Below, piece after piece: positions 1 through 64,000 of a stretch of DNA of 64,000 bases; position 1 is the stretch's first letter; each line of letters starts with the position of its first letter. The notes below the pieces were generated by a model. That model ran no database searches. It was not told the origin of the DNA and was given only the letters and a program-made list of their open reading frames with translations. Position numbers and translations under genes: made by a program. This DNA is from Undibacterium hunanense. Its GTDB lineage: Bacteria > Pseudomonadota > Gammaproteobacteria > Burkholderiales > Burkholderiaceae_D. The stretch covers positions 62,001-126,000 of the forward strand of contig NZ_JACOGF010000014.1 in the NCBI RefSeq assembly GCF_014284335.1. Direction: 5' to 3'.

Positions 1-316
1 TGTGCAATTCTGATGTGATGTAATTCTGCCATTCAAGTACACGGTACCGTGCCATGCCAGAAGCTGGCAACAAATCACGGTTTTCTGCCCGTTCGACGAC
101 GTATTGGGCAATGATGGAACCTTCTGTCAGTATCTGGCCGTCGTCCAGTTCCATGGTTGGTACCTGGCCTTTGGGATTGATGCCGTAAAAATCCACGCCA
201 TCCGCAGTTTTATGGATAGAGGTATCGACTTTTTGCAGGCTGAAATCGATGCCGGCTTCACGCAGGATGATGTGTGGAGACAGGGAGCAGGCACCGGGAG
301 AGAAATAGAGTTTCAT
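1..316 (-). CDS. Glutathione S-transferase, beta class (3' end outside window)
   Basis: Reading leftward from the ATG at 316, the protein begins MKLYFSPGACSLSPHI and runs open to base 1, so about 105 residues of the usual ~200 are present. This is the thioredoxin-like N-terminal domain. Cys10 is the position used by beta-class bacterial glutathione transferases, and NPKGQVPTM followed by LTEGSIIAQYV carries the cis-proline loop and the glutathione gamma-glutamyl contact (E-G/S). It conjugates glutathione to electrophiles or reduces mixed disulfides in the cytoplasm. It is divergent from the LysR gene at 443, which is the obvious candidate regulator. The family call is firm; the substrate is unknown. 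Confidence 0.93.
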   Translation of the reverse strand, partial: MKLYFSPGACSLSPHIILREAGIDFSLQKVDTSIHKTADGVDFYGINPKGQVPTMELDDGQILTEGSIIAQYVVERAENRDLLPASGMARYRVLEWQNYITSELH

Positions 317-428
317 GGTTTTGGTCTTTCGGTAAGGGGTAAAGACTGCGCTGTCATGGTGACAGGGCATGGCGGCATACTATGCCAAACGAAATAGTTG
401 ATAAACTAGGTAAAAGTTACTTTATAAA

Positions 429-441
429 TTACATGGTGTAA
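429..441. promoter_or_regulatory. TTACA-TGG-TGTAA palindrome in divergent gst/lysR intergenic region
   Basis: A perfect 5-bp inverted repeat with a 3-bp centre lies immediately before the lysR GTG. It fits the T-N11-A core to which LysR-type regulators bind. Its position between a LysR gene and its divergent neighbour suggests an autoregulatory operator. This is inferred from sequence only. Confidence 0.4.
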
Positions 442-442
442 T

Positions 443-1357
443 GTGAATCGACATTTTGCGGATGTATTGCTGGGCAGCATAGAATTGTTTTGCCTGGCGG
501 CAGAGCTGGAAAGCTTCAAGGATGCAGCCAATGCGGCAGGGCTGACGCCGGCAGCGGTCAGTCGTTCCATAGCCAGGCTGGAAGAACGCATAGGCGTGCG
601 CCTGTTTGTACGCACCACACGGCAATTGCGGCTGACTGAAGCCGGGCGCGCCTATTTTGTGCAATGTCGCCAGGCCCTGAACCAACTGGTGGAAGCCGAG
701 CGTGAAGTCTCTGGTCAGCAAATGCAGCCTGCTGGTCTGGTGCGTATCAGCATGCCTACGCCGTATGGTCATTATCGGGTATTGCCTTTGCTGGCAAAGT
801 TCCGCCAGATCTATCCTTTGGTCAAACTGGATTTACAACTGAGTAACCGCAATGTTGACTTTACTGCGGATGGTTTTGATCTGGTGATACGTGGCCGTAT
901 TCCGCCAGATTCGGGCATGATTGCGCGACGCCTGGAAGACCCTGAGGTCGTGGTCTGTGCCACGCCAGAATACCTGCAGCGTGTTGGCGTGCCTGTAAAG
1001 CTCGAAGACCTGGATCAGCATGAATGCCTGCAATTTGTCTTGCCCAGTGCCGGACAAAACGTCGTCTGGATTTTCCGGCGCGATGGTGAAGATGTAGACT
1101 GGCCTACCAAGGGTGGTCTTACCTGCTCGGAAGACTTGCTGGGCATCATTACCCTGGCAAGACATGGCGCAGGCCTGCTACAGGCATCGCGCTTCATGGT
1201 GGAAGAAGATTTACGCGTCGGGCGGCTGGTGGAGGTGTTACAAGAGTTTAGCGGGCGTACCAGGCCATTTTCTCTGCTGTACCCGCGTGACCGTCACCTG
1301 CCTTTGCGGGTCAGGGTATTCATTGATTTTCTGATTGCAGAACTGGCACAGGATTAG
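443..1357 (+). CDS. LysR-family transcriptional regulator
   Basis: A 304-residue protein of normal LysR length. The N-terminal winged HTH (about residues 5-63) contains AANAAGLTPAAVSRSIARLE and RLFVRTTRQLRLTEAG, the family signature. The rest is the LysR substrate-binding domain, with the AAA/CrgA-subgroup pattern LVRISMPTPYGHYRVLPLL. The start is GTG at 443; there is no clear Shine-Dalgarno, and the palindrome at 429-441 abuts the start. It is divergent from the glutathione transferase, so by the usual LysR arrangement it probably controls that gene in response to a small molecule. The effector cannot be read from sequence. Confidence 0.93.
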   Translation: MNRHFADVLLGSIELFCLAAELESFKDAANAAGLTPAAVSRSIARLEERIGVRLFVRTTRQLRLTEAGRAYFVQCRQALNQLVEAEREVSGQQMQPAGLVRISMPTPYGHYRVLPLLAKFRQIYPLVKLDLQLSNRNVDFTADGFDLVIRGRIPPDSGMIARRLEDPEVVVCATPEYLQRVGVPVKLEDLDQHECLQFVLPSAGQNVVWIFRRDGEDVDWPTKGGLTCSEDLLGIITLARHGAGLLQASRFMVEEDLRVGRLVEVLQEFSGRTRPFSLLYPRDRHLPLRVRVFIDFLIAELAQD

Positions 1358-1359
1358 CG

Positions 1360-2106
1360 TCACTGCCATGCCAGTACTTGCTCTATCAACCAGGCTGCAT
1401 CGTCCAGCGGTAAATCATGGCCGGCAGTGGGGTGCAGATGCAGGGGGCAATGCCATAGTTCCGCCAGTTTGCGTGAACAGGCAGCATTGACCAGCTTATC
1501 CCGCTCACCCGCCAGCAAAAGCAGAGGAACTTTGTCTGAGCAGGGCGGCGCACGAAAGCGCATGGCGGCCAGCAACTGCCGCAGGATATTGCCAATGCTG
1601 ATGGGCTTTTCCTGTGCGTACGCAGTCCAGCGTGCCACGATGTCTCTACCCTGTTCTTCAGTATGCAGATTGCTGGTGATACGCAAAATCAGTTGCTCAC
1701 GCTGACTGCGCGAACCGAACAACATGGTGGCGACTAGGGCCGCGTAATTTACCGGCCTTAGTCTGTGGTAAAACGGATTATGCGGCGCCACGCTGGTATT
1801 GATCAGCACCATGCGCTGCAAGTCTGCCGGATATTTGTCTGCCCAGGCCAGTGCCACCATGGCACCCAAAGACACTGCCAGTATTTGCACCGGTTCTGAT
1901 ACCCCTTGGGTTTGTAATTGCTGGTGAGCATAGTCAGCCATCGCTTCTACGCTGCTGAGGCTATGCCCTGCATGCAATTGACCATTTCCAGGAAAGTCCA
2001 GGCATAACACGCGTCCGGCGCCTGCTGCCTGCTGGAAGCGTGCAGGAAAATCGCCCCAGTGCCTGCTCTCGCGCATCAGGCCACGCAACAACACCCAGGT
2101 CGTCAT
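1360..2106 (-). CDS. Alpha/beta-fold hydrolase
   Basis: A 248-residue protein beginning MTTWVLLRGLMRESRHWGDF, a typical short alpha/beta hydrolase N-terminus with the oxyanion-region strand. The nucleophile elbow is AVSLG (Ser about 79; the first Gly of GxSxG is Ala). The acid is in LLAGERDKLVN and the catalytic His in TAGHDLPLDD near the C-terminus. The ATG at 2106 overlaps the stop of the upstream carboxypeptidase by four bases (ATGA), which fixes the start and implies translational coupling. The substrate is unknown; the pairing suggests a joint peptide or ester hydrolysis role, which is inference. The gene ends three bases from the convergent lysR stop. Confidence 0.87.
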   Translation of the reverse strand: MTTWVLLRGLMRESRHWGDFPARFQQAAGAGRVLCLDFPGNGQLHAGHSLSSVEAMADYAHQQLQTQGVSEPVQILAVSLGAMVALAWADKYPADLQRMVLINTSVAPHNPFYHRLRPVNYAALVATMLFGSRSQREQLILRITSNLHTEEQGRDIVARWTAYAQEKPISIGNILRQLLAAMRFRAPPCSDKVPLLLLAGERDKLVNAACSRKLAELWHCPLHLHPTAGHDLPLDDAAWLIEQVLAWQ

Positions 2107-3113
2107 GGCCGGTACCAGCGGGCTACAGCGCGCTCTTGCAGGCGCAGACGGGTTGGCCCCCTGGCCAGCCATTGTGCATGCCCGCAAGTGGCCCGCATCA
2201 GGAAATCCAGCCAGGAATTATGCCGACGCAAGACACGGCTCAGCCTGTGTTGTGCGACTGGATTGAACATGCCATGCCGCGAAAATAACTGGCGCGGGTT
2301 TTTCTTGACCCATAGCCACGACCCCATTTCCAGCGTCAGCGGCAGGAAAGTTTTGCTATTGTCCTGTTGCGCCTGCAGGTACAGATAATCCCAGATATCA
2401 CCATGGGTGCGGTATTGCAGGCTTTGTGGTTCGAACAGGTAGGAATGATTGGGGTGGGTTTGCTCAAATAATTCTTCCAGTGCCAGTATATCTGCCAGAT
2501 GATCTATGGGGTGCACGCTATGCGCATGAGGGAACCAGACGCGGTCACGCAGGCCAAAGCCGGAATGGCAATCAATCGCCATGCTGAAAGGCCGCGAAAG
2601 TAATTCTTGCTGCACGGTGCGACACAGTGCCAGGTTTTCTGCTTCCATATCCGCACCCGCCGCGCCGCGATACCAGGGCAGGCGCGGGCTGAAACGATGT
2701 CCGCCCAGCAGGAAGGGCACCTTGTCCTGAGCTTCCACCGGCGCATTGCGCATCAGGTCAACGCCACTGGGGTTGCAGCGGGTAGATTGCCACATGCCAC
2801 CGGGATTGATCAGCGGCATGAATACCAGACGCACATCCTGCAACATATGTTGCAGGCTTTTATCCCATGACAGGCGTGTCAGCAGACCGCGCAAAAAAGA
2901 CAGCAAGACTTGCGTGCCTATGCGTTCCAGCCCATGGATGCCACCAAAAAAGCCGATGGCTGGAGCGCTGGTGTCGGGATTGCCAAGCGCCAGTTTATAC
3001 ACAGGAAATTGCTTGTGCCTGACTGCCACCTCACACAAGACCTCTACCTCCAGTTGTCCGCGGCCAAGGGCGATAATGCGTTCCAGTTCATTCAGTTCAG
3101 GCAGGGCAGACAT
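2103..3113 (-). CDS. M14-family zinc carboxypeptidase
   Basis: About 336 residues from MSALPELNELERI. The zinc site is visible as FFGGIHGLERIG (HxxE) and, later, AIDCHSGFG (third ligand His). LTLEMGSWLW carries the likely catalytic Glu. VFMPLINPGGMWQSTRCNPSGVDLMRN is the substrate-binding stretch (N-P-x-G...R) of the M14 family. There is no signal peptide, so it is predicted cytoplasmic. The start is uncertain: an in-frame ATG 30 bases upstream (3143) and a longer extension to 3215 exist, and none has a good ribosome-binding site. It is translationally coupled to the alpha/beta hydrolase downstream (ATGA at 2103-2106). Confidence 0.85.
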   Translation of the reverse strand: MSALPELNELERIIALGRGQLEVEVLCEVAVRHKQFPVYKLALGNPDTSAPAIGFFGGIHGLERIGTQVLLSFLRGLLTRLSWDKSLQHMLQDVRLVFMPLINPGGMWQSTRCNPSGVDLMRNAPVEAQDKVPFLLGGHRFSPRLPWYRGAAGADMEAENLALCRTVQQELLSRPFSMAIDCHSGFGLRDRVWFPHAHSVHPIDHLADILALEELFEQTHPNHSYLFEPQSLQYRTHGDIWDYLYLQAQQDNSKTFLPLTLEMGSWLWVKKNPRQLFSRHGMFNPVAQHRLSRVLRRHNSWLDFLMRATCGHAQWLARGPTRLRLQERAVARWYRP

Positions 3114-3346
3114 GAGCAAGTGCTTAAAAGTTAACCACGCCATGCTAGAGGAGCTATACGCAGAATGCAAGAAGGAAGCGGCCCAGACGTTAAACTGGGC
3201 AATTATGACCAACACATTACGGTACTTGGGTGCATAGGGAACTTTTCGTGCGCCTGGCCCTCTGCATATAGAATGGCTGTTGAAGTCAGGCTTTTACCGC
3301 TACTGAAAGCTAATACAAATGACGTACACAGATTAAGGAGTTGCTT

Positions 3347-4522
3347 TTGTCCAGTCAATTGAAGAACATCGCTGCCGATGACGAGGCCTATTGGTCAGAC
3401 ATCCGGTCGCAGTACACCGTATCCTCTGATTTCATCAATCTGGAAAACGGCTATTTTGGTGTGCAGGCACGGCCTGTGTTTGAAGCTTTCCAGGACCATC
3501 AGGCACAGGTGAATGCCGAAACTTCGTATTTCTTGCGGGTGCGTTATGCGCCCCTGTTCGTGCAGGTCATGCAGGCGTTGAAGGATTTTTGTGGGGTGGA
3601 TGAGGGCGAGCTGGTATTGACACGCAATCTGATCGAGGGCATGAATATCCTGCTGCAAGGCTATCCTCTGCAGGCGGGTGATGAAGTCATACTCGCCACG
3701 CATGATTATGATCTTGTCATCGATACCCTGCTGATGCTGGAGAAACGCAAACAGATACAACTGCGGCATTTGCAGTTGCCGTTCGACCCTGCCAGTGATG
3801 AAGACATTGTGGCCCATTATGAACAGGCCATTACGCCCAGGACCAAACTCATCCTGCTTACCCATATGGTACACAGGACAGGGCAGATCATGCCGGTGGC
3901 CAGGATTACTGCCATGGCCAGACGGCATGGGGTGGATGTCATGGTCGACGCAGCGCATTCTTTTGCGCATCTGAATTACCGCATGACAGAACTGGGTGCT
4001 GACTTTGTCGCGGTAAATCTGCATAAATGGCTGGGTGTGCCACTGGGAGTCGGCATGCTGTATATACGCAAGCACAGGGTGGCGGACATTGCGCCGTTGT
4101 TCGGCAATGCCAAATTTGCTGACAATGAGATTTTTAAATTCACACAGGTGGGGACAGTGCCGCCAGCGAATGTGTTGACAGTGCTGGATGCCTTGAAGTT
4201 TCATGACTCCATAGGATCGGCCAACAAAGAAGCGCGCCTGCGTTACCTGACGCAATACTGGGTGAATCAGGTGCGTGGCCTGCCCGATGTGCGCATCATG
4301 ACGCCGACTGATCCGCAGCGTTCATGTGCCATTGCCGGTTTTGGTATTGCCGGTAATTCCGGTCATGCCATCGTCGATTACCTCATGCGTGAACACAAGA
4401 TATTCACCGTCACGCGTGACCTTGATGGGCATGACATCGTCAGAGTGACGCCACACCTGTACACCAGTCTGGAAGATCTCGACAAGCTGGTGGCTGCGAT
4501 CAGACAACTGACGCAAGCCTGA
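3347..4522 (+). CDS. Class V aminotransferase (isopenicillin-N epimerase-like)
   Basis: A 391-residue PLP enzyme. MVDAAHSFAH gives the PLP pyridine-nitrogen Asp (about 201) and AVNLHKWLGVPLGVG the Schiff-base Lys (about 227). This order and spacing match class V aminotransferases of the isopenicillin-N epimerase / cysteine desulfurase-like group. There is no conserved active-site Cys loop, so a desulfurase role is unlikely. The start is TTG at 3347 because AAGGAG at 3335-3340 lies six bases upstream; the TTG at 3341 would abut the ribosome-binding site. It is monocistronic. The actual substrate is unknown. Confidence 0.9.
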   Translation: MSSQLKNIAADDEAYWSDIRSQYTVSSDFINLENGYFGVQARPVFEAFQDHQAQVNAETSYFLRVRYAPLFVQVMQALKDFCGVDEGELVLTRNLIEGMNILLQGYPLQAGDEVILATHDYDLVIDTLLMLEKRKQIQLRHLQLPFDPASDEDIVAHYEQAITPRTKLILLTHMVHRTGQIMPVARITAMARRHGVDVMVDAAHSFAHLNYRMTELGADFVAVNLHKWLGVPLGVGMLYIRKHRVADIAPLFGNAKFADNEIFKFTQVGTVPPANVLTVLDALKFHDSIGSANKEARLRYLTQYWVNQVRGLPDVRIMTPTDPQRSCAIAGFGIAGNSGHAIVDYLMREHKIFTVTRDLDGHDIVRVTPHLYTSLEDLDKLVAAIRQLTQA

Positions 4523-4551
4523 TCCCGGCGGGATGCAAGCATAGGGGTAAA

Positions 4552-4601
4552 GGAAATAATTTCCAGTTTACAGGATTTAAATATCCTATATAATGGAAAT
4601 T
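4552..4601 (+). promoter_or_regulatory. Sigma-70 promoter with overlapping operator dyads for XRE-cupin gene
   Basis: TTTACA (4567-4572), a 16-bp spacer and TATAAT (4589-4594) form a near-consensus promoter whose predicted start point is near 4601. Inside the spacer is the dyad AGGAT-N6-ATCCT (4572-4587), and just upstream is GGAAAT-A-ATTTCC (4552-4564) with a further GGAAAT at 4595-4600. An XRE regulator bound here would block RNA polymerase, so negative autoregulation is likely (inference). Confidence 0.7.
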
Positions 4602-5159
4602 ATGGATATCAACACGATTATTGCCCGCAGGGTGCGCGACTTGCGCGATCAACAAAAGCTGTCGCTCAATGCGCTGGCCAAGCGAAGTGGCGTCAGCCGT
4701 TCGAATATTTCACTGATAGAAAGAGGCGAGAGTAGCCCCACTGCTGCTGCGCTCGACAAGTTGGCCGTGGGCCTGGGGGTGACGCTGGCTTCCCTGTTTG
4801 AAGACAGCGCGCCTGCTGCCGCGGCTGCACCAGTCTCGCGTCTGGCCGAACAGGTATGCTGGACTGATCCTGCCTCCGGCTATATGCGCCGCAATCTTTC
4901 CCCCGGCTTGCCTTCGCCCCTGCAACTTGTTGAGGTTGAATTTCCGGCTGGACAAACCGTGCGCTATGACAGTTTCCATCGCGATGTCGATATACAGCAG
5001 CAAGTCTGGATAATAGCGGGCCAGATGCACCTCTCCGTTGGGGAGCAAACCTGGGATTTGCAGACTGGCGATTGTCTTTCCATGGCGCTGGATAAGCCGA
5101 TTACTTTCCATAATCCTGGAAAAATCGCGGCACGCTATCTGGTGGCGCTGTGCAAGTAG
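4602..5159 (+). CDS. XRE-family regulator with C-terminal cupin domain
   Basis: About 185 residues. The N-terminal HTH_3 domain contains LNALAKRSGVSRSNISLIER (recognition region) and ESSPTAAALDKLAVGLGVTL. Residues about 105-180 form a cupin_2 barrel (WIIAGQMHLSVGEQTWDLQTGD) that senses a small ligand. This architecture regulates adjacent metabolic or acetyltransferase genes in many proteobacteria. Two ATGs are in frame (4593 and 4602). The -10 box at 4589-4594 covers the first one, so the second is preferred, and the transcript could be leaderless. It probably heads an operon with the GNAT gene 35 bases downstream and the genes after it. Confidence 0.92.
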   Translation: MDINTIIARRVRDLRDQQKLSLNALAKRSGVSRSNISLIERGESSPTAAALDKLAVGLGVTLASLFEDSAPAAAAAPVSRLAEQVCWTDPASGYMRRNLSPGLPSPLQLVEVEFPAGQTVRYDSFHRDVDIQQQVWIIAGQMHLSVGEQTWDLQTGDCLSMALDKPITFHNPGKIAARYLVALCK

Positions 5160-5194
5160 CGGCCTCTTTCAGTTTTCAACTCACGGAGTAAATC

Positions 5195-5722
5195 ATGTCT
5201 GAGCAAGTCCACATCCAGATTCTTGACGCCGCAGCAGCGCAAGCCAGTGTAGCTGCACTGGCGGAGGTATTGACGGACTGCGTTGCCGGTGGCGCATCCG
5301 TCAGCTTCATGTGGCCTTTGCCGCGCGAGCGTGCGCTGCAATTCTGGCAGGGCGTGGTTGATGGCGTAGCGCGCAAGGAGCGCATCTTGCTGGTTGCCAG
5401 GGATGACAGCGGCGATATCACAGGCACGGTACAATTGATCACGGCCATGCCAGACAACCAGCCGCACCGCGCCGATGTCGCCAAGATGTTGGTACACAGA
5501 AAGGCACGCCGCAAAGGCATTGCACAAGCCCTCATGGCTGCGGTTGAACAAGCTGCCAAAACCGAAGGCAAGACCGTGCTGGTACTGGATACCGTCACCG
5601 GTGGTGATGCTGAGCGACTGTATGAACGTGCAGGCTGGAAAAAAGTGGGCGTGGTACCCAATTATGCCCTGATGCCGGATGGCGAATTTTGCGGGACGAC
5701 TTTCTTTCATAAGCAGATATAG
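5195..5722 (+). CDS. GNAT-family N-acetyltransferase
   Basis: A 175-residue protein of usual GNAT size. VAKMLVHRKARRKGIAQALM is motif A with the R/Q-x-x-G-x-G/A acetyl-CoA pyrophosphate loop (RRKGIA). VLDTVTGGDAERLYERAGWK is motif B, the AERLYERAGW hallmark. It transfers acetyl from acetyl-CoA to an amine on an unknown small molecule or protein. CGGAG about 6 bases before the ATG supports the start. It lies 35 bases after the XRE-cupin gene and 31 bases before the phosphoesterase, so co-transcription and control by the XRE protein are likely (inference). Confidence 0.92.
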   Translation: MSEQVHIQILDAAAAQASVAALAEVLTDCVAGGASVSFMWPLPRERALQFWQGVVDGVARKERILLVARDDSGDITGTVQLITAMPDNQPHRADVAKMLVHRKARRKGIAQALMAAVEQAAKTEGKTVLVLDTVTGGDAERLYERAGWKKVGVVPNYALMPDGEFCGTTFFHKQI

Positions 5723-5753
5723 AAAATTCGGCAGATAGAGCGGAGTAAACCAA

Positions 5754-6491
5754 ATGCGTATCGCGGTGATTTCAGATATACACGGTAATCTGGCTGCACT
5801 GGAAGCAGTAACTGCCGATCTGCGCTTGCGTGCTGTTGATCAGGTTGTCAATCTGGGCGACAGCCTGTCTGGCCCCTTGCTGCCAAAAGAGACGGCAGAT
5901 TTCTTGATGGCGCAAGCTGGCTGGATACATCTGGCAGGCAATCATGAACGCCAGATACTGGAGCTGAATGAGCGCTCAGGCTATGGCGATACGTATGCAC
6001 ATCAGCAAACCACGACAGAGCAAAAAGCATGGATGGCGGGTTTGAAACCAGTGCTGCAACTGAATGCCGAGGTCTTGCTCTGTCATGGCACGCCAGCCAG
6101 TGACTCCACGACCTTGCTGCAAGTGGCGGACCGGAATGCCACCGCACAGGAAATCAAAGACAGGCTTGGACAACAAACTGCCGTCGTCATCGCCTGTGGT
6201 CACAGTCACGTAGCCCGTAGTGTGCGTACAGCAGCAGGGCAACTCATCGTCAATCCTGGCAGCGTTGGTCACCCGGCCTATGAATATGATTACCCTTACC
6301 CGCACAAGATAGAGTCAGGTTCACCCGATGCGCGTTATGCCATTCTGGAAAAGACGGAGCATGGCTGGACAGCCAGTCTGATCAATGTCCCGTATGCCTG
6401 GCAACGCATGGCAGAACTTGCGGCCTTGCATGGGCGTGAAGACTGGGTCAGTGCCTTGCAAAGTGGTTATGTGAATCAAGTCAGTCACTAA
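5754..6491 (+). CDS. Calcineurin-like metallophosphoesterase (YfcE-type)
   Basis: A 245-residue cytoplasmic protein with all dinuclear-metal motifs in order: VISDIHGNLAAL (DxH), NLGDSLSGP (GD), LAGNHERQ (GNHE), CGHSH and NPGSVGHPAYEYDY. The NPGSVG motif places it with YfcE/YsnB-like phosphodiesterases. It hydrolyses a phosphomono- or diester; the natural substrate is unknown. Its stop codon TAA (6489-6491) lies inside a 12-bp tandem repeat (6478-6525), so the last residues QVSH are encoded by the repeat and three further in-frame TAA codons follow. Confidence 0.92.
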   Translation: MRIAVISDIHGNLAALEAVTADLRLRAVDQVVNLGDSLSGPLLPKETADFLMAQAGWIHLAGNHERQILELNERSGYGDTYAHQQTTTEQKAWMAGLKPVLQLNAEVLLCHGTPASDSTTLLQVADRNATAQEIKDRLGQQTAVVIACGHSHVARSVRTAAGQLIVNPGSVGHPAYEYDYPYPHKIESGSPDARYAILEKTEHGWTASLINVPYAWQRMAELAALHGREDWVSALQSGYVNQVSH

Positions 6492-6525
6492 GTCAGTCAC
6501 TAAGTCAGTCACTAAGTTAGACACT
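6478..6525 (+). repeat. 12-bp tandem repeat across a stop codon
   Basis: Three perfect copies of AAGTCAGTCACT (6478-6513) plus one degenerate copy (6514-6525). Each junction recreates TAA, and because the unit is 12 bp every TAA is in the reading frame of the phosphoesterase. Ten bases later the next gene starts. Confidence 0.95.
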
Positions 6526-6534
6526 AAAATACTT

Positions 6535-7083
6535 ATGAAAAATCAAAACACGGCACTCATCATTATCGACATGCAGCGTGGCATGGCTACACCTGAAGCT
6601 GGCCGTAGAAATAACCCCGGCGCTGAAGAAAATATATGCCAGTTGCTGCTAGCCTGGCGTGCGGCAGGCAGGCCAGTGGTATTTGTCAGGCACATGTCGC
6701 GCTCGCCAGCTTCCTTGTTCTGGCCAGGCCAGCCAGGCAATGAATTTCAAGAAAGTTTGCTGCCACTGACCAGTGAACATGTGGTCGAAAAAAATGTGAC
6801 GGATGCCTTCGTCAATACCGGTCTGGAACGCTGGCTGCATGTACGTGCAATCAAAGACCTGGTGATCGTCGGCGTCAGCACCAATAATTCAGTCGAGGCA
6901 ACAGCCCGCAGTGCTGGTAACCTGGGTTTTAACACCTCGGTCGTGGCCGATGCCTGTTTCAGTTTTGACAGGCTGGATTTGCATGGCAAGCCACAGACAG
7001 CAGAAGAAGTGCACATTAATGCACTCACCAATCTGCAAGGTGAATATGCCACCGTGCTGGATACTGCTGCGTTGCTGCACTGA
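6535..7083 (+). CDS. Isochorismatase-fold hydrolase with Ser in place of catalytic Cys
   Basis: A 182-residue Rossmann-like protein. ALIIIDMQRGM carries the catalytic Asp12 and HVVEKNVTDAF the catalytic Lys86. In GVSTNNSVEATARSAG, where cysteine hydrolases of this fold have TxxC, the nucleophile position is Ser119. Members lacking the Cys include true isochorismatase-type vinyl-ether hydrolases (EntB, PhzD), but here the rest of the motif (SVEATARSAG) is of the nicotinamidase/YcaC type. The function is therefore left open: an atypical hydrolase, or one with a different reaction. It is probably in the XRE-GNAT-phosphoesterase operon, 43 bases after the previous stop. Confidence 0.88.
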   Translation: MKNQNTALIIIDMQRGMATPEAGRRNNPGAEENICQLLLAWRAAGRPVVFVRHMSRSPASLFWPGQPGNEFQESLLPLTSEHVVEKNVTDAFVNTGLERWLHVRAIKDLVIVGVSTNNSVEATARSAGNLGFNTSVVADACFSFDRLDLHGKPQTAEEVHINALTNLQGEYATVLDTAALLH

Positions 7084-7144
7084 AAACGCAACAAACCGTA
7101 CAGCGCAACAAGCTTGAAAGAGCAAGAAATAATCTTGCTATCTT

Positions 7145-7467
7145 TAGAACTCATTTCATCAATAGGGGTGAGATGCGTTTGCCTCATAACGTGGGCTGGC
7201 AATGGTAAAACTATGGACGAGGCAGTCAATAGCGGGTCTATTGACAACGAGACGAATTGTCAACACCTTGCAGTCCAGCACGCGTTATGAGGCAAGCCCT
7301 ACGGGAGCTGGCCGCATTTATACTTCGCGGGCGCATTGCTGTGCAAGGTTGTTACACTGCGCTTGCCAAGGCACCAGCCTTGGCTACGCAGGTTACACAC
7401 CTTACGCCTTGCACTGCATCCCGAATCGCCTTGCTCGCACTCATCCCTATTTATGAAATGAGTTCTA
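7145..7467. mobile_element. 323-bp MITE-like palindromic element with TA-flanked inverted ends
   Basis: The ends are inverted repeats of about 27 bp: TAGAACTCATTTCAT on the left, its complement ATGAAATGAGTTCTA on the right, each continuing into an AATAGGG(G/A)TGAG block. Flanking TA dinucleotides fit a TA target duplication, as with IS630/mariner-type elements. Inside are nested hairpins: TTGCCTCATAACG (7179-7191) with its complement at 7283-7295; GTCAATAG/CTATTGAC (7225-7245); TTGACAA/TTGTCAA (7241-7263); and CCAAGGC-acca-GCCTTGG in the right half. No convincing coding sequence is present, so it would depend on a transposase elsewhere. A solo copy of the right end occurs at 39452-39482. Confidence 0.7.
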
Positions 7468-7596
7468 GTATTTGCAGCGGTAATTTCCATTAAAGATTAC
7501 CGCTGCCAGCATCTACCCCTGTAGGCAAAAATTTCATAAAATGCCCAGCATTGCCGCATGGGTTTGCGGATTACTTTTACTGTATGGGAAATCATC

Positions 7597-8388
7597 ATGG
7601 CCATGGATGTCATAGACTACGAAATTTTTGGCGACGATATGCAATTCGTCGAAGTCGAACTTGACCCTGGTGAAGCAGCCATAGGTGAAGCCGGTACCAT
7701 GTTTTACATGGAAGATGACATACAGATGGAAACCATCTTTGGCGATGGTTCCGCAGGACAGACCGGCATCTTCGGCAAATTGCTGGGTGCAGGCAAGCGC
7801 CTGGTGACCGGTGAATCCCTGTTCACTACGGTGTTTATGAATGCGGGCGCGGGTAAAAGAAAAGTCGCCTTCGGCGCTGCTTATCCGGGCAAAATCATTC
7901 CCATGCACCTGGATCAACTGGGCGGCACCCTGTTGTGCCAGAAAGACGCTTTCCTGTGCGCTGCCAAGGGCGTATCCCTGGGAATAGCCTTTCAAAAGCG
8001 GCTGGGCGCAGGTTTCTTTGGCGGTGAAGGCTTCATCCTGCAAAAACTCGAAGGTGACGGCCTGGCCTTTATCCATGCTGGCGGTGCCATCATAGAAAAG
8101 ACCTTGCATCCCGGTCAGACCTTGCGCGTGGATACCGGCTGTGTAGTGGCTTTTACCCAGGAAGTGGATTTTGACATCAAATTTGTTGGCGGCGTTAAAA
8201 CTGCCCTGTTCGGTGGTGAAGGCATATTCTTTGCCCATTTGCGTGGCCCCGGCAAGGTCTGGCTGCAATCTCTGCCTTTGGCGCGCCTGGCAAACCGCAT
8301 AGTGGGCGCATCGCAAATCGGCGGAGGCAAAGGTGGCGAACAAGGTTCGGTACTTGGTGGCTTGGGTAATCTTTTTGAAGATAAATAA
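7597..8388 (+). CDS. AIM24 / TIGR00266-family protein
   Basis: A 263-residue protein starting [20 protein letters not shown]. The start is chosen because GGGAA lies six bases upstream; a longer reading from 7558 lacks a ribosome-binding site. The pattern [18 protein letters not shown], a glycine-rich middle ([20 protein letters not shown]) and a C-terminal [20 protein letters not shown] identify the AIM24/TIGR00266 family, a beta-rich trimeric fold. Its bacterial function is not established; the name comes from a mitochondrial biogenesis protein. It sits between two MITE-like elements, and the stop at 8386-8388 lies two bases before the second one. Confidence 0.9.
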
Positions 8389-8390
8389 AT

Positions 8391-8585
8391 TAGGACTTAC
8401 GCAAAACCGCCCCAGCTGCGTTGCCGCTCCTCTCCTAGGAGCCGCGTACTATTCGTACTGTCTTCGTCGCTACGGTGCAGTCGGGGTTTCAGACAACATG
8501 TTGTCTGCCGACGAAACGAACCTCCCTTGCAAGGGAGGTTTCCTAAAAGCGATAGTCTTGCTGGGACAATTTTGCGTAAATCCTA
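8391..8585. mobile_element. 195-bp MITE-like element rich in perfect palindromes
   Basis: The ends are TAGGACTTACGCAAAA (8391-8406) and the near-perfect complement TTTTGCGTAAATCCTA (8570-8585), with TA at both outer edges. The interior holds two 18-bp perfect palindromes, CAGACAACATGTTGTCTG (8490-8507) and CCTCCCTTGCAAGGGAGG (8521-8538), plus TCCTAGGA. It has no coding capacity. It is best read as a non-autonomous, transposase-dependent repeat inserted just after the AIM24 stop codon. Confidence 0.7.
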
Positions 8586-8645
8586 TAGATAAATTGGCGT
8601 GCTTACTGGCGTAACTGCCTTCCAGTTTCGCTATCGAGTTACGGG

Positions 8646-8676
8646 AAGTGTTGGCAGCGCCGCTTTGCCAACACTT
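8646..8676. other. 11-bp perfect hairpin in gene-free stretch
   Basis: AAGTGTTGGCA (8646-8656) pairs with TGCCAACACTT (8666-8676) across a 9-base loop. There is no T-run on either side, so it is not a canonical terminator. It lies in the 680-base gene-free stretch 8389-9069 between the MITE-like element and csbD; I see no gene there. Confidence 0.6.
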
Positions 8677-8797
8677 CAGCCGGCACTTTTCTATATTTCT
8701 TCGCCAATATTCCATCATATCTGGGGATGCGGTTTTCCCCTGTCAATGTTGAATCGCCAGATAGTGCGATTCCCATCTGTTTTTTCGAAAACCCGTA

Positions 8798-8823
8798 TCA
8801 GGACTGACGCAAAATTGTCCTGA
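8798..8823. repeat. Solo MITE end (AGGACTGACGCAAAA) as a hairpin
   Basis: TCAGGAC (8798-8804) and GTCCTGA (8817-8823) flank TGACGCAAAATT. AGGACTGACGCAAAA matches 14 of 15 bases of the terminal repeat at 8392. It is either a relic end of the same element family or a REP-like unit. Confidence 0.55.
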
Positions 8824-9069
8824 CAAGGGATCTACATGCGCTGCCTTCTCTGATCAATACGCTGCGGCGGAGCGGGATTCCAGTTCATTCTGAGGATGGG
8901 CTTGCCTGCAGATTCCTATGTTAGTCAGCGTACAGAAGAAATTTCATCCCCTGTATAAATTACTCTTACTTTAATCAATTGACCTATATCGTTTGCAATA
9001 GCACCGATATCCACATTGAAAGAAGTGCAGAAATCTTTTCGATAGAAACAATTAAACAGGAGTTTCATG

Positions 9070-9252
9070 ATGAATTCAGATCAGATCAAAGGCGCAGCAA
9101 AAAAAGTGGTCGGTAAAGTCCAGCAGGAAGGCGGCAAACTTGTTGGCAGCAAGGAACAGCAAGTCAAGGGCGCAGCCAAACAGGTAGAGGGCAGCATGCA
9201 AGAGGCGCTGGGCAACATCAAGGAAGTATTCAAGAATGATCGGAAACATTAA
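9070..9252 (+). CDS. CsbD-family stress protein
   Basis: A 60-residue hydrophilic protein, MNSDQIKGAAKKVVGKVQQE, with a second GAAKQVEGSMQEALG repeat. The internal KGxxKxxxGxxQ-type repeat is the CsbD family hallmark, and length and composition fit. CsbD proteins are abundant general-stress proteins of unknown mechanism. AGGAG at 9058-9062 gives a 7-base spacing to the ATG at 9070; the adjacent ATG at 9067 is also possible. It opens the stress/envelope cluster that runs to about 15.8 kb. The stop TAA at 9250 begins a tandem repeat (9250-9279) that adds two more TAA codons. Confidence 0.9.
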   Translation: MNSDQIKGAAKKVVGKVQQEGGKLVGSKEQQVKGAAKQVEGSMQEALGNIKEVFKNDRKH

Positions 9253-9279
9253 GAGCCATTCTTAAGGAGCCATTCCTAA
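9250..9279 (+). repeat. 13/14-bp tandem repeat starting at a stop codon
   Basis: TAAGAGCCATTCT (9250-9262) is followed by TAAGGAGCCATTCC (9263-9276) and a third TAA (9277-9279). The first TAA is the csbD stop. The next two lie in the +1 frame and in the original frame. Confidence 0.9.
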
Positions 9280-9409
9280 CCTGCAAAACCTTGCGCTTAC
9301 CGGGCTTGTGCAACAGAGATGATGCAAAAGCCCTGCAGTTTTCTGGCCGTATTAGTCAAGTCGCTTATTCAGCATATTCACAATAACTCAAAAAAGGTGG
9401 GCCAGAGCG

Positions 9410-10624
9410 ATGGACATGCCTATGCCAGATATTCCCTCTGAAACGGACGACAGCGACAACCGGCAGACTGGCCGTTCTGTGGTTGCCGAGATAAAAGCAG
9501 TGGCACCTGCTGAAGCGCAACCGCAATTATTTCCTGGTATTCATGTGAATGCCCGTGGCGTTGCCTTGACCATACTGGCAACCGTCGCCTTCTTTTTTGC
9601 GCTGAGTGCCGCGCAACGTTTTTTCATTCCCCTGGTTTTTGGTATCCTGGTGGCCTACACCCTGTCTCCGCTGGTTGATGCCTTGCAACGCTTGCGTGTA
9701 CCGCGAGTGATCGGCACCACGGTGGTCATGATCAGCATGTTGACCATCCTTGTCACGCAGATTAGCTCATTGCACACTGAATTTGATGCCATTCTTGACC
9801 AGTTACCCGTCGCGACGCGAAAATTTTCCGGTGAAATGAGCAAGTTGCAAATCGGCCAAACTGGTTTGATGCAAAAAATGCAGAAGGCAGCCACTGAAAT
9901 AGAAAAGGCAACCAGCCAGGCGACAACAGGCATTCAGCCCAACGTTAAGAAAGCGGTGGTCAGCGAAACACCTGTACTGAAATTGCGTGAACTGTTGCTG
10001 GCTGGCTCACTCGGCATTATGAATTTGCTGGGACAGGCCATCATGACCCTGTTTCTGATTTTTTTCCTGCTGTTGTCCGGTGACAAGTTCAAGCGCAAGC
10101 TGGTCAAGATTACCGGCCCCTCGCTGACACAGAAGCGCATCACTGTACAAATCCTGAGCAAGATCAATACCTCGGTGCAGCAATATATGTTCATGTTATT
10201 GATCACCAACGGTTTACTGGCTTTGTTGAGCTGGATCGCGTTTCATCTCATGGGGCTGGAAAACGCCGGTGCCTGGGCGGTGACCAGTGGTCTGCTGCAT
10301 ATCATTCCTTACTTCGGCTCGCTGTTGATGGCCCTGGCAGTCTGTCTGGTTGCCTATGTACAGTTTGGTACCATCTCCATGGCCTTGCTGGTAGCAGGTA
10401 TCTCGATCGCAATTGCGGCACTGGTGGGCACGGTGGTCACTACCTGGATGACAGGACGCATCACCCGTATGAATACTGCCGCCGTCTTTATCTCACTTTT
10501 GTTCTGGGGCTGGTTGTGGGGTGCCTGGGGTCTGTTGCTGGGGGTGCCGATTATCGTTATCGTGAAAGTCGTCTCTGAGCATATTGATGGCATGCAAACC
10601 GTTGCCGAGCTATTGAGTGAATAG
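9410..10624 (+). CDS. AI-2E family transporter (PerM/TqsA-like membrane protein)
   Basis: A 404-residue inner-membrane protein. After a polar N-terminal tail of about 45 residues come two paired hydrophobic segments (VALTILATVAFFFALSAAQ; FFIPLVFGILVAYTLSPLV), a third (TTVVMISMLTILVT), a long amphipathic loop, and four or five more segments. LLHIIPYFGSLLMALAV, with P-Y-F-G, is the family signature near the C-terminus, followed by FWGWLWGAWGLLLGVPI. The family includes autoinducer-2 exporters and Na+/H+ antiporters; the substrate here is unknown. AGGTGG precedes the ATG. It converges on the glycine-zipper lipoprotein gene across the hairpin at 10646-10673. Confidence 0.92.
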   Translation: MDMPMPDIPSETDDSDNRQTGRSVVAEIKAVAPAEAQPQLFPGIHVNARGVALTILATVAFFFALSAAQRFFIPLVFGILVAYTLSPLVDALQRLRVPRVIGTTVVMISMLTILVTQISSLHTEFDAILDQLPVATRKFSGEMSKLQIGQTGLMQKMQKAATEIEKATSQATTGIQPNVKKAVVSETPVLKLRELLLAGSLGIMNLLGQAIMTLFLIFFLLLSGDKFKRKLVKITGPSLTQKRITVQILSKINTSVQQYMFMLLITNGLLALLSWIAFHLMGLENAGAWAVTSGLLHIIPYFGSLLMALAVCLVAYVQFGTISMALLVAGISIAIAALVGTVVTTWMTGRITRMNTAAVFISLLFWGWLWGAWGLLLGVPIIVIVKVVSEHIDGMQTVAELLSE

Positions 10625-10645
10625 GTGGGTGCAGTGAGCAAAAAA

Positions 10646-10673
10646 ATAGTCATTCCCCTCAGGGAATGACTAT
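10646..10673. terminator. Bidirectional Rho-independent terminator
   Basis: ATAGTCATTCCC (10646-10657), loop CTCA, GGGAATGACTAT (10662-10673): a perfect 12-bp stem. An A-run at 10640-10646 becomes a U-run for leftward transcripts, so it terminates the lipoprotein gene. On the + strand CTGGTTTT follows, giving weaker termination of the AI-2E gene. Confidence 0.9.
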
Positions 10674-10701
10674 CTGGTTTTCAGGATATGAATGACGCCG
10701 C

Positions 10702-10739
10702 AGCTTAGTTGTAGAGCTTAGTTGCAGAGCTTAGTTCCG
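10702..10739 (-). repeat. 13-bp tandem repeat across a stop codon (TAA in three frames)
   Basis: Three copies of AGCTTAGTTGYAG-type sequence (10702-10714, 10715-10727 and a partial third from 10728). Read leftward each supplies TAA. The first is the stop of the lipoprotein gene and the others fall 13 and 26 bases later, so all three frames are closed. Confidence 0.92.
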
Positions 10740-11192
10740 GTACACGTAGTTGTTTTTCACATACACACGATTGCCGACACGCAGGTCGGCAATATTGTCT
10801 TGTACCACTGTCTGATAGACGCCATTGTCCAGACGCACGCTGATTTGATAGGCTTCACGCACTTGCTGGTTACGGTTGTTCTTTTCTATGTTATTGCCGA
10901 CGACGGCACCACCAACAACGCCAGCGGCAGTAGCCAGCGTATTGCCGGTACCACCACCAACCTGATTACCCAGAATACCACCAACAATACCGCCTACTAT
11001 GGCTCCTGCACCTGGTCCCTTGTTCTCGCTCGACATCTGCACGATCTGTATCGATTCAATCATGCCGTAGTTGCTGTAGTCTCCCTGTGAGGTCGGGTAG
11101 ACCGTTGTTGTTGATGGGGAGCTGCTGCATGCGCCCAGCAGTACAGACGCAGCAATGCTCACAGCGATGGTAGTTTGCCTGCAGATATTCAT
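10731..11192 (-). CDS. Glycine-zipper 2TM outer-membrane lipoprotein (SlyB-like)
   Basis: A 153-residue protein: MNICRQTTIAVSIAASVLLGACSSS. A lipoprotein signal peptide ends in the lipobox LLGAC, so it is lipidated at that Cys. GAGAIVGGIVGGILGNQVGG and VVGGAVVGNNIEK form the glycine-zipper 2TM domain typical of SlyB/Rick_17kDa proteins. The C-terminus (YQISVRLDNGVYQTV...VGNRVYVKNNYVYRN) resembles SlyB C-terminal strands. It probably stabilises the outer membrane under stress. GGAG lies seven bases before the ATG at 11192, favouring it over 11198. The stop is embedded in the 13-bp repeat at 10702-10739. Confidence 0.9.
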   Translation of the reverse strand: MNICRQTTIAVSIAASVLLGACSSSPSTTTVYPTSQGDYSNYGMIESIQIVQMSSENKGPGAGAIVGGIVGGILGNQVGGGTGNTLATAAGVVGGAVVGNNIEKNNRNQQVREAYQISVRLDNGVYQTVVQDNIADLRVGNRVYVKNNYVYRN

Positions 11193-11320
11193 GATCATTC
11201 TCCACTGTTGTTAACGTGAAAAAATATAGCTTTCGCCAGCATGTTTATCGGTGCGATAACGAACGTTCGCCTGCATGAATGATTATTCTGCTGAGAGGAC
11301 TACAGGGAGCTGAGGTCTGC

Positions 11321-11338
11321 TGTAGGACTACTCCCACA
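11321..11338. promoter_or_regulatory. 18-bp palindrome TGTAGG-N6-CCCACA upstream of Crp/Fnr gene
   Basis: The site in the divergent lipoprotein/crp-fnr intergenic region matches 14 of 18 positions with the site at 13980-13997, in another divergent region of the same cluster. The TGTAGG...CC(C/T)ACA symmetry suggests a dimeric regulator. The binding protein is unknown; the response regulator or the Crp/Fnr protein of this cluster are candidates. The rest of 11193-11500 shows nothing I can name. Confidence 0.5.
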
Positions 11339-11500
11339 TAGTACGGCGCTGTCAGCGTACAAACGCTTGCCGGACTGTCTGATGCCTGTTTCAAAGATAA
11401 AAAACTATAGTGTACTTAACCTGACGCACATCGAGAAATGAGCCGATGTCGATACCAGGAAAATAATGCTGTGTAGATGTCTTTGAAAAGAGGAGCAATA

Positions 11501-12328
11501 ATGAATACCACGCAAACACGGGTTTCAATGGTCGCACATCCAGCACTGACTTCTGGTGCTACGCTGCATCGCAGATATTCAGTAGACTATACTCCGGCAG
11601 CGAGGACAGACCTTGGCCTGCTGGATGACGGCATACAAAATGATATCCTGGCGGCTTTGCCTGAAGATGAACTTGCATTCCTCTTGCCACATCTGGAATT
11701 GGTGCAGTTACCTTTTGATAAAGAGCTCTATGAATACGGTGCCAAATTGTCCCACGTGTATTTTCCGGTTACAGCCGTGGTTGCCTTGCTGTACGTACTG
11801 GCAGATGGGGATGTCACTGAAATCGGCGTGACAGGACATGAAGGTTTGCTTGGTATCTCGGTGGTGATGGGCGAACGTGCTCTGGGTACAGCGATGGTGC
11901 AATGCGCCGGCAGCGCCTACAAACTGAAAGCCTCGGTATTGAAGGAAGCCTATGCAAGGGGCGGGAAACTGCAGCAGATATTGATGCGTTATACCCAGGC
12001 CCTGTTTGCCCAGATGGCACAAAACTCCGTGTGCGGACGTCACTATTCGATTGATCAGCAATTGTCGCGCTGGTTGCTTGACAGGCTGGATCGTCTGTAC
12101 AGCAATGAATTGAAAGTGACCCAGGAAATGATAGCCAACATGCTGGGCGTACGTCGTGAAAGCGTTACTGAAGCCGCAGGTAAATTACAGCTTGAAGGCC
12201 TGATCCAGTACAAGCGTGGCAATATCACCGTGCTGGATCGTGAAGGACTGGAAATGCATGCGGGCGAGTGCTATCGTGTGTCCAAACAGGAATTTGACCA
12301 GATACTGTCTACCGGCATGTTGCGCTAA
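11501..12328 (+). CDS. Crp/Fnr-family transcriptional regulator
   Basis: A 275-residue protein. The cyclic-nucleotide-binding-like beta-roll spans about residues 45-165 (FDKELYEYGAKLSHVYFPVTAVVALLYVLADGDVTEIGVTGHEG). The C-terminal winged HTH contains VTQEMIANMLGVRRESVTEA (recognition helix RRESVTEA). No N-terminal cysteine cluster is present, so it is not an oxygen-sensing Fnr; the G-E-x-x-x-x-R-S cAMP motif is also absent, so the ligand is unknown. The start at 11501 is set by GAGGAG a few bases upstream; an upstream in-frame ATG at 11477 lacks this. It ends at a strong terminator shared with the convergent kinase gene. Confidence 0.93.
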   Translation: MNTTQTRVSMVAHPALTSGATLHRRYSVDYTPAARTDLGLLDDGIQNDILAALPEDELAFLLPHLELVQLPFDKELYEYGAKLSHVYFPVTAVVALLYVLADGDVTEIGVTGHEGLLGISVVMGERALGTAMVQCAGSAYKLKASVLKEAYARGGKLQQILMRYTQALFAQMAQNSVCGRHYSIDQQLSRWLLDRLDRLYSNELKVTQEMIANMLGVRRESVTEAAGKLQLEGLIQYKRGNITVLDREGLEMHAGECYRVSKQEFDQILSTGMLR

Positions 12329-12371
12329 ATATGCCCGCTGGCCGACAGGCACTCAGGACAATGTAATGCAA

Positions 12372-12399
12372 AACCCCGCTGGCAACAGCGGGGTTTTTT
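12372..12399. terminator. Rho-independent terminator between convergent crp/fnr and kinase genes
   Basis: AACCCCGCTG-GCAA-CAGCGGGGTT with a T-run to 12399: a 10-bp GC-rich stem, tetraloop and U-tract on the + strand. A-residues on the left edge let it act on leftward transcripts too. Confidence 0.93.
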
Positions 12400-12404
12400 A
12401 TGTT

Positions 12405-13772
12405 TTACTGTTCTTTAAAAGGGATGAAGGTTTCCGTGACCGTGCCCCGGTTGTTCGGGCCGGATTTGACAGAAAAACTGCCCCCCAGCAGCAGGGCACG
12501 TTCACGCATTCCCAATATGCCATGGGTTTTTGGTTTGCTGATGGCATCAGTCTGTATGCCTATGCCATTGTCAAGAACCTGCAGCCACAAGCCTTGTTCT
12601 GTGCGTTTCAGGCTGATCTTGACTTCAGTGGCCTTGGCGTACTTGACAACATTGTTCAGCGATTCCTGGGTAATGCGGAACAGGGCAATCGACCAGGCTG
12701 GATCGATGGTATCAAAATCTTCTGTAATGTCTGCCGCGTAAGCGATGCCGGCAATCGCCGTCACTTCTTCACAATAGTGTTGTATCGAGGCAGACAGGCC
12801 CAGATTATCCAGCATACTGGGGCGCAGGTCTTCTATGATGCGGCGCTTCAGATCAACCGTGTCCAGCAGGGCACGTTTGGTTCTTTGTAACTGTTTTGCC
12901 AGCTCGGGTTCCTTGTCCTTGAGTTTTTCAGTGACGACCGAAATATCCATGCTGATCGCTGTCAGATTCGAGCCCATTTCATCATGCAGTTCACGTGCCA
13001 GTTTGGCTTTCTCTTTTTCGGAAACATTTAACAGGTGATGCGACAAGACAGACAATTGTTCGGTGCGTTTTAATACTGTGGATTCAAGATTGTCGTTGGC
13101 GGTCTTCAGCGCATTTTCTATGCCGCGCTGCTTATAGAAGCTCCGGTAGATCAGGCGATAAAACAAAATCAGTACCAGTAGTGCAATAGCATTGGTTGCC
13201 GTACCAAAAAAGAGCGCATCCTGGTATTCGGTGTACGACAGCTGGCGTCTGGCTGCCAGGGCTTCATTTTCTTCCTTTTCCATGATGATATCGAGTAGCC
13301 GGATTTCATCCATGACATCGCGGCCCTCACCCACTTTCGCCAGTTCTATGATGCCGGTCAGGCCAAATTCTTTATATGTTGCAAGACCATGCTCAAATAC
13401 CCTGGCCTTGCTGTCGTAGAGCTTGCGCAGTTCTGCCAGGTTTTTGATTTGTGAAGGATTGTCCTGCAACAGCTTGTCAAGTTCCCTGAAGTCACTTTCC
13501 AGCTTGCCCCTGGCTATTTCCCAGGGGCGCATATAGACTTCATTGCCGGACATGAAATAGCCGCGCAGACTGCTTTCAGAATCCATGATCAGCAGGTTGA
13601 TGTCCTTGAGCTTGTCTTTTACACTCCAGTTATGTTCCATCCAGTCATTGTTGGCCTTGAGCTTTTCCAGATTCTGGTACGAGGAATAGGCGTTGCCAAT
13701 CAAAATGAAAAGGCAGATCATGAATAAAAACGTGATGTACAGAGGTATCGACGTGGATGTGGTTTTTTTCAA
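12405..13772 (-). CDS. CHASE3-domain sensor histidine kinase (NarX/UhpB class)
   Basis: About 455 residues. TM1 (IPLYITFLFMICLFILIG) is followed by an all-helical periplasmic CHASE3-type domain (DSESSLRGYFMSGNEVY is its conserved core) and TM2 (ATNAIALLVLILFYRLIY). Then come a coiled coil, the HisKA_3 box ARELHDEMGSNLTAISMDI with phospho-His about 263, and HATPase_c with QESLNNVVKYAKA (N box), LQVLDNGIG and HGILGMRERA (G boxes). The start is TTG at 13772 with GAGG eight bases upstream; the ATG at 13811 has no ribosome-binding site. The likely partner is the LuxR-type response regulator at 14561-15193, transcribed in the same direction; the stimulus is unknown. Confidence 0.93.
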   Translation of the reverse strand: MKKTTSTSIPLYITFLFMICLFILIGNAYSSYQNLEKLKANNDWMEHNWSVKDKLKDINLLIMDSESSLRGYFMSGNEVYMRPWEIARGKLESDFRELDKLLQDNPSQIKNLAELRKLYDSKARVFEHGLATYKEFGLTGIIELAKVGEGRDVMDEIRLLDIIMEKEENEALAARRQLSYTEYQDALFFGTATNAIALLVLILFYRLIYRSFYKQRGIENALKTANDNLESTVLKRTEQLSVLSHHLLNVSEKEKAKLARELHDEMGSNLTAISMDISVVTEKLKDKEPELAKQLQRTKRALLDTVDLKRRIIEDLRPSMLDNLGLSASIQHYCEEVTAIAGIAYAADITEDFDTIDPAWSIALFRITQESLNNVVKYAKATEVKISLKRTEQGLWLQVLDNGIGIQTDAISKPKTHGILGMRERALLLGGSFSVKSGPNNRGTVTETFIPFKEQ

Positions 13773-14124
13773 GAAAATTTCCTCAAGAAGTGGCTGAAAT
13801 GCGCATTCCATTGCTGCTGAAGATAGACATGGTAATGCAGATCTGCATCCGTTTTTTCTTTTAAGCCGGAAAATCTGGCTTGATCTGACTTGTTCACCAG
13901 CGATGAAAACAATACCTCAATTGATAAATTATGTGTCGTAAATTTTGTGAGATTTTATTTCGCCCCGGAAAATCCGTGACGTAGGTCTTCTCCTACAAAT
14001 TATTCCGCGAACGCTTATTGCTAATCAACTGTAGTCTCCTTAAAATGAATTCCATTGACGCCGCATGAGCAATGTGGATGGTCTTATCACTGTTAAGCTT
14101 CAGTTCCCAATAGTTTGGAACAAA
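13773..14124. other. Divergent intergenic region of the two-component genes
   Basis: About 350 AT-rich bases hold the promoters of the leftward kinase and rightward receiver gene. The only structure I can name is the 18-bp palindrome at 13980-13997. A reading frame open from 14065 extends the receiver protein N-terminally but is not favoured. Confidence 0.6.
13980..13997. promoter_or_regulatory. 18-bp palindrome CGTAGG-N6-CCTACA
   Basis: GTAGG-TCTTCT-CCTAC is a perfect 5-bp dyad within the 18-mer that matches the site at 11321-11338 at 14 of 18 positions. It is placed about 125 bases before the receiver-protein ATG, between divergent signalling genes. Confidence 0.55.
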
Positions 14125-14505
14125 ATGGACGACAAGAAAAAATTGAAAGTATTTTTAATCGAAGATGCACAAAGAATTCGTTCAGTGCTGATTGAGGTGT
14201 TGCAGCAGACTGAAAATGTGGAAGTCATCGGTTTTGCAGAAAGCGAAGAAGAGGCTTTGAGCAAGTTGCGTTCTATCGAATGGGATGTCGCCATAGTGGA
14301 TATCAGCTTGCGTGAAGGCAGCGGCCTGGCTGTCTTGTCCGGCCTGAAAAATGATGGACGTCCTTATGGATCACGCCTGGTGTTTACCAGCAACCCCAGC
14401 AACGCACTGAAAACCCGCACCATGTCACTCGGAGCCGAAGGCTTTTTTGACAAATCCCGCGAAATGGATCACCTGGTTGACCATATCCAGGCCCTGGCTC
14501 ACTAA
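14125..14505 (+). CDS. Stand-alone response-regulator receiver protein
   Basis: A 126-residue protein from MDDKKKLKVFLIEDAQ. It has one receiver domain with all key residues: the acidic pocket E-D in FLIEDAQ, phospho-acceptor Asp in VAIVDISLREGSG, Thr/Ser in VFTSNP, and conserved Lys in GFFDKSRE. No output domain is present, so it acts CheY-like, in a phosphorelay or as a phosphate sink. It lies between and opposite to the kinase and LuxR-type regulator and may receive phosphate from the same kinase (inference). The start is uncertain: the frame is open from 14065, but neither ATG has a strong ribosome-binding site. Confidence 0.88.
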   Translation: MDDKKKLKVFLIEDAQRIRSVLIEVLQQTENVEVIGFAESEEEALSKLRSIEWDVAIVDISLREGSGLAVLSGLKNDGRPYGSRLVFTSNPSNALKTRTMSLGAEGFFDKSREMDHLVDHIQALAH

Positions 14506-14560
14506 AACCGGCTGTTCCAGCCCGCAGTTTTATTTAAGCGGCGATATCACCTTGATGTGT

Positions 14561-15193
14561 TTATTCGAGCAAATTATTCTTCATCGCATAGTACGTCAGA
14601 TCACTGTTTGATTGCAGGTTCATTTTTTCCATCACGCGGGTCCGATAGGTGCTGATGGTTTTTACGCTGAGCGACAGAGTCACGGCAATGTCAGATACGC
14701 ATTCACCCTTGGCCAGTCTTAAAAATACCTGGAATTCACGGTCAGACAGTTCCGTATGCATGGCAGTATCGGCATTGCGATCAAAGCCCTGCGCCAGGAT
14801 CTCTCCTACGTCTGCACTGACATAACGACGGCCGGTTGAAACCGTACGTACAGCCTTGATGAGCTCATCTGCATCACATTCCTTGTTCAGATAACCATTC
14901 GCTCCCATACGCAAGAGGTTCACGGCATACTGCTGCGCAGGATAGCCACTCATTATCAGGATAGGCAACTCTGGCTGCCCCTGCTTGATGGTCCGCAAGG
15001 TATCAATACCGCTTTGGTCAGGCATGCTGATATCCAGCAGCATGACGTCACAGGCTTCTTTTCTGGCGATTTCAAGGGCTTCACGCCCGGTCGAGGCTTC
15101 TGCAACCACCTCGAAATCACTGACTCCTGAAAATATCTGCTTGAAACCGGCCCGCACAATTTGATGGTCGTCACAGACTGCGATACGTATCAT
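14561..15193 (-). CDS. LuxR/FixJ-type DNA-binding response regulator
   Basis: A 210-residue protein. The receiver domain (residues 1-118) has RIAVCDDHQIVRAG (acid pair), DVMLLDISMPDQSG (phospho-Asp) and GYLNKECDADEL (Lys). The C-terminal GerE HTH is LSDREFQVFLRLAKGECVSD followed by TLSLSVKTISTYRTRVMEKM. Its size and architecture match NarL/UvrY regulators, the natural partners of HisKA_3 kinases such as the one at 12405-13772. AGGAAA just before the ATG at 15193 supports this start over 15220. It could bind the 18-bp palindromes at 11321 and 13980 (untested inference). Confidence 0.94.
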   Translation of the reverse strand: MIRIAVCDDHQIVRAGFKQIFSGVSDFEVVAEASTGREALEIARKEACDVMLLDISMPDQSGIDTLRTIKQGQPELPILIMSGYPAQQYAVNLLRMGANGYLNKECDADELIKAVRTVSTGRRYVSADVGEILAQGFDRNADTAMHTELSDREFQVFLRLAKGECVSDIAVTLSLSVKTISTYRTRVMEKMNLQSNSDLTYYAMKNNLLE

Positions 15194-15611
15194 TTTTTTC
15201 CTAGAAAGGTAAGAGCGCACAAAATTATGCCCGCCTGTCGGCTGTAAGGGCTAAAACAGAAGCGAAAGACGGTTTCCCGCCTGTCAGGGCAAGCTAAGTG
15301 TAAGGCACGCTGTTTTCAACTGTAATATCTCATTAGTTTCAATAAGGCATCAGAACTGTGCTGCACGTCATGCGTTTATGTTGACAGCATAGCACCTGAA
15401 CAAAATATATGGGGGGAAGTGAGCATATCAAGGCTATGTTGCTCATGGAAACTGGCAGGATAGGTGTAGTCCTGGGATATGGGTGTGTGGGGTGCGTGGC
15501 GTCCGTGGCCTCCATGCGCTGTAGCCTCTGTTGCTTCCTGAGGATACAGCGGCGAGCTGGAGACGGGGGCAGGGTGATTGAGCAGATTAAGCTCGCAAGC
15601 GTCGCGCAAGG
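15194..15611. other. Gene-free stretch upstream of the response regulator
   Basis: About 420 bases with no convincing gene. The only repeat I see is CCCGCCTGTC at 15230-15239 and again at 15276-15285, a direct repeat in the presumed promoter region of the leftward response-regulator gene. Confidence 0.5.
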
Positions 15612-15815
15612 CTATACAGCACCTGTATCTTTATTCTCAGCCTTGGTGCTGGTTTTTGGCGGCAGATTGCCACCTTCGCCTTCCCAGGTGCTTAACTCGG
15701 TTTTGTGTAATTTCTTGGCGACATGTTTTTCGCGGTGCAGTGTCTTGCTGACCGCAGTCAGCAGCGCCAGACTGGCAAGACCGGCCGCAAGGAAGAGGTG
15801 TTTGGTAGCGATCAT
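15612..15815 (-). CDS. Small single-pass membrane protein (hypothetical)
   Basis: A 67-residue protein beginning MIATKHLFLAAGLASLALLT: one N-terminal hydrophobic helix, then a basic stretch (KTLHREKHVAKKLHK) and a polar tail containing LSTWEGEGGNLPP. GGAG lies eight bases before this ATG at 15815; an upstream ATG at 15857 lacks one. I recognise no named family. The WEGEGGN motif and membrane anchor look like a conserved small envelope protein, and its place beside the stress/signalling genes suggests a related role. Coding status is moderately supported by the start signal and protein-like composition. Confidence 0.6.
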   Translation of the reverse strand: MIATKHLFLAAGLASLALLTAVSKTLHREKHVAKKLHKTELSTWEGEGGNLPPKTSTKAENKDTGAV

Positions 15816-15869
15816 GTTTTTCTCCAAAAAGAGTAGTTCGTTAAGAAGTACGTTCAAAATGATCCAGGA

Positions 15870-16085
15870 TCAGGACCCTGAGACCGAAGTAAGGTTATTT
15901 TGCTGGCGTTTGATGCACTGCCTGATCACCTTTTGCGCATCACTGATGACGAGCTGGCATCTGGCATTCGTCAGCATCTGATAGCCGCTGGCGCGAAGTT
16001 GTTGCTTACCAAGCAGGTTGCCCACACCCAGGCGCAATGCGCCATGCATAAAAAATATTCCACTTTTAAATAGACATGTATTCAT
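15870..16085 (-). CDS. Hypothetical small protein
   Basis: A 71-residue reading frame, MNTCLFKSGIFFMHGALRLG onward, without recognisable domain. GGAG lies eight bases upstream of the ATG, and that ATG overlaps the stop of an upstream 69-residue frame by ATGA, the geometry of coupled genes. Composition is protein-like but no homologous family comes to mind, so it could be chance. It is leftward, in line with the small membrane protein at 15612-15815. Confidence 0.35.
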   Translation of the reverse strand: MNTCLFKSGIFFMHGALRLGVGNLLGKQQLRASGYQMLTNARCQLVISDAQKVIRQCIKRQQNNLTSVSGS

Positions 16086-16291
16086 TGCGATTTCTCCAGA
16101 AGATCGGTGAATCCTGATATATGCGGTAAACCCGCCGTAGGTTGCCAGTAAGTCTTTATCTGCCAGCGTGCAGCTGTATCTGTTTTCGACTTGGAATCCA
16201 TACTAGCATCGGCCCCGGGCGCTCCCATATAGGACACGAGCGTCTGCATTTGTAGGATTAGATGAAGTAATGCAGCGCCCGGCATGGGCAT
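16082..16291 (-). CDS. Doubtful small reading frame
   Basis: A 69-residue frame ending ATGA-coupled to the next frame at 16085. No ribosome-binding site is seen before its first ATG; an internal Met (MDSKSKTDTAARW) could be a shorter start. No family is recognised. It is listed because of the coupling only. The remaining bases to 16425 show nothing recognisable. Confidence 0.2.
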   Translation of the reverse strand: MPMPGAALLHLILQMQTLVSYMGAPGADASMDSKSKTDTAARWQIKTYWQPTAGLPHISGFTDLLEKSQ

Positions 16292-16425
16292 GTCATGACG
16301 ACAGGATGACCGGTCTGCGATGTTGGCTGGAAGGTGGCAGGGGAATTACATTCGCTTGAGCGAGGCGACTTACGGACGCTATGGAAAACAGCGTGAAGAC
16401 TTTTCGGTACTCAGGGGATGAATAT

Positions 16426-16455
16426 GTAATAGCCACCAAATCTGGTGGCTATTAC
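16426..16455. terminator. 13-bp perfect hairpin downstream of gshA
   Basis: GTAATAGCCACCA (16426-16438), loop AATC, TGGTGGCTATTAC (16443-16455). It lies 65-95 bases past the gshA stop on the gshA transcript. No U-tract follows, so it is probably a weak terminator or a 3'-end stabilising hairpin. A 64-codon frame crossing it is not considered real. Confidence 0.55.
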
Positions 16456-16519
16456 GTTCTTCATTTATGTCCTCAATGTATGTTTTTCATTGCAGTACCG
16501 CCCGCTTGCGGGCACAGGC

Positions 16520-18166
16520 TTAATTTGCTGAAGCGACCTGCACCTTTACACTTTGTGTCAGCGCTGCGGCATTAAAGGTATCGCAGCAAATTTCGCTTGA
16601 TGTACGTGAGCGATAATCATGGATGAACTGATCAAAACTGCCGGTTTGTGAACTCTCCATGGCAGCCTGTTCTGCCAGTGATTGTTCAGCCATTTTGGTG
16701 TACAGGGCCAGTTGATCGGCAGCAGGAGGATGGGCGCGGAATCCATCGGCCAGCACCTTGCTTTGTTGCAATGCAAACTGAGTGAAGGAATTATTCGATG
16801 CGCGTATTGCTGCCAGTACTTTGGCAGATGGTGTCAGTTCAGGATCGATCAATTTTTCACGCTGGACCTGCAGGGTTTGGGCGTGGCTGTCATCACCACG
16901 CTGGGCATCCAGCAGGGCGGCTACCGGTGTAATTTTCTCCAGCAATTCCCTGCTCCAGTCTTGCAGCGAGATAGCCTGACCCCGACGTGACAACATCAGG
17001 CCAGGACGACGCCCCTGTTTCACGGTGAGTGCAAAATTGTCGACATTTTCATCGCCTTCGGTCTGATTTGTCAGTGGACTGTCATCCAGGGCACAGAACA
17101 GCAGGAAGGCATCGAGGAAACGGGAAGTTTCCAGACTGATGCCCAGTGGGTCGAAGGGATTCACGTCCATGCAGCGCACTTCTATGTACTGCACGCCACG
17201 TGCACACAGGGCTTCAATCGGGCGTTCGCCGGTTTTGATGACGCGTTTGGGGCGTATGGTGGCGTAAAACTCGTTTTCAATTTGCAGCACATTGGTATTG
17301 ATCTGTACCCATTCCCCATCCTGTTGCGTCCCTATTTTTTCATATTCAGGGTAAGGCTGGCGTACCGCCAGCGACAGGCTGCGCATGTATTCCAGCAAGG
17401 TGTTATAGGGCGGCACCAGGCCAGCCTGGGCGTTGTTCTGGTAGCCCAGGTCGCTCATGCGCAGACTGGTGGCATAGGGCAAGTACAGTGTATCGTCTGA
17501 CAGGGTATCCAACTGGTGTGGGCGGCCACGCAGGAAAGGCGTGGACAGTGCTGGTGATGCACCAAACAGATACATCAGCAGCCAGCTATAGCGATGGAAA
17601 TTGCGTATCAGCGCGATATAGTTTTCCGACTGCACGTAGGTGGGCGTGCCGGGCGTCTGTTCTGCCTGCTGCAAAACCTTCCACAAATCTTCCGACAGCG
17701 AATAGTTGTAGTGGATACCGGCGATGCATTGCATGCTTTTGCCATAGCGTAAGGCCAGCCCGCGCCGGTATACATGCTTGATCATGCCTATGTGTGAATT
17801 GCCATACCAGGCAATCGGGATATCTTTTTCTTCCGGCAGGGCGCAGGGCATGGACTGGTGCCACAGCATCTCATTGCCCATGACGGTGTAGGCAAAGCGG
17901 TGGATATTGTCCAGCTCTTCCAGCGCCGTGGCGATGTCAGGTTCTGCCGGGGTAATGAATTCCAGCAGGGATTCCGAATAATCGGTTGTAATTTGCGGAT
18001 TGGTCAGCGCCGAGCCCAGTGCCGGTGGATGTGGTGTCAAGGCCAGCTTGCCATCGGCATGCACACGCAGGGTTTCCCGCTCTATACCGCGCAAGCCCCG
18101 GGCAAGCAGAGGACGATTTGCTTCACTGTCAAGTAGTGCCAGACGTTGGTTTAGCAGAGTGCTCAC
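16520..18166 (-). CDS. gshA: Glutamate-cysteine ligase, class I
   Basis: A 548-residue enzyme making gamma-glutamylcysteine from Glu, Cys and ATP, the first step of glutathione synthesis. The N-terminus ([13 protein letters not shown]) has the ATP/Mg Glu cluster of class I Gsh[49 protein letters not shown] and [18 protein letters not shown] are class I landmarks, and length is close to the E. coli enzyme (518). The start is GTG at 18166 with AAGGAA seven bases upstream; a TTG frame extends to 18181. No gshB is present in the window. It is divergent from the oligopeptidase gene. Confidence 0.95.
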
Positions 18167-18422
18167 GGTGTGTTCCTTCAAGATTCAGTTGTCTTTGCAA
18201 TCACATTTGCAAAAAATATCGAGCAAGCATATCCGAAAAATGAAAATGACATACGAGGCCACTCAAATTTCAGATGGAAACTTTCTGAATAGTAAAACAG
18301 TCATATGAAGGCATGATTTCATACACGGGAAATCCCGCGTTGCAGCAATATGCAAAAAGATTTCTTGTTTTGTTTGCATCGCATTTAGAATGTCTTATTC
18401 AGTCATCCCTACAGGAGTTGAT

Positions 18423-20579
18423 GTGCCCTTCAAAAAAATCTCTGTACTCATGTCTGCCAGCGTACTCGGTCTGGCGACTTCCGGGCTGGTGCTGGCTGCC
18501 GATGCGGTTTCCAGTGCGCTGCTGGTTCCACCCGTTCCACCCATTGCCAAAAAAGTGCCATGGCAGGAAACCCGCCATGGCGAAGTGGTTACGGATGACT
18601 ACCGCTGGCTGCAGAAAAAAGAAAATCCTGATGTGATTTCTTACCTGAATGCCGAGAATGCCTACACCGAGGCCATGAGTGCGGATGTCAAGCCACTTGC
18701 AGAAAAGCTGTATGGCGAAATCAAGGGACGCATGAAGGAGGCCGACCTGTCCGTACCTGTCCGTCGCGGCAATTATTATTACTATTCGCGTACCGAGGCA
18801 GGCAAGCAATATCCACTGTCCTGCCGCCGTCATGCCGATGCTGCCATGGCCTATGATGACAAGGCCGCTGAAGAAATCCTGCTGGATCAGAACGAGATGG
18901 CCAAGGGATTGAAGTTCTTTTCCGTCGGCGGCAGCCTGGTCAGCCCCGACGAACAATTGATGGCCTACGTGACAGATACCGTTGGCTATCGCCAATACCA
19001 GTTACGTATCAAGGATCTGAAAACCGGCCAGTTGTTGCCTGATACGGTAGAGCGTGTGACCTCGCTGGCCTGGGCTGCCGACAACAAGACCCTGTTTTTC
19101 GTGCAGGAAGACCCGGTCACCAAACGGTCTGACCGCCTGTTCCGCATGGAACTGGGCAAGGCACCGGTAGAAATCATGCATGAAGCGGTGGAGCAGTTTT
19201 CCCTGATGGTGGGGACTACACGTGACCGGCAATTCATTGTGCTGACCAGCCAGGCAACCGATAGTGCCGAAGTCAGTCTGCTGCCAGCCGGCACACCGGG
19301 TGGCACGTTCCGTTCTGTGCTGGGGCGTGAAAAAGGCCATCGCTACAGCGTGGAACACCGCAATGGCGAGCTGTACATCACCACCAACAAGAACGCCAAG
19401 AATTTCCGCGTAGTACGCGCACCGCTGGCAACGCCGGACAGCACGCACTGGCAGGAAGTGGTGAAGCATGATCCCGATGTACTGGTGTTTGCCGCTGATC
19501 TTTTTAAGGATTTCATGGTCGTTACTGAAAAGACCCAGGCCCTGAATCGTGCCCGCATCTATGATTTCAACAGCAAGCAATGGAAAACCGTGAAGTTTGA
19601 TGATCCCGTATATCTGGCAACAGGTGCAGGGACGCCGGAATTTTCTTCCACCCGCTTCCGCATGTCGTACCAGTCACCGGTGACGCCACCGACCGTGCTG
19701 GATGTGGATATGGCGACGGGGCAGCGTTATGTATTGAAGCAGCAGGAAATTGTCGGTGGTTACGATGCTGGCAAATATGAAAGCCGCCGCCTGTGGATGA
19801 CAGCCAGGGATGGTGTCAGGGTACCGCTGTGGGCTGTATATAAAAAAGGTGTGAAACTGGATGGCAGTGCGCCTTTGCTGTTGTATTCGTATGGCAGTTA
19901 TGGCTATTCTACCGAAGCGACCTTTGCCATCAGCCGCCTGAGCCTGCTGGACCGTGGCGTCATCTATGTGCAGGCGCATATCCGTGGCGGCCGTGACATG
20001 GGCGAGCACTGGCATGAAGATGGCATGCTGATGAAAAAGAAAAATACCTTTTATGATTTTATCGACAGCGCTGATTACCTCGTCAAACAAAAATGGACCA
20101 GTCCGGACAGGCTCATCATCCAGGGTGGCAGTGCCGGTGGCTTGCTGATGGGGGCAGTGGTGAACATGCGTCCTGACCTGTTCCACGCCGTACATGCGGC
20201 CGTGCCCTTTGTCGATGTGATGAACACCATGATGGATGCCAGCCTGCCTTTGACCACGGGTGAATATCTGGAATGGGGTAATCCGAATGAAAAGCCGGCC
20301 TACGACTATATGCGCAGCTATTCACCGTATGACAATATCGCCCGCAAGGCTTACCCGGCCATGCTGGTTACCACCAGTCTGAACGACAGCCAGGTCATGT
20401 ACTGGGAACCGGCCAAGTACGTCGCCAAGCTGCGTGACTACAAGACCGATAAAAATCCCCTGCTGCTGAAAATCAATATGGCAGCAGGCCATGGCGGTGC
20501 TTCTGGCCGGTATGATGCGATACGTGAAGGTGCTTTCAATTCAGCCTGGATGTTGTCGCAATGGGGTATTAAAGAGTAA
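18423..20579 (+). CDS. Periplasmic prolyl oligopeptidase family peptidase (S9A, oligopeptidase B-like)
   Basis: About 718 residues. The start is GTG at 18423, five bases after AGGAG, giving MPFKKISVLMSASVLGLATS...VLAADA, a cleavable signal peptide, so it is exported. The N-terminal part is a seven-bladed propeller (WQETRHGEVVTDDYRWLQKK, ELMAYVTD-like blades). The C-terminal alpha/beta hydrolase domain has the nucleophile in QGGSAGGLLMGAV, Asp in SLNDSQVMYWEPAKY and His in MAAGHGGASGRYD. It cleaves short peptides, with oligopeptidase B-like features. A terminator follows at 20591. Confidence 0.92.
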   Translation: MPFKKISVLMSASVLGLATSGLVLAADAVSSALLVPPVPPIAKKVPWQETRHGEVVTDDYRWLQKKENPDVISYLNAENAYTEAMSADVKPLAEKLYGEIKGRMKEADLSVPVRRGNYYYYSRTEAGKQYPLSCRRHADAAMAYDDKAAEEILLDQNEMAKGLKFFSVGGSLVSPDEQLMAYVTDTVGYRQYQLRIKDLKTGQLLPDTVERVTSLAWAADNKTLFFVQEDPVTKRSDRLFRMELGKAPVEIMHEAVEQFSLMVGTTRDRQFIVLTSQATDSAEVSLLPAGTPGGTFRSVLGREKGHRYSVEHRNGELYITTNKNAKNFRVVRAPLATPDSTHWQEVVKHDPDVLVFAADLFKDFMVVTEKTQALNRARIYDFNSKQWKTVKFDDPVYLATGAGTPEFSSTRFRMSYQSPVTPPTVLDVDMATGQRYVLKQQEIVGGYDAGKYESRRLWMTARDGVRVPLWAVYKKGVKLDGSAPLLLYSYGSYGYSTEATFAISRLSLLDRGVIYVQAHIRGGRDMGEHWHEDGMLMKKKNTFYDFIDSADYLVKQKWTSPDRLIIQGGSAGGLLMGAVVNMRPDLFHAVHAAVPFVDVMNTMMDASLPLTTGEYLEWGNPNEKPAYDYMRSYSPYDNIARKAYPAMLVTTSLNDSQVMYWEPAKYVAKLRDYKTDKNPLLLKINMAAGHGGASGRYDAIREGAFNSAWMLSQWGIKE

Positions 20580-20590
20580 AAATACGGATA

Positions 20591-20619
20591 CTCCCAGGCT
20601 ATGTGCCTGGGAGATTTTT
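20591..20619 (+). terminator. Rho-independent terminator after oligopeptidase
   Basis: CTCCCAGGC (20591-20599), loop TATGT, GCCTGGGAG (20605-20613), then ATTTTTG. A 9-bp stem with U-tract just downstream of the stop. Confidence 0.88.
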
Positions 20620-20639
20620 GAAAATCAGGAATCGATTAT

Positions 20640-21032
20640 ATGAACTTTGCTTACACCATTATCTATGTGCCCGATGTGGCAGCATCACTGGCCTTCTTTG
20701 AAAAAGCCTTTGGCTTTGCCACCCGTTTTTTGCATGAGTCAGGCATGTATGGCGAATTGGATACGGGTGCCACGACGCTGGCTTTTGCCGCCCATGCCAT
20801 GGGCGAAATGAATTATTCCAGCGGCCATGTGGAAGCCCACAGTTCTGCCCAGCCGCTGGGGATGGAAGTCGCCTTTACTACGGCTGATGTGGCGCAGGCC
20901 CATGCGCAGGCAATCGCTGCCGGAGCCACGGAACTTGCTGCACCTGCGCAAAAACCCTGGGGACAGGTAGTGTCTTACCTTCGTTGCCCGGACGGCAGCC
21001 TGGTCGAGCTGTGTACGCCTATGGGGGGATAA
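20640..21032 (+). CDS. VOC-family (glyoxalase-like) protein
   Basis: A 130-residue protein, MNFAYTIIYVPDVAASLAFFEKAFGFATRF, with two beta-alpha-beta-beta-beta modules. The C-terminal PWGQVVSYLRCPDGSLVELC ends in the usual metal-ligand Glu strand. Family members are dioxygenases, isomerases, glyoxalases or resistance proteins; nothing here narrows the function. It is preceded by a terminator, so it has its own promoter or depends on read-through. Confidence 0.88.
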   Translation: MNFAYTIIYVPDVAASLAFFEKAFGFATRFLHESGMYGELDTGATTLAFAAHAMGEMNYSSGHVEAHSSAQPLGMEVAFTTADVAQAHAQAIAAGATELAAPAQKPWGQVVSYLRCPDGSLVELCTPMGG

Positions 21033-21083
21033 TGCGCGGGGCCTGTTTTCGGCTATGGACAGACACGAACGACAGGCCCGCAT

Positions 21084-21836
21084 TTAATCCCATGCAAAAT
21101 ACTTGTTTTTCAGCTTCATGACCGTGCCATCCTTTTGCAGGATTTCATAGGCAGCTTTCCAGGCTTTTTCTTCTTTCTCATGCACCCCCAGGGAACTGGC
21201 CAGATACAGATCGGCAGAGCCAAGGCTGGCGCCGGTATGGAAGTCGTCCAGGCGAAATCCATATTCTTCTATCGCCGAGGTCAGCATGGGGTAACCGGCG
21301 TAAATGGCATCAATGCCACCCAGCGACAGCATTTTCAGCAAATCCTGGTAATTTTTTTCGTACACGATATGCCGAAAATTTTTTGCCTGCAGATTTTTTT
21401 CCAGTAGTGAACCGCGCATGATGCCGATGCGCATGCTGCGCAACTGGTCAACGTTGGCCTTTTCTATATTGATTTTCCCCGTGCGGTGGCCAAAAAAGGT
21501 GTAATTGACCTTGCTCAGTGGTACCAGCCATTTGAAACTGGTTTCGCGTTCCGGAGTTCTGGCCAGCGGAAACAGGCCGTAGGATTTGCCCTCTCTACCC
21601 ATTTTGATTACCCGTGACCAGGGGTAGAACGTCAGATCTGGCTGCCTGCCCATCTGGCTGGACATGGCGGCGATCAGTTCATAGGCATAACCCTGTGGTA
21701 CATCTTTTTGCAACCAGATGAAGGGTGGGAATTCAGCCGTGACCCATCTGATCGGTTCAACGACGACTGTTTGAGCCTGGCCAGTAGGACTGAACAGGGC
21801 AAGGCACATCGCGAACAGGCATATTATTTTTTTCAT
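21084..21836 (-). CDS. Periplasmic solute-binding protein, family 3 (orphan)
   Basis: A 250-residue protein with signal peptide MKKIICLFAMCLALFSPTGQAQ. The mature part follows the SBP_bac_3 pattern: WVTAEFPPFIWLQKDVPQGYAYELIAAMSSQM, then FYPWSRVIKMGREGK and RSMRIGIMRGSLLEK. The WSRVIKMGREG subgroup is common as stand-alone proteins in proteobacteria and need not serve a transporter; no permease or ATPase gene adjoins it. The ligand is unknown. Confidence 0.88.
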   Translation of the reverse strand: MKKIICLFAMCLALFSPTGQAQTVVVEPIRWVTAEFPPFIWLQKDVPQGYAYELIAAMSSQMGRQPDLTFYPWSRVIKMGREGKSYGLFPLARTPERETSFKWLVPLSKVNYTFFGHRTGKINIEKANVDQLRSMRIGIMRGSLLEKNLQAKNFRHIVYEKNYQDLLKMLSLGGIDAIYAGYPMLTSAIEEYGFRLDDFHTGASLGSADLYLASSLGVHEKEEKAWKAAYEILQKDGTVMKLKNKYFAWD

Positions 21837-22196
21837 TGCAGTCTCATAAAAGAGAAGATCATGCTCAAAGGTCTATATGTATCTACCAAAGCCAGCATGC
21901 CTGTAGCCCATGCCTGTATAGCGAAACACAGTATTGAGCCGGACGACAGACAGGTCAAGTGAATTTTTTTGTTAATCTGACCAGAACTGGAATGAGCAAA
22001 AATGTTTATCCATCCTGCATGATTTGCCATTTGAATTTTGTCTGGAATTGACTATAAAGATAGATAAGGCAGTTGCGCATCCTGTCGTTTTTCCCGCTAC
22101 GGAATGACGATGCTTGCTGTCTTATCCCCTGGCCAATTCTGGTCACCGTGTAGCCACCGCAACTGCCTCTTTGGATATTTACTTCAGGAGGTTCTT
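21837..22196. other. Divergent intergenic region, no gene seen
   Basis: About 360 bases between the leftward binding protein and the rightward membrane protein. It presumably holds both promoters. I see no repeat, RNA gene or convincing reading frame; a frame open from 22104 only extends the downstream gene without a ribosome-binding site. Confidence 0.5.
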
Positions 22197-22709
22197 ATGA
22201 GACGCAGACTGTACTTCATGTTACCCGACGCAGGCAGTGCCAGGGCGATGCTGGATGAATTGTTGCTGGCCCGTGTGGATGAGCGACATATGCATTTTCA
22301 TGCCAGAGAAGGCATGTTGCCTGCTGATATGCCAGAGGCGAATTCCTTCCAGAAGACGGATTTGATACATGGTGCAGAAGTCGGCATGCTGATAGGTGGT
22401 ATAGCGGGTTTGCTGGCAGGCGGCTTGTGGCTGATCTTTCCACCTGAAGGCATGGAAATGCGTATTCTTGCCGTGGTGATTTCGGCACTGGGTGGTGCCA
22501 TGTTCGGGTCATGGGTATCTGGCAGGGCAGCAACGGCCATCCCCAGCTCGCGCCTGAAACCTTTTCAGGCCGAGATAGAAAATGGCCGTGTTTTGCTGAT
22601 GGTGGATGTACCTTTCAAGCGGGTGGCAGAAATCAAGGAACTGGTCAGCAAGCGGCATCCTGAAATCCGTTTTGGTGGTGTCGATCCGCATGTGCCGGTT
22701 TTCAGTTGA
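22197..22709 (+). CDS. Two-TM protein, DUF1269-like (hypothetical)
   Basis: A 170-residue protein beginning MRRRLYFMLPDAGSARAMLDELLLARVDE. The N-terminal cytosolic domain of about 55 residues resembles a ferredoxin-like DUF1269/general-stress fold. Two glycine-rich TM helices follow (GMLIGGIAGLLAGGLWLIFP; ILAVVISALGGAMFGSWVSG), and then a soluble domain (FQAEIENGRVLLMVDVPFKR, EIKELVSKRHPEI). AGGAGGT sits seven bases before the ATG, the best ribosome-binding site in this part. The function is unknown; it may be a membrane-stress protein. Confidence 0.85.
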   Translation: MRRRLYFMLPDAGSARAMLDELLLARVDERHMHFHAREGMLPADMPEANSFQKTDLIHGAEVGMLIGGIAGLLAGGLWLIFPPEGMEMRILAVVISALGGAMFGSWVSGRAATAIPSSRLKPFQAEIENGRVLLMVDVPFKRVAEIKELVSKRHPEIRFGGVDPHVPVFS

Positions 22710-22746
22710 TTTCATCAACTGACCTTGGATATATGTCTTTTTATGC

Positions 22747-22780
22747 ACAACATGCAGGCAATAACATGCCTGCATGTTGT
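22747..22780 (+). terminator. 13-bp perfect hairpin, terminator
   Basis: ACAACATGCAGGC (22747-22759), 8-base loop, GCCTGCATGTTGT (22768-22780), then TTGTATG. It separates the two-TM gene from the export operon. The U-tract is weak. Confidence 0.75.
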
Positions 22781-22851
22781 TTGTATGCACGATGCTTATT
22801 TTTGTTGATTTAGGAATACAATGGCTAAATTTTTAGACAACATTTCCCAAA

Positions 22852-23586
22852 ATGACAGATATAGCCTTGGAGTTGCGTGACCTGAGCAAGAACTTTGGTC
22901 GTCCTGCCGTAGAAAATCTGAATCTGCAGGTACGTCGCGGTGAACTGTATGCCTTGCTGGGCCCTAACGGTGCCGGCAAGACCACCACTCTGCGTATGGT
23001 GGCTGGCCTGATACTGCCGGACAGTGGCAGCATCCATATCCTGGGTAATGATCTGGCAAGCAATGCGGCGCTGGCCAAGAGCAAGCTGGCTTACCTGCCG
23101 GATGACCCCATGTTATACAACAAGCTCAAGCCCTTTGAATATCTGGCGTTTGTGGCAGGCTTGTGGGGCGTGTCTGCCGATGTCGCCGAAACCCGGGCGC
23201 GTGAATTGCTGGAATGGCTGGATCTGTTACAGCATACCGATGAGCTGACCGAAGGCTTTTCGCGCGGCATGAAACAAAAACTGGCACTGGCGGGTGCCCT
23301 CATCCACCAGCCGGAACTGATCATCCTCGACGAACCGCTGACCGGTCTGGATGCGGCCGCAGCGCGCCAGGTCAAGGATGTCCTGCTGGCACACGTGAAG
23401 CAGGGTGGCACCGTGATACTGACCACGCATATCCTGGATGTGGCTGAACGGCTGGCCGAACGCATAGGCATCATCCAGAACGGCAAACTGATCGCCGAAG
23501 GCACACTCGACGAATTGCGCACCAGGACCAGCCATAGTGCTGGCACACTTGAAGAAGTCTTCCTGCAATTGACGGAGCCAGCATAA
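22852..23586 (+). CDS. ABC transporter ATP-binding protein (ABC-2 exporter type)
   Basis: A 244-residue ATPase: Walker A LLGPNGAGKTTTLRM, signature FSRGMKQKLALAGALIHQP, Walker B LIILDEPLTGLD and H-loop VILTTHILD are all intact. FSRGMKQK in place of LSGGQ is typical of ABC-2/DrrA-type exporters. The stop TAA overlaps the ATG of the next gene (TAATG at 23584-23588), so ATPase and permease are coupled. It is the first gene of a five-gene operon that continues into the MacAB-like pump. Confidence 0.93.
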   Translation: MTDIALELRDLSKNFGRPAVENLNLQVRRGELYALLGPNGAGKTTTLRMVAGLILPDSGSIHILGNDLASNAALAKSKLAYLPDDPMLYNKLKPFEYLAFVAGLWGVSADVAETRARELLEWLDLLQHTDELTEGFSRGMKQKLALAGALIHQPELIILDEPLTGLDAAAARQVKDVLLAHVKQGGTVILTTHILDVAERLAERIGIIQNGKLIAEGTLDELRTRTSHSAGTLEEVFLQLTEPA

Positions 23587-25139
23587 TGGCTCGCGGCTTG
23601 AATTTCCAGCCAGGCAGTGCTGCCTGGCTGCTCTGGCATGAAATCCGTCTGGCATTTTATGACATGGGTCAAAGTCGCCCTGGCCGCAGCGCCGCCCGTG
23701 GCATGTCGGTGTTTGGCATCTGCCTGATCGCCTTCCTGGCTGTGATGGCGCATGTCGGCGTCTGGTTTTTGATGCGCAAAATACCGCCATTTGGCAAGGA
23801 TATTCCGCCACTCATCCTGATTGCGACCGGCTTGCTGATGATGGTGATCTTCAGCATGATGCTGTCAATGGGGCTGACGCGCAGCGTCAGGGCCCTGTTT
23901 GAACGCGGTGACCTGGACCTGTTGCTGTCTTCACCTTTATCGTCGCGTACCATTTTCAGTGTCAGGCTGGCAGGTGTCACGTTTGGTGTGGTGGTCTGGT
24001 TTCTTGTGCTGCTGGCCCCGGTGGCCAATATAGGCGCGGTGACCGGTCAATGGACCTGGCTGGGGATTTATCCCGGCATACTGGGCATGGCTATGATTGC
24101 TGCTTCACTATCCATGTTGCTGACCCTGGGGCTGGTGAAAACCATAGGCGTGCGCCGTACCCGTACCGTTGGCCAGATACTGGGCGCGCTGACCGGGGCT
24201 TCGATTTTTATCCTGTCGCAACTATTCGGCAATCTGGGTAAGGAAGTGCGCCAGAATGTGCAGGATTATCTGACACCCCTGTTTCAGCCCGGTGGCCCGC
24301 TGGATGCGCAAAGCCCGGTATGGACACCGGCGCGTGCCATGCTGGGTTCGCTGCCCGCCATTCTGGTGTTCAGCCTGATCAGCCTGGCCTGTTTTTGGCT
24401 GACTGCCCGCTTTACCCATCAATTCTTTGTGCGTGGCGTGCAGCAATCCGTTGGCAGCCAGCGCAAGCCGCTGAATGCAGGGAGCGGTGGTAAAGCAGGG
24501 CAGGCCGGGTTTGGACGCAGCCTGCGCATGACCATCATTCAGAAAGAATGGCGTTTGATCGCCCGTGATCCGCAACTTATATCCCAGGTATTGCTGCAAT
24601 TATTGTATATGGTGCCGCTGTTTTTCGTGGTGTTCAGGAGCAAGTCGGTTTTACCTGGTGTGGCCTCCGGCATGGTGTTCCTGGGCGCTTCGCTGGCGGG
24701 TTCACTGATCTGGATAATCGTGTCTGGCGAAGATGCGCCAGACCTGTTACGCGCCGCCCCGGTTAAACCGTTGACGATTGTCATCAGCAAGTTGATTGCA
24801 GCTTTGCTACCCGTCATGGTATTGATGACACCAGCCCTGATCTGGCTCAGTGCGCAACAAGTGCTGCTGGGGCTGGCGGTGAGCTTGTGTGCGATGCTGG
24901 CCATGCTTGGTTCTGCGCTGATCAATCTGTGGCAATCCAAGCCTGCACCACGGGCGCAGTTTAACCGGCGTGGCCATGCCCAGTGGATAGCCGGTTTGCT
25001 CGAAGCCCTGAGCTCTTTTGGCTGGGCTGGCTGTATTTATGCGGGCATGCAATTCCCGAACTGGTTGTGGATACCGGCCGGTGCTGCATTGCTGGCACCG
25101 GTGCTGGCCTGGTTTTTCCGTATTGAACGAAATATTTGA
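23586..25139 (+). CDS. ABC-2 type permease (large, ~12 TM)
   Basis: A 517-residue integral membrane protein. Hydrophobic segments include FGICLIAFLAVMAHVGVWFLM, LILIATGLLMMVIFSMML, FGVVVWFLVLLAPV, MAMIAASLSMLLTLGLV, and in the C-terminal half VLLQLLYMVPLFFVV, GMVFLGASLAGSLIWIIV and WLWIPAGAALLAPVLAW. FERGDLDLLLSSPLSSRTIF is the ABC-2 coupling region. It forms the channel for the ATPase encoded just upstream. The substrate is unknown. There is no separate second permease, so it probably homodimerises. Confidence 0.88.
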   Translation: MARGLNFQPGSAAWLLWHEIRLAFYDMGQSRPGRSAARGMSVFGICLIAFLAVMAHVGVWFLMRKIPPFGKDIPPLILIATGLLMMVIFSMMLSMGLTRSVRALFERGDLDLLLSSPLSSRTIFSVRLAGVTFGVVVWFLVLLAPVANIGAVTGQWTWLGIYPGILGMAMIAASLSMLLTLGLVKTIGVRRTRTVGQILGALTGASIFILSQLFGNLGKEVRQNVQDYLTPLFQPGGPLDAQSPVWTPARAMLGSLPAILVFSLISLACFWLTARFTHQFFVRGVQQSVGSQRKPLNAGSGGKAGQAGFGRSLRMTIIQKEWRLIARDPQLISQVLLQLLYMVPLFFVVFRSKSVLPGVASGMVFLGASLAGSLIWIIVSGEDAPDLLRAAPVKPLTIVISKLIAALLPVMVLMTPALIWLSAQQVLLGLAVSLCAMLAMLGSALINLWQSKPAPRAQFNRRGHAQWIAGLLEALSSFGWAGCIYAGMQFPNWLWIPAGAALLAPVLAWFFRIERNI

Positions 25140-25183
25140 TAGCTGGTCTATTGCTTACCTGATAACCTGGGATTGATTCTGCC

Positions 25184-26443
25184 ATGCCTGTATTTACAAA
25201 AAAACGCGTTTTTGTGGCCATTGCCCTGCTGGTCGTAGGTGGTGCTGCCGCCATGTATTACCAAAAGGAAAAAGGCAAACCGAAGGAAGAAGAACCCAAA
25301 TACAGAACCGTTGTCGTTGATAAAGGCAATATCACCCAGACCGTGACTGCCAGCGGCACACTCAATCCGGTGGCCCTGATCAATGTTGGTTCCCAGGTAT
25401 CTGGTACCGTGGTTGAACTGAAGGCAGATTTCAATGACAGGGTGAAGCAGGGCCAGGTCCTGCTGAAACTTGATCCGACCATTTTCAATGCCCAGATCAA
25501 GCAGAGCGAAGCCAGCCTGGCATCAGCCGAAGCATCGAAACGCCTGGCCCAGGCCACGCTGGAACGTAACCAGAAGCTGGTCACGCAAAACTATATCTCC
25601 GGCACCGCCATGGACCAGGCCAGACGTGAAGTCGAAGTGGCCGACGCCAATATCAAACTGGCGCGGGCGCAGCTGGATCGTGTCAAGGCCGACCTGAACA
25701 ACAGTGTCATTCGTTCCCCTATTGATGGCGTCATCATCAAGCGCACCATCGACATGGGGCAGACTGTGGCTGCGTCTTTCCAGACGCCTAACCTGTTTCA
25801 GATTGCACGTGACCTGACCAAGATGCAGATTGATACCAGCGTCTCGGAAGCCGATGTCGGTTCACTGAAAGATGGTTTGCCCGCACGTTTCGTCGTCGAT
25901 GCCTATCCGGATCGTGAATTCGAAGCCAAGCTGCGCCAGTTCCGCCTGGCAGCGAACGTGCAGCAAAACGTGGTCACGTATAACGTGGTGCTGGACGTGG
26001 ATAACAAGGATGAATTGCTGAAACCCGGCATGACGGCACAAGTACGCCTGGTGGTTGGCAGCCGTGAAAATGTGATACGCATCCCGACCGCCGCCCTGCG
26101 CTATAAACCGACAGAAGAAGAGCAGGCCAAGGAAGCCAAGGCACTCAAGGAAAAAGAAAAAAATGGAAGTGCAGCAGCCTCGGGCGCAGCATCAGCCTCA
26201 GCTTCGGCATCTGTCGCCAGCAATCTGCCTGCACCTGATGTTGATGATGACGTGGCTTTCCGTACCAGGAAAGACCTGACCCGCACTTTCAAACTGTACA
26301 AACTCGATGAAAAGAACCAGGCCAGGACAGTCGATGTCAAAATCGGTTTGTCCAACTTCAAGTATACCGAAGTCATTTCCGGTGATTTGAAACCTGGTGA
26401 CAATGTCATTACCCGTGCGCTGGACAAGTCCGGAGCACGCTGA
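25184..26443 (+). CDS. MacA-like periplasmic adaptor (RND/HlyD family)
   Basis: A 419-residue membrane-fusion protein. The N-terminal anchor is VFVAIALLVVGGAAAMYY. The lipoyl/hairpin region is VNVGSQVSGTVVELKADFND and a long alpha hairpin (residues ~90-150), closed by SPIDGVIIKRTIDMGQTVAA. The beta-barrel and membrane-proximal domain follow (ITRALDKSGAR at the end). Residues about 310-350 hold an Ala/Ser-rich linker (SASASASVAS) not usual in MacA, between PTEEEQ and the last domain. The stop overlaps the next ATG (TGATG). It bridges the MacB-like transporter to an outer-membrane channel that is not encoded here. Confidence 0.93.
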   Translation: MPVFTKKRVFVAIALLVVGGAAAMYYQKEKGKPKEEEPKYRTVVVDKGNITQTVTASGTLNPVALINVGSQVSGTVVELKADFNDRVKQGQVLLKLDPTIFNAQIKQSEASLASAEASKRLAQATLERNQKLVTQNYISGTAMDQARREVEVADANIKLARAQLDRVKADLNNSVIRSPIDGVIIKRTIDMGQTVAASFQTPNLFQIARDLTKMQIDTSVSEADVGSLKDGLPARFVVDAYPDREFEAKLRQFRLAANVQQNVVTYNVVLDVDNKDELLKPGMTAQVRLVVGSRENVIRIPTAALRYKPTEEEQAKEAKALKEKEKNGSAAASGAASASASASVASNLPAPDVDDDVAFRTRKDLTRTFKLYKLDEKNQARTVDVKIGLSNFKYTEVISGDLKPGDNVITRALDKSGAR

Positions 26444-27198
26444 TGAGCGATACCCTGATAGCCATACGCCAGGTCACCAAGAGTTATTTCTCTGGTGGCG
26501 TGGAGACCAAGGTCTTGCATGGCATTGATGTACAGGTGCCACGCGGTGATTTCCTGGCCGTGATGGGACAGTCCGGCTCTGGCAAATCCACGCTGATGAA
26601 TATCCTTGGTTGCCTGGACCAGGCCACCAGCGGCTCGTATCTGCTGAACGGTGTCGATACCCTGAGCCTGTCGCGTGCCGAACTGGCAACCATACGCAAC
26701 CGCACCATCGGTTTTGTGTTCCAGAGCTTTAACCTGATCAAACGTATGAGCGTGGCTGAAAACGTCGCCCTGCCTCTGATATATGCCGGCGTCGGGCGTG
26801 ACAAGGCGCACAAGAAGGCAGTGGTGGAACTGGAAAGGGTGGGGCTGAAAGATTATGCCAAACGCCTGCCCAATCAACTCTCAGGCGGACAGCAGCAGCG
26901 CGTTGCCATCGCCCGTGCCCTGGTCGCTGATCCACCACTGATCTTGGCGGATGAACCTACTGGCAACCTGGATACACAAACCAGTGAAGACATCATGCGC
27001 TCGCTACAGCAATTGAATGCCGAGCGTGGCATCACCATCCTGCTGGTCACCCATGAACCGGATATTGCAGCCTATAGCAAGCGCCTGGTGCGTCTCAAGG
27101 ATGGACATGTCCTGTACGATGGCCCGGCGGCAGAAGGCTTGCGCCAATTGGCGGCTTCACATGCTGAATATTCAGACGCACAGGGGGATGCAAAATGA
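26443..27198 (+). CDS. MacB-like ABC transporter ATPase (LolD family)
   Basis: A 251-residue ATPase: Walker [15 protein letters not shown], signature [19 protein letters not shown], Walker [15 protein letters not shown] and H-loop [26 protein letters not shown] and [16 protein letters not shown] are hallmarks of the LolD/MacB/FtsE group. It drives mechanotransmission by the permease encoded next, with which it overlaps by ATGA (27195-27198). In E. coli ATPase and permease are fused in MacB; here they are separate. Confidence 0.94.
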
Positions 27199-28418
27199 AT
27201 TTCCTTCAGGTTTTTATAGAAGCATTCCGTTCCATGAATGCCAACCGCCTGCGCACGGCACTGACCATGCTGGGCATTATCATCGGCATTACCTCGGTAG
27301 TGATGATGCTGGCCGTTGGTGAAAGCGCCAAGAAATTTATCGCCAAAGAGCTGGAAGTACTGGGCAGTAATCTGATGATTATCTCACCGGGTGCCAACCG
27401 CACCCAGGGTGTGCGCGCACGTACCGGCACTGCACCTTCGCTGTCTGTCGAAGACGCAGTGGCACTTAATGAACTGCCTACCCTGAATGGGGCTGCTCCG
27501 GCCTTGCAGGGCTTCTTCCAGCTCACGGTGGGAAATGACAATTCGAATAATGCCGTGCTCGGCGTTACGCCTGAAATGTTCAAGGTACGTAACTGGAAAG
27601 TGGATCAGGGGAATGAATTCAGTGATTCCGACATCCGTGGCGCAGCACGCATGGTTATCATAGGCAAGAAACTGGCGGACCAGTTCTTTTACAAAGACAA
27701 CCCGATAGGCCAGTTTGTACGCATAGACAATGTACCCTTCCAGGTGGTCGGTGTCTTACAGGGCGAGGGGCGCATGTTTGATGGCGGTGACCTGGGTGAG
27801 ATGGTCCTGATCCCGATCACGTCGGCACGCGCCACCTTGATGCGCAGCCCGTTCCCACGCAATGTGCATTACGTCGTGGTGCAGGGCAAAACTGAAAAGC
27901 AGTTGAAGGATGCGGAAGAAGACATCAAGGACATGTTGCGTGACCGCCACCATATCAAGGCCGGACAGGAAGATGATTTTCGTATCGATAACCTGGCCTC
28001 GATTGTCGAGACCGGAGCCAAGATCAGTGCTGGTCTGGCTGCCATGCTGGGTGCGATTGGTGCCATCTCACTGATCGTGGGTGGCATAGGCATCATGAAT
28101 ATCATGCTGGTATCGGTGACTGAGCGCACCCGCGAGATAGGCATACGCATGGCGATTGGTGCCAAGCCACGCGACGTGCTGTTGCAGTTTTTGACCGAGG
28201 CTGTAGTGATCTGCCTGGTCGGCGGCATCATAGGCATCATGCTGGCCATGGCTGGCGCTGCGGCGATTACGTCTACCGGCAAGCTGGAAGTCGTCATCGG
28301 CTTGCAGGCAATGGTGGTGGCCTGTGGTTTCGCCAGCTTTGTGGGTATCTTCTTTGGCTTTTATCCTGCCCGCCGTGCCTCGCGTTTATTGCCGGTGGAT
28401 TGTCTGCGCTACGAATAA
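27195..28418 (+). CDS. MacB-like ABC transporter permease
   Basis: A 407-residue permease of the FtsX/MacB fold. One N-terminal TM (ALTMLGIIIGITSVVMMLAV) precedes a periplasmic MacB_PCD domain of about 230 residues. Three C-terminal TMs follow, with the family signature VGGIGIMNIMLVSVTERTRE and IGIRMAIGAKPRDVLLQFL. It ends with YPARRASRLLPVDCLRYE. With MacA-like and ATPase subunits it forms a tripartite exporter for peptides, siderophores or macrolides; the substrate is unknown. Its TAA stop lies in a 10-bp tandem repeat (28413-28439). Confidence 0.94.
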   Translation: MNFLQVFIEAFRSMNANRLRTALTMLGIIIGITSVVMMLAVGESAKKFIAKELEVLGSNLMIISPGANRTQGVRARTGTAPSLSVEDAVALNELPTLNGAAPALQGFFQLTVGNDNSNNAVLGVTPEMFKVRNWKVDQGNEFSDSDIRGAARMVIIGKKLADQFFYKDNPIGQFVRIDNVPFQVVGVLQGEGRMFDGGDLGEMVLIPITSARATLMRSPFPRNVHYVVVQGKTEKQLKDAEEDIKDMLRDRHHIKAGQEDDFRIDNLASIVETGAKISAGLAAMLGAIGAISLIVGGIGIMNIMLVSVTERTREIGIRMAIGAKPRDVLLQFLTEAVVICLVGGIIGIMLAMAGAAAITSTGKLEVVIGLQAMVVACGFASFVGIFFGFYPARRASRLLPVDCLRYE

Positions 28419-28439
28419 TCATGAATAATCATGAATAAA
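28413..28439 (+). repeat. 10-bp tandem repeat across a stop codon (TAA in three frames)
   Basis: GAATAATCAT at 28413-28422 and 28423-28432, then a partial copy GAATAAA. TAA occurs at 28416 (the stop used), 28426 and 28436, hence in all three frames, just before yccF. Confidence 0.93.
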
Positions 28440-28453
28440 CCGAAAGGCAAGCG

Positions 28454-28849
28454 ATGAGTCTGATCGGCAATATCCTGTGGTTGGTATTCGGTGGTTTTAT
28501 TACGGGACTGGCATGGTGGTTGGTGGGCACCCTGGCCTTTATCAGCATCATAGGCATACCTTGGGGCCGCGCCTGCTTCGTGATCGGGCAACTGACTTTC
28601 ATGCCATTTGGCAAGGAAGTGGTCAGCCGGCAGGCGGTGACAGGTCAGGAGGATATAGGTACCGGTGTGCTGGGAACGATAGGTAATATCATCTGGTTCA
28701 TTTTCGCCGGTGTCTGGCTGGCGATAGCACACTTGTTTTCAGCTTTGTTCTGTTTCGTCACTATCATCGGTATTCCATTTGGCATCCAGCATTTGAAACT
28801 GGCTGCAATTGCGCTGGCACCGATAGGTAAAACCGTGGTGGACAAATAA
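28454..28849 (+). CDS. YccF-domain inner-membrane protein
   Basis: A 131-residue protein containing two YccF repeats: IGNILWLVFGGFITGLAWWLVG...IIGIPWGRACFVIG, then IGNIIWFIFAGVWLAIAHLF...IIGIPFGIQHLKL. The duplicated I-I-G-I-P-(W/F)-G motif is diagnostic, and four TM helices are predicted. The function of YccF is unknown. AAGGCAAG lies just before the ATG. It is 36 bases after the permease stop and may be the last gene of the export operon. Confidence 0.92.
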   Translation: MSLIGNILWLVFGGFITGLAWWLVGTLAFISIIGIPWGRACFVIGQLTFMPFGKEVVSRQAVTGQEDIGTGVLGTIGNIIWFIFAGVWLAIAHLFSALFCFVTIIGIPFGIQHLKLAAIALAPIGKTVVDK

Positions 28850-28930
28850 CGGGCGAGCAGACTGCGGCCTTGATCGTGATGTGATTGCGGTTTGCTGGCG
28901 GGGATGTAGGAGGGGGAAAGTGGGGAAATA

Positions 28931-28960
28931 AGGCAGGCTACACGTGATGGTAACCTGCCT
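28931..28960. terminator. Hairpin between convergent yccF and dsbA
   Basis: AGGCAGGCTAC (28931-28941) pairs with GTAACCTGCCT (28950-28960) with one mismatch. On the leftward dsbA transcript it is followed by TTATTTCC, a poor U-tract. Confidence 0.7.
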
Positions 28961-28971
28961 CAATCAATGAC

Positions 28972-29628
28972 TTATTTCTTTGATTTTGCTATCAGCGCTT
29001 CCAGCACCTGCATGGTGGCCTGGTACAACTGCTCGCGTGGAATATTGCTGTTGGCACCGGCGATCATGGATGGATTGGTCAGGTAACGGCCATCCACGAC
29101 AAAGGTCGGTGTACTGTCCACTTTATAGGTAGCGACCAGCTTCGACAGGTTGGTCAATTTGGTGATGACAGCGAAAGAGTTATAGAAACTCAGGAATTTG
29201 GCTTTATCGATGCCATTCTTGACAGCCCAGTCAATATTTTCTGCATCACTGGTCAGGCGGCTGCGTTCGACATGCCAGGTAGCCAGGACCTTGGCATGCA
29301 GTGCCGTTTCCAGATTCATCGCTTCCAGCGTCAGGAACAGATGTGCTTCAGGATCTTTTTCACCCGTCAGCGGCAAATGCATGCGGCGGAACAGGATATT
29401 GTCACCCTGCTTTTTGACCCATTCATTCAGGCTGGGTTCCAGCGCATTACAGGCCGGGCAGTGGTACATGAAAAATTCGATGACTTCGACTTTCTTCCCG
29501 CTGGATAGCACCGGCTGTGGTGCCGGCAGGGTGATAAATTCTGCCCCATTTTTGGGCGCGGCAGGCGTTGCCTGGGCCGTGCTGGCAACGAAACCGAGGG
29601 TAATAAGCAAAAGGCGTAAGAGGCGCAT
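28972..29628 (-). CDS. dsbA: Thiol:disulfide interchange protein DsbA
   Basis: A 218-residue periplasmic oxidase. The signal peptide is MRLLRLLLITLGFVASTAQA. The active site is EFFMYHCPACNALEP (CPAC rather than the CPHC of E. coli DsbA). The cis-Pro loop is VDSTPTFVVDGRYL, and a helical insertion lies between them. It donates disulfides to exported proteins and is reoxidised by DsbB, not present here. CPAC variants are seen in other beta-proteobacterial DsbAs from memory; the effect on redox potential is unknown. It is convergent with yccF. Confidence 0.93.
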   Translation of the reverse strand: MRLLRLLLITLGFVASTAQATPAAPKNGAEFITLPAPQPVLSSGKKVEVIEFFMYHCPACNALEPSLNEWVKKQGDNILFRRMHLPLTGEKDPEAHLFLTLEAMNLETALHAKVLATWHVERSRLTSDAENIDWAVKNGIDKAKFLSFYNSFAVITKLTNLSKLVATYKVDSTPTFVVDGRYLTNPSMIAGANSNIPREQLYQATMQVLEALIAKSKK

Positions 29629-29975
29629 GGATTTCCTTTAACATGAAGCGAAACAAGCTGCTGAGCTTACCAGTATTTGCGTAATTTGGCATGCGCCTTC
29701 CAAACAGGGCAGTGGCGGCTAGCCTGACTGTCCGCAATTAGCTGCTGATTCGTCAAACATCTTTAAAAATCCCCGGATTTCTCAGCAAAGCCTTGCGCCC
29801 TGAATTGATTCGTAGAAAAATAAACTCAGGGTGGCGCTAAAGCTGGAAAAAAACTGAAAAAAGCTGACTTGTTCCAGCGTGTTCAGCCACCTGGCTTGTG
29901 CCCCCGGATATTGCATGTGTCCTGTTTTGCAAGTAAAAACCTGCATCAACTTTCCCAGACTGTGGAGCACCTGCA
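29629..29975. other. Gene-free stretch between divergent dsbA and exonuclease
   Basis: About 350 bases that should hold both promoters. I see no repeat, hairpin or credible small gene here. Confidence 0.5.
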
Positions 29976-30479
29976 ATGATAACCGTGCCTATCGTGATTG
30001 ACTTTGAAGCATCCGGCTTCGGCAAAGGCAGCTACCCTATCGAGGTCGGCTTTTCGCGCCGTCACGGCGAAGGCTGGTGTAGCCTCATTCGCCCCGAATC
30101 AGACTGGGACCACTGGGATGTGCATGCGGCATGTGTACACCGCATTCCGCGTGAATTGCTGGTCGCAAGAGGCAAATCCCCCAGCCAGGTGACAGAACAA
30201 CTGAATCTGCAACTGACAGGGCAAACTGTCTATACCGATGGCTGGGCCCAGGATTACATATGGATGGCTCGCCTGTATGATGCCGCTGACCGGGTACCCA
30301 GTTTTCGTCTGGCGGATTTGCGTGAAATCATCTCCCCCCAGCAGGAAGGCTTGTGGCATGCCACCAAAAATCAGGTACAGGAAGACTTGAATATTTCCCG
30401 CCACCGCGCCAGCAATGATGCCCGCATCCTGCAAATGACCTGGTTGCGTACCTACGACGCCGCCCGCTGCCTGAACTGA
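29976..30479 (+). CDS. DEDDh-type 3'-5' exonuclease-like protein
   Basis: A 167-residue protein of DnaQ/RNase T fold. Motif I is VIDFEASGFGKGSYPIEVG (DxE), motif II includes YTDGWAQDYIW with Asp, and motif III is HRASNDARIL (His and Asp five residues apart), giving the DEDDh set. It should remove nucleotides from a 3' end; DNA or RNA substrate is unknown. It is short for the family, with no extra domain. It stands alone, with its own promoter presumably in the 29629-29975 gap. Confidence 0.87.
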   Translation: MITVPIVIDFEASGFGKGSYPIEVGFSRRHGEGWCSLIRPESDWDHWDVHAACVHRIPRELLVARGKSPSQVTEQLNLQLTGQTVYTDGWAQDYIWMARLYDAADRVPSFRLADLREIISPQQEGLWHATKNQVQEDLNISRHRASNDARILQMTWLRTYDAARCLN

Positions 30480-30710
30480 CTTGGGCAGCCAGATAAGGTA
30501 GATAGGGCCGATAGCCCTTTGTTTTACCTCACTATTCCCTGATTCTCCCACCCATTGCGCTGACATTTGCAAAAATAAATGTCAAATGCATATTCAGACA
30601 GTGCAAAATACGTGCTGTGTTCATGTCGTGCTGGCCTGCCTGTGTGTTTGCGTCTCTGCGTGTCTGTGTTTTGATGTTTCTTGCAGCGCTGCATCTATAA
30701 GGAGATAAAG

Positions 30711-31841
30711 TTGAAGAAGTGGATAATCCGTATCATCCTGATCTTGTTGGCCTTGCTGGCTGCGGTGCTTGCCTATCTGCTGCTGGCCCCGGTGCCGATC
30801 AATCCGGTTGCCTGGCAGGCTACGCCATTTACCGGGTATTCGCCACCACATGCGCGTAATGAAAAACTGGCCGCCCTGAAAACCATAGCCATCGGAGATG
30901 AAACCGGGCCTGAACATATCGCCATGGGGCCTGATGGACATCTGTATGCCGCCGTCACCTCTGGTGCGATTTTGCGCATGCAGCCGGATGGCAGCCAGCG
31001 TGAAGTCTGGGTGAATACCGGTGGCCGGGTGTTGGGATTCATGTTTGATGCGGCCGGTAACATGATTGCTGCAGATGCCTTCCGTGGTCTGTTGTCGATT
31101 GCGCCTGACCGGCAGATCACGGTGCTGGCTGACAAGGTCGGCGACAGCCCTATCCTGTATGCCGATGCCGTGGTGGTCGCCAAATCCGGCAAGATGTATT
31201 TTACCGATGCCTCACAGCGTTTTGGTGCGCGTGAATCGGGTGGCACCTTTCACGCCAGCGTGCTTGATATTCTCGAACATTCCTCCACCGGGCGGGTGCT
31301 GGAATATGACCCCGCCAGCAAACAGACACGCGTCGTGGCGGAAGGAATGTGTTTTGCCAATGGCCTGGTGCTGAGTGAAGATGAACAGCAGCTTATCGTT
31401 GCCGAAACCGGTGAATACCGCATCTGGAAAATCTCCATCCAGGCCAGCCAGTTGAATCTGAAACGCAAACCGGATAAAAAACTGGCAAGCATCCTGTTGC
31501 GCGATTTGCCCGGTTATCCCGATAATCTCATGCGCGGACGTGATGGCCGTATCTGGCTGGGCCTGGCCAAGCCGCGTGGTGCGGCGATAGACAGCATGGC
31601 TGAAAAGCCCTGGCTGCGCAGCATTACCCTGCGCTTGCCACGCGCCTTATGGCCGGTGCCGCCTGCCTATGGCCATGTACTGGCCTTCAATGAAGGCGGC
31701 AAGATCCTGGTGGATTTGCAAGACCCGTCTGGCCAGTATCCGGAAACCACAGGCGTCACCGAAACCGCAGACCGGCTCTACATACAAAGCCTGCATGCAC
31801 ATGGCATAGGCTGGTTGCCGAATCACCTGGTCAGGAAATGA
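30711..31841 (+). CDS. Membrane-anchored strictosidine-synthase/SMP-30-like beta-propeller
   Basis: A 376-residue protein. The start is TTG at 30711, six bases after AAGGAG, giving MKKWIIRIILILLALLAAVL, an uncleaved N-terminal anchor. The rest is a six-bladed propeller: GPEHIAMGPDGHLYAAVTSG, YADAVVVAKSGKMYFTDAS, FANGLVLSEDEQQLIVAETG, LPGYPDNLMRGRDGRIWLGL. These are the landmarks of the strictosidine synthase / APMAP family, hydrolases or lactonases in bacteria. The propeller probably faces the periplasm. It precedes glpD by only 14 bases, so the two are probably co-transcribed. The substrate is unknown. Confidence 0.9.
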   Translation: MKKWIIRIILILLALLAAVLAYLLLAPVPINPVAWQATPFTGYSPPHARNEKLAALKTIAIGDETGPEHIAMGPDGHLYAAVTSGAILRMQPDGSQREVWVNTGGRVLGFMFDAAGNMIAADAFRGLLSIAPDRQITVLADKVGDSPILYADAVVVAKSGKMYFTDASQRFGARESGGTFHASVLDILEHSSTGRVLEYDPASKQTRVVAEGMCFANGLVLSEDEQQLIVAETGEYRIWKISIQASQLNLKRKPDKKLASILLRDLPGYPDNLMRGRDGRIWLGLAKPRGAAIDSMAEKPWLRSITLRLPRALWPVPPAYGHVLAFNEGGKILVDLQDPSGQYPETTGVTETADRLYIQSLHAHGIGWLPNHLVRK

Positions 31842-31855
31842 ATGGCATACCGTAG

Positions 31856-33427
31856 ATGACAGTGCAGACGACAGAGAAGTTGACAGCGCAGATGGCCGAA
31901 GTGGATGTGCTGGTGATAGGCGGCGGTATCAATGGCACCGGCATTGCCCGCGATGCTGCCGGACGAAAACTGAGCGTACTCTTGTGTGAAAAAGATGACC
32001 TGGCCGCCCACACCTCGTCAGCCTCCACCAAGCTGATACACGGTGGCCTGCGCTATCTTGAATACTATGAATTTGGTCTGGTGCGCAAGGCCCTGCTGGA
32101 ACGCGAAGTGTTGATGCGTTCTGCGCCGCATATCATCAGCCCCCTGCGTTTTGTCATGCCGCATGCGCGTGGACAAAGACCGGCCTGGATGATACGGGCT
32201 GGCCTGTTTTTATATGATCACCTGGCCAGGCGAGAATTATTACCCGGGGCTGAAAGCCTGAATTTGCGTACGCATATTACCGGCAAGCCCCTGCAGGCAG
32301 ACTTCAGGCGCGGGTTTGCCTATTCCGATGCCTGGGTGAATGATGCACGGCTGGTGGTCTTGAATGCCATGGATGCGGCAGAAAAAGGTGCGCGCATCAT
32401 GACCCGTACCACTTGTCTGTCTGCAAAAAGAGAAGACCAGCATTGGCTGGTGCAATTGCAGAAAGCCGATGGTAGCCAGTTGACTGTCAAAAGCCGTAGT
32501 CTGGTGAATGCCAGCGGACCATGGGCGGTGAATGTACTGCATAAATTGCTGCATCAGGGGACAGCAAAAACCCTGAGACTGATCAAGGGCAGCCACATCG
32601 TGGTGCGACGCCTGTTCCATCATCCGTATGCCTATATCTTCCAGCATCCGGATGGCCGCATCGTGTTTGCGATTCCTTACGAACAAAACTTTACCCTGAT
32701 AGGGACGACCGACCTCGATTACACCGGTTCTCTGGATCAGGTTGCCATTACCGAACAGGAAATCGCATATCTGTGCGAGCTGGCCGGGCAGTATTTCACC
32801 CAGCTGATTACGCCCGCCGACGTGGTGTGGTCGTATTCCGGCGTGCGACCTCTGGTGGAAGAGCCGCATATCGGTGGCAAGGAAAAAGCGGCCGCACTGA
32901 CCCGTGATTACCGGCTGGAACTGGATGCCGATGGCCCACCGTTGTTGAATGTCTACGGTGGCAAAATCACCACCTACCGCAAGCTGGCAGAAGAAGCGCT
33001 GGAGCAACTGGCGCCCTTGCTCAACAATGCCAATGCAGACTGGACGGAACATGCCTGCTTGCCGGGCGGTGACATCCTGGGGGCCTTGCCGCAAAATCAG
33101 GCGGTGCTTGAGTTTCCTGTTTTTATTCAGCATTGCCAGCAGCAATATGCGTGGCTGCCCCCGCATCTGACAGAAAGATTTGCACATGCCTATGGCACCC
33201 GCATCCATGTCCTGCTCAAGAACCGGCAATCCTTGTCAGACATGGGGGACATGCTGCTTCCCGGTCTGTATGTTGCTGAGGTGGAATATCTGATACGGCA
33301 TGAATGGGCGCGCACCACCGAAGATATATTATGGCGTCGCAGTCGTCTGGGCCTGCATATGCTGGGTGAAAATACCGAAAGACTGACAAGATGGCTAAGC
33401 CATCATCTTGCCAGGCACGTGGATTAA
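31856..33427 (+). CDS. glpD: Aerobic glycerol-3-phosphate dehydrogenase
   Basis: A 523-residue FAD enzyme oxidising sn-glycerol-3-phosphate to dihydroxyacetone phosphate and passing electrons to quinone at the inner membrane. VDVLVIGGGINGTGIARDAA is the FAD-binding Rossmann motif; SASTKLIHGGLRYLEYYEF, SGVRPLVEEPHI and YGGKITTYRKLAEEALE are GlpD signatures. Length fits E. coli GlpD (501). No glpK, glpF or glpR is in the window, so glycerol uptake genes lie elsewhere. It is followed by a terminator at 33470. Confidence 0.95.
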   Translation: MTVQTTEKLTAQMAEVDVLVIGGGINGTGIARDAAGRKLSVLLCEKDDLAAHTSSASTKLIHGGLRYLEYYEFGLVRKALLEREVLMRSAPHIISPLRFVMPHARGQRPAWMIRAGLFLYDHLARRELLPGAESLNLRTHITGKPLQADFRRGFAYSDAWVNDARLVVLNAMDAAEKGARIMTRTTCLSAKREDQHWLVQLQKADGSQLTVKSRSLVNASGPWAVNVLHKLLHQGTAKTLRLIKGSHIVVRRLFHHPYAYIFQHPDGRIVFAIPYEQNFTLIGTTDLDYTGSLDQVAITEQEIAYLCELAGQYFTQLITPADVVWSYSGVRPLVEEPHIGGKEKAAALTRDYRLELDADGPPLLNVYGGKITTYRKLAEEALEQLAPLLNNANADWTEHACLPGGDILGALPQNQAVLEFPVFIQHCQQQYAWLPPHLTERFAHAYGTRIHVLLKNRQSLSDMGDMLLPGLYVAEVEYLIRHEWARTTEDILWRRSRLGLHMLGENTERLTRWLSHHLARHVD

Positions 33428-33469
33428 CGACATAAATTAACTATATAGGCAGGTCTTGTTGAAAATATA

Positions 33470-33496
33470 AGAAACACCCCTTGACGGGGTGTTTCT
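33470..33496 (+). terminator. Terminator after glpD
   Basis: AGAAACACCCC (33470-33480), loop TTGAC, GGGGTGTTTCT (33486-33496): an 11-bp perfect stem. The short T-run is inside the stem's 3' arm. Confidence 0.85.
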
Positions 33497-33654
33497 AACC
33501 TGTATCCAGCACAAAGTGCACGACAGTCATTGCGGCCTGTCCCTGACTTTTGCATTTCATCCCCCCGAATGCACGCACTGTCGCATGGCGATGGTTTTGC
33601 TCTCTGGCATTGCTTATTCTTAGACTACGCAATCAAAAAAACAGGGAGAAATCC

Positions 33655-34473
33655 ATGAACAAGACTGAATACCTGCAGGCCCTGCGCCAGGCACTCGATG
33701 GTTTGCCAGCAACAGTGATACAAGAAACGATCTGGGAAACTGAAGCCAGCCTGGCCGATGCCATTGCATCCGGCAAGTCGGAAGAAGAAGCCGTTGCCAG
33801 TCTGCCCAAACCGGAACTGGTCGCTGCCCGCAAAAAAGCCAGTAATCATTACCAGGCACTGAAACATAATTTCACTGTCGGCAATATCGCCAGTTGGCTG
33901 GTGGCTCTGATTGGACTGATGGTGTTCAATCTTTTCATGTTCATTCCGGCGGTCGTGTATTTCACACTTTTGTGCTCCAGCTATGTCGTTGCCCTCAGTC
34001 TGTATGTGGCTGGCATAGGCGTGACTGCTGCCAGCCTGTCAGGGGTTGATCATTTCAGTATCGATGTGCCTTACCACAACCATCATGCGATCAGGCACGG
34101 TCATCACAAAGTCACGAGCAATCTGCAACATGAGAACGTGCGCGTGGATATTACTGAATCAGGCATTTTGATCGATGGCGAAAAAGCCAGCAATGACACC
34201 AAAGTTGCCGAAGCAGCTGGTGTCATCAAGGTTGACGGCAACAGTGTCGCTGGCAGCCTGCCTGCTACGGCGGTGGACGCTGGTAAAAAAGAATTGCATA
34301 TTGATGTGGGCAATCATTTTTACGGCAGCAAGGCGCTGATGGGAATGGGCATGATCATAGGCTCTGTCCTGCTATTGATGTTGAGCATGTTCATGACCAA
34401 ATACACCTTCATCGGTGTCCGGAATTATCTGCGCTGGAATCTGTTGCAACTGCACCTGGTCCGTCCGGCCTGA
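33655..34473 (+). CDS. HAAS (DUF1700)-domain membrane protein
   Basis: A 272-residue protein, MNKTEYLQALRQALDGLPAT. Residues 1-65 are a helical HAAS/DUF1700 domain (LPKPELVAARKKASN). Hydrophobic helices follow (IASWLVALIGLMVFNLFMFI; VVYFTLLCSSYVVALSLYVAG), then a soluble stretch with His-rich HNHHAIRHGHHK and a beta-rich part, and a last TM (GMGMIIGSVLLLMLSMFM). GGGAG lies seven bases before the ATG. HAAS proteins often sit with PadR regulators and putative-adhesin (DUF4097/DUF2807) genes; here the head-GIN protein is next. A small-molecule or envelope sensing role is inferred. Confidence 0.88.
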   Translation: MNKTEYLQALRQALDGLPATVIQETIWETEASLADAIASGKSEEEAVASLPKPELVAARKKASNHYQALKHNFTVGNIASWLVALIGLMVFNLFMFIPAVVYFTLLCSSYVVALSLYVAGIGVTAASLSGVDHFSIDVPYHNHHAIRHGHHKVTSNLQHENVRVDITESGILIDGEKASNDTKVAEAAGVIKVDGNSVAGSLPATAVDAGKKELHIDVGNHFYGSKALMGMGMIIGSVLLLMLSMFMTKYTFIGVRNYLRWNLLQLHLVRPA

Positions 34474-34543
34474 GTGTCAGGCAAGAATTGTTAGCATTGT
34501 CAGTATTGTTTCAAAAGTATCGCTTCAACATCAGGAGAACAAG

Positions 34544-35353
34544 ATGAAAAACATTATTCGTACCGGCGCAGGCATGTTGGCCCTGTCCGTCATATTGACT
34601 GGCGCATCGGTCGTATTCATCAAAGCCCATGCCGCCAATGTCGCCATGGCCAGTGGTGGATCGTCAGCCAGTGAAGCGCGCCCCGTGAATGCAAGCGTAG
34701 TGAATGTCGTCCTGCATGGTCCCGTTGACCTGATACTGAAACAGGCCAGCACACCGGAAATGCTGGTCAGGGGCGATGCCAAACTGGTATCCCGTATTAC
34801 GACGACCATCGAAGGCAATACCCTGCACATCGGTACCCGTGGCATTTATATTTCCATAGGCAAAACCGAACAAACCAAGGTCGAACTGAGTTTGCCCAAT
34901 CTGGAAAAACTCCAGCTTGGCGGGAGCGGTGACGCCAGCATCAAGGGTTTTCGTGGCAATAAAATGGAAATCTCTGTGAATGGGTCGGGTGACGTCAACT
35001 TTGATGGTGATTTTCAGCAAGTTAATGCTGGCCTGCACGGCAGCGGCAACCTGAATTTGAATCTGGGCAATAGCGACACGGTAGAACTCAGTATCAATGG
35101 TTCTGGCGACAGTGTCATCAAGGGTCAGTCCAGATTACTGAATGCCAGACTGCACGGTTCAGGCGATTTGAATGCTGTTGCACTGAAAAGTGCCCAGGTC
35201 TTCGTCAATGCCGTGGGTTCATCCAGTGCCAAGGTATTTGCCAGCCAGGAAGCCCGCCTGAAGTTGACGGGCAGTGGTGACGTGCACGTTTTTGGTAATC
35301 CTGGCAAGCGCAATGTGGAGCGTGTAGGCTCCGGCGAGGTGCGCTGGGACTGA
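34544..35353 (+). CDS. Head-GIN domain (DUF2807) exported protein
   Basis: A 269-residue protein with an N-terminal signal/anchor (GAGMLALSVILTGASVVFIKAHA). From residue ~55 it is a right-handed beta-helix built of repeats ending in G-S-G-D/N: LGGSGDASIKG, VNGSGDVNFDG, LHGSGNLNL, INGSGDSVIKG, LHGSGDLNA, LTGSGDVHVFG and VGSGEVRWD. This is the DUF2807 (putative auto-transporter adhesin, head GIN) pattern. AGGAG lies six bases before the ATG at 34544. It is probably co-transcribed with the HAAS protein. Cell-surface or periplasmic location is likely; the ligand is unknown. Confidence 0.9.
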   Translation: MKNIIRTGAGMLALSVILTGASVVFIKAHAANVAMASGGSSASEARPVNASVVNVVLHGPVDLILKQASTPEMLVRGDAKLVSRITTTIEGNTLHIGTRGIYISIGKTEQTKVELSLPNLEKLQLGGSGDASIKGFRGNKMEISVNGSGDVNFDGDFQQVNAGLHGSGNLNLNLGNSDTVELSINGSGDSVIKGQSRLLNARLHGSGDLNAVALKSAQVFVNAVGSSSAKVFASQEARLKLTGSGDVHVFGNPGKRNVERVGSGEVRWD

Positions 35354-35399
35354 AAAAGTGGGATATCAGTGTTGTTTATTGGCGTAGAGCAAATATCAT

Positions 35400-35486
35400 T
35401 GCCTGATGGAATGATATTTTCTTTTGAAAATATTTTTAATTGGAAAATTATATTTTGAAAATAAATAATTAATTTAATAAAAATTC
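35400..35486. other. AT-rich spacer with hairpin
   Basis: Bases 35400-35486 are almost entirely A/T, unlike their surroundings. ATATTTTC-TTTT-GAAAATAT (35410s-35430s) forms a perfect 8-bp hairpin. It lies in the 280-base gap before the solute-binding protein. Such tracts attract H-NS/MvaT-type silencers, or can be UP-elements (inference). Confidence 0.6.
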
Positions 35487-35635
35487 GTCGCTGGCAGGTT
35501 GGTACCGAAACTCTATTTACTTGATGCATTTTTCTGCAATAATCATCGCAGATATGTAAGAATTTGTTTCAAAACCAAAAATAAGTTCTGTATTTGTACA
35601 TACAGGCCCATTTCTAACCTGACCAGCCGAGAATC

Positions 35636-36745
35636 ATGACTGCTACTCAAAGTAAGTGCTTGACCGCGTTGTTTGTTATGTTCAGCTTTATTTCTGGTGC
35701 TTTTGCCCAGGATAATCCCATGCAATTTCTTAGCAAGGCAAATGCCAAAGTGGCACGCGCTGCTTCCCTGAAGAATCATTGGGAAGGTCCGACAGACGGG
35801 CCCCGACTACAAAAGAAAAAGAAAATTATTTTTGTTGCTGCCGATCTCAGTGATCCGGGTACTGCGGGCGTATTTGCCAGCGTGCGTGAAGCCAGCGCCA
35901 GTGGTGGCTGGGAAACTTTGCCCATCGACTGCCGTGGGCGTTGCAACCAGGGTTCTGCCATCGTTGCCCAGGCGCTGGATATGAAGGCCGATGGCATCAT
36001 CATGGCAGGCGTGGATGTCGGCACCCAGGCCAAGGGTATGGCAGCTGCAGCCAAGGCCAAAATACCGGTGGTCGGCTGGCATGCGTCCACCAAAAATGGG
36101 CCGACAGATGGCCTGTTCACGAATATTGCAACCAATCCAAAAGAGGTGGCACAGGTCGCTGCACTGTACACCGTGGTTGATTCCAACAACAAGGCTGGTA
36201 TCGTGGTGTTCACCGATACCAGCAATCCCTACCTGCATGCCAAGTCTGCCGCCATTGTTGAAACCATCAAGCAATGTGAAGGCTGCAAATTACTGAGTGT
36301 GGAAGATGTGCCGTTGATTGATGCCCATATCAAAATGAAAGGCGTGGTTGAAAACCTCGTCAAACGCCATGGCAGCAAGTGGACGCATGCGATTGGTGCC
36401 ATCGATTTCTATTTTGACCTGCTGGAAGTACCAGCCACGGCAGCTCTGATCGCCAACAACAAACTGGTAGGCGTAGCTGCCGGTGACGGTTCACCTACGG
36501 CCTACAAACGCATCCGTGCCAACAGCCTGCAGACGGCTACCGTACCTGAACCACTGTCCATGCATGCCTGGCAGTTGGTGGATGAGCTCAATCGGGCGTT
36601 TTCTGGCGCAGAGCCAAGTGGATTTGTCAGTTCATCCGTCCATCTGGTGACGGCACAGAATATTGCCTATGACGGTGGACAGAAAAACACCTTTGAACCG
36701 GGCAATGATTTCCGCAATCATTACCTGCGCTATTGGTCAAAATAA
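35636..36745 (+). CDS. Sugar-type periplasmic binding protein (Peripla_BP_4), orphan
   Basis: A 369-residue exported protein; the signal peptide ends ...FISGAFAQ. The mature part has the LacI/ribose-binding fold: KIIFVAADLSDPGTAGVFASVREA, MKADGIIMAGVDVGTQAKGM, IPVVGWHASTKNGPTDGLFT, and GVAAGDGSPTAYKRIR before a hinge and FVSSSVHLVTAQNI. Two paired Cys (CRGRC; CEGC) may form disulfides. No ATPase or permease adjoins it. The neighbour is a convergent diguanylate cyclase, so a sensory rather than transport role is possible but unproven. The stop TAA is in a 13-bp tandem repeat. Confidence 0.87.
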   Translation: MTATQSKCLTALFVMFSFISGAFAQDNPMQFLSKANAKVARAASLKNHWEGPTDGPRLQKKKKIIFVAADLSDPGTAGVFASVREASASGGWETLPIDCRGRCNQGSAIVAQALDMKADGIIMAGVDVGTQAKGMAAAAKAKIPVVGWHASTKNGPTDGLFTNIATNPKEVAQVAALYTVVDSNNKAGIVVFTDTSNPYLHAKSAAIVETIKQCEGCKLLSVEDVPLIDAHIKMKGVVENLVKRHGSKWTHAIGAIDFYFDLLEVPATAALIANNKLVGVAAGDGSPTAYKRIRANSLQTATVPEPLSMHAWQLVDELNRAFSGAEPSGFVSSSVHLVTAQNIAYDGGQKNTFEPGNDFRNHYLRYWSK

Positions 36746-36787
36746 GTGGTCATAAGTAAGTGACCAAAATAAGCGACCAAAATAAGC
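36736..36787 (+). repeat. 13-bp tandem repeat across a stop codon
   Basis: Four 13-base units related to GACCAAAATAAGC: 36736-36748, 36749-36761 (diverged), 36762-36774 and 36775-36787, the last two identical. TAA falls at 36743 (the used stop), 36753, 36757, 36770 and 36783, covering all frames. Confidence 0.92.
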
Positions 36788-36821
36788 TGCTTTGAAAGTT
36801 GCTGCGAATAGACAGGAAGAG

Positions 36822-36851
36822 CAGGCCGGAACTATTCCGGCCTGTTTTTTT
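36822..36851 (+). terminator. Strong Rho-independent terminator
   Basis: CAGGCCGGAA (36822-36831), loop CTA, TTCCGGCCTG (36835-36844), then seven Ts. It ends the binding-protein transcript. Confidence 0.95.
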
Positions 36852-36873
36852 ATGCTTTCAGTGACAAGCCGGA

Positions 36874-38082
36874 TTACAAGGCTGCTCTTTGCGTGACTGC
36901 CGCCAGGATATTGTCGGGGACTGATTTGTCCAAATACATGCGCTGATCGGCGGCCTGCATCAACCGGTCGGCTGTACGGCCATCTGTCGGGAACATGGCA
37001 GAGCCCAGTGCCGCTTCAATATTCACGGTATGGCCTTGTATGATGCAGGGGCCGACCAGCATTTTTTTCAGGCGCAGCAAAGTGCGGTCGAGCTGGGATT
37101 CCTGGTTCACGCCGAAGGTGATCGCAACAAATTCATCACCACCGATGCGGCCAACAAAATCGGCGTGGCGACAGAAACTCTTGAGCCGCTTTGCGACTTC
37201 CTTCAGCAGCAGGTCTCCGGCCTGATGACCATAGCGGTCATTGATTGCCTTGAAGTGGTTCAGGTCGATCAGGATAAAGCCAAAACCTTGCTGGTTGCGG
37301 GCGCTCATGGCGATGGCACGGTCGAGTATTTCATCCACGTGCCTGCGGTTGGGCAGGCCGGTGAGTACATCTTCGCGTGCCATTTGCAGTATGCTGTTTT
37401 GCGCCCGTAAATTGCAGCAGGCGCTGACACCATATGTCCAGCTCAGCAGGCACAAGACCAGCACCAGATACACCACGTTCAGCAATGGATGCCCGGCTAG
37501 TTGTGCATTGTCGTCAGCGCTGAAGGCCAGGTGCCAGCGAAGCATGAAGGCCGCCGCCATGGCCGACATGGATAATGCCCCTATGCCTGCAGCCAGCAAT
37601 TCGAGATCGCGGGTTTTTCTGATGAGTATGAAGGCATTGGCCAGCATTAATGCCGCTGCAATCGCATCATGAAACAGGTAACGGCGTATCATGTCGTCCC
37701 GGTTGACGAATGCCAGCAGGACGAAGAGCGGAATCAGTACCAGACCCAGGCGCCAGCGCTGGTGTGACGCATAGCCGCGAAAGCGCAAGGTGCCTTCCAG
37801 CATCAGCAGGACGGTAGTGAGTGCCAGGGAATTATTGATGGCAATAATCAGCGCTTTGGGAACATCAGTCACGCCAATGAGCCGCATTACCAGAAAGGCG
37901 GGTGCAGTGATCGATGCCGCAAGTGCCCATACCCCCGTGCCGGGTATGCCGCGATTGATGCGCCAGACAGCCAGCATGACCAGCATGGAAATCACACTGA
38001 TGCAGACAACGACCAGGTCAAGCGTAGTACGATCCAGATTAACCATAGACAGGTATGGGTGCATGGGTGGCACGGCAGTCAT
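36874..38082 (-). CDS. Seven-TM diguanylate cyclase (GGDEF)
   Basis: About 402 residues. The N-terminal half has seven hydrophobic helices (LVVVCISVISMLVMLAVW; WALAASITAPAFLVMRLIG; LALTTVLLMLEGTL; LGLVLIPLFVLLAFV; IAAALMLANAFILI; LAAGIGALSMSAMAAAFML; VVYLVLVLCLLSWTYGV), an uncharacterised membrane sensor. The GGDEF domain follows: DVLTGLPNRRHVDE, GFILIDLNHFKAINDRYGH and VGRIGGDEFVAI. The catalytic GGDEF is intact, and RHAD lies exactly five residues before it, a canonical c-di-GMP inhibitory I-site. The frame is open to 38505 but that part overlaps the divergent flavoprotein gene. The start (38082; 38064, 38046 and 38181 also possible) lacks a clear ribosome-binding site. Confidence 0.9.
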   Translation of the reverse strand: MTAVPPMHPYLSMVNLDRTTLDLVVVCISVISMLVMLAVWRINRGIPGTGVWALAASITAPAFLVMRLIGVTDVPKALIIAINNSLALTTVLLMLEGTLRFRGYASHQRWRLGLVLIPLFVLLAFVNRDDMIRRYLFHDAIAAALMLANAFILIRKTRDLELLAAGIGALSMSAMAAAFMLRWHLAFSADDNAQLAGHPLLNVVYLVLVLCLLSWTYGVSACCNLRAQNSILQMAREDVLTGLPNRRHVDEILDRAIAMSARNQQGFGFILIDLNHFKAINDRYGHQAGDLLLKEVAKRLKSFCRHADFVGRIGGDEFVAITFGVNQESQLDRTLLRLKKMLVGPCIIQGHTVNIEAALGSAMFPTDGRTADRLMQAADQRMYLDKSVPDNILAAVTQRAAL

Positions 38083-38197
38083 ATCAGACAGGCACTTCAG
38101 GCGACAGGCGACAGATGGGGCAATTCCGCATTCACGCCGTTCGAGCACGAACAGAAATTGGCACAAATGACATGAAATCATATTATGAACCAAACTT

Positions 38198-39454
38198 ATG
38201 CAAAAGCACTTAAATAATTCACAAAATGACAACGCGGATGAAGTGGTTGTCATTGGTGGCGGGCCTGCTGGCCTGATGGCTGCCGAGACGCTGGCCAGCC
38301 AGGGGCTGGCCGTCAGTCTGTACGATGCCATGCCATCGGTAGGGCGTAAGTTTTTGATGGCCGGCAAGGGGGGAATGAACCTGACCCATTCGGAAGATTC
38401 TGTCTCTTTCATGACACGGTATGCCGGGCGCGAAGTCGTCCTGTCGCCCATGATCAGCCAGTTTAACGCTAGTGCCCTGCGTAACTGGGCTGCCGGTTTG
38501 GGCATAGAGACTTATGTTGGTAGTTCGGGCCGGGTCTTCCCTGTTGACATGAAGGCCGCGCCGCTATTGCGTGCATGGCTGCATCGCTTGCGTACGCAGG
38601 GTGTGCGGTTTCATATGCGTCATCGCTGGCTGGGATGGCGCGATGCACAGACTCTGGTGTTCGCCACGCCAGAAGGCGAAGTCCAGCGGTCTGCGCGTGC
38701 CACCGTGCTGGCCCTCGGTGGTGGTAGTTGGGCCCGTCTCGGTTCGGATGGTGCCTGGGTTGAAACCCTGCGTCAGCGCGGTATTGCCGTTGCTGATTTG
38801 CTGGCGGCGAATTGTGGTTTCGATGTGGGCTGGACCACATTCTTCCAGGAGCGCTTTGCCGGTCATCCCTTACTGACGGTTGCCGCCAGGGTAAAGGACA
38901 GTGGCTTGCCCATGCGCAAAGGCCAGTTCGTGATGACTGCCAGTGGCGTCGAGGGCAGCCTGGTGTATGCCCTGTCTGCCGCGTTGCGTGATCAACTGCA
39001 TGCCAACGGGCAGGCGGTGCTGGAACTGGATTTGTTGCCGGATACACCTTTGCAAAAAGTCATCAGCGACATACAGCACCCGCGCGGTTCACGATCTTTA
39101 TCCAGCCATTTAAAAAGCAGGCTCAGGCTGGATGCATTAAAAATGAGCCTGTTGCATGAATGCCTGCAAAAGTGCGATTTTGAACAGCCGCAGCTATTGG
39201 CACAGGCGATCAAGTGCCTGCCGCTTAAACTGACCGCCGTGCGCCCCATTGATGAAGCCATCAGCAGCGCTGGCGGTGTCTGTTTTGAAGGACTGTCCGC
39301 CAGCCTGATGGCACAACAACATCCTGGCCTGTTTTTTGCTGGCGAAATGCTGGATTGGGAAGCACCAACCGGTGGTTATTTGCTAACAGCATGCATGGCC
39401 AGCGGCAAGCAGGCGGCGCAGGGCGTCATTGACTGGCTGGCAAGCAATAAATAG
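38198..39454 (+). CDS. NAD(P)/FAD-dependent flavoprotein (TIGR03862 / HI0933-like)
   Basis: A 418-residue protein. EVVVIGGGPAGLMAAETLAS is the FAD-binding GxGxxG motif with its acidic strand end (VSLYDAMPSVGRKFLMAGKGGMNLTHSE), a hallmark of the HI0933 family. VLALGGGSWARLGSDGAW and the C-terminal GLFFAGEMLDWEAPTGGYLL complete it (family pattern FAGE-D--GxxGGYN, here with GGYLL). It is a predicted oxidoreductase of unknown substrate. The ATG at 38198 follows no strong ribosome-binding site. The TAG stop is contributed by a repeat end inserted at 39452. Confidence 0.92.
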   Translation: MQKHLNNSQNDNADEVVVIGGGPAGLMAAETLASQGLAVSLYDAMPSVGRKFLMAGKGGMNLTHSEDSVSFMTRYAGREVVLSPMISQFNASALRNWAAGLGIETYVGSSGRVFPVDMKAAPLLRAWLHRLRTQGVRFHMRHRWLGWRDAQTLVFATPEGEVQRSARATVLALGGGSWARLGSDGAWVETLRQRGIAVADLLAANCGFDVGWTTFFQERFAGHPLLTVAARVKDSGLPMRKGQFVMTASGVEGSLVYALSAALRDQLHANGQAVLELDLLPDTPLQKVISDIQHPRGSRSLSSHLKSRLRLDALKMSLLHECLQKCDFEQPQLLAQAIKCLPLKLTAVRPIDEAISSAGGVCFEGLSASLMAQQHPGLFFAGEMLDWEAPTGGYLLTACMASGKQAAQGVIDWLASNK

Positions 39455-39482
39455 AACTCATCCCTATTAATGAAATGAGTTC
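39452..39482. repeat. Solo terminal repeat of the 7145-type MITE-like element
   Basis: The bases after TA (39452-39453) read GAACTCATCCCTATTAATG and on to GAAATGAGTTC (to 39482), nearly identical to the right end at 7441-7466. GAACTCAT/ATGAGTTC-type symmetry makes it a hairpin. The TAG of the flavoprotein gene is formed by its first three bases. Confidence 0.75.
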
Positions 39483-39597
39483 CAGTTTTGTATTGTCTTG
39501 TTGTAAGTCGGCAGAGCCCGGCAGAAGTCGGTACAATGGGCGTTTCTTGATATCAATTTTTGGACTACATGTCTTTGCACTTCTTTTTCGTTTTTGT

Positions 39598-39924
39598 ATG
39601 AGTGAATCCCGTACCAATCCGCGCTCCAATGTGACCTGGCGCGGTGCCATCCAGGTGGTCCCCGGTAAAATCGTACCGGCCAAAATCGTCAATTTTTCCG
39701 TCAGCGGCATACAGATGCAGTGCAGCGCACTGTTGAAGGAAAAGCAAACGTATCAGATGATGATGGAAGTCCCCAGTCCGCGTGATGCTTCCCAGCGTAC
39801 CCAGGTGGTCTGCAAGGCAACCTGTATCTACTCCATACTCAGCGGTAGCGAATACCGCGCCGGCATGAAATATTTTGACGTGCCGCTCGAATACATAGAC
39901 CTGCTGTCGGCATGGTATGTCTGA
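39598..39924 (+). CDS. PilZ-domain protein (c-di-GMP receptor candidate)
   Basis: A 108-residue single-domain protein, MSESRTNPRSNVTWRGAIQV. RTNPR is the RxxxR c-di-GMP motif, and NFSVSGIQMQC matches the (D/N)xSxxG motif, so both c-di-GMP contacts are present. Length is typical of stand-alone PilZ proteins that adjust motility or exopolysaccharide output. A longer frame from 39475 starts inside a repeat and is not favoured. The diguanylate cyclase at 36874-38082 is about 1.5 kb away, so a local signalling pair is possible (inference). Confidence 0.88.
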   Translation: MSESRTNPRSNVTWRGAIQVVPGKIVPAKIVNFSVSGIQMQCSALLKEKQTYQMMMEVPSPRDASQRTQVVCKATCIYSILSGSEYRAGMKYFDVPLEYIDLLSAWYV

Positions 39925-40075
39925 ACCTGTAGTCAACCTGGCCTGGGCCTGATCCTGGCCCGCTCTAAACATTTTCCAGACATCCTCCAAGCCTGACCCA
40001 GGCTTTGTCACCAGACTGACAGCATGGGTTCAAGGCTTGTGATATAAACAGCCTTTAGCTTCTTTTTTGTGCATC

Positions 40076-40567
40076 ATGTCTAAGCATCCTGAATTGCCTG
40101 AAACCGCCCTGCGTGTCGCCCGTTTGCTGGAAAGCCTGGGCCATGACCAGGCCATCGTCATGTTGCCGGAAACCGGCAAGACCTCGGCTGAAGCTGCCGC
40201 CGGTCTGGGTTGCGAAGTTGCCGAAATCGCCAAATCCATTGTCTTCCGCCGCCTGCAGGATAATGCAGCCGTCATGGTTGTTGCCAGCGGCATCAACCGT
40301 GTGGATGAAAACAAGGTTGCAGCCCTGGTGGGGCCGCTGGGCAAAGCCGATGCCCGTTTTGTCAAAGAAAAAATCGGTTATGCCATTGGTGGTGTCTGCC
40401 CGATCGGCCACCTGGAAAAAACCGTGATGCTGATCGACCAGGACCTGCTGCAATATGCCCATGTCTGGGCGGCGGCTGGACATCCGCATGCTGTGTTCAG
40501 GCTCACGCCCGAACAATTGAAAAACATGACAGGCGCCCCTGTTGTTGACGTGGCCTTGCGCGCATGA
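40076..40567 (+). CDS. YbaK/EbsC-family aminoacyl-tRNA deacylase
   Basis: A 163-residue protein of the YbaK/ProX editing fold: SAEAAAGLGCEVAEIAKSIVFR (with the conserved Lys of IAKSIVF), MVVASGINRVDENKV and IGYAIGGVCPIGH. The GG-V-P/C-GH pattern marks the catalytic pocket. It hydrolyses mischarged aminoacyl-tRNA such as Cys- or Ala-tRNA(Pro); the exact specificity is not readable. The start MSKHPELPETAL (40076) is preferred over 40067. The stop overlaps the next ATG (ATGA), so it is coupled to the DUF1289 gene. Confidence 0.92.
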   Translation: MSKHPELPETALRVARLLESLGHDQAIVMLPETGKTSAEAAAGLGCEVAEIAKSIVFRRLQDNAAVMVVASGINRVDENKVAALVGPLGKADARFVKEKIGYAIGGVCPIGHLEKTVMLIDQDLLQYAHVWAAAGHPHAVFRLTPEQLKNMTGAPVVDVALRA

Positions 40568-40779
40568 CTATTTTGCATGAATTTGACCCGGCCCAGTTTG
40601 TCATGGCACCTGGCGCGACCGTACCTTCACCTTGTGTGAATATCTGCCGCATGGATGAAAAAACTGCGCTATGCAGCGGCTGTTATCGCAGCATTGATGA
40701 AATCATTTGCTGGAGCAAGGCGGATAATCATAAGAAGCTGGAAATCTGGGATTTGATACAGCAAAGAATGTTGCCCTGA
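40564..40779 (+). CDS. DUF1289 small cysteine-rich protein
   Basis: A 71-residue protein. SPCVNICRMDEKTALCSGCY with RSIDEI...W is the DUF1289 signature of four conserved cysteines, which probably bind a metal. Several homologues adjoin YbaK or oxidoreductase genes. The function is unknown. It starts within the ybaK stop (ATGA at 40564-40567). Confidence 0.92.
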   Translation: MTILHEFDPAQFVMAPGATVPSPCVNICRMDEKTALCSGCYRSIDEIICWSKADNHKKLEIWDLIQQRMLP

Positions 40780-40827
40780 TCAGCGCTTTCAGTATCGTGG
40801 GCTGAATCAGCAGGCAAAGGAGACATC

Positions 40828-41466
40828 ATGAAACAGCTGGACTGGTATTTTGATTTTATTTCTCCCTTCGCCTACCTGCAGCATGAACTGCTGATGCGCG
40901 CACAGATGACAGACAGGCTGCATTACCACCCCGTCCTGTTTGCCAGCCTGCTCAATCACTGGGATAACAAGGGCCCGGCAGAAATCCCGCCCAAACGACA
41001 ATGGACTTTTGAACATTGTGTCTGGCTGGCCCGCAAGCATGGCATCAGCCTGCGCATGTTGCCCGAGCATCCATTCAATCCCCTGCCTGTATTGCGCCTT
41101 TGTCTGGTGCTCGGGTCTACTGCGCCGGTGGTACGTCGCCTGTTCAGCTTCGTCTGGCAAGAGGGCCATCTGCCTACCCAGACCGGGCACTGGCAAGCCC
41201 TGCTGGATGAATTGCAGGTGACGCCAGCGATGCTGGACACGCCCGACATCAAACAGATGCTCAGGCTCAACGGTGAAAAAGCCATTGCTGCTGATGTATT
41301 TGGCGTGCCAACGACAGTCGTGGATGGACGCTGTTTCTGGGGCCTGGATAGCACCGACATGTTGCAGACCTACCTGAATGGCGATGACTTCTTTAATTCA
41401 CCCGAGATGGTGGCAGCCCGCAAGATGCCGTATGGCCTGCAGCGCAAGATAACGGAGAAAACATGA
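40828..41466 (+). CDS. 2-hydroxychromene-2-carboxylate isomerase family (kappa-GST/DsbA-like)
   Basis: A 212-residue thioredoxin-fold protein. WYFDFISPFAYLQHELL has the Ser of the glutathione-binding S-P-F/Y motif; GVPTTVVDGRCFWGLDSTDML contains the cis-Pro loop and the WG-D terminus of the family. It isomerises chromene carboxylates in naphthalene-type degradation in characterised members; here no aromatic pathway genes adjoin, so the substrate is open. AAAGGAG lies before the ATG. The stop overlaps the next gene (ATGA at 41463). Confidence 0.92.
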   Translation: MKQLDWYFDFISPFAYLQHELLMRAQMTDRLHYHPVLFASLLNHWDNKGPAEIPPKRQWTFEHCVWLARKHGISLRMLPEHPFNPLPVLRLCLVLGSTAPVVRRLFSFVWQEGHLPTQTGHWQALLDELQVTPAMLDTPDIKQMLRLNGEKAIAADVFGVPTTVVDGRCFWGLDSTDMLQTYLNGDDFFNSPEMVAARKMPYGLQRKITEKT

Positions 41467-42371
41467 TAGCTCTGCCCACCGGCATGCAAGTCTTTGAACG
41501 TGGCTGGTTATCCTCGAACAACATCCTGTTCATGGATGAACAAAAAAACGCACTGGTGGACAGTGGCTATCTGATCCACGCGCCGCAGACACTGGCGCTG
41601 GTGCAGCAAGCCATGGGTGAACGCAAGCTGGATTTGTTGGTGAATACCCATCTGCATTCCGATCATTGTGGCGGCAATGCCCTGTTACAGCGCCATTATG
41701 GCTGCCGCACCCTGATACCCGTCGCCGAGACAGCCGCAGTCGCCACATGGGATGAGGACGCCCTCAGCTATGCCGCCACCGGCCAGCAATGCGAGCGCTT
41801 CGGGTTCGATGCCGCCATACAGCATGGCGACCGTCTGCAACTGGGCGGCATGGACTGGCAGGTACTGGCCGCGCCCGGGCATGATCCGCATTCCATGATC
41901 CTGTATTGCCCACAGGAAGGCATACTGATTTCTGCCGACGCCTTGTGGGAAAACGGCTTTGGCGTGATCTTCCCTGAACTGGAGGGTGAATCAGGTTTTG
42001 CCGAACAGGCCGCCATACTGCAAGTCATACGTGAATTGCATCCGCGTATCGTCATTCCCGGTCACGGTGCCGCCTTTGGTGATGTGGATGCCGCGCTGCA
42101 AAGGGCAGAATCAAGGCTGGATTATCTACGTGCAGATCCCCGGCGCAATGCCCGCAACGCAGCCAAAGTCATGCTGGCTTTCATCTTGCTGGAAGCCCGT
42201 CAACTCAGCATCGCCGGTGCATTAGCGCAATTGGGCAATACACGGCTGATCACTTCTTCTGCCAGGCTGTTGGGGCAGGAACCAAGCAGCCTGATACCGC
42301 AATTAGCCAGTGAACTGGTGAGTGCCGGTGCAGCAAGGATGGATGGGGATATGCTGATCAGTACCCGCTGA
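41463..42371 (+). CDS. MBL-fold metallo-hydrolase
   Basis: A 302-residue enzyme. NTHLHSDHCGGNALL is the HxHxDH zinc motif, AAPGHDPHSMILY the second His site, ILISADALWENGFGVIFPE the Asp and PGHGAAFGDVDAAL the last His. A C-terminal helical extension (from residue ~215) resembles the LACTB2-like C-terminal domain. It hydrolyses a thioester or lactone; glyoxalase II-like activity is plausible next to the glutathione-dependent isomerase, with which it is translationally coupled. The substrate is not determined. Confidence 0.93.
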   Translation: MIALPTGMQVFERGWLSSNNILFMDEQKNALVDSGYLIHAPQTLALVQQAMGERKLDLLVNTHLHSDHCGGNALLQRHYGCRTLIPVAETAAVATWDEDALSYAATGQQCERFGFDAAIQHGDRLQLGGMDWQVLAAPGHDPHSMILYCPQEGILISADALWENGFGVIFPELEGESGFAEQAAILQVIRELHPRIVIPGHGAAFGDVDAALQRAESRLDYLRADPRRNARNAAKVMLAFILLEARQLSIAGALAQLGNTRLITSSARLLGQEPSSLIPQLASELVSAGAARMDGDMLISTR

Positions 42372-42431
42372 TAGCAACAAGCCGCAAGCAGCTTTTTTTC
42401 GTATTTTCACTCATCAATCAGGGTTTTCAGC

Positions 42432-42809
42432 ATGTTGCATCATATTTCTCTTGGCGTACGCGACCTCGCGTTGGCTGCCGCATTTTACGATGCCGCCCTT
42501 GGCGCGCTGGCCTACCGCCGCGTGTTTGAAGACGACACGGCCATAGGCTATGGTGTCAACGACGATGAGGATATTTTGTGTCTGAAACTCAGGTCGGATG
42601 CCAGTCCACCCGGTTCTGGTTTCCACCTGGCTTTTACCGCGAGATCACGCGCTGCTGTCGATCAGTTTCATGCTGCTGCGCTGGCTATAGGTGGCAGTGA
42701 TAACGGCGCCCCGGGTTTGCGGCCTGATTATGGCAATAATTATTACGCCGCGTTTTTAATTGACCCTGATGGTCATCACATCGAAGTGGTAACCAAGACT
42801 GCTGCATGA
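42432..42809 (+). CDS. VOC-family (glyoxalase/bleomycin-resistance-like) protein
   Basis: A 125-residue protein: MLHHISLGVRDLALAAAFYD (first metal-ligand His of H-x-S-x-G-V-x-D), LHLAFTARSR-type second module (FHLAFTAR), and YYAAFLIDPDGHHIEVVTK, the C-terminal DPDGxxIE hallmark. Metal ligands are preserved. The exact reaction is unknown. It follows the MBL gene by 60 bases. Confidence 0.9.
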   Translation: MLHHISLGVRDLALAAAFYDAALGALAYRRVFEDDTAIGYGVNDDEDILCLKLRSDASPPGSGFHLAFTARSRAAVDQFHAAALAIGGSDNGAPGLRPDYGNNYYAAFLIDPDGHHIEVVTKTAA

Positions 42810-42819
42810 ATGAATACAG

Positions 42820-43002
42820 ATGCGGGTTGCTGAAGCCACAGCTGTGCAACATGGTGCGGATATGATGTGGTTGACGCCTTGGGTGCATAATGCCAGGGCC
42901 TTGCAGTTTTATGCCAGGTTGGGGTATGTGGATGTTGGTAGTACCAGTTTTTTCACGGAGGGAGAAGCGCATGAAAATCGGGTGTTGTGCAAGCGGTTGT
43001 AA
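42820..43002 (+). pseudogene. C-terminal remnant of a GNAT acetyltransferase
   Basis: 60 residues remain: AEATAVQHGADMMWLTPWVHNARALQFYARLGYVDVGSTSFFTEG...NRVLCKRL. WVHNARALQFYARLGYVDVG is the GNAT motif B and the final beta strands, but the acetyl-CoA binding motif A and the N-terminal half are absent. The preceding bases belong to the VOC gene. It is thus a truncated relic, beside a large repeat cluster that may have caused the loss. Confidence 0.8.
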
Positions 43003-43006
43003 TCAT

Positions 43007-43232
43007 TTTTTGGGGACGGTGAGAATGATTGGCTTATGAAATTCGTTTACGAGCTTATTCGAGCTTACGATACTTTGATACATGAATAATTTTCTTGACG
43101 TCATTCCACCAGACTGGCGCTCCAGCATGCTTTTGGCTGGAATCTAGTGGCGTCCGTCGCATGTCGTCAAGTGATTTACTCATTGCTAATTTCAATACCA
43201 ACATACGTCGATTGACGATTGCAGGCCGGTGG
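43007..43232. repeat. Direct repeat copy 1 (226 bp) with REP-like hairpin
   Basis: Begins TTTTGGGGACGGTGAGAATG and ends GCAGGCCGGTGG; copy 2 follows directly. It contains GACGTCATTCC...GGAATCTAGTGGCG around a CAGCATGCTTTTGGCTG hairpin, similar to the ATTCC-N-GGAAT intergenic repeats (dRS3-like) of many beta-proteobacteria. It has a 14-bp insertion (ACCAGACTGGCGCT) relative to copy 2. Confidence 0.85.
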
Positions 43233-43464
43233 TTTTGGGGACGGTGAGAATGATTGGGCTTGTGGATTTCGTTTACGAGCTTAATCGAGCTTACGATACT
43301 TTGATACACGAATAATTTTCTTGACGTCATTCCAGCATGCTTTTGGCTGGAATCTAGTGGCGTTTTTGGCAAATTATTGTGTGAGTTAATTTCAGATTGT
43401 TGGTGTTTTGAATAATTCAATTTTCGACACCAACATACGTCGGTTGACGATTGCAGGCCGGTGG
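43233..43464. repeat. Direct repeat copy 2 (232 bp) with REP-like hairpin
   Basis: Starts TTTTGGGGACGGTGAGAATG at 43233 and ends GCAGGCCGGTGG at 43464. It is nearly identical to copy 1 in its first ~130 bases and last ~40, with a diverged centre. A leftward frame through the repeats translates to low-complexity sequence and is not a gene. Confidence 0.85.
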
Positions 43465-43478
43465 TAGACCGGCGGCTA

Positions 43479-43716
43479 CATACCTTTTTGCTTCGCCAAA
43501 AAGGTATGCCAAAAAGGCGACCCAGGCGTCTTGCCCCTACGGGGTTCCCGTTTGTGCAATACAAAAAATGGGAAGGCCCGAAACTCGCTTCGCTCAGACA
43601 CCGGTCCTTCTCTTTCCATTTTCTGTATCGCACAAACGGCGTCGACACATGGGAACTGCAAAAGTCAAAAGCAACTGCAACCGCAACTTCAAAAGCAACC
43701 GCAACTTCAATACGAC
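43479..43716. repeat. Palindromic repeat cluster
   Basis: CATACCTTTTTG-CTTCG-CCAAAAAGGTATG is a hairpin at 43479-43508. Inverted arms at 43550-43571 and 43616-43637 share GTTTGTGC(A/G)ATACA(A/G)AAAATGG with few mismatches. An 18-bp tandem unit GCAACCGCAACTTCAAAA is at 43677-43710. Such sequences recur in many Burkholderiales/Xanthomonadales genomes to my recollection. No gene is present in 43003-43757. Confidence 0.75.
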
Positions 43717-43757
43717 CTATAGTCACATTGCCGGCTTAGTATTTGATCAAACCGCAT

Positions 43758-44612
43758 CTACTTCAAGTTATAAACAGCCTCAGAAAACGAACTCACTGGT
43801 GCCAGGTCCGCATATTCAGTCGGTCTGCCCTGCTGTTTCGCCATAAAGGCTTCCATCAGGTTGCTGCTTTGCCAGATGCCGGATTGTAGCCAGCCCATTT
43901 GTTGCAGGGCGTCGTGGGTGCTGTGGTCGCGGGCGTAGTGGATGGCTTGTTTGCTGCCCCAGATGGCGACCGGGGGTTTTTCGGCGATTTCTGTGGCCAT
44001 TTGCAGGGCGGCTTCCAGCATGGTGTCCTGGGTATCAAATACTTCGTTGAGCAGGCCAACGGCAAGGGCGCGCTGGGCGGGCAGGCGGCGGCCGGTGTAG
44101 GCCATTTCGTGGACTATGCCTTCGGGGATCAGCTTGGGCAGGCGTTGCAGTGTGCCGAGGTCGGCAGTCATGCCTATGTTGATTTCCTGTATGCAGAAAA
44201 AGGCATCGCTACTGGCCAGGCGGATGTCGCTGGCGCAGATCATGTCGACCCCGCCGCCTATGCAGCCACCGTGGATGGCGGTGATGACTGGCATGCGTAG
44301 CGATTCGATCAGGTTGAAGACGTGATGCATGTCCTTCAGCGCCAGGACGATATTGGCACGGCCAACGGCACTGGCGTCATCCAGTGTGATGCCGCCACCG
44401 GCGAATACATCCAGTGCCATGCCGGCAGTGAAATGCTTGCCGGTGGAAGAAATGATGAGCACGCGGGCAGTTGCCTGGTTGTGCAGGTTCTGCAAGATTT
44501 CTGTCAGTTCACGAAAAAATACCGGGTGCATGGTATTCAGTGTGGCTGGCCGGTTCAGGCGCAGGTGCGCGATTTTATTGTTGATACTGAAGTCAAAACA
44601 TTGATAAGTCAT
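43758..44612 (-). CDS. Enoyl-CoA hydratase/isomerase (crotonase) family
   Basis: A 284-residue protein. KIAHLRLNRPATLNTMHP and RVLIISSTGKHFTAGMALDVFAGG form the oxyanion-hole strand (F-x-A-G-x-D/A). AIHGGCIGGGVDMICASDIR supplies the second glycine-rich region (GG-C-I-G-G-G-V-D), with FCIQEINIGMTADLG. A residue order matching GxD/E-catalytic crotonases (dienoyl-CoA isomerase-like D/E) supports a CoA-ester hydratase or isomerase in fatty-acid or aromatic breakdown. GGAG lies before the ATG at 44612. It is divergent from the nitronate monooxygenase. Confidence 0.92.
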   Translation of the reverse strand: MTYQCFDFSINNKIAHLRLNRPATLNTMHPVFFRELTEILQNLHNQATARVLIISSTGKHFTAGMALDVFAGGGITLDDASAVGRANIVLALKDMHHVFNLIESLRMPVITAIHGGCIGGGVDMICASDIRLASSDAFFCIQEINIGMTADLGTLQRLPKLIPEGIVHEMAYTGRRLPAQRALAVGLLNEVFDTQDTMLEAALQMATEIAEKPPVAIWGSKQAIHYARDHSTHDALQQMGWLQSGIWQSSNLMEAFMAKQQGRPTEYADLAPVSSFSEAVYNLK

Positions 44613-44706
44613 GGTGTCTCCACAGGATTTTTATTAGCACGGTAAAATCATACTGGATATATGCAAGAAATCTGTTGTCTGTGCTTCAGCTTAGAGGATA
44701 TCAACT

Positions 44707-45717
44707 ATGACTCAAGATTCACCTGTACTGCATTCTGTATCACAATCTGCCTCACGCCTGCCATCTGCCTTGCAACACCTGACCCTGCCCGTCATCGGTT
44801 CACCCCTGTTCATTGCCAGTGGCCTCAAACTGGTGGCGGCGCAATGCAAGGCGGGCATAGTCGGTTCTTTTCCGGCCCTGAACGCCAGACCGGCAGAAAT
44901 GCTGGATGTATGGCTGACAGAATTGCAGGCCGATCTGGCGGCCCATCAGGAAGCTCATCCGGATGCGCTGATTGGGCCTATCGCCGTGAATCAGATTGTC
45001 CATCAATCAAATGACCGGCTGGCGCATGATGTTGAAGTCTGCGTCAAACATCAAATCCCCATCATCATTTCTTCGCTGCGTGCGCCGCCGCCTGAAATGC
45101 TGGATGCGATACACAGTTATGGCGGCATCGTCCTGCATGATGTTATTTCGATACGTCATGCGCAAAAAGCGCTGGAAGCCGGGGTCGATGGCCTGATCCT
45201 GGTGGCTGCCGGTGCCGGCGGTCATGCCGGTGGCCTGTCACCCTTTGCCCTGGTCGGCGAAGTGCGGCGCTTTTTCGATGGCCCCATCGCCCTGTCCGGT
45301 TCGATCGCAACGGGTGATGCGGTGCTGGCGGCACAAGCCATGGGGGCCGATTTTGCCTATATAGGCTCACGCTGGCTGGCCACGGTTGAATCGAATGTGG
45401 ATGAAGCCTATCGTCAGGCCATCCTTGATTCAGCAGCGGCAGACATTGTTTATACCAATTTGTTTACCGGCGTGCACGGCAATTACCTCAAGAAATCCAT
45501 CATTGCTGCCGGACTCGACCCGGATAATTTACCGGTAGCCGACAAGAGTCAGATGAATTTTGGTTCCGGTGGTGGCAGCAAGGCCAAAGCCTGGCGCGAT
45601 ATCTGGGGTGCTGGCCAGGGTGTGGGCCTGATGGATGATGTCCTGACCGTGGCAGAAGTTGTGGCACGCCTGAAATCTGAATATCTGGCTGCAAAAGCCC
45701 GCATCCAGACGCTCTAA
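44707..45717 (+). CDS. Nitronate monooxygenase-like FMN enzyme
   Basis: A 336-residue TIM-barrel flavoenzyme: IGSPLFIASGLKLVAAQCKAG, GIVGSFPALNARP, VDGLILVAAGAGGHAGGLSP (FMN phosphate loop) and LSGSIATGDAVLAAQAMGADFAYIGS. It oxidises nitronates/alkyl nitro compounds in characterised relatives, or acts as enoyl-ACP reductase II-like protein. GAGG about ten bases before the ATG. It is followed 31 bases later by a DUF1330 gene. The crotonase opposite suggests fatty-acid-type metabolism (inference). Confidence 0.9.
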   Translation: MTQDSPVLHSVSQSASRLPSALQHLTLPVIGSPLFIASGLKLVAAQCKAGIVGSFPALNARPAEMLDVWLTELQADLAAHQEAHPDALIGPIAVNQIVHQSNDRLAHDVEVCVKHQIPIIISSLRAPPPEMLDAIHSYGGIVLHDVISIRHAQKALEAGVDGLILVAAGAGGHAGGLSPFALVGEVRRFFDGPIALSGSIATGDAVLAAQAMGADFAYIGSRWLATVESNVDEAYRQAILDSAAADIVYTNLFTGVHGNYLKKSIIAAGLDPDNLPVADKSQMNFGSGGGSKAKAWRDIWGAGQGVGLMDDVLTVAEVVARLKSEYLAAKARIQTL

Positions 45718-45748
45718 TAAATTTTTAACCACATTTATCAGGATTAAT

Positions 45749-46051
45749 ATGAGTAAAGCTTATGTCGTCGCCGAGATTCAGGTGACTAACCCGGAACCTT
45801 ATGCAGAGTATCGTGTACTGTCTACCGCCAGTGTAGACGAGTACGGCGGCAAGTTTCTGGTACGTGGCGGGACACGCCTGCAAAAAGAAGGCGGGGATGA
45901 TCAGCATCATGAAGGCTGGCGTACTGTGATTGTCGAATTTCCATCGCTGGCCCAGGCCCAGATCTGGTATGACTCGGTTGAGTATGACAAGGCCAGGGCA
46001 ATCCGGCAGGCCAATTCCATTGGTCGCCTGTTTATCATGGAAGGCGTGTAA
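45749..46051 (+). CDS. DUF1330-family protein
   Basis: A 100-residue protein: MSKAYVVAEIQVTNPEPYAEY, GGKFLVRGG and VIVEFPSLAQAQIWYDS...YDKARAIRQANSIGRLFIMEGV, the dimeric alpha-beta barrel DUF1330 pattern (EF-S-x-A-x-x-W-Y-x-S). AGGATTAAT precedes the ATG. Its role is unknown. It is probably in an operon with the flavoenzyme. Confidence 0.93.
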   Translation: MSKAYVVAEIQVTNPEPYAEYRVLSTASVDEYGGKFLVRGGTRLQKEGGDDQHHEGWRTVIVEFPSLAQAQIWYDSVEYDKARAIRQANSIGRLFIMEGV

Positions 46052-46162
46052 GTGGAGATAGCGGCAGTCTGAGGGCGTAAAAACCACAAATTGCCAGCAG
46101 GAATTCAAGTTTGCAAAGAGACTTGCCGTAACTAAGGTATCTGCCAGTTACTTATTCCAATT

Positions 46163-47281
46163 ATGCGCCGCTATCTTGCTTTGCTTGTTACCATGCTGAT
46201 GGCTGCGGCCGTTCACGCGAACGACCCGCCGCCATCCAAGCCTATCAAACCAGCATCGGCGAAAGAAGAGGCGTCCAGTTCAGCTTCTGCTTCGGCATCT
46301 GCCAAGGAAGAACGCAAGCCGAATTCCAAAGAAGGTAAGGAAGCAGCCAAAGAAGCCGCGGCCCGTGCCAAGGATGCACTGGCAGCGGATGAGCTGGCGG
46401 CCCGCATCGCAGACCGCCTGAGCGTCATCCGCAAGGAAAAGGACGATGCTGCATCCCGTACCGCCCCAAGGGCTGCCGCACGCCCGGCTTATGCACCGCC
46501 CATACGCAGACCAGAGATTGCCAAAGCCAAAAATGAACATGGTGTGAATGGTGGCAGTGGCACCAGTTCTGCGGCTGCCGCCGGTAGCATGGCTGCCAGC
46601 CATGCCGATATACACTGGAGTTACCAGGGCGAAGGTGGTCCACTTAACTGGGGCAAGCTGAATCCTGCCAACGCCAAATGCGATGCCGGTGAAAGACAGT
46701 CGCCGATTGATATCCGCGACGGTATCAGGGTGAATCTGGACCCTATCGCTTTTGATTACAAGCCCAGCCGGTTTTCTGTCCTGGATAATGGCCATACCAT
46801 ACAGGTGAATATGGGGGCAGGTAACTACATCAACGTGCTGGGCCACAATTATGAGCTGGTGCAATTCCATTTCCACAAACCGTCAGAAGAGCGCGTGAAT
46901 GGCAAGAGCTTTGAGATGGTCGCCCATCTGGTACATAAGGATGCCGATGGCAAACTGGCAGTCGTCGCCGTATTGATAGAACGTGGCAAGGCGCATAGCC
47001 TGGTACAACAGGTGTGGAATAACCTGCCGCTGGAAAAGAATGATCCGGTGCAGGCTTTGACCACCATGGACCTGAATGACATCCTGCCTGTCAAGCGTGA
47101 TTACTTTACCTACATGGGTTCATTGACGACACCGCCTTGCAGCGAAGGTGTATTGTGGCTGGTCATGAAAGAGCCGGTGGAAATCTCACCTGACCAGTTG
47201 ATGATATTCAGCCGTCTGTATCCCATGAATGCACGGCCCATACAGAAAAATTCCGGACGCCTGATCAAGGAATCGAATTAA
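46163..47281 (+). CDS. Alpha-class carbonic anhydrase with long N-terminal extension
   Basis: A 372-residue exported enzyme. The signal peptide is MRRYLALLVTMLMAAAVHA. Residues ~20-140 are an Ala/Ser/Lys-rich, low-complexity, coiled-coil-prone extension (SSSASASASAKEERK; KEAAKEAAARAKDALAADEL) absent from typical bacterial enzymes (about 230-250 residues). The catalytic domain has HWSYQGEGGPLNWG, VQFHFHKPSEE (two zinc His), EMVAHLVHKD (third) and TTPPCSEGVLWLVM. A disulfide is likely between Cys of AKCDAGERQSP and PPCSEG. It interconverts CO2 and bicarbonate in the periplasm or on the surface. Confidence 0.94.
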   Translation: MRRYLALLVTMLMAAAVHANDPPPSKPIKPASAKEEASSSASASASAKEERKPNSKEGKEAAKEAAARAKDALAADELAARIADRLSVIRKEKDDAASRTAPRAAARPAYAPPIRRPEIAKAKNEHGVNGGSGTSSAAAAGSMAASHADIHWSYQGEGGPLNWGKLNPANAKCDAGERQSPIDIRDGIRVNLDPIAFDYKPSRFSVLDNGHTIQVNMGAGNYINVLGHNYELVQFHFHKPSEERVNGKSFEMVAHLVHKDADGKLAVVAVLIERGKAHSLVQQVWNNLPLEKNDPVQALTTMDLNDILPVKRDYFTYMGSLTTPPCSEGVLWLVMKEPVEISPDQLMIFSRLYPMNARPIQKNSGRLIKESN

Positions 47282-47326
47282 GCTGACGTGATGGACATTT
47301 GATGGAATGTGATGGAATACGATGAG

Positions 47327-47366
47327 AAACGCATAAGGCCTGCAAATTTGCAGGCCTTATGCGTTT
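47327..47366. terminator. 40-bp perfect palindrome between convergent genes
   Basis: Arms AAACGCATAAGGCCTGCAAA and its exact complement meet at 47346/47347 without a spacer. It lies after the carbonic anhydrase stop and contains the TAA (47359-47357) of the leftward DUF3052 gene. A strong bidirectional hairpin or cruciform is expected, although U-tracts are short. Confidence 0.9.
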
Positions 47367-47791
47367 GGCCATGCGGCCCGCAGTTCTTTACGTACCACGA
47401 TCTTCAATCCCGACCATATCTCGCTGACGGCACAGACCTTGATATCGACAAAACCCAGTGGCAGGGCCACTTCCCGGATCGTGTCTTCGGTGATATTAGT
47501 GGGGACTTTGGATGATTTTTTCGGCCAGGATACCCAGATGGCGGCATCACTGCGCAACTTTGATTTATAGGCATTCAACTCTTTGCTCAACACTGCTTTC
47601 TGGTCAGTAAACAGGTGAACGATATCAGTTGTTGCGCTCAGTTTTTTCTCAAAGACGACATCGGCTGGCAAGTCTGCCAGCAAGTCCAGATAATTGTCAG
47701 GCGCGTGTTTGACGTAGACCTGGCTACCCTTCTGGATACCCAGTTTCTTTGCCAATGGTGTGCCGGAATAACCGCTGGTTATTGAAGTCAT
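47357..47791 (-). CDS. DUF3052-family protein
   Basis: A 144-residue protein: SGYSGTPLAKKLGIQKGSQV is the DUF3052 start, VHLFTDQKAVLSKELNAYKS and AAIWVSWPKKSSKVPTNITE its core, and AVSEIWSGLKIVVRKEL its end. It is cytoplasmic and the function is unknown. The stop is inside the palindrome at 47327-47366. A terminator separates it from the upstream molybdenum enzyme genes. Confidence 0.9.
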   Translation of the reverse strand: MTSITSGYSGTPLAKKLGIQKGSQVYVKHAPDNYLDLLADLPADVVFEKKLSATTDIVHLFTDQKAVLSKELNAYKSKLRSDAAIWVSWPKKSSKVPTNITEDTIREVALPLGFVDIKVCAVSEIWSGLKIVVRKELRAAWPNA

Positions 47792-47812
47792 CGCAGAATG
47801 GAGAAATAAAAA

Positions 47813-47843
47813 AAGCGGTACCTGTAAAAATCAGGTACCACTT
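47813..47843 (-). terminator. Rho-independent terminator after the molybdenum oxidoreductase pair
   Basis: GGTACCTG (47817-47824) and CAGGTACC (47832-47839) flank TAAAAAT; read leftward the stem is followed by CTTTTTTTATTT, a good U-tract. It ends the leftward oxidoreductase operon. Confidence 0.9.
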
Positions 47844-47855
47844 TTCATTGAGGGC

Positions 47856-50108
47856 TTAAACCGCCTTGAATGGCAATTCGCGCCAGCGCTTGCCACCTGC
47901 CCGTGCTATGGCATTGGCAAATGCCGGTGCCAATGCCGGCAAGCCCGGTTCGCCCATGCCGGTAGGTGCATCCGCGCTAGGCACGATATGCACGGCGACC
48001 TGTGGCATGTCGGTAATACGTGGCACCACAAAATCGCTGAAGTTGCTTTGCTCGACCACGCCGTCCTTGAACGTGATGGCCGCGCCCGGCAGACACATCG
48101 ACAAGCCCATCAGGGCGGCGCCCTGCACCTGTGCTTCCACGGTTTTGGGATTGACTGCCAGGTTGCAATGCACGCCAGCCGTCACCTTGTGCAGTTTGGG
48201 CTGACCATTTTTCATGGATGCTTCAACCACATAGGCGACGATGGAAGAGAAGGATTCGTGCACGGCGACCCCATAGGCGCGACCTGCGGGCAGTTTTTTC
48301 TTGCCATAGCCGGATTTTTCCACCGCCAGCTGCAAGGCTGCTTTGTGTCGAGGATGCTTGTCACCCATCAGCTTCAGGCGATAGGCCACCGGGTCTTGCT
48401 TGGTGGTTGCGGCAATTTCATCGAGCAGGGTTTCCATCACAAAGGCGGTATGGGTGGACCCCACGCTGCGCCACCACAAGACCGGGACATTGACCTTGGG
48501 ATGGTGAACAGACAGGCGCATCGGCATTTCATACGGCTCTTTCATGCCTTCCACGGCGGTTGCGTCGACGCCATTCTTGACCATCATGCCTTCGAATGGT
48601 GTGCCGCTGACGATGGACTGGCCAACGATGACATGATCCCAGCCGAGGATATTGCCCTGGGCATCAAAACCTATTTCTGCCCTGTGTACATGCATGGGGC
48701 GGTAGTACCCACCCTTGACGTCGTCTTCACGGCTCCACAGTGTGCGTACCGGCGCGTCCAGACCCGCAGCCACCGCTGCTTTGGCAACCACGCAGGCTTC
48801 CACCACATAATCGCTGGTAGGAATGGCGCGACGACCAAAGCCGCCACCCGCCATCTGGGTATGGACGGCGATATTTTCAGGCTTCAGACCAAGGGCGGCT
48901 GATGCGGCGAAACCGTCGAGGCCAGGCATTTGCGTGCCCATCCACAATTCTGCCTTGTCCCCTTTTATTGCTACCGTGCAGTTCAAGGGTTCCATCGGCG
49001 TATGCGCCAGGTAAGGGAAGCTGAATTCTGCATTCAGTTTGTGTGGCGCCGTGGCGATTTTTGATACGTCGTCGTTGTACTTCAATGCACCTTGCTGTTT
49101 GGCCATTTCTTTATAACTGGCCAGCTGTTTCACGCTATCGACTTTTTCCACACTGCCCAGATCCCATTCCAGCTTCAGGGCATCACGCCCTTGCTTGGCT
49201 GGCCAATAGCCGGTGGCGATAATGGCAACACCTTCACCACCGCGATCAACCGGCACGCGTATTACAGCCTTGACGCCCTTGATGGCTTTGGCTGCCGTGT
49301 CATCCACAGACTTGAGTTTGGCACCAAATACCGGTGGGCGGGCAACCACGGCAGTCAGCATGCCTGGCAGGTGGGTATCAATACCGAAATCCTGGGTGCC
49401 GGTAGACTTGGCTTTGGCATCCAGGCGACCTGTGGGTTTGCCTATCAGGCGAAAGCTTTTTGGGTCTTTCAGGACGACTTTTTCTGGTACCGGCAATTTC
49501 ATGGCTGCTTCAGCCAGGTCACCATAGCCCAGTTTTTTACCATCAGGCCCAATGACGAAGCCGTTTTCTGTACGCAGAGATGCCGCATCGACATTCCACT
49601 GCGTGGCTGCCGCCTGTACCAGCATGGCACGGGTGCGTGCGCCCAGCTCACGGTACTGGGTGTAGGAATGGGCGATGGAATTCGAGCCACCGGTCAAATG
49701 CATGCCAAATGCCGGATCAACATAGGCAGGGTGATTATTGCCATTGGCGTATTTGACTTTCGACCAGTCGGCATCCAGTTCTTCTGCCAGTATCAAGGGC
49801 AGCGAAGTCTGCACACCCTGACCAAATTCCAGGCGATTAATGGTGACGGTGACTGTGCCATCTTTGGCAATCTGTACGAAAGCGCCTGGCTGTTCTGTCG
49901 GTTTCAAACCAGCGGGGGCCTTGGCTGCACCATCCTGGCCTATGGCCAGCATAGGGTAGCAACCGAGGGCAAAGCCGCTGGCGGTTGCCATTTTGAGGAA
50001 ACTGCGGCGACTGAAGCTGTTGGTATCCGGCTTGCCTTCCACAGACGACTGTTGCATCAGGGACTGCAAATGCTTTGGCATCTCGGCCAAACGGGGATCA
50101 AAATGCAT
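47856..50108 (-). CDS. Molybdopterin-binding large subunit of xanthine-dehydrogenase family (IorB-like)
   Basis: A 750-residue protein. The Tat signal SRRSFLKMATASGFALGC (near residue 33) exports it folded. Molybdenum-cofactor signatures include TITINRLEFGQGVQTSLPLI, QMAGGGFGRRAIPTSDYVVE, LWWRSVGSTHTAFVMETLLD and GMGEPGLPALAPAFANAIAR, the last containing the catalytic Glu (G-E-P). Length and motifs fit the large subunit of isoquinoline 1-oxidoreductase-like enzymes, which hydroxylate N-heterocycles or oxidise aldehydes. The [2Fe-2S] subunit is encoded 14 bases upstream. No MoCo chaperone (XdhC) or cytochrome subunit is in the window. AGGAG precedes the ATG. Confidence 0.92.
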   Translation of the reverse strand: MHFDPRLAEMPKHLQSLMQQSSVEGKPDTNSFSRRSFLKMATASGFALGCYPMLAIGQDGAAKAPAGLKPTEQPGAFVQIAKDGTVTVTINRLEFGQGVQTSLPLILAEELDADWSKVKYANGNNHPAYVDPAFGMHLTGGSNSIAHSYTQYRELGARTRAMLVQAAATQWNVDAASLRTENGFVIGPDGKKLGYGDLAEAAMKLPVPEKVVLKDPKSFRLIGKPTGRLDAKAKSTGTQDFGIDTHLPGMLTAVVARPPVFGAKLKSVDDTAAKAIKGVKAVIRVPVDRGGEGVAIIATGYWPAKQGRDALKLEWDLGSVEKVDSVKQLASYKEMAKQQGALKYNDDVSKIATAPHKLNAEFSFPYLAHTPMEPLNCTVAIKGDKAELWMGTQMPGLDGFAASAALGLKPENIAVHTQMAGGGFGRRAIPTSDYVVEACVVAKAAVAAGLDAPVRTLWSREDDVKGGYYRPMHVHRAEIGFDAQGNILGWDHVIVGQSIVSGTPFEGMMVKNGVDATAVEGMKEPYEMPMRLSVHHPKVNVPVLWWRSVGSTHTAFVMETLLDEIAATTKQDPVAYRLKLMGDKHPRHKAALQLAVEKSGYGKKKLPAGRAYGVAVHESFSSIVAYVVEASMKNGQPKLHKVTAGVHCNLAVNPKTVEAQVQGAALMGLSMCLPGAAITFKDGVVEQSNFSDFVVPRITDMPQVAVHIVPSADAPTGMGEPGLPALAPAFANAIARAGGKRWRELPFKAV

Positions 50109-50122
50109 GGTGTTCTCCTGAT

Positions 50123-50581
50123 TTAAGCCAAAGTGGATGCAGCATCATGAATCGCAGCGCGTATCCGCACATAGGTACCGCAGCGACAGATATTGCCTGC
50201 CATGGCGTTGTCTATGTCGCTGTCGCTGGGTTTCTTGTTGGTTTTCAGCAAGGCGGTCGCGCTCATGATCTGGCCACTTTGACAGTAACCGCATTGCGCC
50301 ACGTCATGTTTGACCCAGGCCGCCTGCACGGCTTTGCCGACCTTGTCCTGGCTCATGGCTTCTATGGTGGTGATTTTCTGACCAGAAACAGCAGATATGG
50401 GGGTAACGCAGGAACGTATGGCCTGACCGTTCAAATGCACGGTACAGGCACCACACAGGGCTGCGCCGCAGCCAAACTTGGTGCCGGTCAGGCCGAGGGA
50501 ATCACGCAGGGTCCATAAAACAGGGGTGGAAGGGTCAGCATCAAGCTGATGATCTTTGCTGTTGATGTTCAACGAAGTCAT
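50123..50581 (-). CDS. [2Fe-2S] subunit of the molybdenum oxidoreductase (IorA-like)
   Basis: A 152-residue protein from MTSLNINSKDHQLDADPSTP. The plant-type [2Fe-2S] cluster is GTKFGCGAALCGACTVHLNG with a fourth Cys downstream (IRSC). The second, all-helical cluster domain has CGYCQSGQIM and NICRCGTYVRIR. It passes electrons from the molybdenum subunit encoded next (14-base gap). GGAG nine bases upstream supports ATG 50581 over 50596. It is the usual small partner of the 750-residue protein; there is no FAD subunit. Confidence 0.94.
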   Translation of the reverse strand: MTSLNINSKDHQLDADPSTPVLWTLRDSLGLTGTKFGCGAALCGACTVHLNGQAIRSCVTPISAVSGQKITTIEAMSQDKVGKAVQAAWVKHDVAQCGYCQSGQIMSATALLKTNKKPSDSDIDNAMAGNICRCGTYVRIRAAIHDAASTLA

Positions 50582-50874
50582 AGTGCGGATCTCCATCTTT
50601 AAGGGGTGGCAGGCTGCTGCCGGGAAGACAGTTTGAGGTCAGTTTGAAGTCAAACTGCTAACAGTCGCCTGGGATTGTTGAAGCTTGTTCAATTTGTTTA
50701 CCTAAGTACTATAGAATAAATTTGCATATAGCGTGCAGACGGCTGTCTGTTGCGTGTTTTTTGTGCAGTTTTAGCTGTTGACTTGCGACCGTGCTTAAAG
50801 CATTCGCCAGTACTTGCGCAGCAGTAATTTATACTGTCCAGCTTCTGGATAAATCATGATCGCTCTGGCTGCTG

Positions 50875-52278
50875 ATGCTATTCAACTCATTTACTTTCCT
50901 GTTGTTTTTTATCCCGGTGTATGGCCTGTTCTGGCTATTGCCCGGATGGGCAGCCAGGAAGAGCATGCTGCTGGTGGCAAGCTATATCTTTTATGCCGCG
51001 TGGAACCCGCCATATGTCATCCTGCTGATGTTGTCCACGTTGATGGACTGGCTGCTGGCGAATCGCATTGCGGCGTCGTCCTCGCAGCTGCGGCGCCGGC
51101 TATTCTTGCTGATCAGTCTGGTCTGCAACCTGGGTATGCTCAGTTATTTCAAGTACGGCAATTTTTTGCTGGATACCTATGCCGATCTGTGTGCCGCCCT
51201 GGGCTGGCAATTTGTGCATGCCGACCATTCCATCATCCTGCCCATAGGGATATCGTTTTATACCTTTGCTTCATTGTCGTATACGGTCGATGTGTATCGC
51301 GGGGTGCTGACTTCGCGTTATAGCCTGAAGGACTATGCCCTGTTCGTCAGTTTTTTTCCGCATCTGGTCGCCGGCCCCATCGTCAAGGCAAACATCCTCA
51401 TGCCACAACTGGAAAAGCCGGTAATGCCAGACCAGCACCAGGTAGGCTGGGGTTTTTGCCTGTTCTTGCTGGGCTTGTTGTGCAAGATGGTGTTGGCGGA
51501 TACGCTGTTTGCGCCACTGGTGAATGAAGTGTATGCGCATCCTGAACAATATGGCTTGCTGGAAACCTGGTGTGCAATTTTCAGTTTTTCGGGGCAGATT
51601 TATTTCGATTTCTGCGGCTATTCGCTTTGCGCGATCGGCCTGGCGAAAAGCATGGGCTTTTACTTTCCCGAAAATTTCAATTATCCCTATACCGCCACCA
51701 GTTTTTCTGATTTCTGGCGGCGCTGGCATATTTCCCTGTCCAGCTGGTTGCGGGATTATCTGTATATCCCACTCGGCGGCAACCGCCATGGCTGGGGCCG
51801 GACTTATCTGGCCCTGTTCGCCACCATGCTGATCGGTGGCCTGTGGCATGGGGCTTCCTGGATGTTTGTGCTGTGGGGTGCTCTGCATGGCAGTTTTCTC
51901 ATCATCGAACGTGCCTGTACAGGCCGTACCATTGCGGCTTACCTGACCCCGTCCGTGCGCAGGGGCCTGGTTTTTTTGCTGGTGACGCTGGCATGGATAC
52001 CTTTCCGGGCAGGTTCGCTGGAGCAAGCACAAGCCATAGGTGCAGGTTTGCTGGGCCAGCATCATGCCGGTGAATATCTCGACTGGTCACATGCCCTGGC
52101 GCTGGCCATGATGGGGTTGGTGGTGGTTGGCGTCACTTATCTGCGGGATATGAGTCTGGATAAACTATTTGCCCGATTGGGGATGTCCTTGCAGATTGCA
52201 CTACTGTTTCTGTGCCTGCTGTCCCTGTTTGTGTTTTCCGGGACAGGGAAAAATGCCTTTCTCTATTTTCAATTCTAG
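50875..52278 (+). CDS. MBOAT-family O-acyltransferase (AlgI-like)
   Basis: A 467-residue multipass membrane protein, MLFNSFTFLLFFIPVYGLFW, with about ten TM helices. ILPIGISFYTFASLSYTVDVYRG, FFPHLVAGPIVKA and FSDFWRRWHISLSSWLRDYLYIPLGGNR are AlgI/DltB signatures; GGLWHGASWMFVLWGALHG contains the essential MBOAT His. It moves acetyl groups across the inner membrane for O-acetylation of an exported polysaccharide. The start has no clear ribosome-binding site. The SGNH-like gene begins seven bases after its stop, the usual transferase partner. No alginate biosynthesis genes are in the window. Confidence 0.93.
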   Translation: MLFNSFTFLLFFIPVYGLFWLLPGWAARKSMLLVASYIFYAAWNPPYVILLMLSTLMDWLLANRIAASSSQLRRRLFLLISLVCNLGMLSYFKYGNFLLDTYADLCAALGWQFVHADHSIILPIGISFYTFASLSYTVDVYRGVLTSRYSLKDYALFVSFFPHLVAGPIVKANILMPQLEKPVMPDQHQVGWGFCLFLLGLLCKMVLADTLFAPLVNEVYAHPEQYGLLETWCAIFSFSGQIYFDFCGYSLCAIGLAKSMGFYFPENFNYPYTATSFSDFWRRWHISLSSWLRDYLYIPLGGNRHGWGRTYLALFATMLIGGLWHGASWMFVLWGALHGSFLIIERACTGRTIAAYLTPSVRRGLVFLLVTLAWIPFRAGSLEQAQAIGAGLLGQHHAGEYLDWSHALALAMMGLVVVGVTYLRDMSLDKLFARLGMSLQIALLFLCLLSLFVFSGTGKNAFLYFQF

Positions 52279-52285
52279 CGATCTC

Positions 52286-53338
52286 ATGCCTGCCTATCCC
52301 TGGAAGCGTATTTTTGCCTTCATCCTGCTGCTGACACTGGCGGCTATCATCGCCATGGAACTCAGCCTGCGCAGCCTTGGTTACCTGCCCACCGCACTGG
52401 ATTCCAAAGAACGCTGGAGTCATGAACGTGGACGTGCCAGTCAACTGGGGCCACAGGCGCTGACTCTGATAGGAACATCCCGTTTTCAACTGGGCATGGA
52501 CCTGGATACCTTGCGCCAGGGAACTGGGCTGGAAGCTATACAACTGGCCATTGATGGCAGCTCTTTTGTGCCGGTATTGAAGAACCTGGCCGATGACCCG
52601 CGTGTCACCGGCACCATACTCATCGATTACACCTCCGGTGCGCTGGCCAATGCACGGCAGGGCAATTTTGGTTCGGCCAGCGTGTTTGTCGATGAATATG
52701 AAAAGCAGCAGTTGCACTTTCAGAATTTTTCGGCAGATACGCTGGAAAAAAAACTGACGACTGCCATCCATGAAAACCTGAGTATTTTTTCAGATGGTAG
52801 TAACCCCTGGTTTGCCCTGCGTTACCGTATCTTGCCGTGGAAGCGTTCTTCTCAATACATAACCACCCGGCCTGACCGTTCGCGGCTGGCAGATTACAGC
52901 CGCCTGCCCTGGCCTGACGTGTATTATTCGCGCGTTGCCAAACAACTGGGTATGGAATGGAATCCGCGTGCGGGAAAGGGCAGGGTAGAGATGCGCTTCC
53001 TTGACAAAATCAAAACCATGCCGGTTGCCAGCCAGGAAGACTTTCAGTACGGCGGCCAGTTGATACGTGGCTATATCGACGCCATACAAAAACGCGGTGG
53101 CAAGGTCTTGTTTGTCAAAATGCCGACCACCGGCCTGGTGAAAGAGGCGGATGAGCAGTTATATCCTGAAGACCGTTTCCTGGACGTCTTCTTTGCCAAC
53201 AGCCACCTGCCCATCCTGTATGACAAGAACTATCCTGCCATCAAGGATTTCAAATGCCCCGATGGTTCCCATCTTGATCAGAAGGACAGGGCCAGTTTCA
53301 GCGCCATCGTTGCCAGATTTGTGGCTGGCAAGGGTTGA
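52286..53338 (+). CDS. Membrane-anchored SGNH-like protein (AlgJ/AlgX-type O-acetylation partner)
   Basis: About 350 residues. MPAYPWKRIFAFILLLTLAAIIAMEL supplies an N-terminal anchor, so the domain is periplasmic. ALTLIGTSRFQLGMDL is the block-I Ser motif (G-T-S-R), and CPDGSHLDQKDR near the C-terminus gives the Asp-x-x-His pair, together the SGNH triad. It probably receives acetyl from the MBOAT protein and passes it to a polysaccharide. The start is 52286; an ATG at 52253 overlapping the MBOAT gene is possible. It converges on the PaaK-like gene with only 11 bases between stops. Confidence 0.85.
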   Translation: MPAYPWKRIFAFILLLTLAAIIAMELSLRSLGYLPTALDSKERWSHERGRASQLGPQALTLIGTSRFQLGMDLDTLRQGTGLEAIQLAIDGSSFVPVLKNLADDPRVTGTILIDYTSGALANARQGNFGSASVFVDEYEKQQLHFQNFSADTLEKKLTTAIHENLSIFSDGSNPWFALRYRILPWKRSSQYITTRPDRSRLADYSRLPWPDVYYSRVAKQLGMEWNPRAGKGRVEMRFLDKIKTMPVASQEDFQYGGQLIRGYIDAIQKRGGKVLFVKMPTTGLVKEADEQLYPEDRFLDVFFANSHLPILYDKNYPAIKDFKCPDGSHLDQKDRASFSAIVARFVAGKG

Positions 53339-53349
53339 TCCCTGATCCT

Positions 53350-54597
53350 TTATTCGTATTTGCGGGCGTCGTCGATCACCTTGCCATCATTCGGCAAACT
53401 CGCTTCGGCCACAAATAAAGCATCCGCGCGTAGTTTGGTGACATCGCGCAGGCTGTCGATAATTGCCGCCTTCAATGCGGGACTGTGGTCGTGGCTTTCG
53501 CAGTGCAGGGTCATGACATCATTCGCCATTTCGCCTGTGACCACCAAGCGCGCCTTGCCGATTTCCGGATGTCGTTTGACCACTTCTGCCACTTGCGAAG
53601 GGTGCACGAACATGCCCTTGACCTTTGTCGTCTGGTCTGCACGCCCCAGCCAGCCCCTGATGCGCTGATTGCTGCGGCCACAGGGTGAAATGCCGGGCAA
53701 GATTGCCGACATGTCGCCAGTGCCAAAGCGTATCAGCGGGTAATCCGGGTTAAATGAAGTAATGACGATTTCACCAACTTCGCCTTCGGCCACCAGATCA
53801 CCGGTACCGGGCCGCACGATTTCCAGTATCAGGTCTTCATCCAGTATCATGCCCGGATTGACCTGGCCTTCGGTCATGCTTTCGTAGGCGATATTGCCGA
53901 TGTCTGCGGTGGCATAGATTTGCAGTACCTGCGCTACACCATGGTCTTGCAGCCATTTTCGCAGCGAAGGCGGCAAGGCTTCAGCACCGACGATGGCACG
54001 CTGTACACTGGAAATATCTGCACCCATGTCCAGGGCTTTTTCGATAATGATTTTCAGGAAGCTGGGCGTTCCGATATACGCATCGGGGCGCAGTTCTGCC
54101 ATGGCCTGTACCTGCATTTCAGTCTGGCCTATGCCAGCGGGAATGACAGTGCAACCTAGGCGGGCAGCGGCGCTTTCCACCATGAAGGCTGCCGGTGTGA
54201 AATGGTAAGAAAAACAGTTTTGCAGCACATGCCCACTACGCAAGCCCACCGCATGCAAGGGACGGGCAAAGCGCCACCAGTCCGGCCCGCGTCCTTCCGG
54301 ATCAAATATCGGGCCAGGTGACATGAAGATACGCCCCAGTTGTCGTGACGGCGTCGTGTTCAACCCGCCGAAGGGCGATGCTTTTTTCTGTAAATCCTTG
54401 AGATCTGATTTACGTGTGACCGGCAATTGCGCCAGACTGCTGCGGCTGTGGATGTCGGTGGCGTTGACGCCAGCCAGTATGCTTGCCCACCCGCCAGCCG
54501 TTTGCGCATGCGCAATCAGTTGCGGCAACCTGTTCATCAGTGCTTGTTCCCGGCTTTGTGGATTACGGGTTTCCAGTGCGTCCAGATAATCACTCAT
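53350..54597 (-). CDS. PaaK-like AMP-forming ligase (phenylacetate-CoA ligase family)
   Basis: A 415-residue protein. Downstream landmarks of the adenylate-forming family are present: YATADIGNIAYES, GEIVITSFNPDYPLIRFGTGDMS and GRADQTTKVKGMFVHPSQV (the D-x-x-K-V/I-x-G motif). The N-terminal P-loop normally reading SSGTTGKP is replaced by RIFMSPGPIFDPEG, a variant phosphate-binding loop. Relatives in this operon position activate aromatic or branched acids to CoA thioesters. It is the last gene of the leftward transporter operon. Substrate unknown; inactive or altered adenylation must be considered. Confidence 0.88.
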   Translation of the reverse strand: MSDYLDALETRNPQSREQALMNRLPQLIAHAQTAGGWASILAGVNATDIHSRSSLAQLPVTRKSDLKDLQKKASPFGGLNTTPSRQLGRIFMSPGPIFDPEGRGPDWWRFARPLHAVGLRSGHVLQNCFSYHFTPAAFMVESAAARLGCTVIPAGIGQTEMQVQAMAELRPDAYIGTPSFLKIIIEKALDMGADISSVQRAIVGAEALPPSLRKWLQDHGVAQVLQIYATADIGNIAYESMTEGQVNPGMILDEDLILEIVRPGTGDLVAEGEVGEIVITSFNPDYPLIRFGTGDMSAILPGISPCGRSNQRIRGWLGRADQTTKVKGMFVHPSQVAEVVKRHPEIGKARLVVTGEMANDVMTLHCESHDHSPALKAAIIDSLRDVTKLRADALFVAEASLPNDGKVIDDARKYE

Positions 54598-54656
54598 GAG
54601 CGTGCTCTATAGTGGTTGATTTGTCTTGTTTTGCTTTGTTCTTAAGCTGTTTATGA

Positions 54657-54790
54657 TCTTTAGCGAGCGGGCGTCAGCGGGGTCAGGGTAACCAAGCGCA
54701 GCGCAAAAAGCGGAATGTACTCTAAGTACATGAGCATTTTGAGCAGCGCATGAGTCCCGCGTCGACTCCGATTGTGCCCGCGCAGTAAGA
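54657..54790. other. Structured intergenic element between LivF-type and PaaK-like genes
   Basis: About 130 bases with TGTAC-TCTAA-GTACA (near 54716-54731) at the tip of a longer imperfect hairpin joining AGCGCAGCGCAAAAAGCG with GAGCATTTTGAGCAGCGC. It lies inside the operon and could attenuate or process the mRNA before the last gene. I recall similar sequence near such operons in other Burkholderiales, which is not verified. Confidence 0.5.
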
Positions 54791-55642
54791 TCATGCCAGC
54801 CAGCGCTTGCGCCTGCGATAAAACTTCATATCCTTGAAACTCTTGCGACCTGCACCCGATACCCCAAGATAAAATTCCTTGACGTCTTCATTTGTACTGA
54901 GGTCTTTCGCATCGCCTTCCATGACAACCCGGCCGTTTTCCAGGATGTAGCCAAAATCGGCATAGCGCAGTGCGATATTGGTGTTTTGTTCGGCCAGCAG
55001 GAAAGACACGTTTTCCTGGCTGTTCAGGCTTTTGACGATTTCAAAAATTTCTTCCACCAGTTGCGGAGCAATACCCATAGAAGGTTCATCCAGCAAAATC
55101 ATCGAAGGTTTGGCCATCAGTGCGCGACCGATGGCGCACATCTGTTGCTCACCGCCGGAAGTGTAGCCAGCCTGGGAATTGCGGCGTTCGCGCAGACGTG
55201 GAAAATAGTGATACACCTTCTCCAGCGCTTCTTTCAGTCCGGCGCGTGACAGGCTGCGTGTATACGCCCCGGTCAGCAGATTTTCTTCCACTGTCAGATG
55301 ACCAAAACAGTGGCGTCCTTCCATCACCTGCGACAGGCCACGTTTCACCAGTTCATTCGGTGTCAGGTGATCGACGCGCTGCCCGCGAAAGCTGATATCG
55401 CCCTTGGTGATGTCGCCACGTTCATTTTTCAACAGGGTCGATATGGCTTTCAGGGTAGTCGATTTCCCAGCACCATTGGCACCCAGCAGGGCCACGATCT
55501 TGCCTTGTGGTACCTGCAAGGAAATACCCTTCAACACCAGGATCACATGATCGTAAATGACTTCAATATTATTGACGCTGAGATAGGCCACATCGGCTAT
55601 CGCCGCATCTGCCCTGGCACTCTGAATACTCTGGATACTCAT
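54791..55642 (-). CDS. LivF-type branched-chain ABC ATPase
   Basis: A 283-residue ATPase: Walker A LLGANGAGKSTTLKAIS, signature TSGGEQQMCAIGRALMAKPS, Walker B MILLDEPSMGIAPQLVEEIF and H-loop LLAEQNTNIALRYADFGYIL. SEV of length and the last residues YRRRKRWLA (basic tail beyond the usual ~235) are characteristic of this operon's LivF proteins. With the LivG-type ATPase (59363-60151) it energises uptake through the two LivHM-type permeases. It is followed by 193 bases before the PaaK-like gene. Confidence 0.94.
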   Translation of the reverse strand: MSIQSIQSARADAAIADVAYLSVNNIEVIYDHVILVLKGISLQVPQGKIVALLGANGAGKSTTLKAISTLLKNERGDITKGDISFRGQRVDHLTPNELVKRGLSQVMEGRHCFGHLTVEENLLTGAYTRSLSRAGLKEALEKVYHYFPRLRERRNSQAGYTSGGEQQMCAIGRALMAKPSMILLDEPSMGIAPQLVEEIFEIVKSLNSQENVSFLLAEQNTNIALRYADFGYILENGRVVMEGDAKDLSTNEDVKEFYLGVSGAGRKSFKDMKFYRRRKRWLA

Positions 55643-55728
55643 GATCTGGATTGGCTATGAGGTTGGTATGATCAAACTGGTGTTGTCAAAATGGTGGAGG
55701 CAAAAGGCGACCTCCACCAGTTCTTCGC

Positions 55729-57030
55729 TTATTTCAAACAGGCAGGCGTGATTTTTTTCTCTGCCGCATATTTGTTGGACGACTCTTCCAGCATGGCGCG
55801 TGTCAAGGCCTTGTCACCTGTGACCCAGTTCGGTGTGATGGCTTTCCATTTGTCGCCTGTCCATTGCTGTACTTTGACAGCACCGGAACCTTCATGGTCT
55901 TCGCAAGAAGTTTTGACCGGTGGGAACATGCCCATGGCACCCAAAGCTTTTTGACGGGCTTCATCTACGTTCAGGTTTTCAAAACCCCAGCGTATCTGCT
56001 CAGACGTCATGAGCTTGCCCTTGCCGAATTTTTCCTGGGCTTTCAGGATGGCTTCTGTCCACAGGATAGCGGCCGTCACACCACGCATGTGATACACAGT
56101 ACCGATGCGGGATTTGTCACCCAGATTGCCTTTGCCTGCGGCATATACCTTGCTGCGGATTTCATCCAGTACCGGATAATTGCCTGGTGTATTGAAGGTC
56201 ATCGCGGTATAGCCTTTTGCGGCATCACCAGCCGGAATCGCATCTTCTTCTGAACCTGCCCACCAGACACCCAGCATTTTTTCGCGTGAATAGCCATTGC
56301 GCTGCGCTGTTTTGATCGCCACTGCATTCATGACACCCCAGCCCCACAGGATCACATAATCAGGATTGGCCTGACGGATTTGCAGCCATTGTGATTGTTG
56401 TTCATTGCCTGGATGGGCGACCGGGATCTTGATCAGTTCAAAACCGTATTGTTTGGCCTGGGCTTCCAATACCGGGATAGGTTCCTTGCCGAAAGCCGAA
56501 TCATGGTACAGATGCACAATCTTCTTGCCCTTGAGTTTATCCATGCCACCGGATTTGTCACCCAGGTATTTGGTCATGGCTGCTGCCTGATTCCAGTAAC
56601 TGGTAATCAGCGGGAAGACATACGGAAACACCTTGCCGTTGGCAGCATCAGAACGGCCATAGCCCAGCGTGGTCAATGGAATCTTGTCTTCCGCAACGCG
56701 GTCCAGGATGCCATAGGCGATACCTGTGGACAGTGGTTCTACCAGTGAGGCACCGCCCTGGCTTTTTTTCAGACGTTCATAGCACTCGATACCGCGTGAT
56801 GCATTGTATTCAGTCTCGCATTCTTCCCATGAAATCTTGACACCGTTCAAGCCGCCTTTGGCATTGACCAGATTGAAATAATCGATGGCTCCACCGTAAA
56901 AACCGGAGCCACCAGCCGCATACGGGCCGACGCGATAAGACAGGATGGGAATGAATTGATCATTCGCCTGGGCTGCGCTGACTGCACCGAATATTGCCGA
57001 TGCCAGTAGCAGGGATTGAAGCAGTTTCAT
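55729..57030 (-). CDS. Periplasmic substrate-binding protein of branched-chain (LivK) type
   Basis: A 433-residue exported protein; the signal peptide MKLLQSLLLASAIFGAVSAAQA is cleaved before NDQFIP. The Peripla_BP_6 fold shows PILSYRVGPYAAGGSGFYGG, NAKGGLNGVKISWEECETEY, GKKIVHLYHDSAFGKEP and YVILWGWGVMNAVAIKTAQR. It is larger than amino-acid LivK (about 370), as in the aromatic-acid-type subgroup. It captures the ligand for the permeases encoded at 57169 and 58278. The ligand (perhaps a fatty or aromatic acid) is inferred from the two ligases. Confidence 0.92.
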   Translation of the reverse strand: MKLLQSLLLASAIFGAVSAAQANDQFIPILSYRVGPYAAGGSGFYGGAIDYFNLVNAKGGLNGVKISWEECETEYNASRGIECYERLKKSQGGASLVEPLSTGIAYGILDRVAEDKIPLTTLGYGRSDAANGKVFPYVFPLITSYWNQAAAMTKYLGDKSGGMDKLKGKKIVHLYHDSAFGKEPIPVLEAQAKQYGFELIKIPVAHPGNEQQSQWLQIRQANPDYVILWGWGVMNAVAIKTAQRNGYSREKMLGVWWAGSEEDAIPAGDAAKGYTAMTFNTPGNYPVLDEIRSKVYAAGKGNLGDKSRIGTVYHMRGVTAAILWTEAILKAQEKFGKGKLMTSEQIRWGFENLNVDEARQKALGAMGMFPPVKTSCEDHEGSGAVKVQQWTGDKWKAITPNWVTGDKALTRAMLEESSNKYAAEKKITPACLK

Positions 57031-57168
57031 GGTGTCTCCTTGTGGTTGGATGGGTATTACCTGACGCTTGTCTATCCTATTTAGGATGCCGCGCCTTTTT
57101 TAATGAACTCTGTTTTTACTGTTCTTTACTGGTTTTTTTTGCTTATCTACATCGTATGCTGCTCATCA

Positions 57169-58227
57169 TTAATGCGGGAAAGGCCAGAGTCGCAATTTCT
57201 CTTTGGTGATCTGCCACAGCCTTGCCAGACCATGCGGTTCAACGATCAAAAAGAAAATGATCAGGGCACCAAACACCATCAACTCCAGATTTGATGCCAC
57301 ATTGGTCGGCAACGACAGGCCATGGGCCAGCAGGTTCAATACGATGGGCAGCAGGATAATAAAAGCCGACCCAAGGAAGGAACCAAGAATGGAACCGACA
57401 CCACCGATGATGATCATGAACAGGATGCGGAAAGACAGATCCAGGTTATACGCTTCCGGCTCTACCGTACCGAGGTAGGCATAGGCATACAGAGCACCGG
57501 CAATGCCGCAATAGAATGAGGACACGGCAAAGGCCAGCAACTTGGTACGCATCAGGCGAAAGCCGATCACCTCTGCCGCCACATCCATGTCCCGCACTGC
57601 CATCCATGAGCGGCCAACGTTGGATCGCACCATGTTTTTCGCCAGCAGGGCCAGTACAGAAACGACAGTCAGCGTCAGCAGGTATTTCTTGACCGGGGTA
57701 TTGAAGCTCATGCCCATGATCACCATTTCTTGCGCAGTAATGACACCGGAAGAACTGTAGTTGGTGAACCACTGTATCTTGGTCAGACACCAGACTACAA
57801 AGAACTGGGTCGCCAGGGTCGCCGCTGCCAGATAAAAACCGCGTATGCGCAGTGATGGCAAGCCAAAGGCAATACCCACCATGGCAGCCGACAGACCGCC
57901 CAGCACAAAGGCCAGCAGCACCGGGATGCCCGGTATCCTGAGTACGAAATTATACGAAGCAAAAGCACCCACCGCCATGAAGGCAGCAGAACCCAGCGAC
58001 AACTGTCCCGCATAGCCCGTCAGGATATTCAGTCCCAGTGCTGCCAGCGAAAAAATCAGGAAAGGAATGAAGATGGCAGAAAAGGCATAATCGGATGCCA
58101 GCCAGGGCACGCCGAAAAATGCCACCGCCAGGATAATCACAATGGCGATGCGGTCCTGTCTTATCGGGAAGATCTGATTATCCGCCTGATAACTTGTTTT
58201 GAACTGACCTGCTTCACGGTAGAACAT
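57169..58227 (-). CDS. LivM-type branched-chain ABC permease
   Basis: A 352-residue membrane protein. After a polar 30-residue N-terminus (DNQIFPIRQDR), helices include IAIVIILAVAFFGVPWLAS, LIFSLAALGLNILTGYAGQL (the LxLGxxAFMAVGAFASY region follows) and MIIIGGVGSILGSFLGSAFI, a typical LivM signature. It pairs with the LivH-type permease encoded 50 bases upstream. TM order and size (about 9 helices) are normal. Confidence 0.93.
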   Translation of the reverse strand: MFYREAGQFKTSYQADNQIFPIRQDRIAIVIILAVAFFGVPWLASDYAFSAIFIPFLIFSLAALGLNILTGYAGQLSLGSAAFMAVGAFASYNFVLRIPGIPVLLAFVLGGLSAAMVGIAFGLPSLRIRGFYLAAATLATQFFVVWCLTKIQWFTNYSSSGVITAQEMVIMGMSFNTPVKKYLLTLTVVSVLALLAKNMVRSNVGRSWMAVRDMDVAAEVIGFRLMRTKLLAFAVSSFYCGIAGALYAYAYLGTVEPEAYNLDLSFRILFMIIIGGVGSILGSFLGSAFIILLPIVLNLLAHGLSLPTNVASNLELMVFGALIIFFLIVEPHGLARLWQITKEKLRLWPFPH

Positions 58228-58277
58228 GCTTGACCTCTGATCTTGAAATGCGTTTTGGTATTGGCCGCTATTTTTTC

Positions 58278-59180
58278 TTAAATCCTGCGTATTATTTTTT
58301 CGCCAAACAAGCCTTCTGGCCGTACCAGCAAAAACAGCAGCGCCAGTACATACGGGAACCAGCCCTCTATGCCGCCACCTACCAGCGGGCCTATATACAC
58401 TTCCGCCAGTTTTTCTGATGCGCCGATGATCAGGCCGCCGACAATCGCTCCCGGTACCGATGTAAATCCACCCAGTATCAAGACCGGCAAAGCTTTCAGC
58501 GCGACAAAGGTCAGCGCAAACTGCACGCCATTACGGGCACCCCACAGCAAGCCGGCTACCAGTGCCACAAAACCGGCCACCGCCCAGACTATGCCCCAGA
58601 TTTGTTGCAGGGGAATGCCGACTGCCAGCGCCGCCTGATGGTCATCCGCTACGGCGCGCAGGGCCCGGCCTATCTTGGTTTTGGAAAACAACAGGGCCAG
58701 GCCGGTCACCAGCATGGCGCAGATCAGGGCGGCGATGACATCAAATTGGGATACCAGGATATTGAATTTCTCCATCAGGAATTCGATAGGTACGTCTTCA
58801 ATCGGCAATGTCAGCTTGTGCGGTTGCGAACCCCACAGCAATTGCGCCAGGCCCTCGATAAAAAAAGTCAGGCCTATGGTAGCCATGAACAGGGTGATTT
58901 CAGGCTGATTGACCAAAGGACGCAAGACGATGCGTTCTATCGCCAGGCCCAGTGCCACCATCACCAGCATGGTCAGCGGTATCGCCAGCCATAGTGGCAG
59001 TTCAAATTTTTCGGTCAGGCCAACACAGGTCAGGGCCGCAAAAAATACCATGGCCCCCTGGGCAAAATTGAATACGCCAGACGCCTTGTAGATCAACACA
59101 AAACCCAGCGCAACCAGTGCATACATGACCCCGGACAACAGGCCGCCAATAAACACTTCAAAGAAAAAACTGATATTCAT
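58278..59180 (-). CDS. LivH-type branched-chain ABC permease
   Basis: A 300-residue membrane protein, MNISFFFEVFIGGLLSGVMY, with ALGFVLIYKASGVFNFAQGA (LivH signature), GRALRAVADDHQAALAVGI and LILGGFTSVPGAIVGGLIIG. About eight TM helices. It forms half of the membrane channel. Upstream in the operon, between this gene and the LivG-type ATPase, lies a 23-bp inverted repeat (59244-59330). Confidence 0.94.
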   Translation of the reverse strand: MNISFFFEVFIGGLLSGVMYALVALGFVLIYKASGVFNFAQGAMVFFAALTCVGLTEKFELPLWLAIPLTMLVMVALGLAIERIVLRPLVNQPEITLFMATIGLTFFIEGLAQLLWGSQPHKLTLPIEDVPIEFLMEKFNILVSQFDVIAALICAMLVTGLALLFSKTKIGRALRAVADDHQAALAVGIPLQQIWGIVWAVAGFVALVAGLLWGARNGVQFALTFVALKALPVLILGGFTSVPGAIVGGLIIGASEKLAEVYIGPLVGGGIEGWFPYVLALLFLLVRPEGLFGEKIIRRI

Positions 59181-59243
59181 TTCACGCTCTCAGCTTACGG
59201 TCAGCGAACACGGATTTGTGGGGTGTTGACAAAGACCTCTCAC

Positions 59244-59330
59244 CACAGAGGCACAGAGACACAGAGAAAGACAAGATGAGAGAAAAACAGATTTTCTCTG
59301 GTTTTTCCTCTGTGTCTCTGTGCCTCTGTG
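59244..59330. repeat. Long hairpin: 23-bp perfect inverted repeat
   Basis: Arms at 59244-59266 and 59308-59330 (CACAGAGGCACAGAGAC... and exact complement) enclose a second hairpin AGAGAAAA/TTTTCTCT. Read from the operon promoter it forms a roughly 87-nt stem-loop between the LivG-type and LivH-type genes. CACAGAGGCACAGAGACACAGAG-like sequence is known to me as a dispersed bacterial repeat. Confidence 0.9.
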
Positions 59331-59362
59331 TTGAGTGGTCTTAAGATTTTTCATTTTCATAC

Positions 59363-60151
59363 CTAATGCGCCACACCCAGATAGGCATTGATCACTTCCT
59401 GATTCGCCAGCACTTCGGCAGGGGTGCCATCGCCGATTTTTTTGCCGTAATCAAGCACCACCACACGGTCAGAAATGTCCATCACCACACCCATGTCATG
59501 TTCTATCAGCACAATGGTGGTACCGAGCTGATCATTGACGTCCAGGATAAAGCGGCTCATGTCCTGTTTTTCTTCTACGTTCATGCCGGCCATGGGTTCA
59601 TCCAGCAATAAAATTTCCGGCTCGGCTGCCAGCGCCCGGCCCAGTTCCACCCGTTTTTGCAAACCGTAGGAAAGACGGCCTACCGGTATCTTGCGTATGT
59701 GCTGGATTTCCAGAAAGTCGATGATTTCTTCGACTTTCTCACGGTGGGCAATTTCTTCCTTGCGCGCCGGTCCCAGGTAAAATGCCTGCATGAGGAAATT
59801 GCATTTCATCTTCAGATTGCGCCCGGTCATGATGTTGTCGAGCACACTCATGCCTTTGAACAGCGCAATGTTCTGGAAGGTGCGGGCGATACCACTCTTG
59901 GCTGCCGCATACGTATTCATGTCCTTGCGATGCTTGCCGCGATAGGTGATGTCACCCTGCTGTGGCCGGTAGACGCCATTGATGACGTTCAACATCGAGC
60001 TTTTGCCAGCCCCATTAGGGCCGATGATGGCGCGTATTTCATGCTCCTTCACATTGAAGGAGATATTGGTCAATGCCTTGACGCCGCCAAAAGACAGCGA
60101 GATGCCTTGCATGTCCAGAATCACGTCGCCGATTTTCCTGTTATCTGCCAT
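59363..60151 (-). CDS. LivG-type branched-chain ABC ATPase
   Basis: A 262-residue ATPase: Walker A IIGPNGAGKSSMLNVING, signature LSYGLQKRVELGRALAAEP, Walker B ILLLDEPMAGMNVEEKQDM and H-loop IVLIEHDMGVVMDISDRVVV. GVYRPQQGDITYRG and ARTFQNIALFKGMSVLDNIM are LivG hallmarks. AGGAAAAG precedes the ATG. It starts nine bases after the stop of the acyl-CoA ligase, so they form one operon. Confidence 0.94.
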   Translation of the reverse strand: MADNRKIGDVILDMQGISLSFGGVKALTNISFNVKEHEIRAIIGPNGAGKSSMLNVINGVYRPQQGDITYRGKHRKDMNTYAAAKSGIARTFQNIALFKGMSVLDNIMTGRNLKMKCNFLMQAFYLGPARKEEIAHREKVEEIIDFLEIQHIRKIPVGRLSYGLQKRVELGRALAAEPEILLLDEPMAGMNVEEKQDMSRFILDVNDQLGTTIVLIEHDMGVVMDISDRVVVLDYGKKIGDGTPAEVLANQEVINAYLGVAH

Positions 60152-60160
60152 TGCTTTTCC

Positions 60161-62113
60161 TCACGCCGCCAGCTTTTGGGCAGAAAATGTTTTGACATCG
60201 CTGATATGCAAATCGGCACTCACCTTGCCCTGGCGGCCATCTTCAAATTTGACCAGGGTTTCTATGAACTGTGAACGCTTCCCGGAATACAGGGCATCAA
60301 TCAGCACGGCATATTTTTGTGAAATGAAACTACGCCTGACTTTGCGGGTACGCGTCAATTCATCATCATCCGGATCGAGTTCCTTGTGCAGCACCAGGAA
60401 ACGGTGGATTTGCGTGCCAGCCATCAAGTCTTCGCTGGCCAGGTCGGCATTCACTTTTTCTACGCAGGACATGATCAACTGATAAGTCTCGGCCTTGGCC
60501 GCCAGGTCGGTATAGCCTGAATAGGCAATGCCGCGTCGTTCTGACCAGTTGCCTACGGCTTCCATATCAATGTTGATGAAAGCGCATACCATGTCACGCT
60601 CATTGCCAAAGGCGACAGCTTCCTTGATGAAGGGGAAAAACTTGAGTTTGTTTTCGATATAGTTGGGGGCGAAGATGTCACCCTGAAGAAGCTTGCCGAC
60701 ATCGGCTGCGCGATCTATGATTTTCAGGTGACCGTCCTGGTCAAAAATGCCGGCATCACCGGTATGGAAATAACCTTCTGCATCCATCACTTCTGCGGTG
60801 GCATCCGGTCGTTTGTAATAGCCACTTAGCATGGCGTCTGACTTCACCAGTACTTCTCCATTTGCGGCCAGCTTGACTTCGACACCGGGAGCTGCCGAAC
60901 CGACGCTGTCAAACTTGATTTTGCCATCGGGTTGCAGACAGACATAGGCGCAGGTTTCGGTGGAGCCATACAGCTGTTTTAAATTGACTCCGATAGAACG
61001 GTAGAAACGAAACAGATCAGGGCCGATGGCGGCGCCAGCGGTATAGGCAACCCGGACGCGGGATAAACCCAATACATTTTTAAGTGGCCCGTACACCAGC
61101 ACTTTGCCCAGGCCATAACGGATTTTATCGATAAGGGCGACCGGTTTTTTATCCAGAATATCGGCACCGACACGACGTGCCACTTCCATGAAGTGAGCAA
61201 ACAGATGACGCTTGATGGCACCTGCATCTTCCATGCGTATCATGACCGTGGTCAGCATGTTTTCGAACACGCGGGGTGGTGCAAAATAATAGGTAGGGCC
61301 GACTTCGCGCAAATCTGTCAATACGGTTTCGCTGGATTCCGGGCAGTTCACCGTGAAACCTGCAGCCATGGCCTGTGCGAATGAAAACAGGTGGTCACCA
61401 ACCCATGCCATAGGCAGGTAGGAAAGAATATCTTCGTTTGCCGTCAACTGGTCAAACTGCATGCCGCCAACGGCAGCGGTCATGAAAGAACGGTGCGACT
61501 GACACACACCTTTCGGCTTGCCCGTGGTGCCTGATGTATACAGCATGACGGCGGTGTCATCGGGCTGCCCCATTTCCACCTGTTGCATGAAGAAATCGGG
61601 ATGTGCCTGATCGTAAGCGCGTCCCAACTCTTGCAGCGCGGCATAGGAAGTCAGTTCAGACTGATGATAGTGGCGCATGCCACGGTCATCATCAAAGGCA
61701 ATGTGCTGTATGCCTGCATAGTGTTGTTTGATTTCCAGCAGCTTGTCGACCTGTTCCTGGTCCTCAACGACAGCGAAGACAATTTCTGCATTTTCCAGCA
61801 CATAGGCCATGTCAGCAGCGGGTGCATCCTGATACAGCGGTACCGGTATGCCGCCCAGGCACTGGGCGGCTGCCATGGCCCAGTACAGGCGTGGGCGATT
61901 GTCACCGATGATGGCCAGGTTCATGCCACGTTTGAAACCCTGCGCAGCCAGGCCACAGGCAAGCGCGCGCACTTCGGCATTCACCTGTTGCCAGTTCCAG
62001 GTCTGCCAGATACCCAGATCCTTTTCGCGGAAAGCCGGATGGGCTGGCCGTGTTTTTCCGTGCTGTAACAACAGTCGCGGGAAGGTCGAATTTGCTGCTT
62101 CTTTTTGAATCAT
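60161..62113 (-). CDS. Long-chain-type acyl-CoA ligase (AMP-forming)
   Basis: A 650-residue adenylating enzyme. The P-loop MLYTSGTTGKPKGVCQSH is intact; QLYGSTETCAYVCLQPDGKI (A5), YFHTGDAGIFDQDGHLKIID (A7) and DKLLQGDIFAPNYIENKL-type A8 (GKLLQGDIFAPNYIENKLK) follow. A C-terminal lid with Lys near the end closes the domain. It turns a carboxylic acid into its CoA thioester using ATP, so it may activate whatever the ABC transporter imports. ATG 62113 is preferred since GGTGGAG lies just upstream; a longer frame starts at 62134. It is first in the leftward operon. Confidence 0.93.
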   Translation of the reverse strand: MIQKEAANSTFPRLLLQHGKTRPAHPAFREKDLGIWQTWNWQQVNAEVRALACGLAAQGFKRGMNLAIIGDNRPRLYWAMAAAQCLGGIPVPLYQDAPAADMAYVLENAEIVFAVVEDQEQVDKLLEIKQHYAGIQHIAFDDDRGMRHYHQSELTSYAALQELGRAYDQAHPDFFMQQVEMGQPDDTAVMLYTSGTTGKPKGVCQSHRSFMTAAVGGMQFDQLTANEDILSYLPMAWVGDHLFSFAQAMAAGFTVNCPESSETVLTDLREVGPTYYFAPPRVFENMLTTVMIRMEDAGAIKRHLFAHFMEVARRVGADILDKKPVALIDKIRYGLGKVLVYGPLKNVLGLSRVRVAYTAGAAIGPDLFRFYRSIGVNLKQLYGSTETCAYVCLQPDGKIKFDSVGSAAPGVEVKLAANGEVLVKSDAMLSGYYKRPDATAEVMDAEGYFHTGDAGIFDQDGHLKIIDRAADVGKLLQGDIFAPNYIENKLKFFPFIKEAVAFGNERDMVCAFINIDMEAVGNWSERRGIAYSGYTDLAAKAETYQLIMSCVEKVNADLASEDLMAGTQIHRFLVLHKELDPDDDELTRTRKVRRSFISQKYAVLIDALYSGKRSQFIETLVKFEDGRQGKVSADLHISDVKTFSAQKLAA

Positions 62114-62492
62114 GTCTCCACCACTAGCCTTCATTCATATTTGGGGCTTACATAAAACGGAACAGTTTTATGCAAGTCCTATTTGCTTGATTTTTATGGG
62201 CTTGTTGTCCTGTGAGTTTCCTCACTTCCCCTTACGACATACTTACGCATCCACTTTACGCATCAACGGATAGTTTGTCTGGAGTAATTATTACGGAACG
62301 CCTGTTGTGGCGAGATTGAATGATTTGGACGTGAACCTTCCCGCAGTGTTAGCTGTAGGAGGAAAACCTCGCTTACAATGACTCCGTATTTCTTTTTGTT
62401 GATGGGATAGTAGTCTCTTCACGAATGCAGGGTTGTCATTCGACGGACAATCTCGAAGAATGAACCAATTATCGGTGGTGCGTTGCACAAAT
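62114..62492. other. Divergent promoter region with a repeat hairpin
   Basis: About 380 bases between the ligase operon and the Crp/Fnr gene. It contains a hairpin at 62144-62181 that resembles the ends of the 8391-type element. No gene is recognised; a frame beginning at TTG 62433 is an N-terminal extension of the regulator. TGTAGGAGG-type sequence at 62344-62352 recalls the palindrome half-sites at 11321 and 13980. Confidence 0.5.
62144..62181. repeat. Hairpin related to MITE-like terminal repeat
   Basis: GGGCTTACATAAAAC (62144-62158) pairs with GTTTTATGCAAGTCC (62165-62179) at 13 of 15 positions around GGAACA. The arms resemble the 8392 terminus GGACTTACGCAAAA. Confidence 0.55.
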
Positions 62493-63215
62493 ATGACTAA
62501 ACAGATCGGCGACCCAAAAGAGCGTTTTAGCAAAACTATGTGGGCCAGCATGCTGGCACCAGAACATATGCAAAAGGTGGAAGACGAAGTGGTGGAACGC
62601 TTCATTCCTGCTGGTGGTTATGTCTGCCGCAAAGGGGATGCGGTGGAATACTGGATGGGCGTCGTAGAAGGCTTCCTGAAAATGAGCAGCATCTCACCGG
62701 ATGGCAAGACTGTCACCTTCAGTTGCATGCTGGCCGGTGGCTGGTTTGGCGAAGGCTCGTTACTGAAGACCGAGCTGCGTCGCTATGATGTCGTGGCCTT
62801 GCGCGACACCCGTGTGGTCTATATGCCGCGTTCCACTTTCACGTATCTGCTGGATAACAGCATTCCCTTTAACCGCTTTCTCTTGCATCAGTTGAATGAA
62901 AGACTGGGGATGTTTATTTCCCTGGTTGAATATGACCGCATGCTTGATCCGGATACCCGCGTGGCGCGTTGTCTGGCGGCGATGTTCAACTCTTATCTGA
63001 ACCCTGGCAGCAGCATGCAGGTACAGATTTCCCAGGAAGAAATAGGCTATATCTCCAGCGTGTCGCGCCAGCGTGCCAATCAGGCGCTGCAATTGCTGGA
63101 AAAGAAAAAATTATTGAGTGTCGATTATGGTGGCATCACCATACTTGATCTGGATGGTCTGCGTCGCTTTCCTGAAGAGTCTGCAGATGTGTCTGCAAAA
63201 GAGCCGCCAGTATGA
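62493..63215 (+). CDS. Crp/Fnr-family transcriptional regulator
   Basis: About 240 residues (MTKQIGDPKERFSKTMWASM). The N-terminal cNMP-like beta-roll contains RFIPAGGYVCRKGDAVEYWMG and AGGWFGEGSLLKTELRRYDVVA; the C-terminal winged HTH is ISQEEIGYISSVSRQRANQA (recognition SRQRANQALQLL) with YGGITILDLDGLRRF. GEGSLL-like residues keep part of the phosphate-binding cassette (G-E) but lack the R-S pair. Start is uncertain (62460 and TTG 62433 are alternatives, none with a good ribosome-binding site). The stop overlaps the ATG of the DUF2520 gene. It is divergent from the acyl-CoA ligase operon and could regulate it (inference). Confidence 0.92.
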   Translation: MTKQIGDPKERFSKTMWASMLAPEHMQKVEDEVVERFIPAGGYVCRKGDAVEYWMGVVEGFLKMSSISPDGKTVTFSCMLAGGWFGEGSLLKTELRRYDVVALRDTRVVYMPRSTFTYLLDNSIPFNRFLLHQLNERLGMFISLVEYDRMLDPDTRVARCLAAMFNSYLNPGSSMQVQISQEEIGYISSVSRQRANQALQLLEKKKLLSVDYGGITILDLDGLRRFPEESADVSAKEPPV

Positions 63216-64000
63216 AGACCCTGAATGTGATCGGTGCTGGCAAGGTCGGTACCGTACTGGCAAAAAATTTTATTGAGCGGCAGGTTTTCAGTGGTCAACA
63301 AGTCATGAACCGTTCCCTGCCCAGCAGCCAGGCGGCAGTGGACTGGCTGGGTGCAGGGGCTGCTGTGGATGATCTGCATCACATGCAGCCTGCCGATGTC
63401 ACCATGCTGACGGTGACGGATGACCAGATCGTCCCGCTGTGTGCTGCAATGGCAGAGGCCGGCCTGCTGCATGCCGGCAGTATTGTGTTTCATTGCAGCG
63501 GTGCCAAGGCATCGACTGAATTGCAGGCGGCCATAGCAGCCGGGGCGGCGGTTGCCAGTGTTCATCCGGTGCGCAGTTTTGCCGATGGCAAGGCCATTGC
63601 CTCGCAGTTTGCCGGTACCATCTGTAGTGTGGAAGGTGATGCCCATGCATTGGCTGTGCTGTTGCCGGCCTTGCAGGCGATAGGTGCGCAAACGGTAGAG
63701 ATCAGCGCTGACAGCAAATTGCTGTATCACGCCGGGTCAGTGTTTGCCAGCAATTATCTGGTCACACTGATGGAAACTGCCTTGCGCAGCTATCAGGCGG
63801 CCGGTATACCCGCCGCTGTGGCACAGCAGATGGCTGCACCGCTGGCGAGGCAAACACTGGACAATGTATTTGCCATGGGAACCGCGAAGGCGCTGACCGG
63901 GCCGATTGCCCGTGGTGACATGCAGACCGTAGCCTTGCAACAAAAAATGGTGGCTGCCTGGGACCAGGCAGCGGGAGATTTATATCAGGCTTTCACACCA
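63212..64000 (+). CDS. DUF2520 / Rossmann-like oxidoreductase (3' end outside window)
   Basis: Begins MKTLNVIGAGKVGTVLAKNF, with a GAGKVG nucleotide-binding loop typical of the F420/NADP reductase and DUF2520 fold, and reads open to the edge (263 residues seen). ADVTMLTVTDDQIVPLCAAM, GSIVFHCSGAKASTEL and ASVHPVRSFADGKAIASQFAG are DUF2520 features, and LLYHAGSVFASNYLVTLMET the C-terminal dimer helix. ATG overlaps the stop of the Crp/Fnr gene (ATGA), so they are coupled. A reductase of unknown substrate. Confidence 0.9.
   Translation, partial: MKTLNVIGAGKVGTVLAKNFIERQVFSGQQVMNRSLPSSQAAVDWLGAGAAVDDLHHMQPADVTMLTVTDDQIVPLCAAMAEAGLLHAGSIVFHCSGAKASTELQAAIAAGAAVASVHPVRSFADGKAIASQFAGTICSVEGDAHALAVLLPALQAIGAQTVEISADSKLLYHAGSVFASNYLVTLMETALRSYQAAGIPAAVAQQMAAPLARQTLDNVFAMGTAKALTGPIARGDMQTVALQQKMVAAWDQAAGDLYQAFTP

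Follow-up and report, generated by a model that had tools for sequence, protein, structure and literature searches.

In Undibacterium hunanense, a short repeat is flanked by an isochorismatase-domain gene (6535-7083) and an AIM24-family gene. What mobilises it, and what keeps its interior symmetrical? In the window (the whole stretch of 64,000 nucleotides that was analysed), this element occupies positions 7145-7467, where inverted ends of 28 nt, 93% complementary and bounded by TA, enclose several further inverted repeats. The initial annotation had rightly recognised these ends and repeats, and had proposed a non-autonomous element mobilised by an IS630/mariner transposase, with a transcript that could switch between two mutually exclusive hairpins. 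We describe here a MITE that is probably mobilised by an IS5-family transposase and whose copies are predicted to fold as one closed three-armed structure.

Layout of the element

7145-7467, + strand: whole element, a MITE of 323 bp; a long variant, most copies being about 270 bp
7145-7172, + strand: left terminal inverted repeat including the TA (7145-7146); its outer ~20 bp are common to the IS5-family partner
7173-7296, + strand: arm A, with an outer helix (GTTTGCCTCATAACG / CGTTATGAGGCAA), internal-loop motifs and a terminal hairpin
7226-7244, + strand: hairpin at the tip of arm A, TCAATAG-CGGGT-CTATTGA; found unaltered in 87 of 124 copies
7241-7263, + strand: alternative hairpin TTGACAA..TTGTCAA, overlapping the hairpin at 7226-7244; rare (5 of 124 copies), with a small insertion as its cause
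7297-7305, + strand: CCC-TAC-GGG mini-hairpin between arms A and B; same position in alignment A1 (below) and in related elements
7306-7439, + strand: arm B; in part of the wider family the R1 model of arm A (below) matches it from the opposite strand, as an inverted copy of one unit
7440-7467, - strand: right terminal inverted repeat with TA; pairs with 7145-7172
39452-39484, no strand: palindrome of two joined ends of the same MITE family; 33 bp, nearly perfect, without interior

The internal-loop motif of arm A is CAATGG in the window copy and CAAGG in most copies. R1, a covariance model of arm A that we built from 14 sequences and searched in whole genomes, matches window positions 7173-7298 with 72 bits (E 7e-17). 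The two hairpins TCAATAG/CTATTGA and TTGACAA/TTGTCAA do have TTGAC in common, as initially noted. At 39452 a related solo end had been reported; the end is indeed related, but it is not solo, since the nearly perfect palindrome joins two ends. The first TAG of this palindrome serves as stop codon of a HI0933-like gene (38198-39454), whose end therefore seems to have been set by the insertion. A second minimal two-end palindrome, deduced from two overlapping end matches, lies at C21:78058-78091. Directly after the element and before the AIM24 gene, a perfect 11-bp inverted repeat (GCAGCGGTAAT/ATTACCGCTGC, 7474-7506) is unrelated to the element and is possibly a terminator or regulatory hairpin.

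Copies in the genome and genus

A genome search retrieved 26 near-full copies (L001-L026, of which L005 is split by an inserted module) along with many partial matches, and the end pattern, allowing up to 2 mismatches, matched the genome 144 times compared with 7 times for a reversed control. These numbers indicate that the inverted-end element is not a product of chance. Across the genus Undibacterium, 15 out of 43 genomes, this one included, contain a match at E ≤ 0.001; three of the 15 (G008, G009, and G012) have one weak match apiece.

We examined the surroundings of 124 copies with a simple ORF caller. The copies are mostly intergenic, with a long neighbouring frame entering the element in some cases (e.g., L064, L097, L133, L142, and L147). 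Divergent genes flank 37 copies and convergent genes 31, with 8 contexts undetermined; among copies between co-directional genes, 25 are sense and 23 antisense, so no orientation bias was seen, and a host-strand or terminator role deduced from orientation was rejected. Frames of at least 90 aa, called on either strand without a formal coding test, cover part of 37 of the 124 copies. In L003-L006, L010, and others, minus-strand frames of similar extent run across the element, and annotation pipelines may therefore call spurious proteins there.

Some copies carry an extra double-hairpin module of ~75 bp (GTAAAGCAGGG..GCCTGCGTA..CCTGCAAGG), which sits in arm A or, in reverse orientation, in arm B (L005, L071, L075, L093, L105, L108, L111, L159, L160, L167, L204, L206, and L215); the MITE structure seems to grow by whole modules. 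The orthologous insertions L084 (genome G020) and L102 (G021), with flanks that are 98% identical, differ in length by 9 bp within the element. Blastn at E 1e-5 returned no match for five element queries against plasmids or for one element query against phages, so that spread by either route was rejected.

Target duplication at empty sites

For ten copies of G020, we joined the flanks with one TA kept and searched the joints in four related genomes. In five of the ten insertions (L082, L083, L089, L090, and L091), an unoccupied G021 sequence crosses the joint with exactly one TA, from which we conclude that TA is duplicated on insertion. Unoccupied counterparts of L085, L086, and L092 are present but different near the joint, the site of L081 is occupied in G025, and L088 gave no clear outcome. 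The multiple genomic copies and the single-TA empty sites bear out the earlier view of a non-autonomous mobile element, for which a lack of further copies or of TA duplication had been named as the refutation.

An IS5-family partner

A scan of named genomes for the end pattern gave at least 90 stretches, mostly from Undibacterium, Herbaspirillum, Herminiimonas, Collimonas, Noviherbaspirillum, Keguizhuia, and Burkholderiales MAGs, with eight records from other groups among the matches listed. One of these eight, titled as an Actinomycetes MAG, has the MITE ends 180 bp apart (L201:2750-2929), one of them with mismatches, around an interior that looks unrelated. Among 80 of the at least 90 stretches, four loci (L185, L193, L207, and L230) have their ends 856-859 bp apart. 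Two overlapping frames of L185 match PF13340 and PF01609 and reach 116.6 and 111.4 bits with NF033580 (the NCBIfam IS5 model transpos_IS5_3), above its cut-off of 110. The proteins of L193, L207, and L230 are 68-81% identical to those of L185, and the range becomes 68-100% when L251, L252, and two copies of G220 (a genome from another genus of the same family) are included. Autonomous partners with the same ends are thus L185, L193, L207, L230, L251, L252, and the elements of G220. Such IS5-family elements, 839-859 bp long, occur in Herbaspirillum, Noviherbaspirillum, Herminiimonas, Keguizhuia, and two Undibacterium genomes. We take the partner subgroup to be IS427-like. The MITE and these insertion sequences have identical ends (TAGAACTCATTTCATAAATAG), and the MITE has TA duplication; in contrast to the insertion sequences, it has no transposase, its interior is unrelated by eye, and its closing stem is longer than the shared end.

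Within the genus, transposase relatives were found at E ≤ 1e-8 in 10 of the 43 genomes; close ones (about 81-82%) occur only in G040 and G020, where they sit in 839- and 859-bp elements with the MITE's ends, and G042 has a fragment of the transposase. In the genome under study the cognate transposase was not detected at the thresholds used, in an assembly of 108 contigs that could miss one.

The link between MITE and insertion sequence is clearest in G220, where 12 IS copies of 859 bp were located. A lineage-specific end, TAGAACCCATTTCATAAATAG, stands on one side of 11 of the 12, the twelfth having altered ends, and the one G220 MITE copy that was read (L303) has TAGAACCCATTTCATAAATAG on both sides. 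Since this end co-varies between both, it ties the MITE to the insertion sequence. The G220 set, with its 12 located IS copies and at least 13 MITE matches, looks recently active. At L358-L361 MITE and IS copies lie close together, two of the IS copies nearly in tandem.

The search suggested for an IS630-type element with these termini thus led to another family: a TA target fits an IS630/Tc1-mariner MITE, but the partners with the same ends encode an IS5-type transposase. The switching transcript fares no better. The two hairpins overlap at TTGAC in the window copy, but the second one is present in only 5 of 124 copies (2 of the 26 in this genome, by pattern search), whereas the first is exact in 87. 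An IS630/mariner MITE with a transcript switching between two hairpins thus retains almost no probability, its TA duplication notwithstanding. What was found is a short element with inverted ends and many copies, mostly between genes, with target duplication at empty sites and an autonomous partner with the same ends, as is typical for a MITE.

A three-armed fold with covariation

Folding the copies, the check that had been suggested for the transcript, gave one closed three-armed structure: single copies have a stem formed by both ends, arm A, the CCC..GGG mini-hairpin, and arm B. RNAalifold on a gappy alignment of 124 rows missed the inner helices, so we wrote the structure (100 pairs) by hand from conserved motifs and tested it on A1, a MAFFT alignment of 24 chosen diverse Oxalobacteraceae copies. 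A1 leaves out L206 and L215 (too long), L239 (incomplete), and near-duplicates, and keeps rows L197 and L238, which are out of register in arm B.

In A1, 94.7% of 2358 cells are paired, a percentage that is favoured because the structure was drawn from the same sequences; the double changes are the stronger sign. Changes on both sides affect 47 of the 100 pairs, and double-change cells number 192, compared with 52.2 ± 6.6 in shuffles, none of 500 shuffles reaching any of the five observed values. Structures slid along A1 were 33-41% paired, with 21-33 double-change cells. The predicted fold energy is -145 to -210 kcal/mol in 24 chosen elements of the wider family (below), and the 14 copies that were folded on both strands gave similar energies for each.

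We scanned window positions 7000-7600 and 28 loci against Rfam, and no family reached its threshold over an element. The sole match over an element was isrG in L013, at 25.9 bits compared with a gathering score of 100; the flanks gave sub-threshold matches to mir-1000, snoZ185, and MIR5084, as well as a tRNA. A known Rfam structured RNA was therefore rejected as an identity for the element.

Relatives across Pseudomonadota

R1 found relatives far beyond the genus. At E ≤ 0.001 it hit 94 of 300 Burkholderiales genomes, representing 47 of 134 genera; at the stricter E ≤ 1e-6 it hit 64 of 369 genomes, in 53 of 272 genera, at the level of the class, and 35 of 398 at the level of the phylum, 20 of the latter from outside the class. 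The three genome sets overlap partly, the best 9-13 candidates were scored per genome, and the E-values are rough, coming from a short calibration. The relatives are mostly about 270 bp long and have the same layout with other ends.

The ends, the mini-hairpin, arm B, and the length all lie outside R1, and the flanking repeats provide a model-independent check. We used 47 of the 56 fetched R1 loci, without L301 and L302, which belong to the genus itself, and seven loci cut by contig ends; L303 and L304, within the 47, come from genomes of the same taxonomic family as the window. An inverted repeat (at least 14 of 16 letters) flanks 44 of the 47 loci compared with 3 of 188 displaced control windows, spanning 265-279 bp in 36 of the 44, and a CC-N-GG mini-hairpin follows arm A in 39 loci compared with 23 of 188 controls. 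The ends differ between lineages (e.g., TAGGGCCTGTTAACC, TTAGAGCCTGTTCACG, TAGGGCGTGTCATCA, CTAGTGCTCCTTCAA, and CTAGGGGAACACTGATTAG). In all 24 chosen wider-family elements that were folded, the closing stem and arm A are present, but L322 lacks the small hairpin, and in L330 both this hairpin and arm B are drawn differently. Among 38 arm A sequences from across the class (alignment A3), 84.3% of 1557 cells are paired, a level that is partly circular because a model of this same arm served to find them, and 427 cells are double changes compared with 144 ± 11 in shuffles. A second arm A-like match lies about 370 bp from the first element at L345:1972-2065.

Outside Oxalobacteraceae, a DDE_Tnp_1 search of 11 genomes gave no hit in five; G224, G193, G364, and G423 have hits, none with matching ends. 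Rough end matches were seen in G561, where each end has 3 mismatches in 16 and does not surpass the best of 200 shuffles, and in G088 (2 and 5 mismatches); PF13340 is present in 2 of 10 genomes. We infer that the ends of the other lineages belong to other IS5-type elements.

Elements of this kind could also have arisen by repeated capture of a host or REP-like palindromic unit, the arm, between IS5-type ends, so that the family would not be one lineage. One-arm (about 160-190 bp), two-arm, and extended forms all exist, and the ends vary by lineage with a conserved arm, as capture would predict. However, 44 of the 47 arm matches lie between inverted repeats, and the two-arm order with its mini-hairpin recurs in nearly every folded element, which points to one inherited design. 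We thus regard repeated capture as unlikely. The data describe a MITE family found across Pseudomonadota, apparently undescribed, which keeps its three-armed shape although most letters, even those of the ends, differ.

Inverted arms and strand signals

In 17 of 43 loci (out of the 56 fetched R1 loci), R1 also hits arm B, adjacent to arm A but on the opposite strand; once, in L322, the hit is on the same strand. In single copies, arm A and reversed arm B have a weak pairwise similarity that becomes clear only by the model, and the conserved unpaired motifs CAAGG and CAACG stand at matching places in the arms. The arms resemble a single unit in two inverted copies, so that one arm has the same form whichever strand is considered.

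With pairs drawn without G-U, we counted single mismatches in 33 elements as the ratio of G-U to A-C. Arm A has 17:3 and the closing stem 27:10, both leaning to the + strand, whereas arm B has 6:23 and leans to the - strand; these wobble-type mismatches are partly clustered at few positions. In Undibacterium copies alone the strand tests are mixed in sign, the closing stem giving 16:16 by genome-position. Because the wobble preference is opposite in the two arms, it would seem that each is read on a strand of its own, as would fit single-stranded DNA or a cruciform, or else transcripts from both sides.

The fold might hence act as RNA: the element would be transcribed from either side, independently of orientation because the arms are inverted, and the folded transcript or a processed arm would aid persistence, for example by stabilising, terminating, or binding a protein. 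The very stable predicted fold, the excess of G-U over A-C in arm A and in the wide-set closing stem, the conserved unpaired motifs, and the description of transcribed MITEs in the available text of PMC10969869, PMC2229807, and PMC5896051 agree with this. The opposite preference in arm B, the balanced closing stem of Undibacterium, the similar energies on both strands, the even orientation among genes, and the Rfam scan argue against it, and we consider an RNA role somewhat unlikely.

Where selection may act

Orthologous insertions offer a view of the element at rest. In four pairs (L084/L102, L087/L104, L081/L152, and L097/L099) we counted, in all, 14 broken pairs, 6 one-sided changes that are still paired, and a single double change. 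Two additional comparisons involving L157 gave 7 and 5 broken pairs, 2 and 5 one-sided changes, and no double change. These are few changes, counted without a computed neutral expectation. Since orthologous copies lose pairs while lineages keep them, the fold seems to be selected during propagation, and the decay argues, with small numbers, against a role at each insertion site and against palindrome correction in place.

Such correction would make this an ordinary MITE, its matched arms kept by a mutational process (template switching correcting imperfect palindromes) with no selection on the fold. Intermediate states are indeed few, and the two ends of one copy match beyond within-genome permutation (3179 vs 3138 ± 6 of 3472), a figure from which within-genome relatedness was not removed. 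Yet the resident orthologues gain broken rather than corrected pairs, although in small numbers, and the internal-loop motifs, mini-hairpin, and total length recur phylum-wide, which correction alone would not maintain. This explanation appears very unlikely to us.

The reading we prefer, and hold to be probable, is that the element is a TA-target MITE, mobilised in trans by an IS5-family transposase that reads its ends, with a fold selected via copying. We infer the mobilisation in trans, the importance of the fold for copying, and the action as DNA from the patterns described above. An IS5-family transposase supplied in trans would recognise the MITE ends, and the copies that fold correctly would be those that get copied, so that the fold would be selected. 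Folding would most likely take place while the element is in single-stranded form or extruded into a cruciform; the paired closing stem would unite both ends as one unit, and the inverted arms would offer one arm in the same form on either strand. We know of no need of IS5 transposases for single-stranded or folded DNA.

Comparison with known repeats

Systems of the REP/REPIN-RAYT type are by definition without target duplication, and bcr1 of the Bacillus cereus group is a mobile-looking repeat with a predicted structured transcript. Compared by description only, bcr1 has a host phylum different from that of the MITE. REP/REPIN units with RAYT transposases are palindromic and arranged in inverted pairs, as here (available text of PMC3733652 and PMC2817692); in contrast, our MITE is bounded by IS5-type ends and duplicates TA, and membership in that group was rejected because of the duplication.

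According to the accessible part of PMC2229807, RUP, Correia/NEMIS, and ERIC are, like the MITE, short and intergenic, with inverted ends, TA, and whole-element folding; RUP is attributed there to IS630-Spn1, and long stem-loops are described. The present family differs from RUP, Correia, and ERIC by a three-arm layout that extends across a phylum with exchanged ends. CIR of Caulobacter and Brucella joins two inverted-repeat arms through a linker and, as here, is conserved from one genus to another, but it resembles a MITE only partly and has a GANTC motif (same part of PMC2229807), whereas here inverted ends close the structure. Two others were compared by description only, from the available text of their reports. 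BRE, the Beta-proteobacterial repeat element, is likewise repeated in Betaproteobacteria and usually intergenic; it is 75-91 bp long and often tandem, and that text does not mention inverted ends (PMC3110155). QMITE1 of Coxiella burnetii (300-400 bp, 21-28-nt inverted ends, predicted -192.7 kcal/mol, 2-3 nt duplications) resembles the MITE in size, inverted ends, fold stability, and short duplications, and is reported to have no orthologues by BLASTn (PMC5896051). We found no description of the present family in our searches of the open-licence literature, including the accessible text of PMC10969869, PMC2229807, PMC4666352, PMC5896051, PMC3110155, and PMC2267715.

Implications

MITEs are commonly regarded as decayed transposons whose interiors are neutral. 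In the elements described here, the interior fold outlasts both sequence and ends across many Pseudomonadota families, and selection seems to act at the level of copying, not of the insertion site. More tentatively, since we hold it possible without favouring it, the elements may form a Pseudomonadota-wide superfamily of IS parasites, in which a portable three-armed fold, made of two inverted copies of a unit of ~105 nt, would be a cis-acting requirement for copying, with ends re-matched to the IS5-type transposase of each lineage; this would amount to structure-dependent mobilisation of a DDE DNA transposon. The family, large and absent from Rfam, provides a concrete and testable example of mobile DNA with a fitness that would depend on nucleic-acid structure, and a natural compensatory series for probing the substrate choice of IS5-type transposases.
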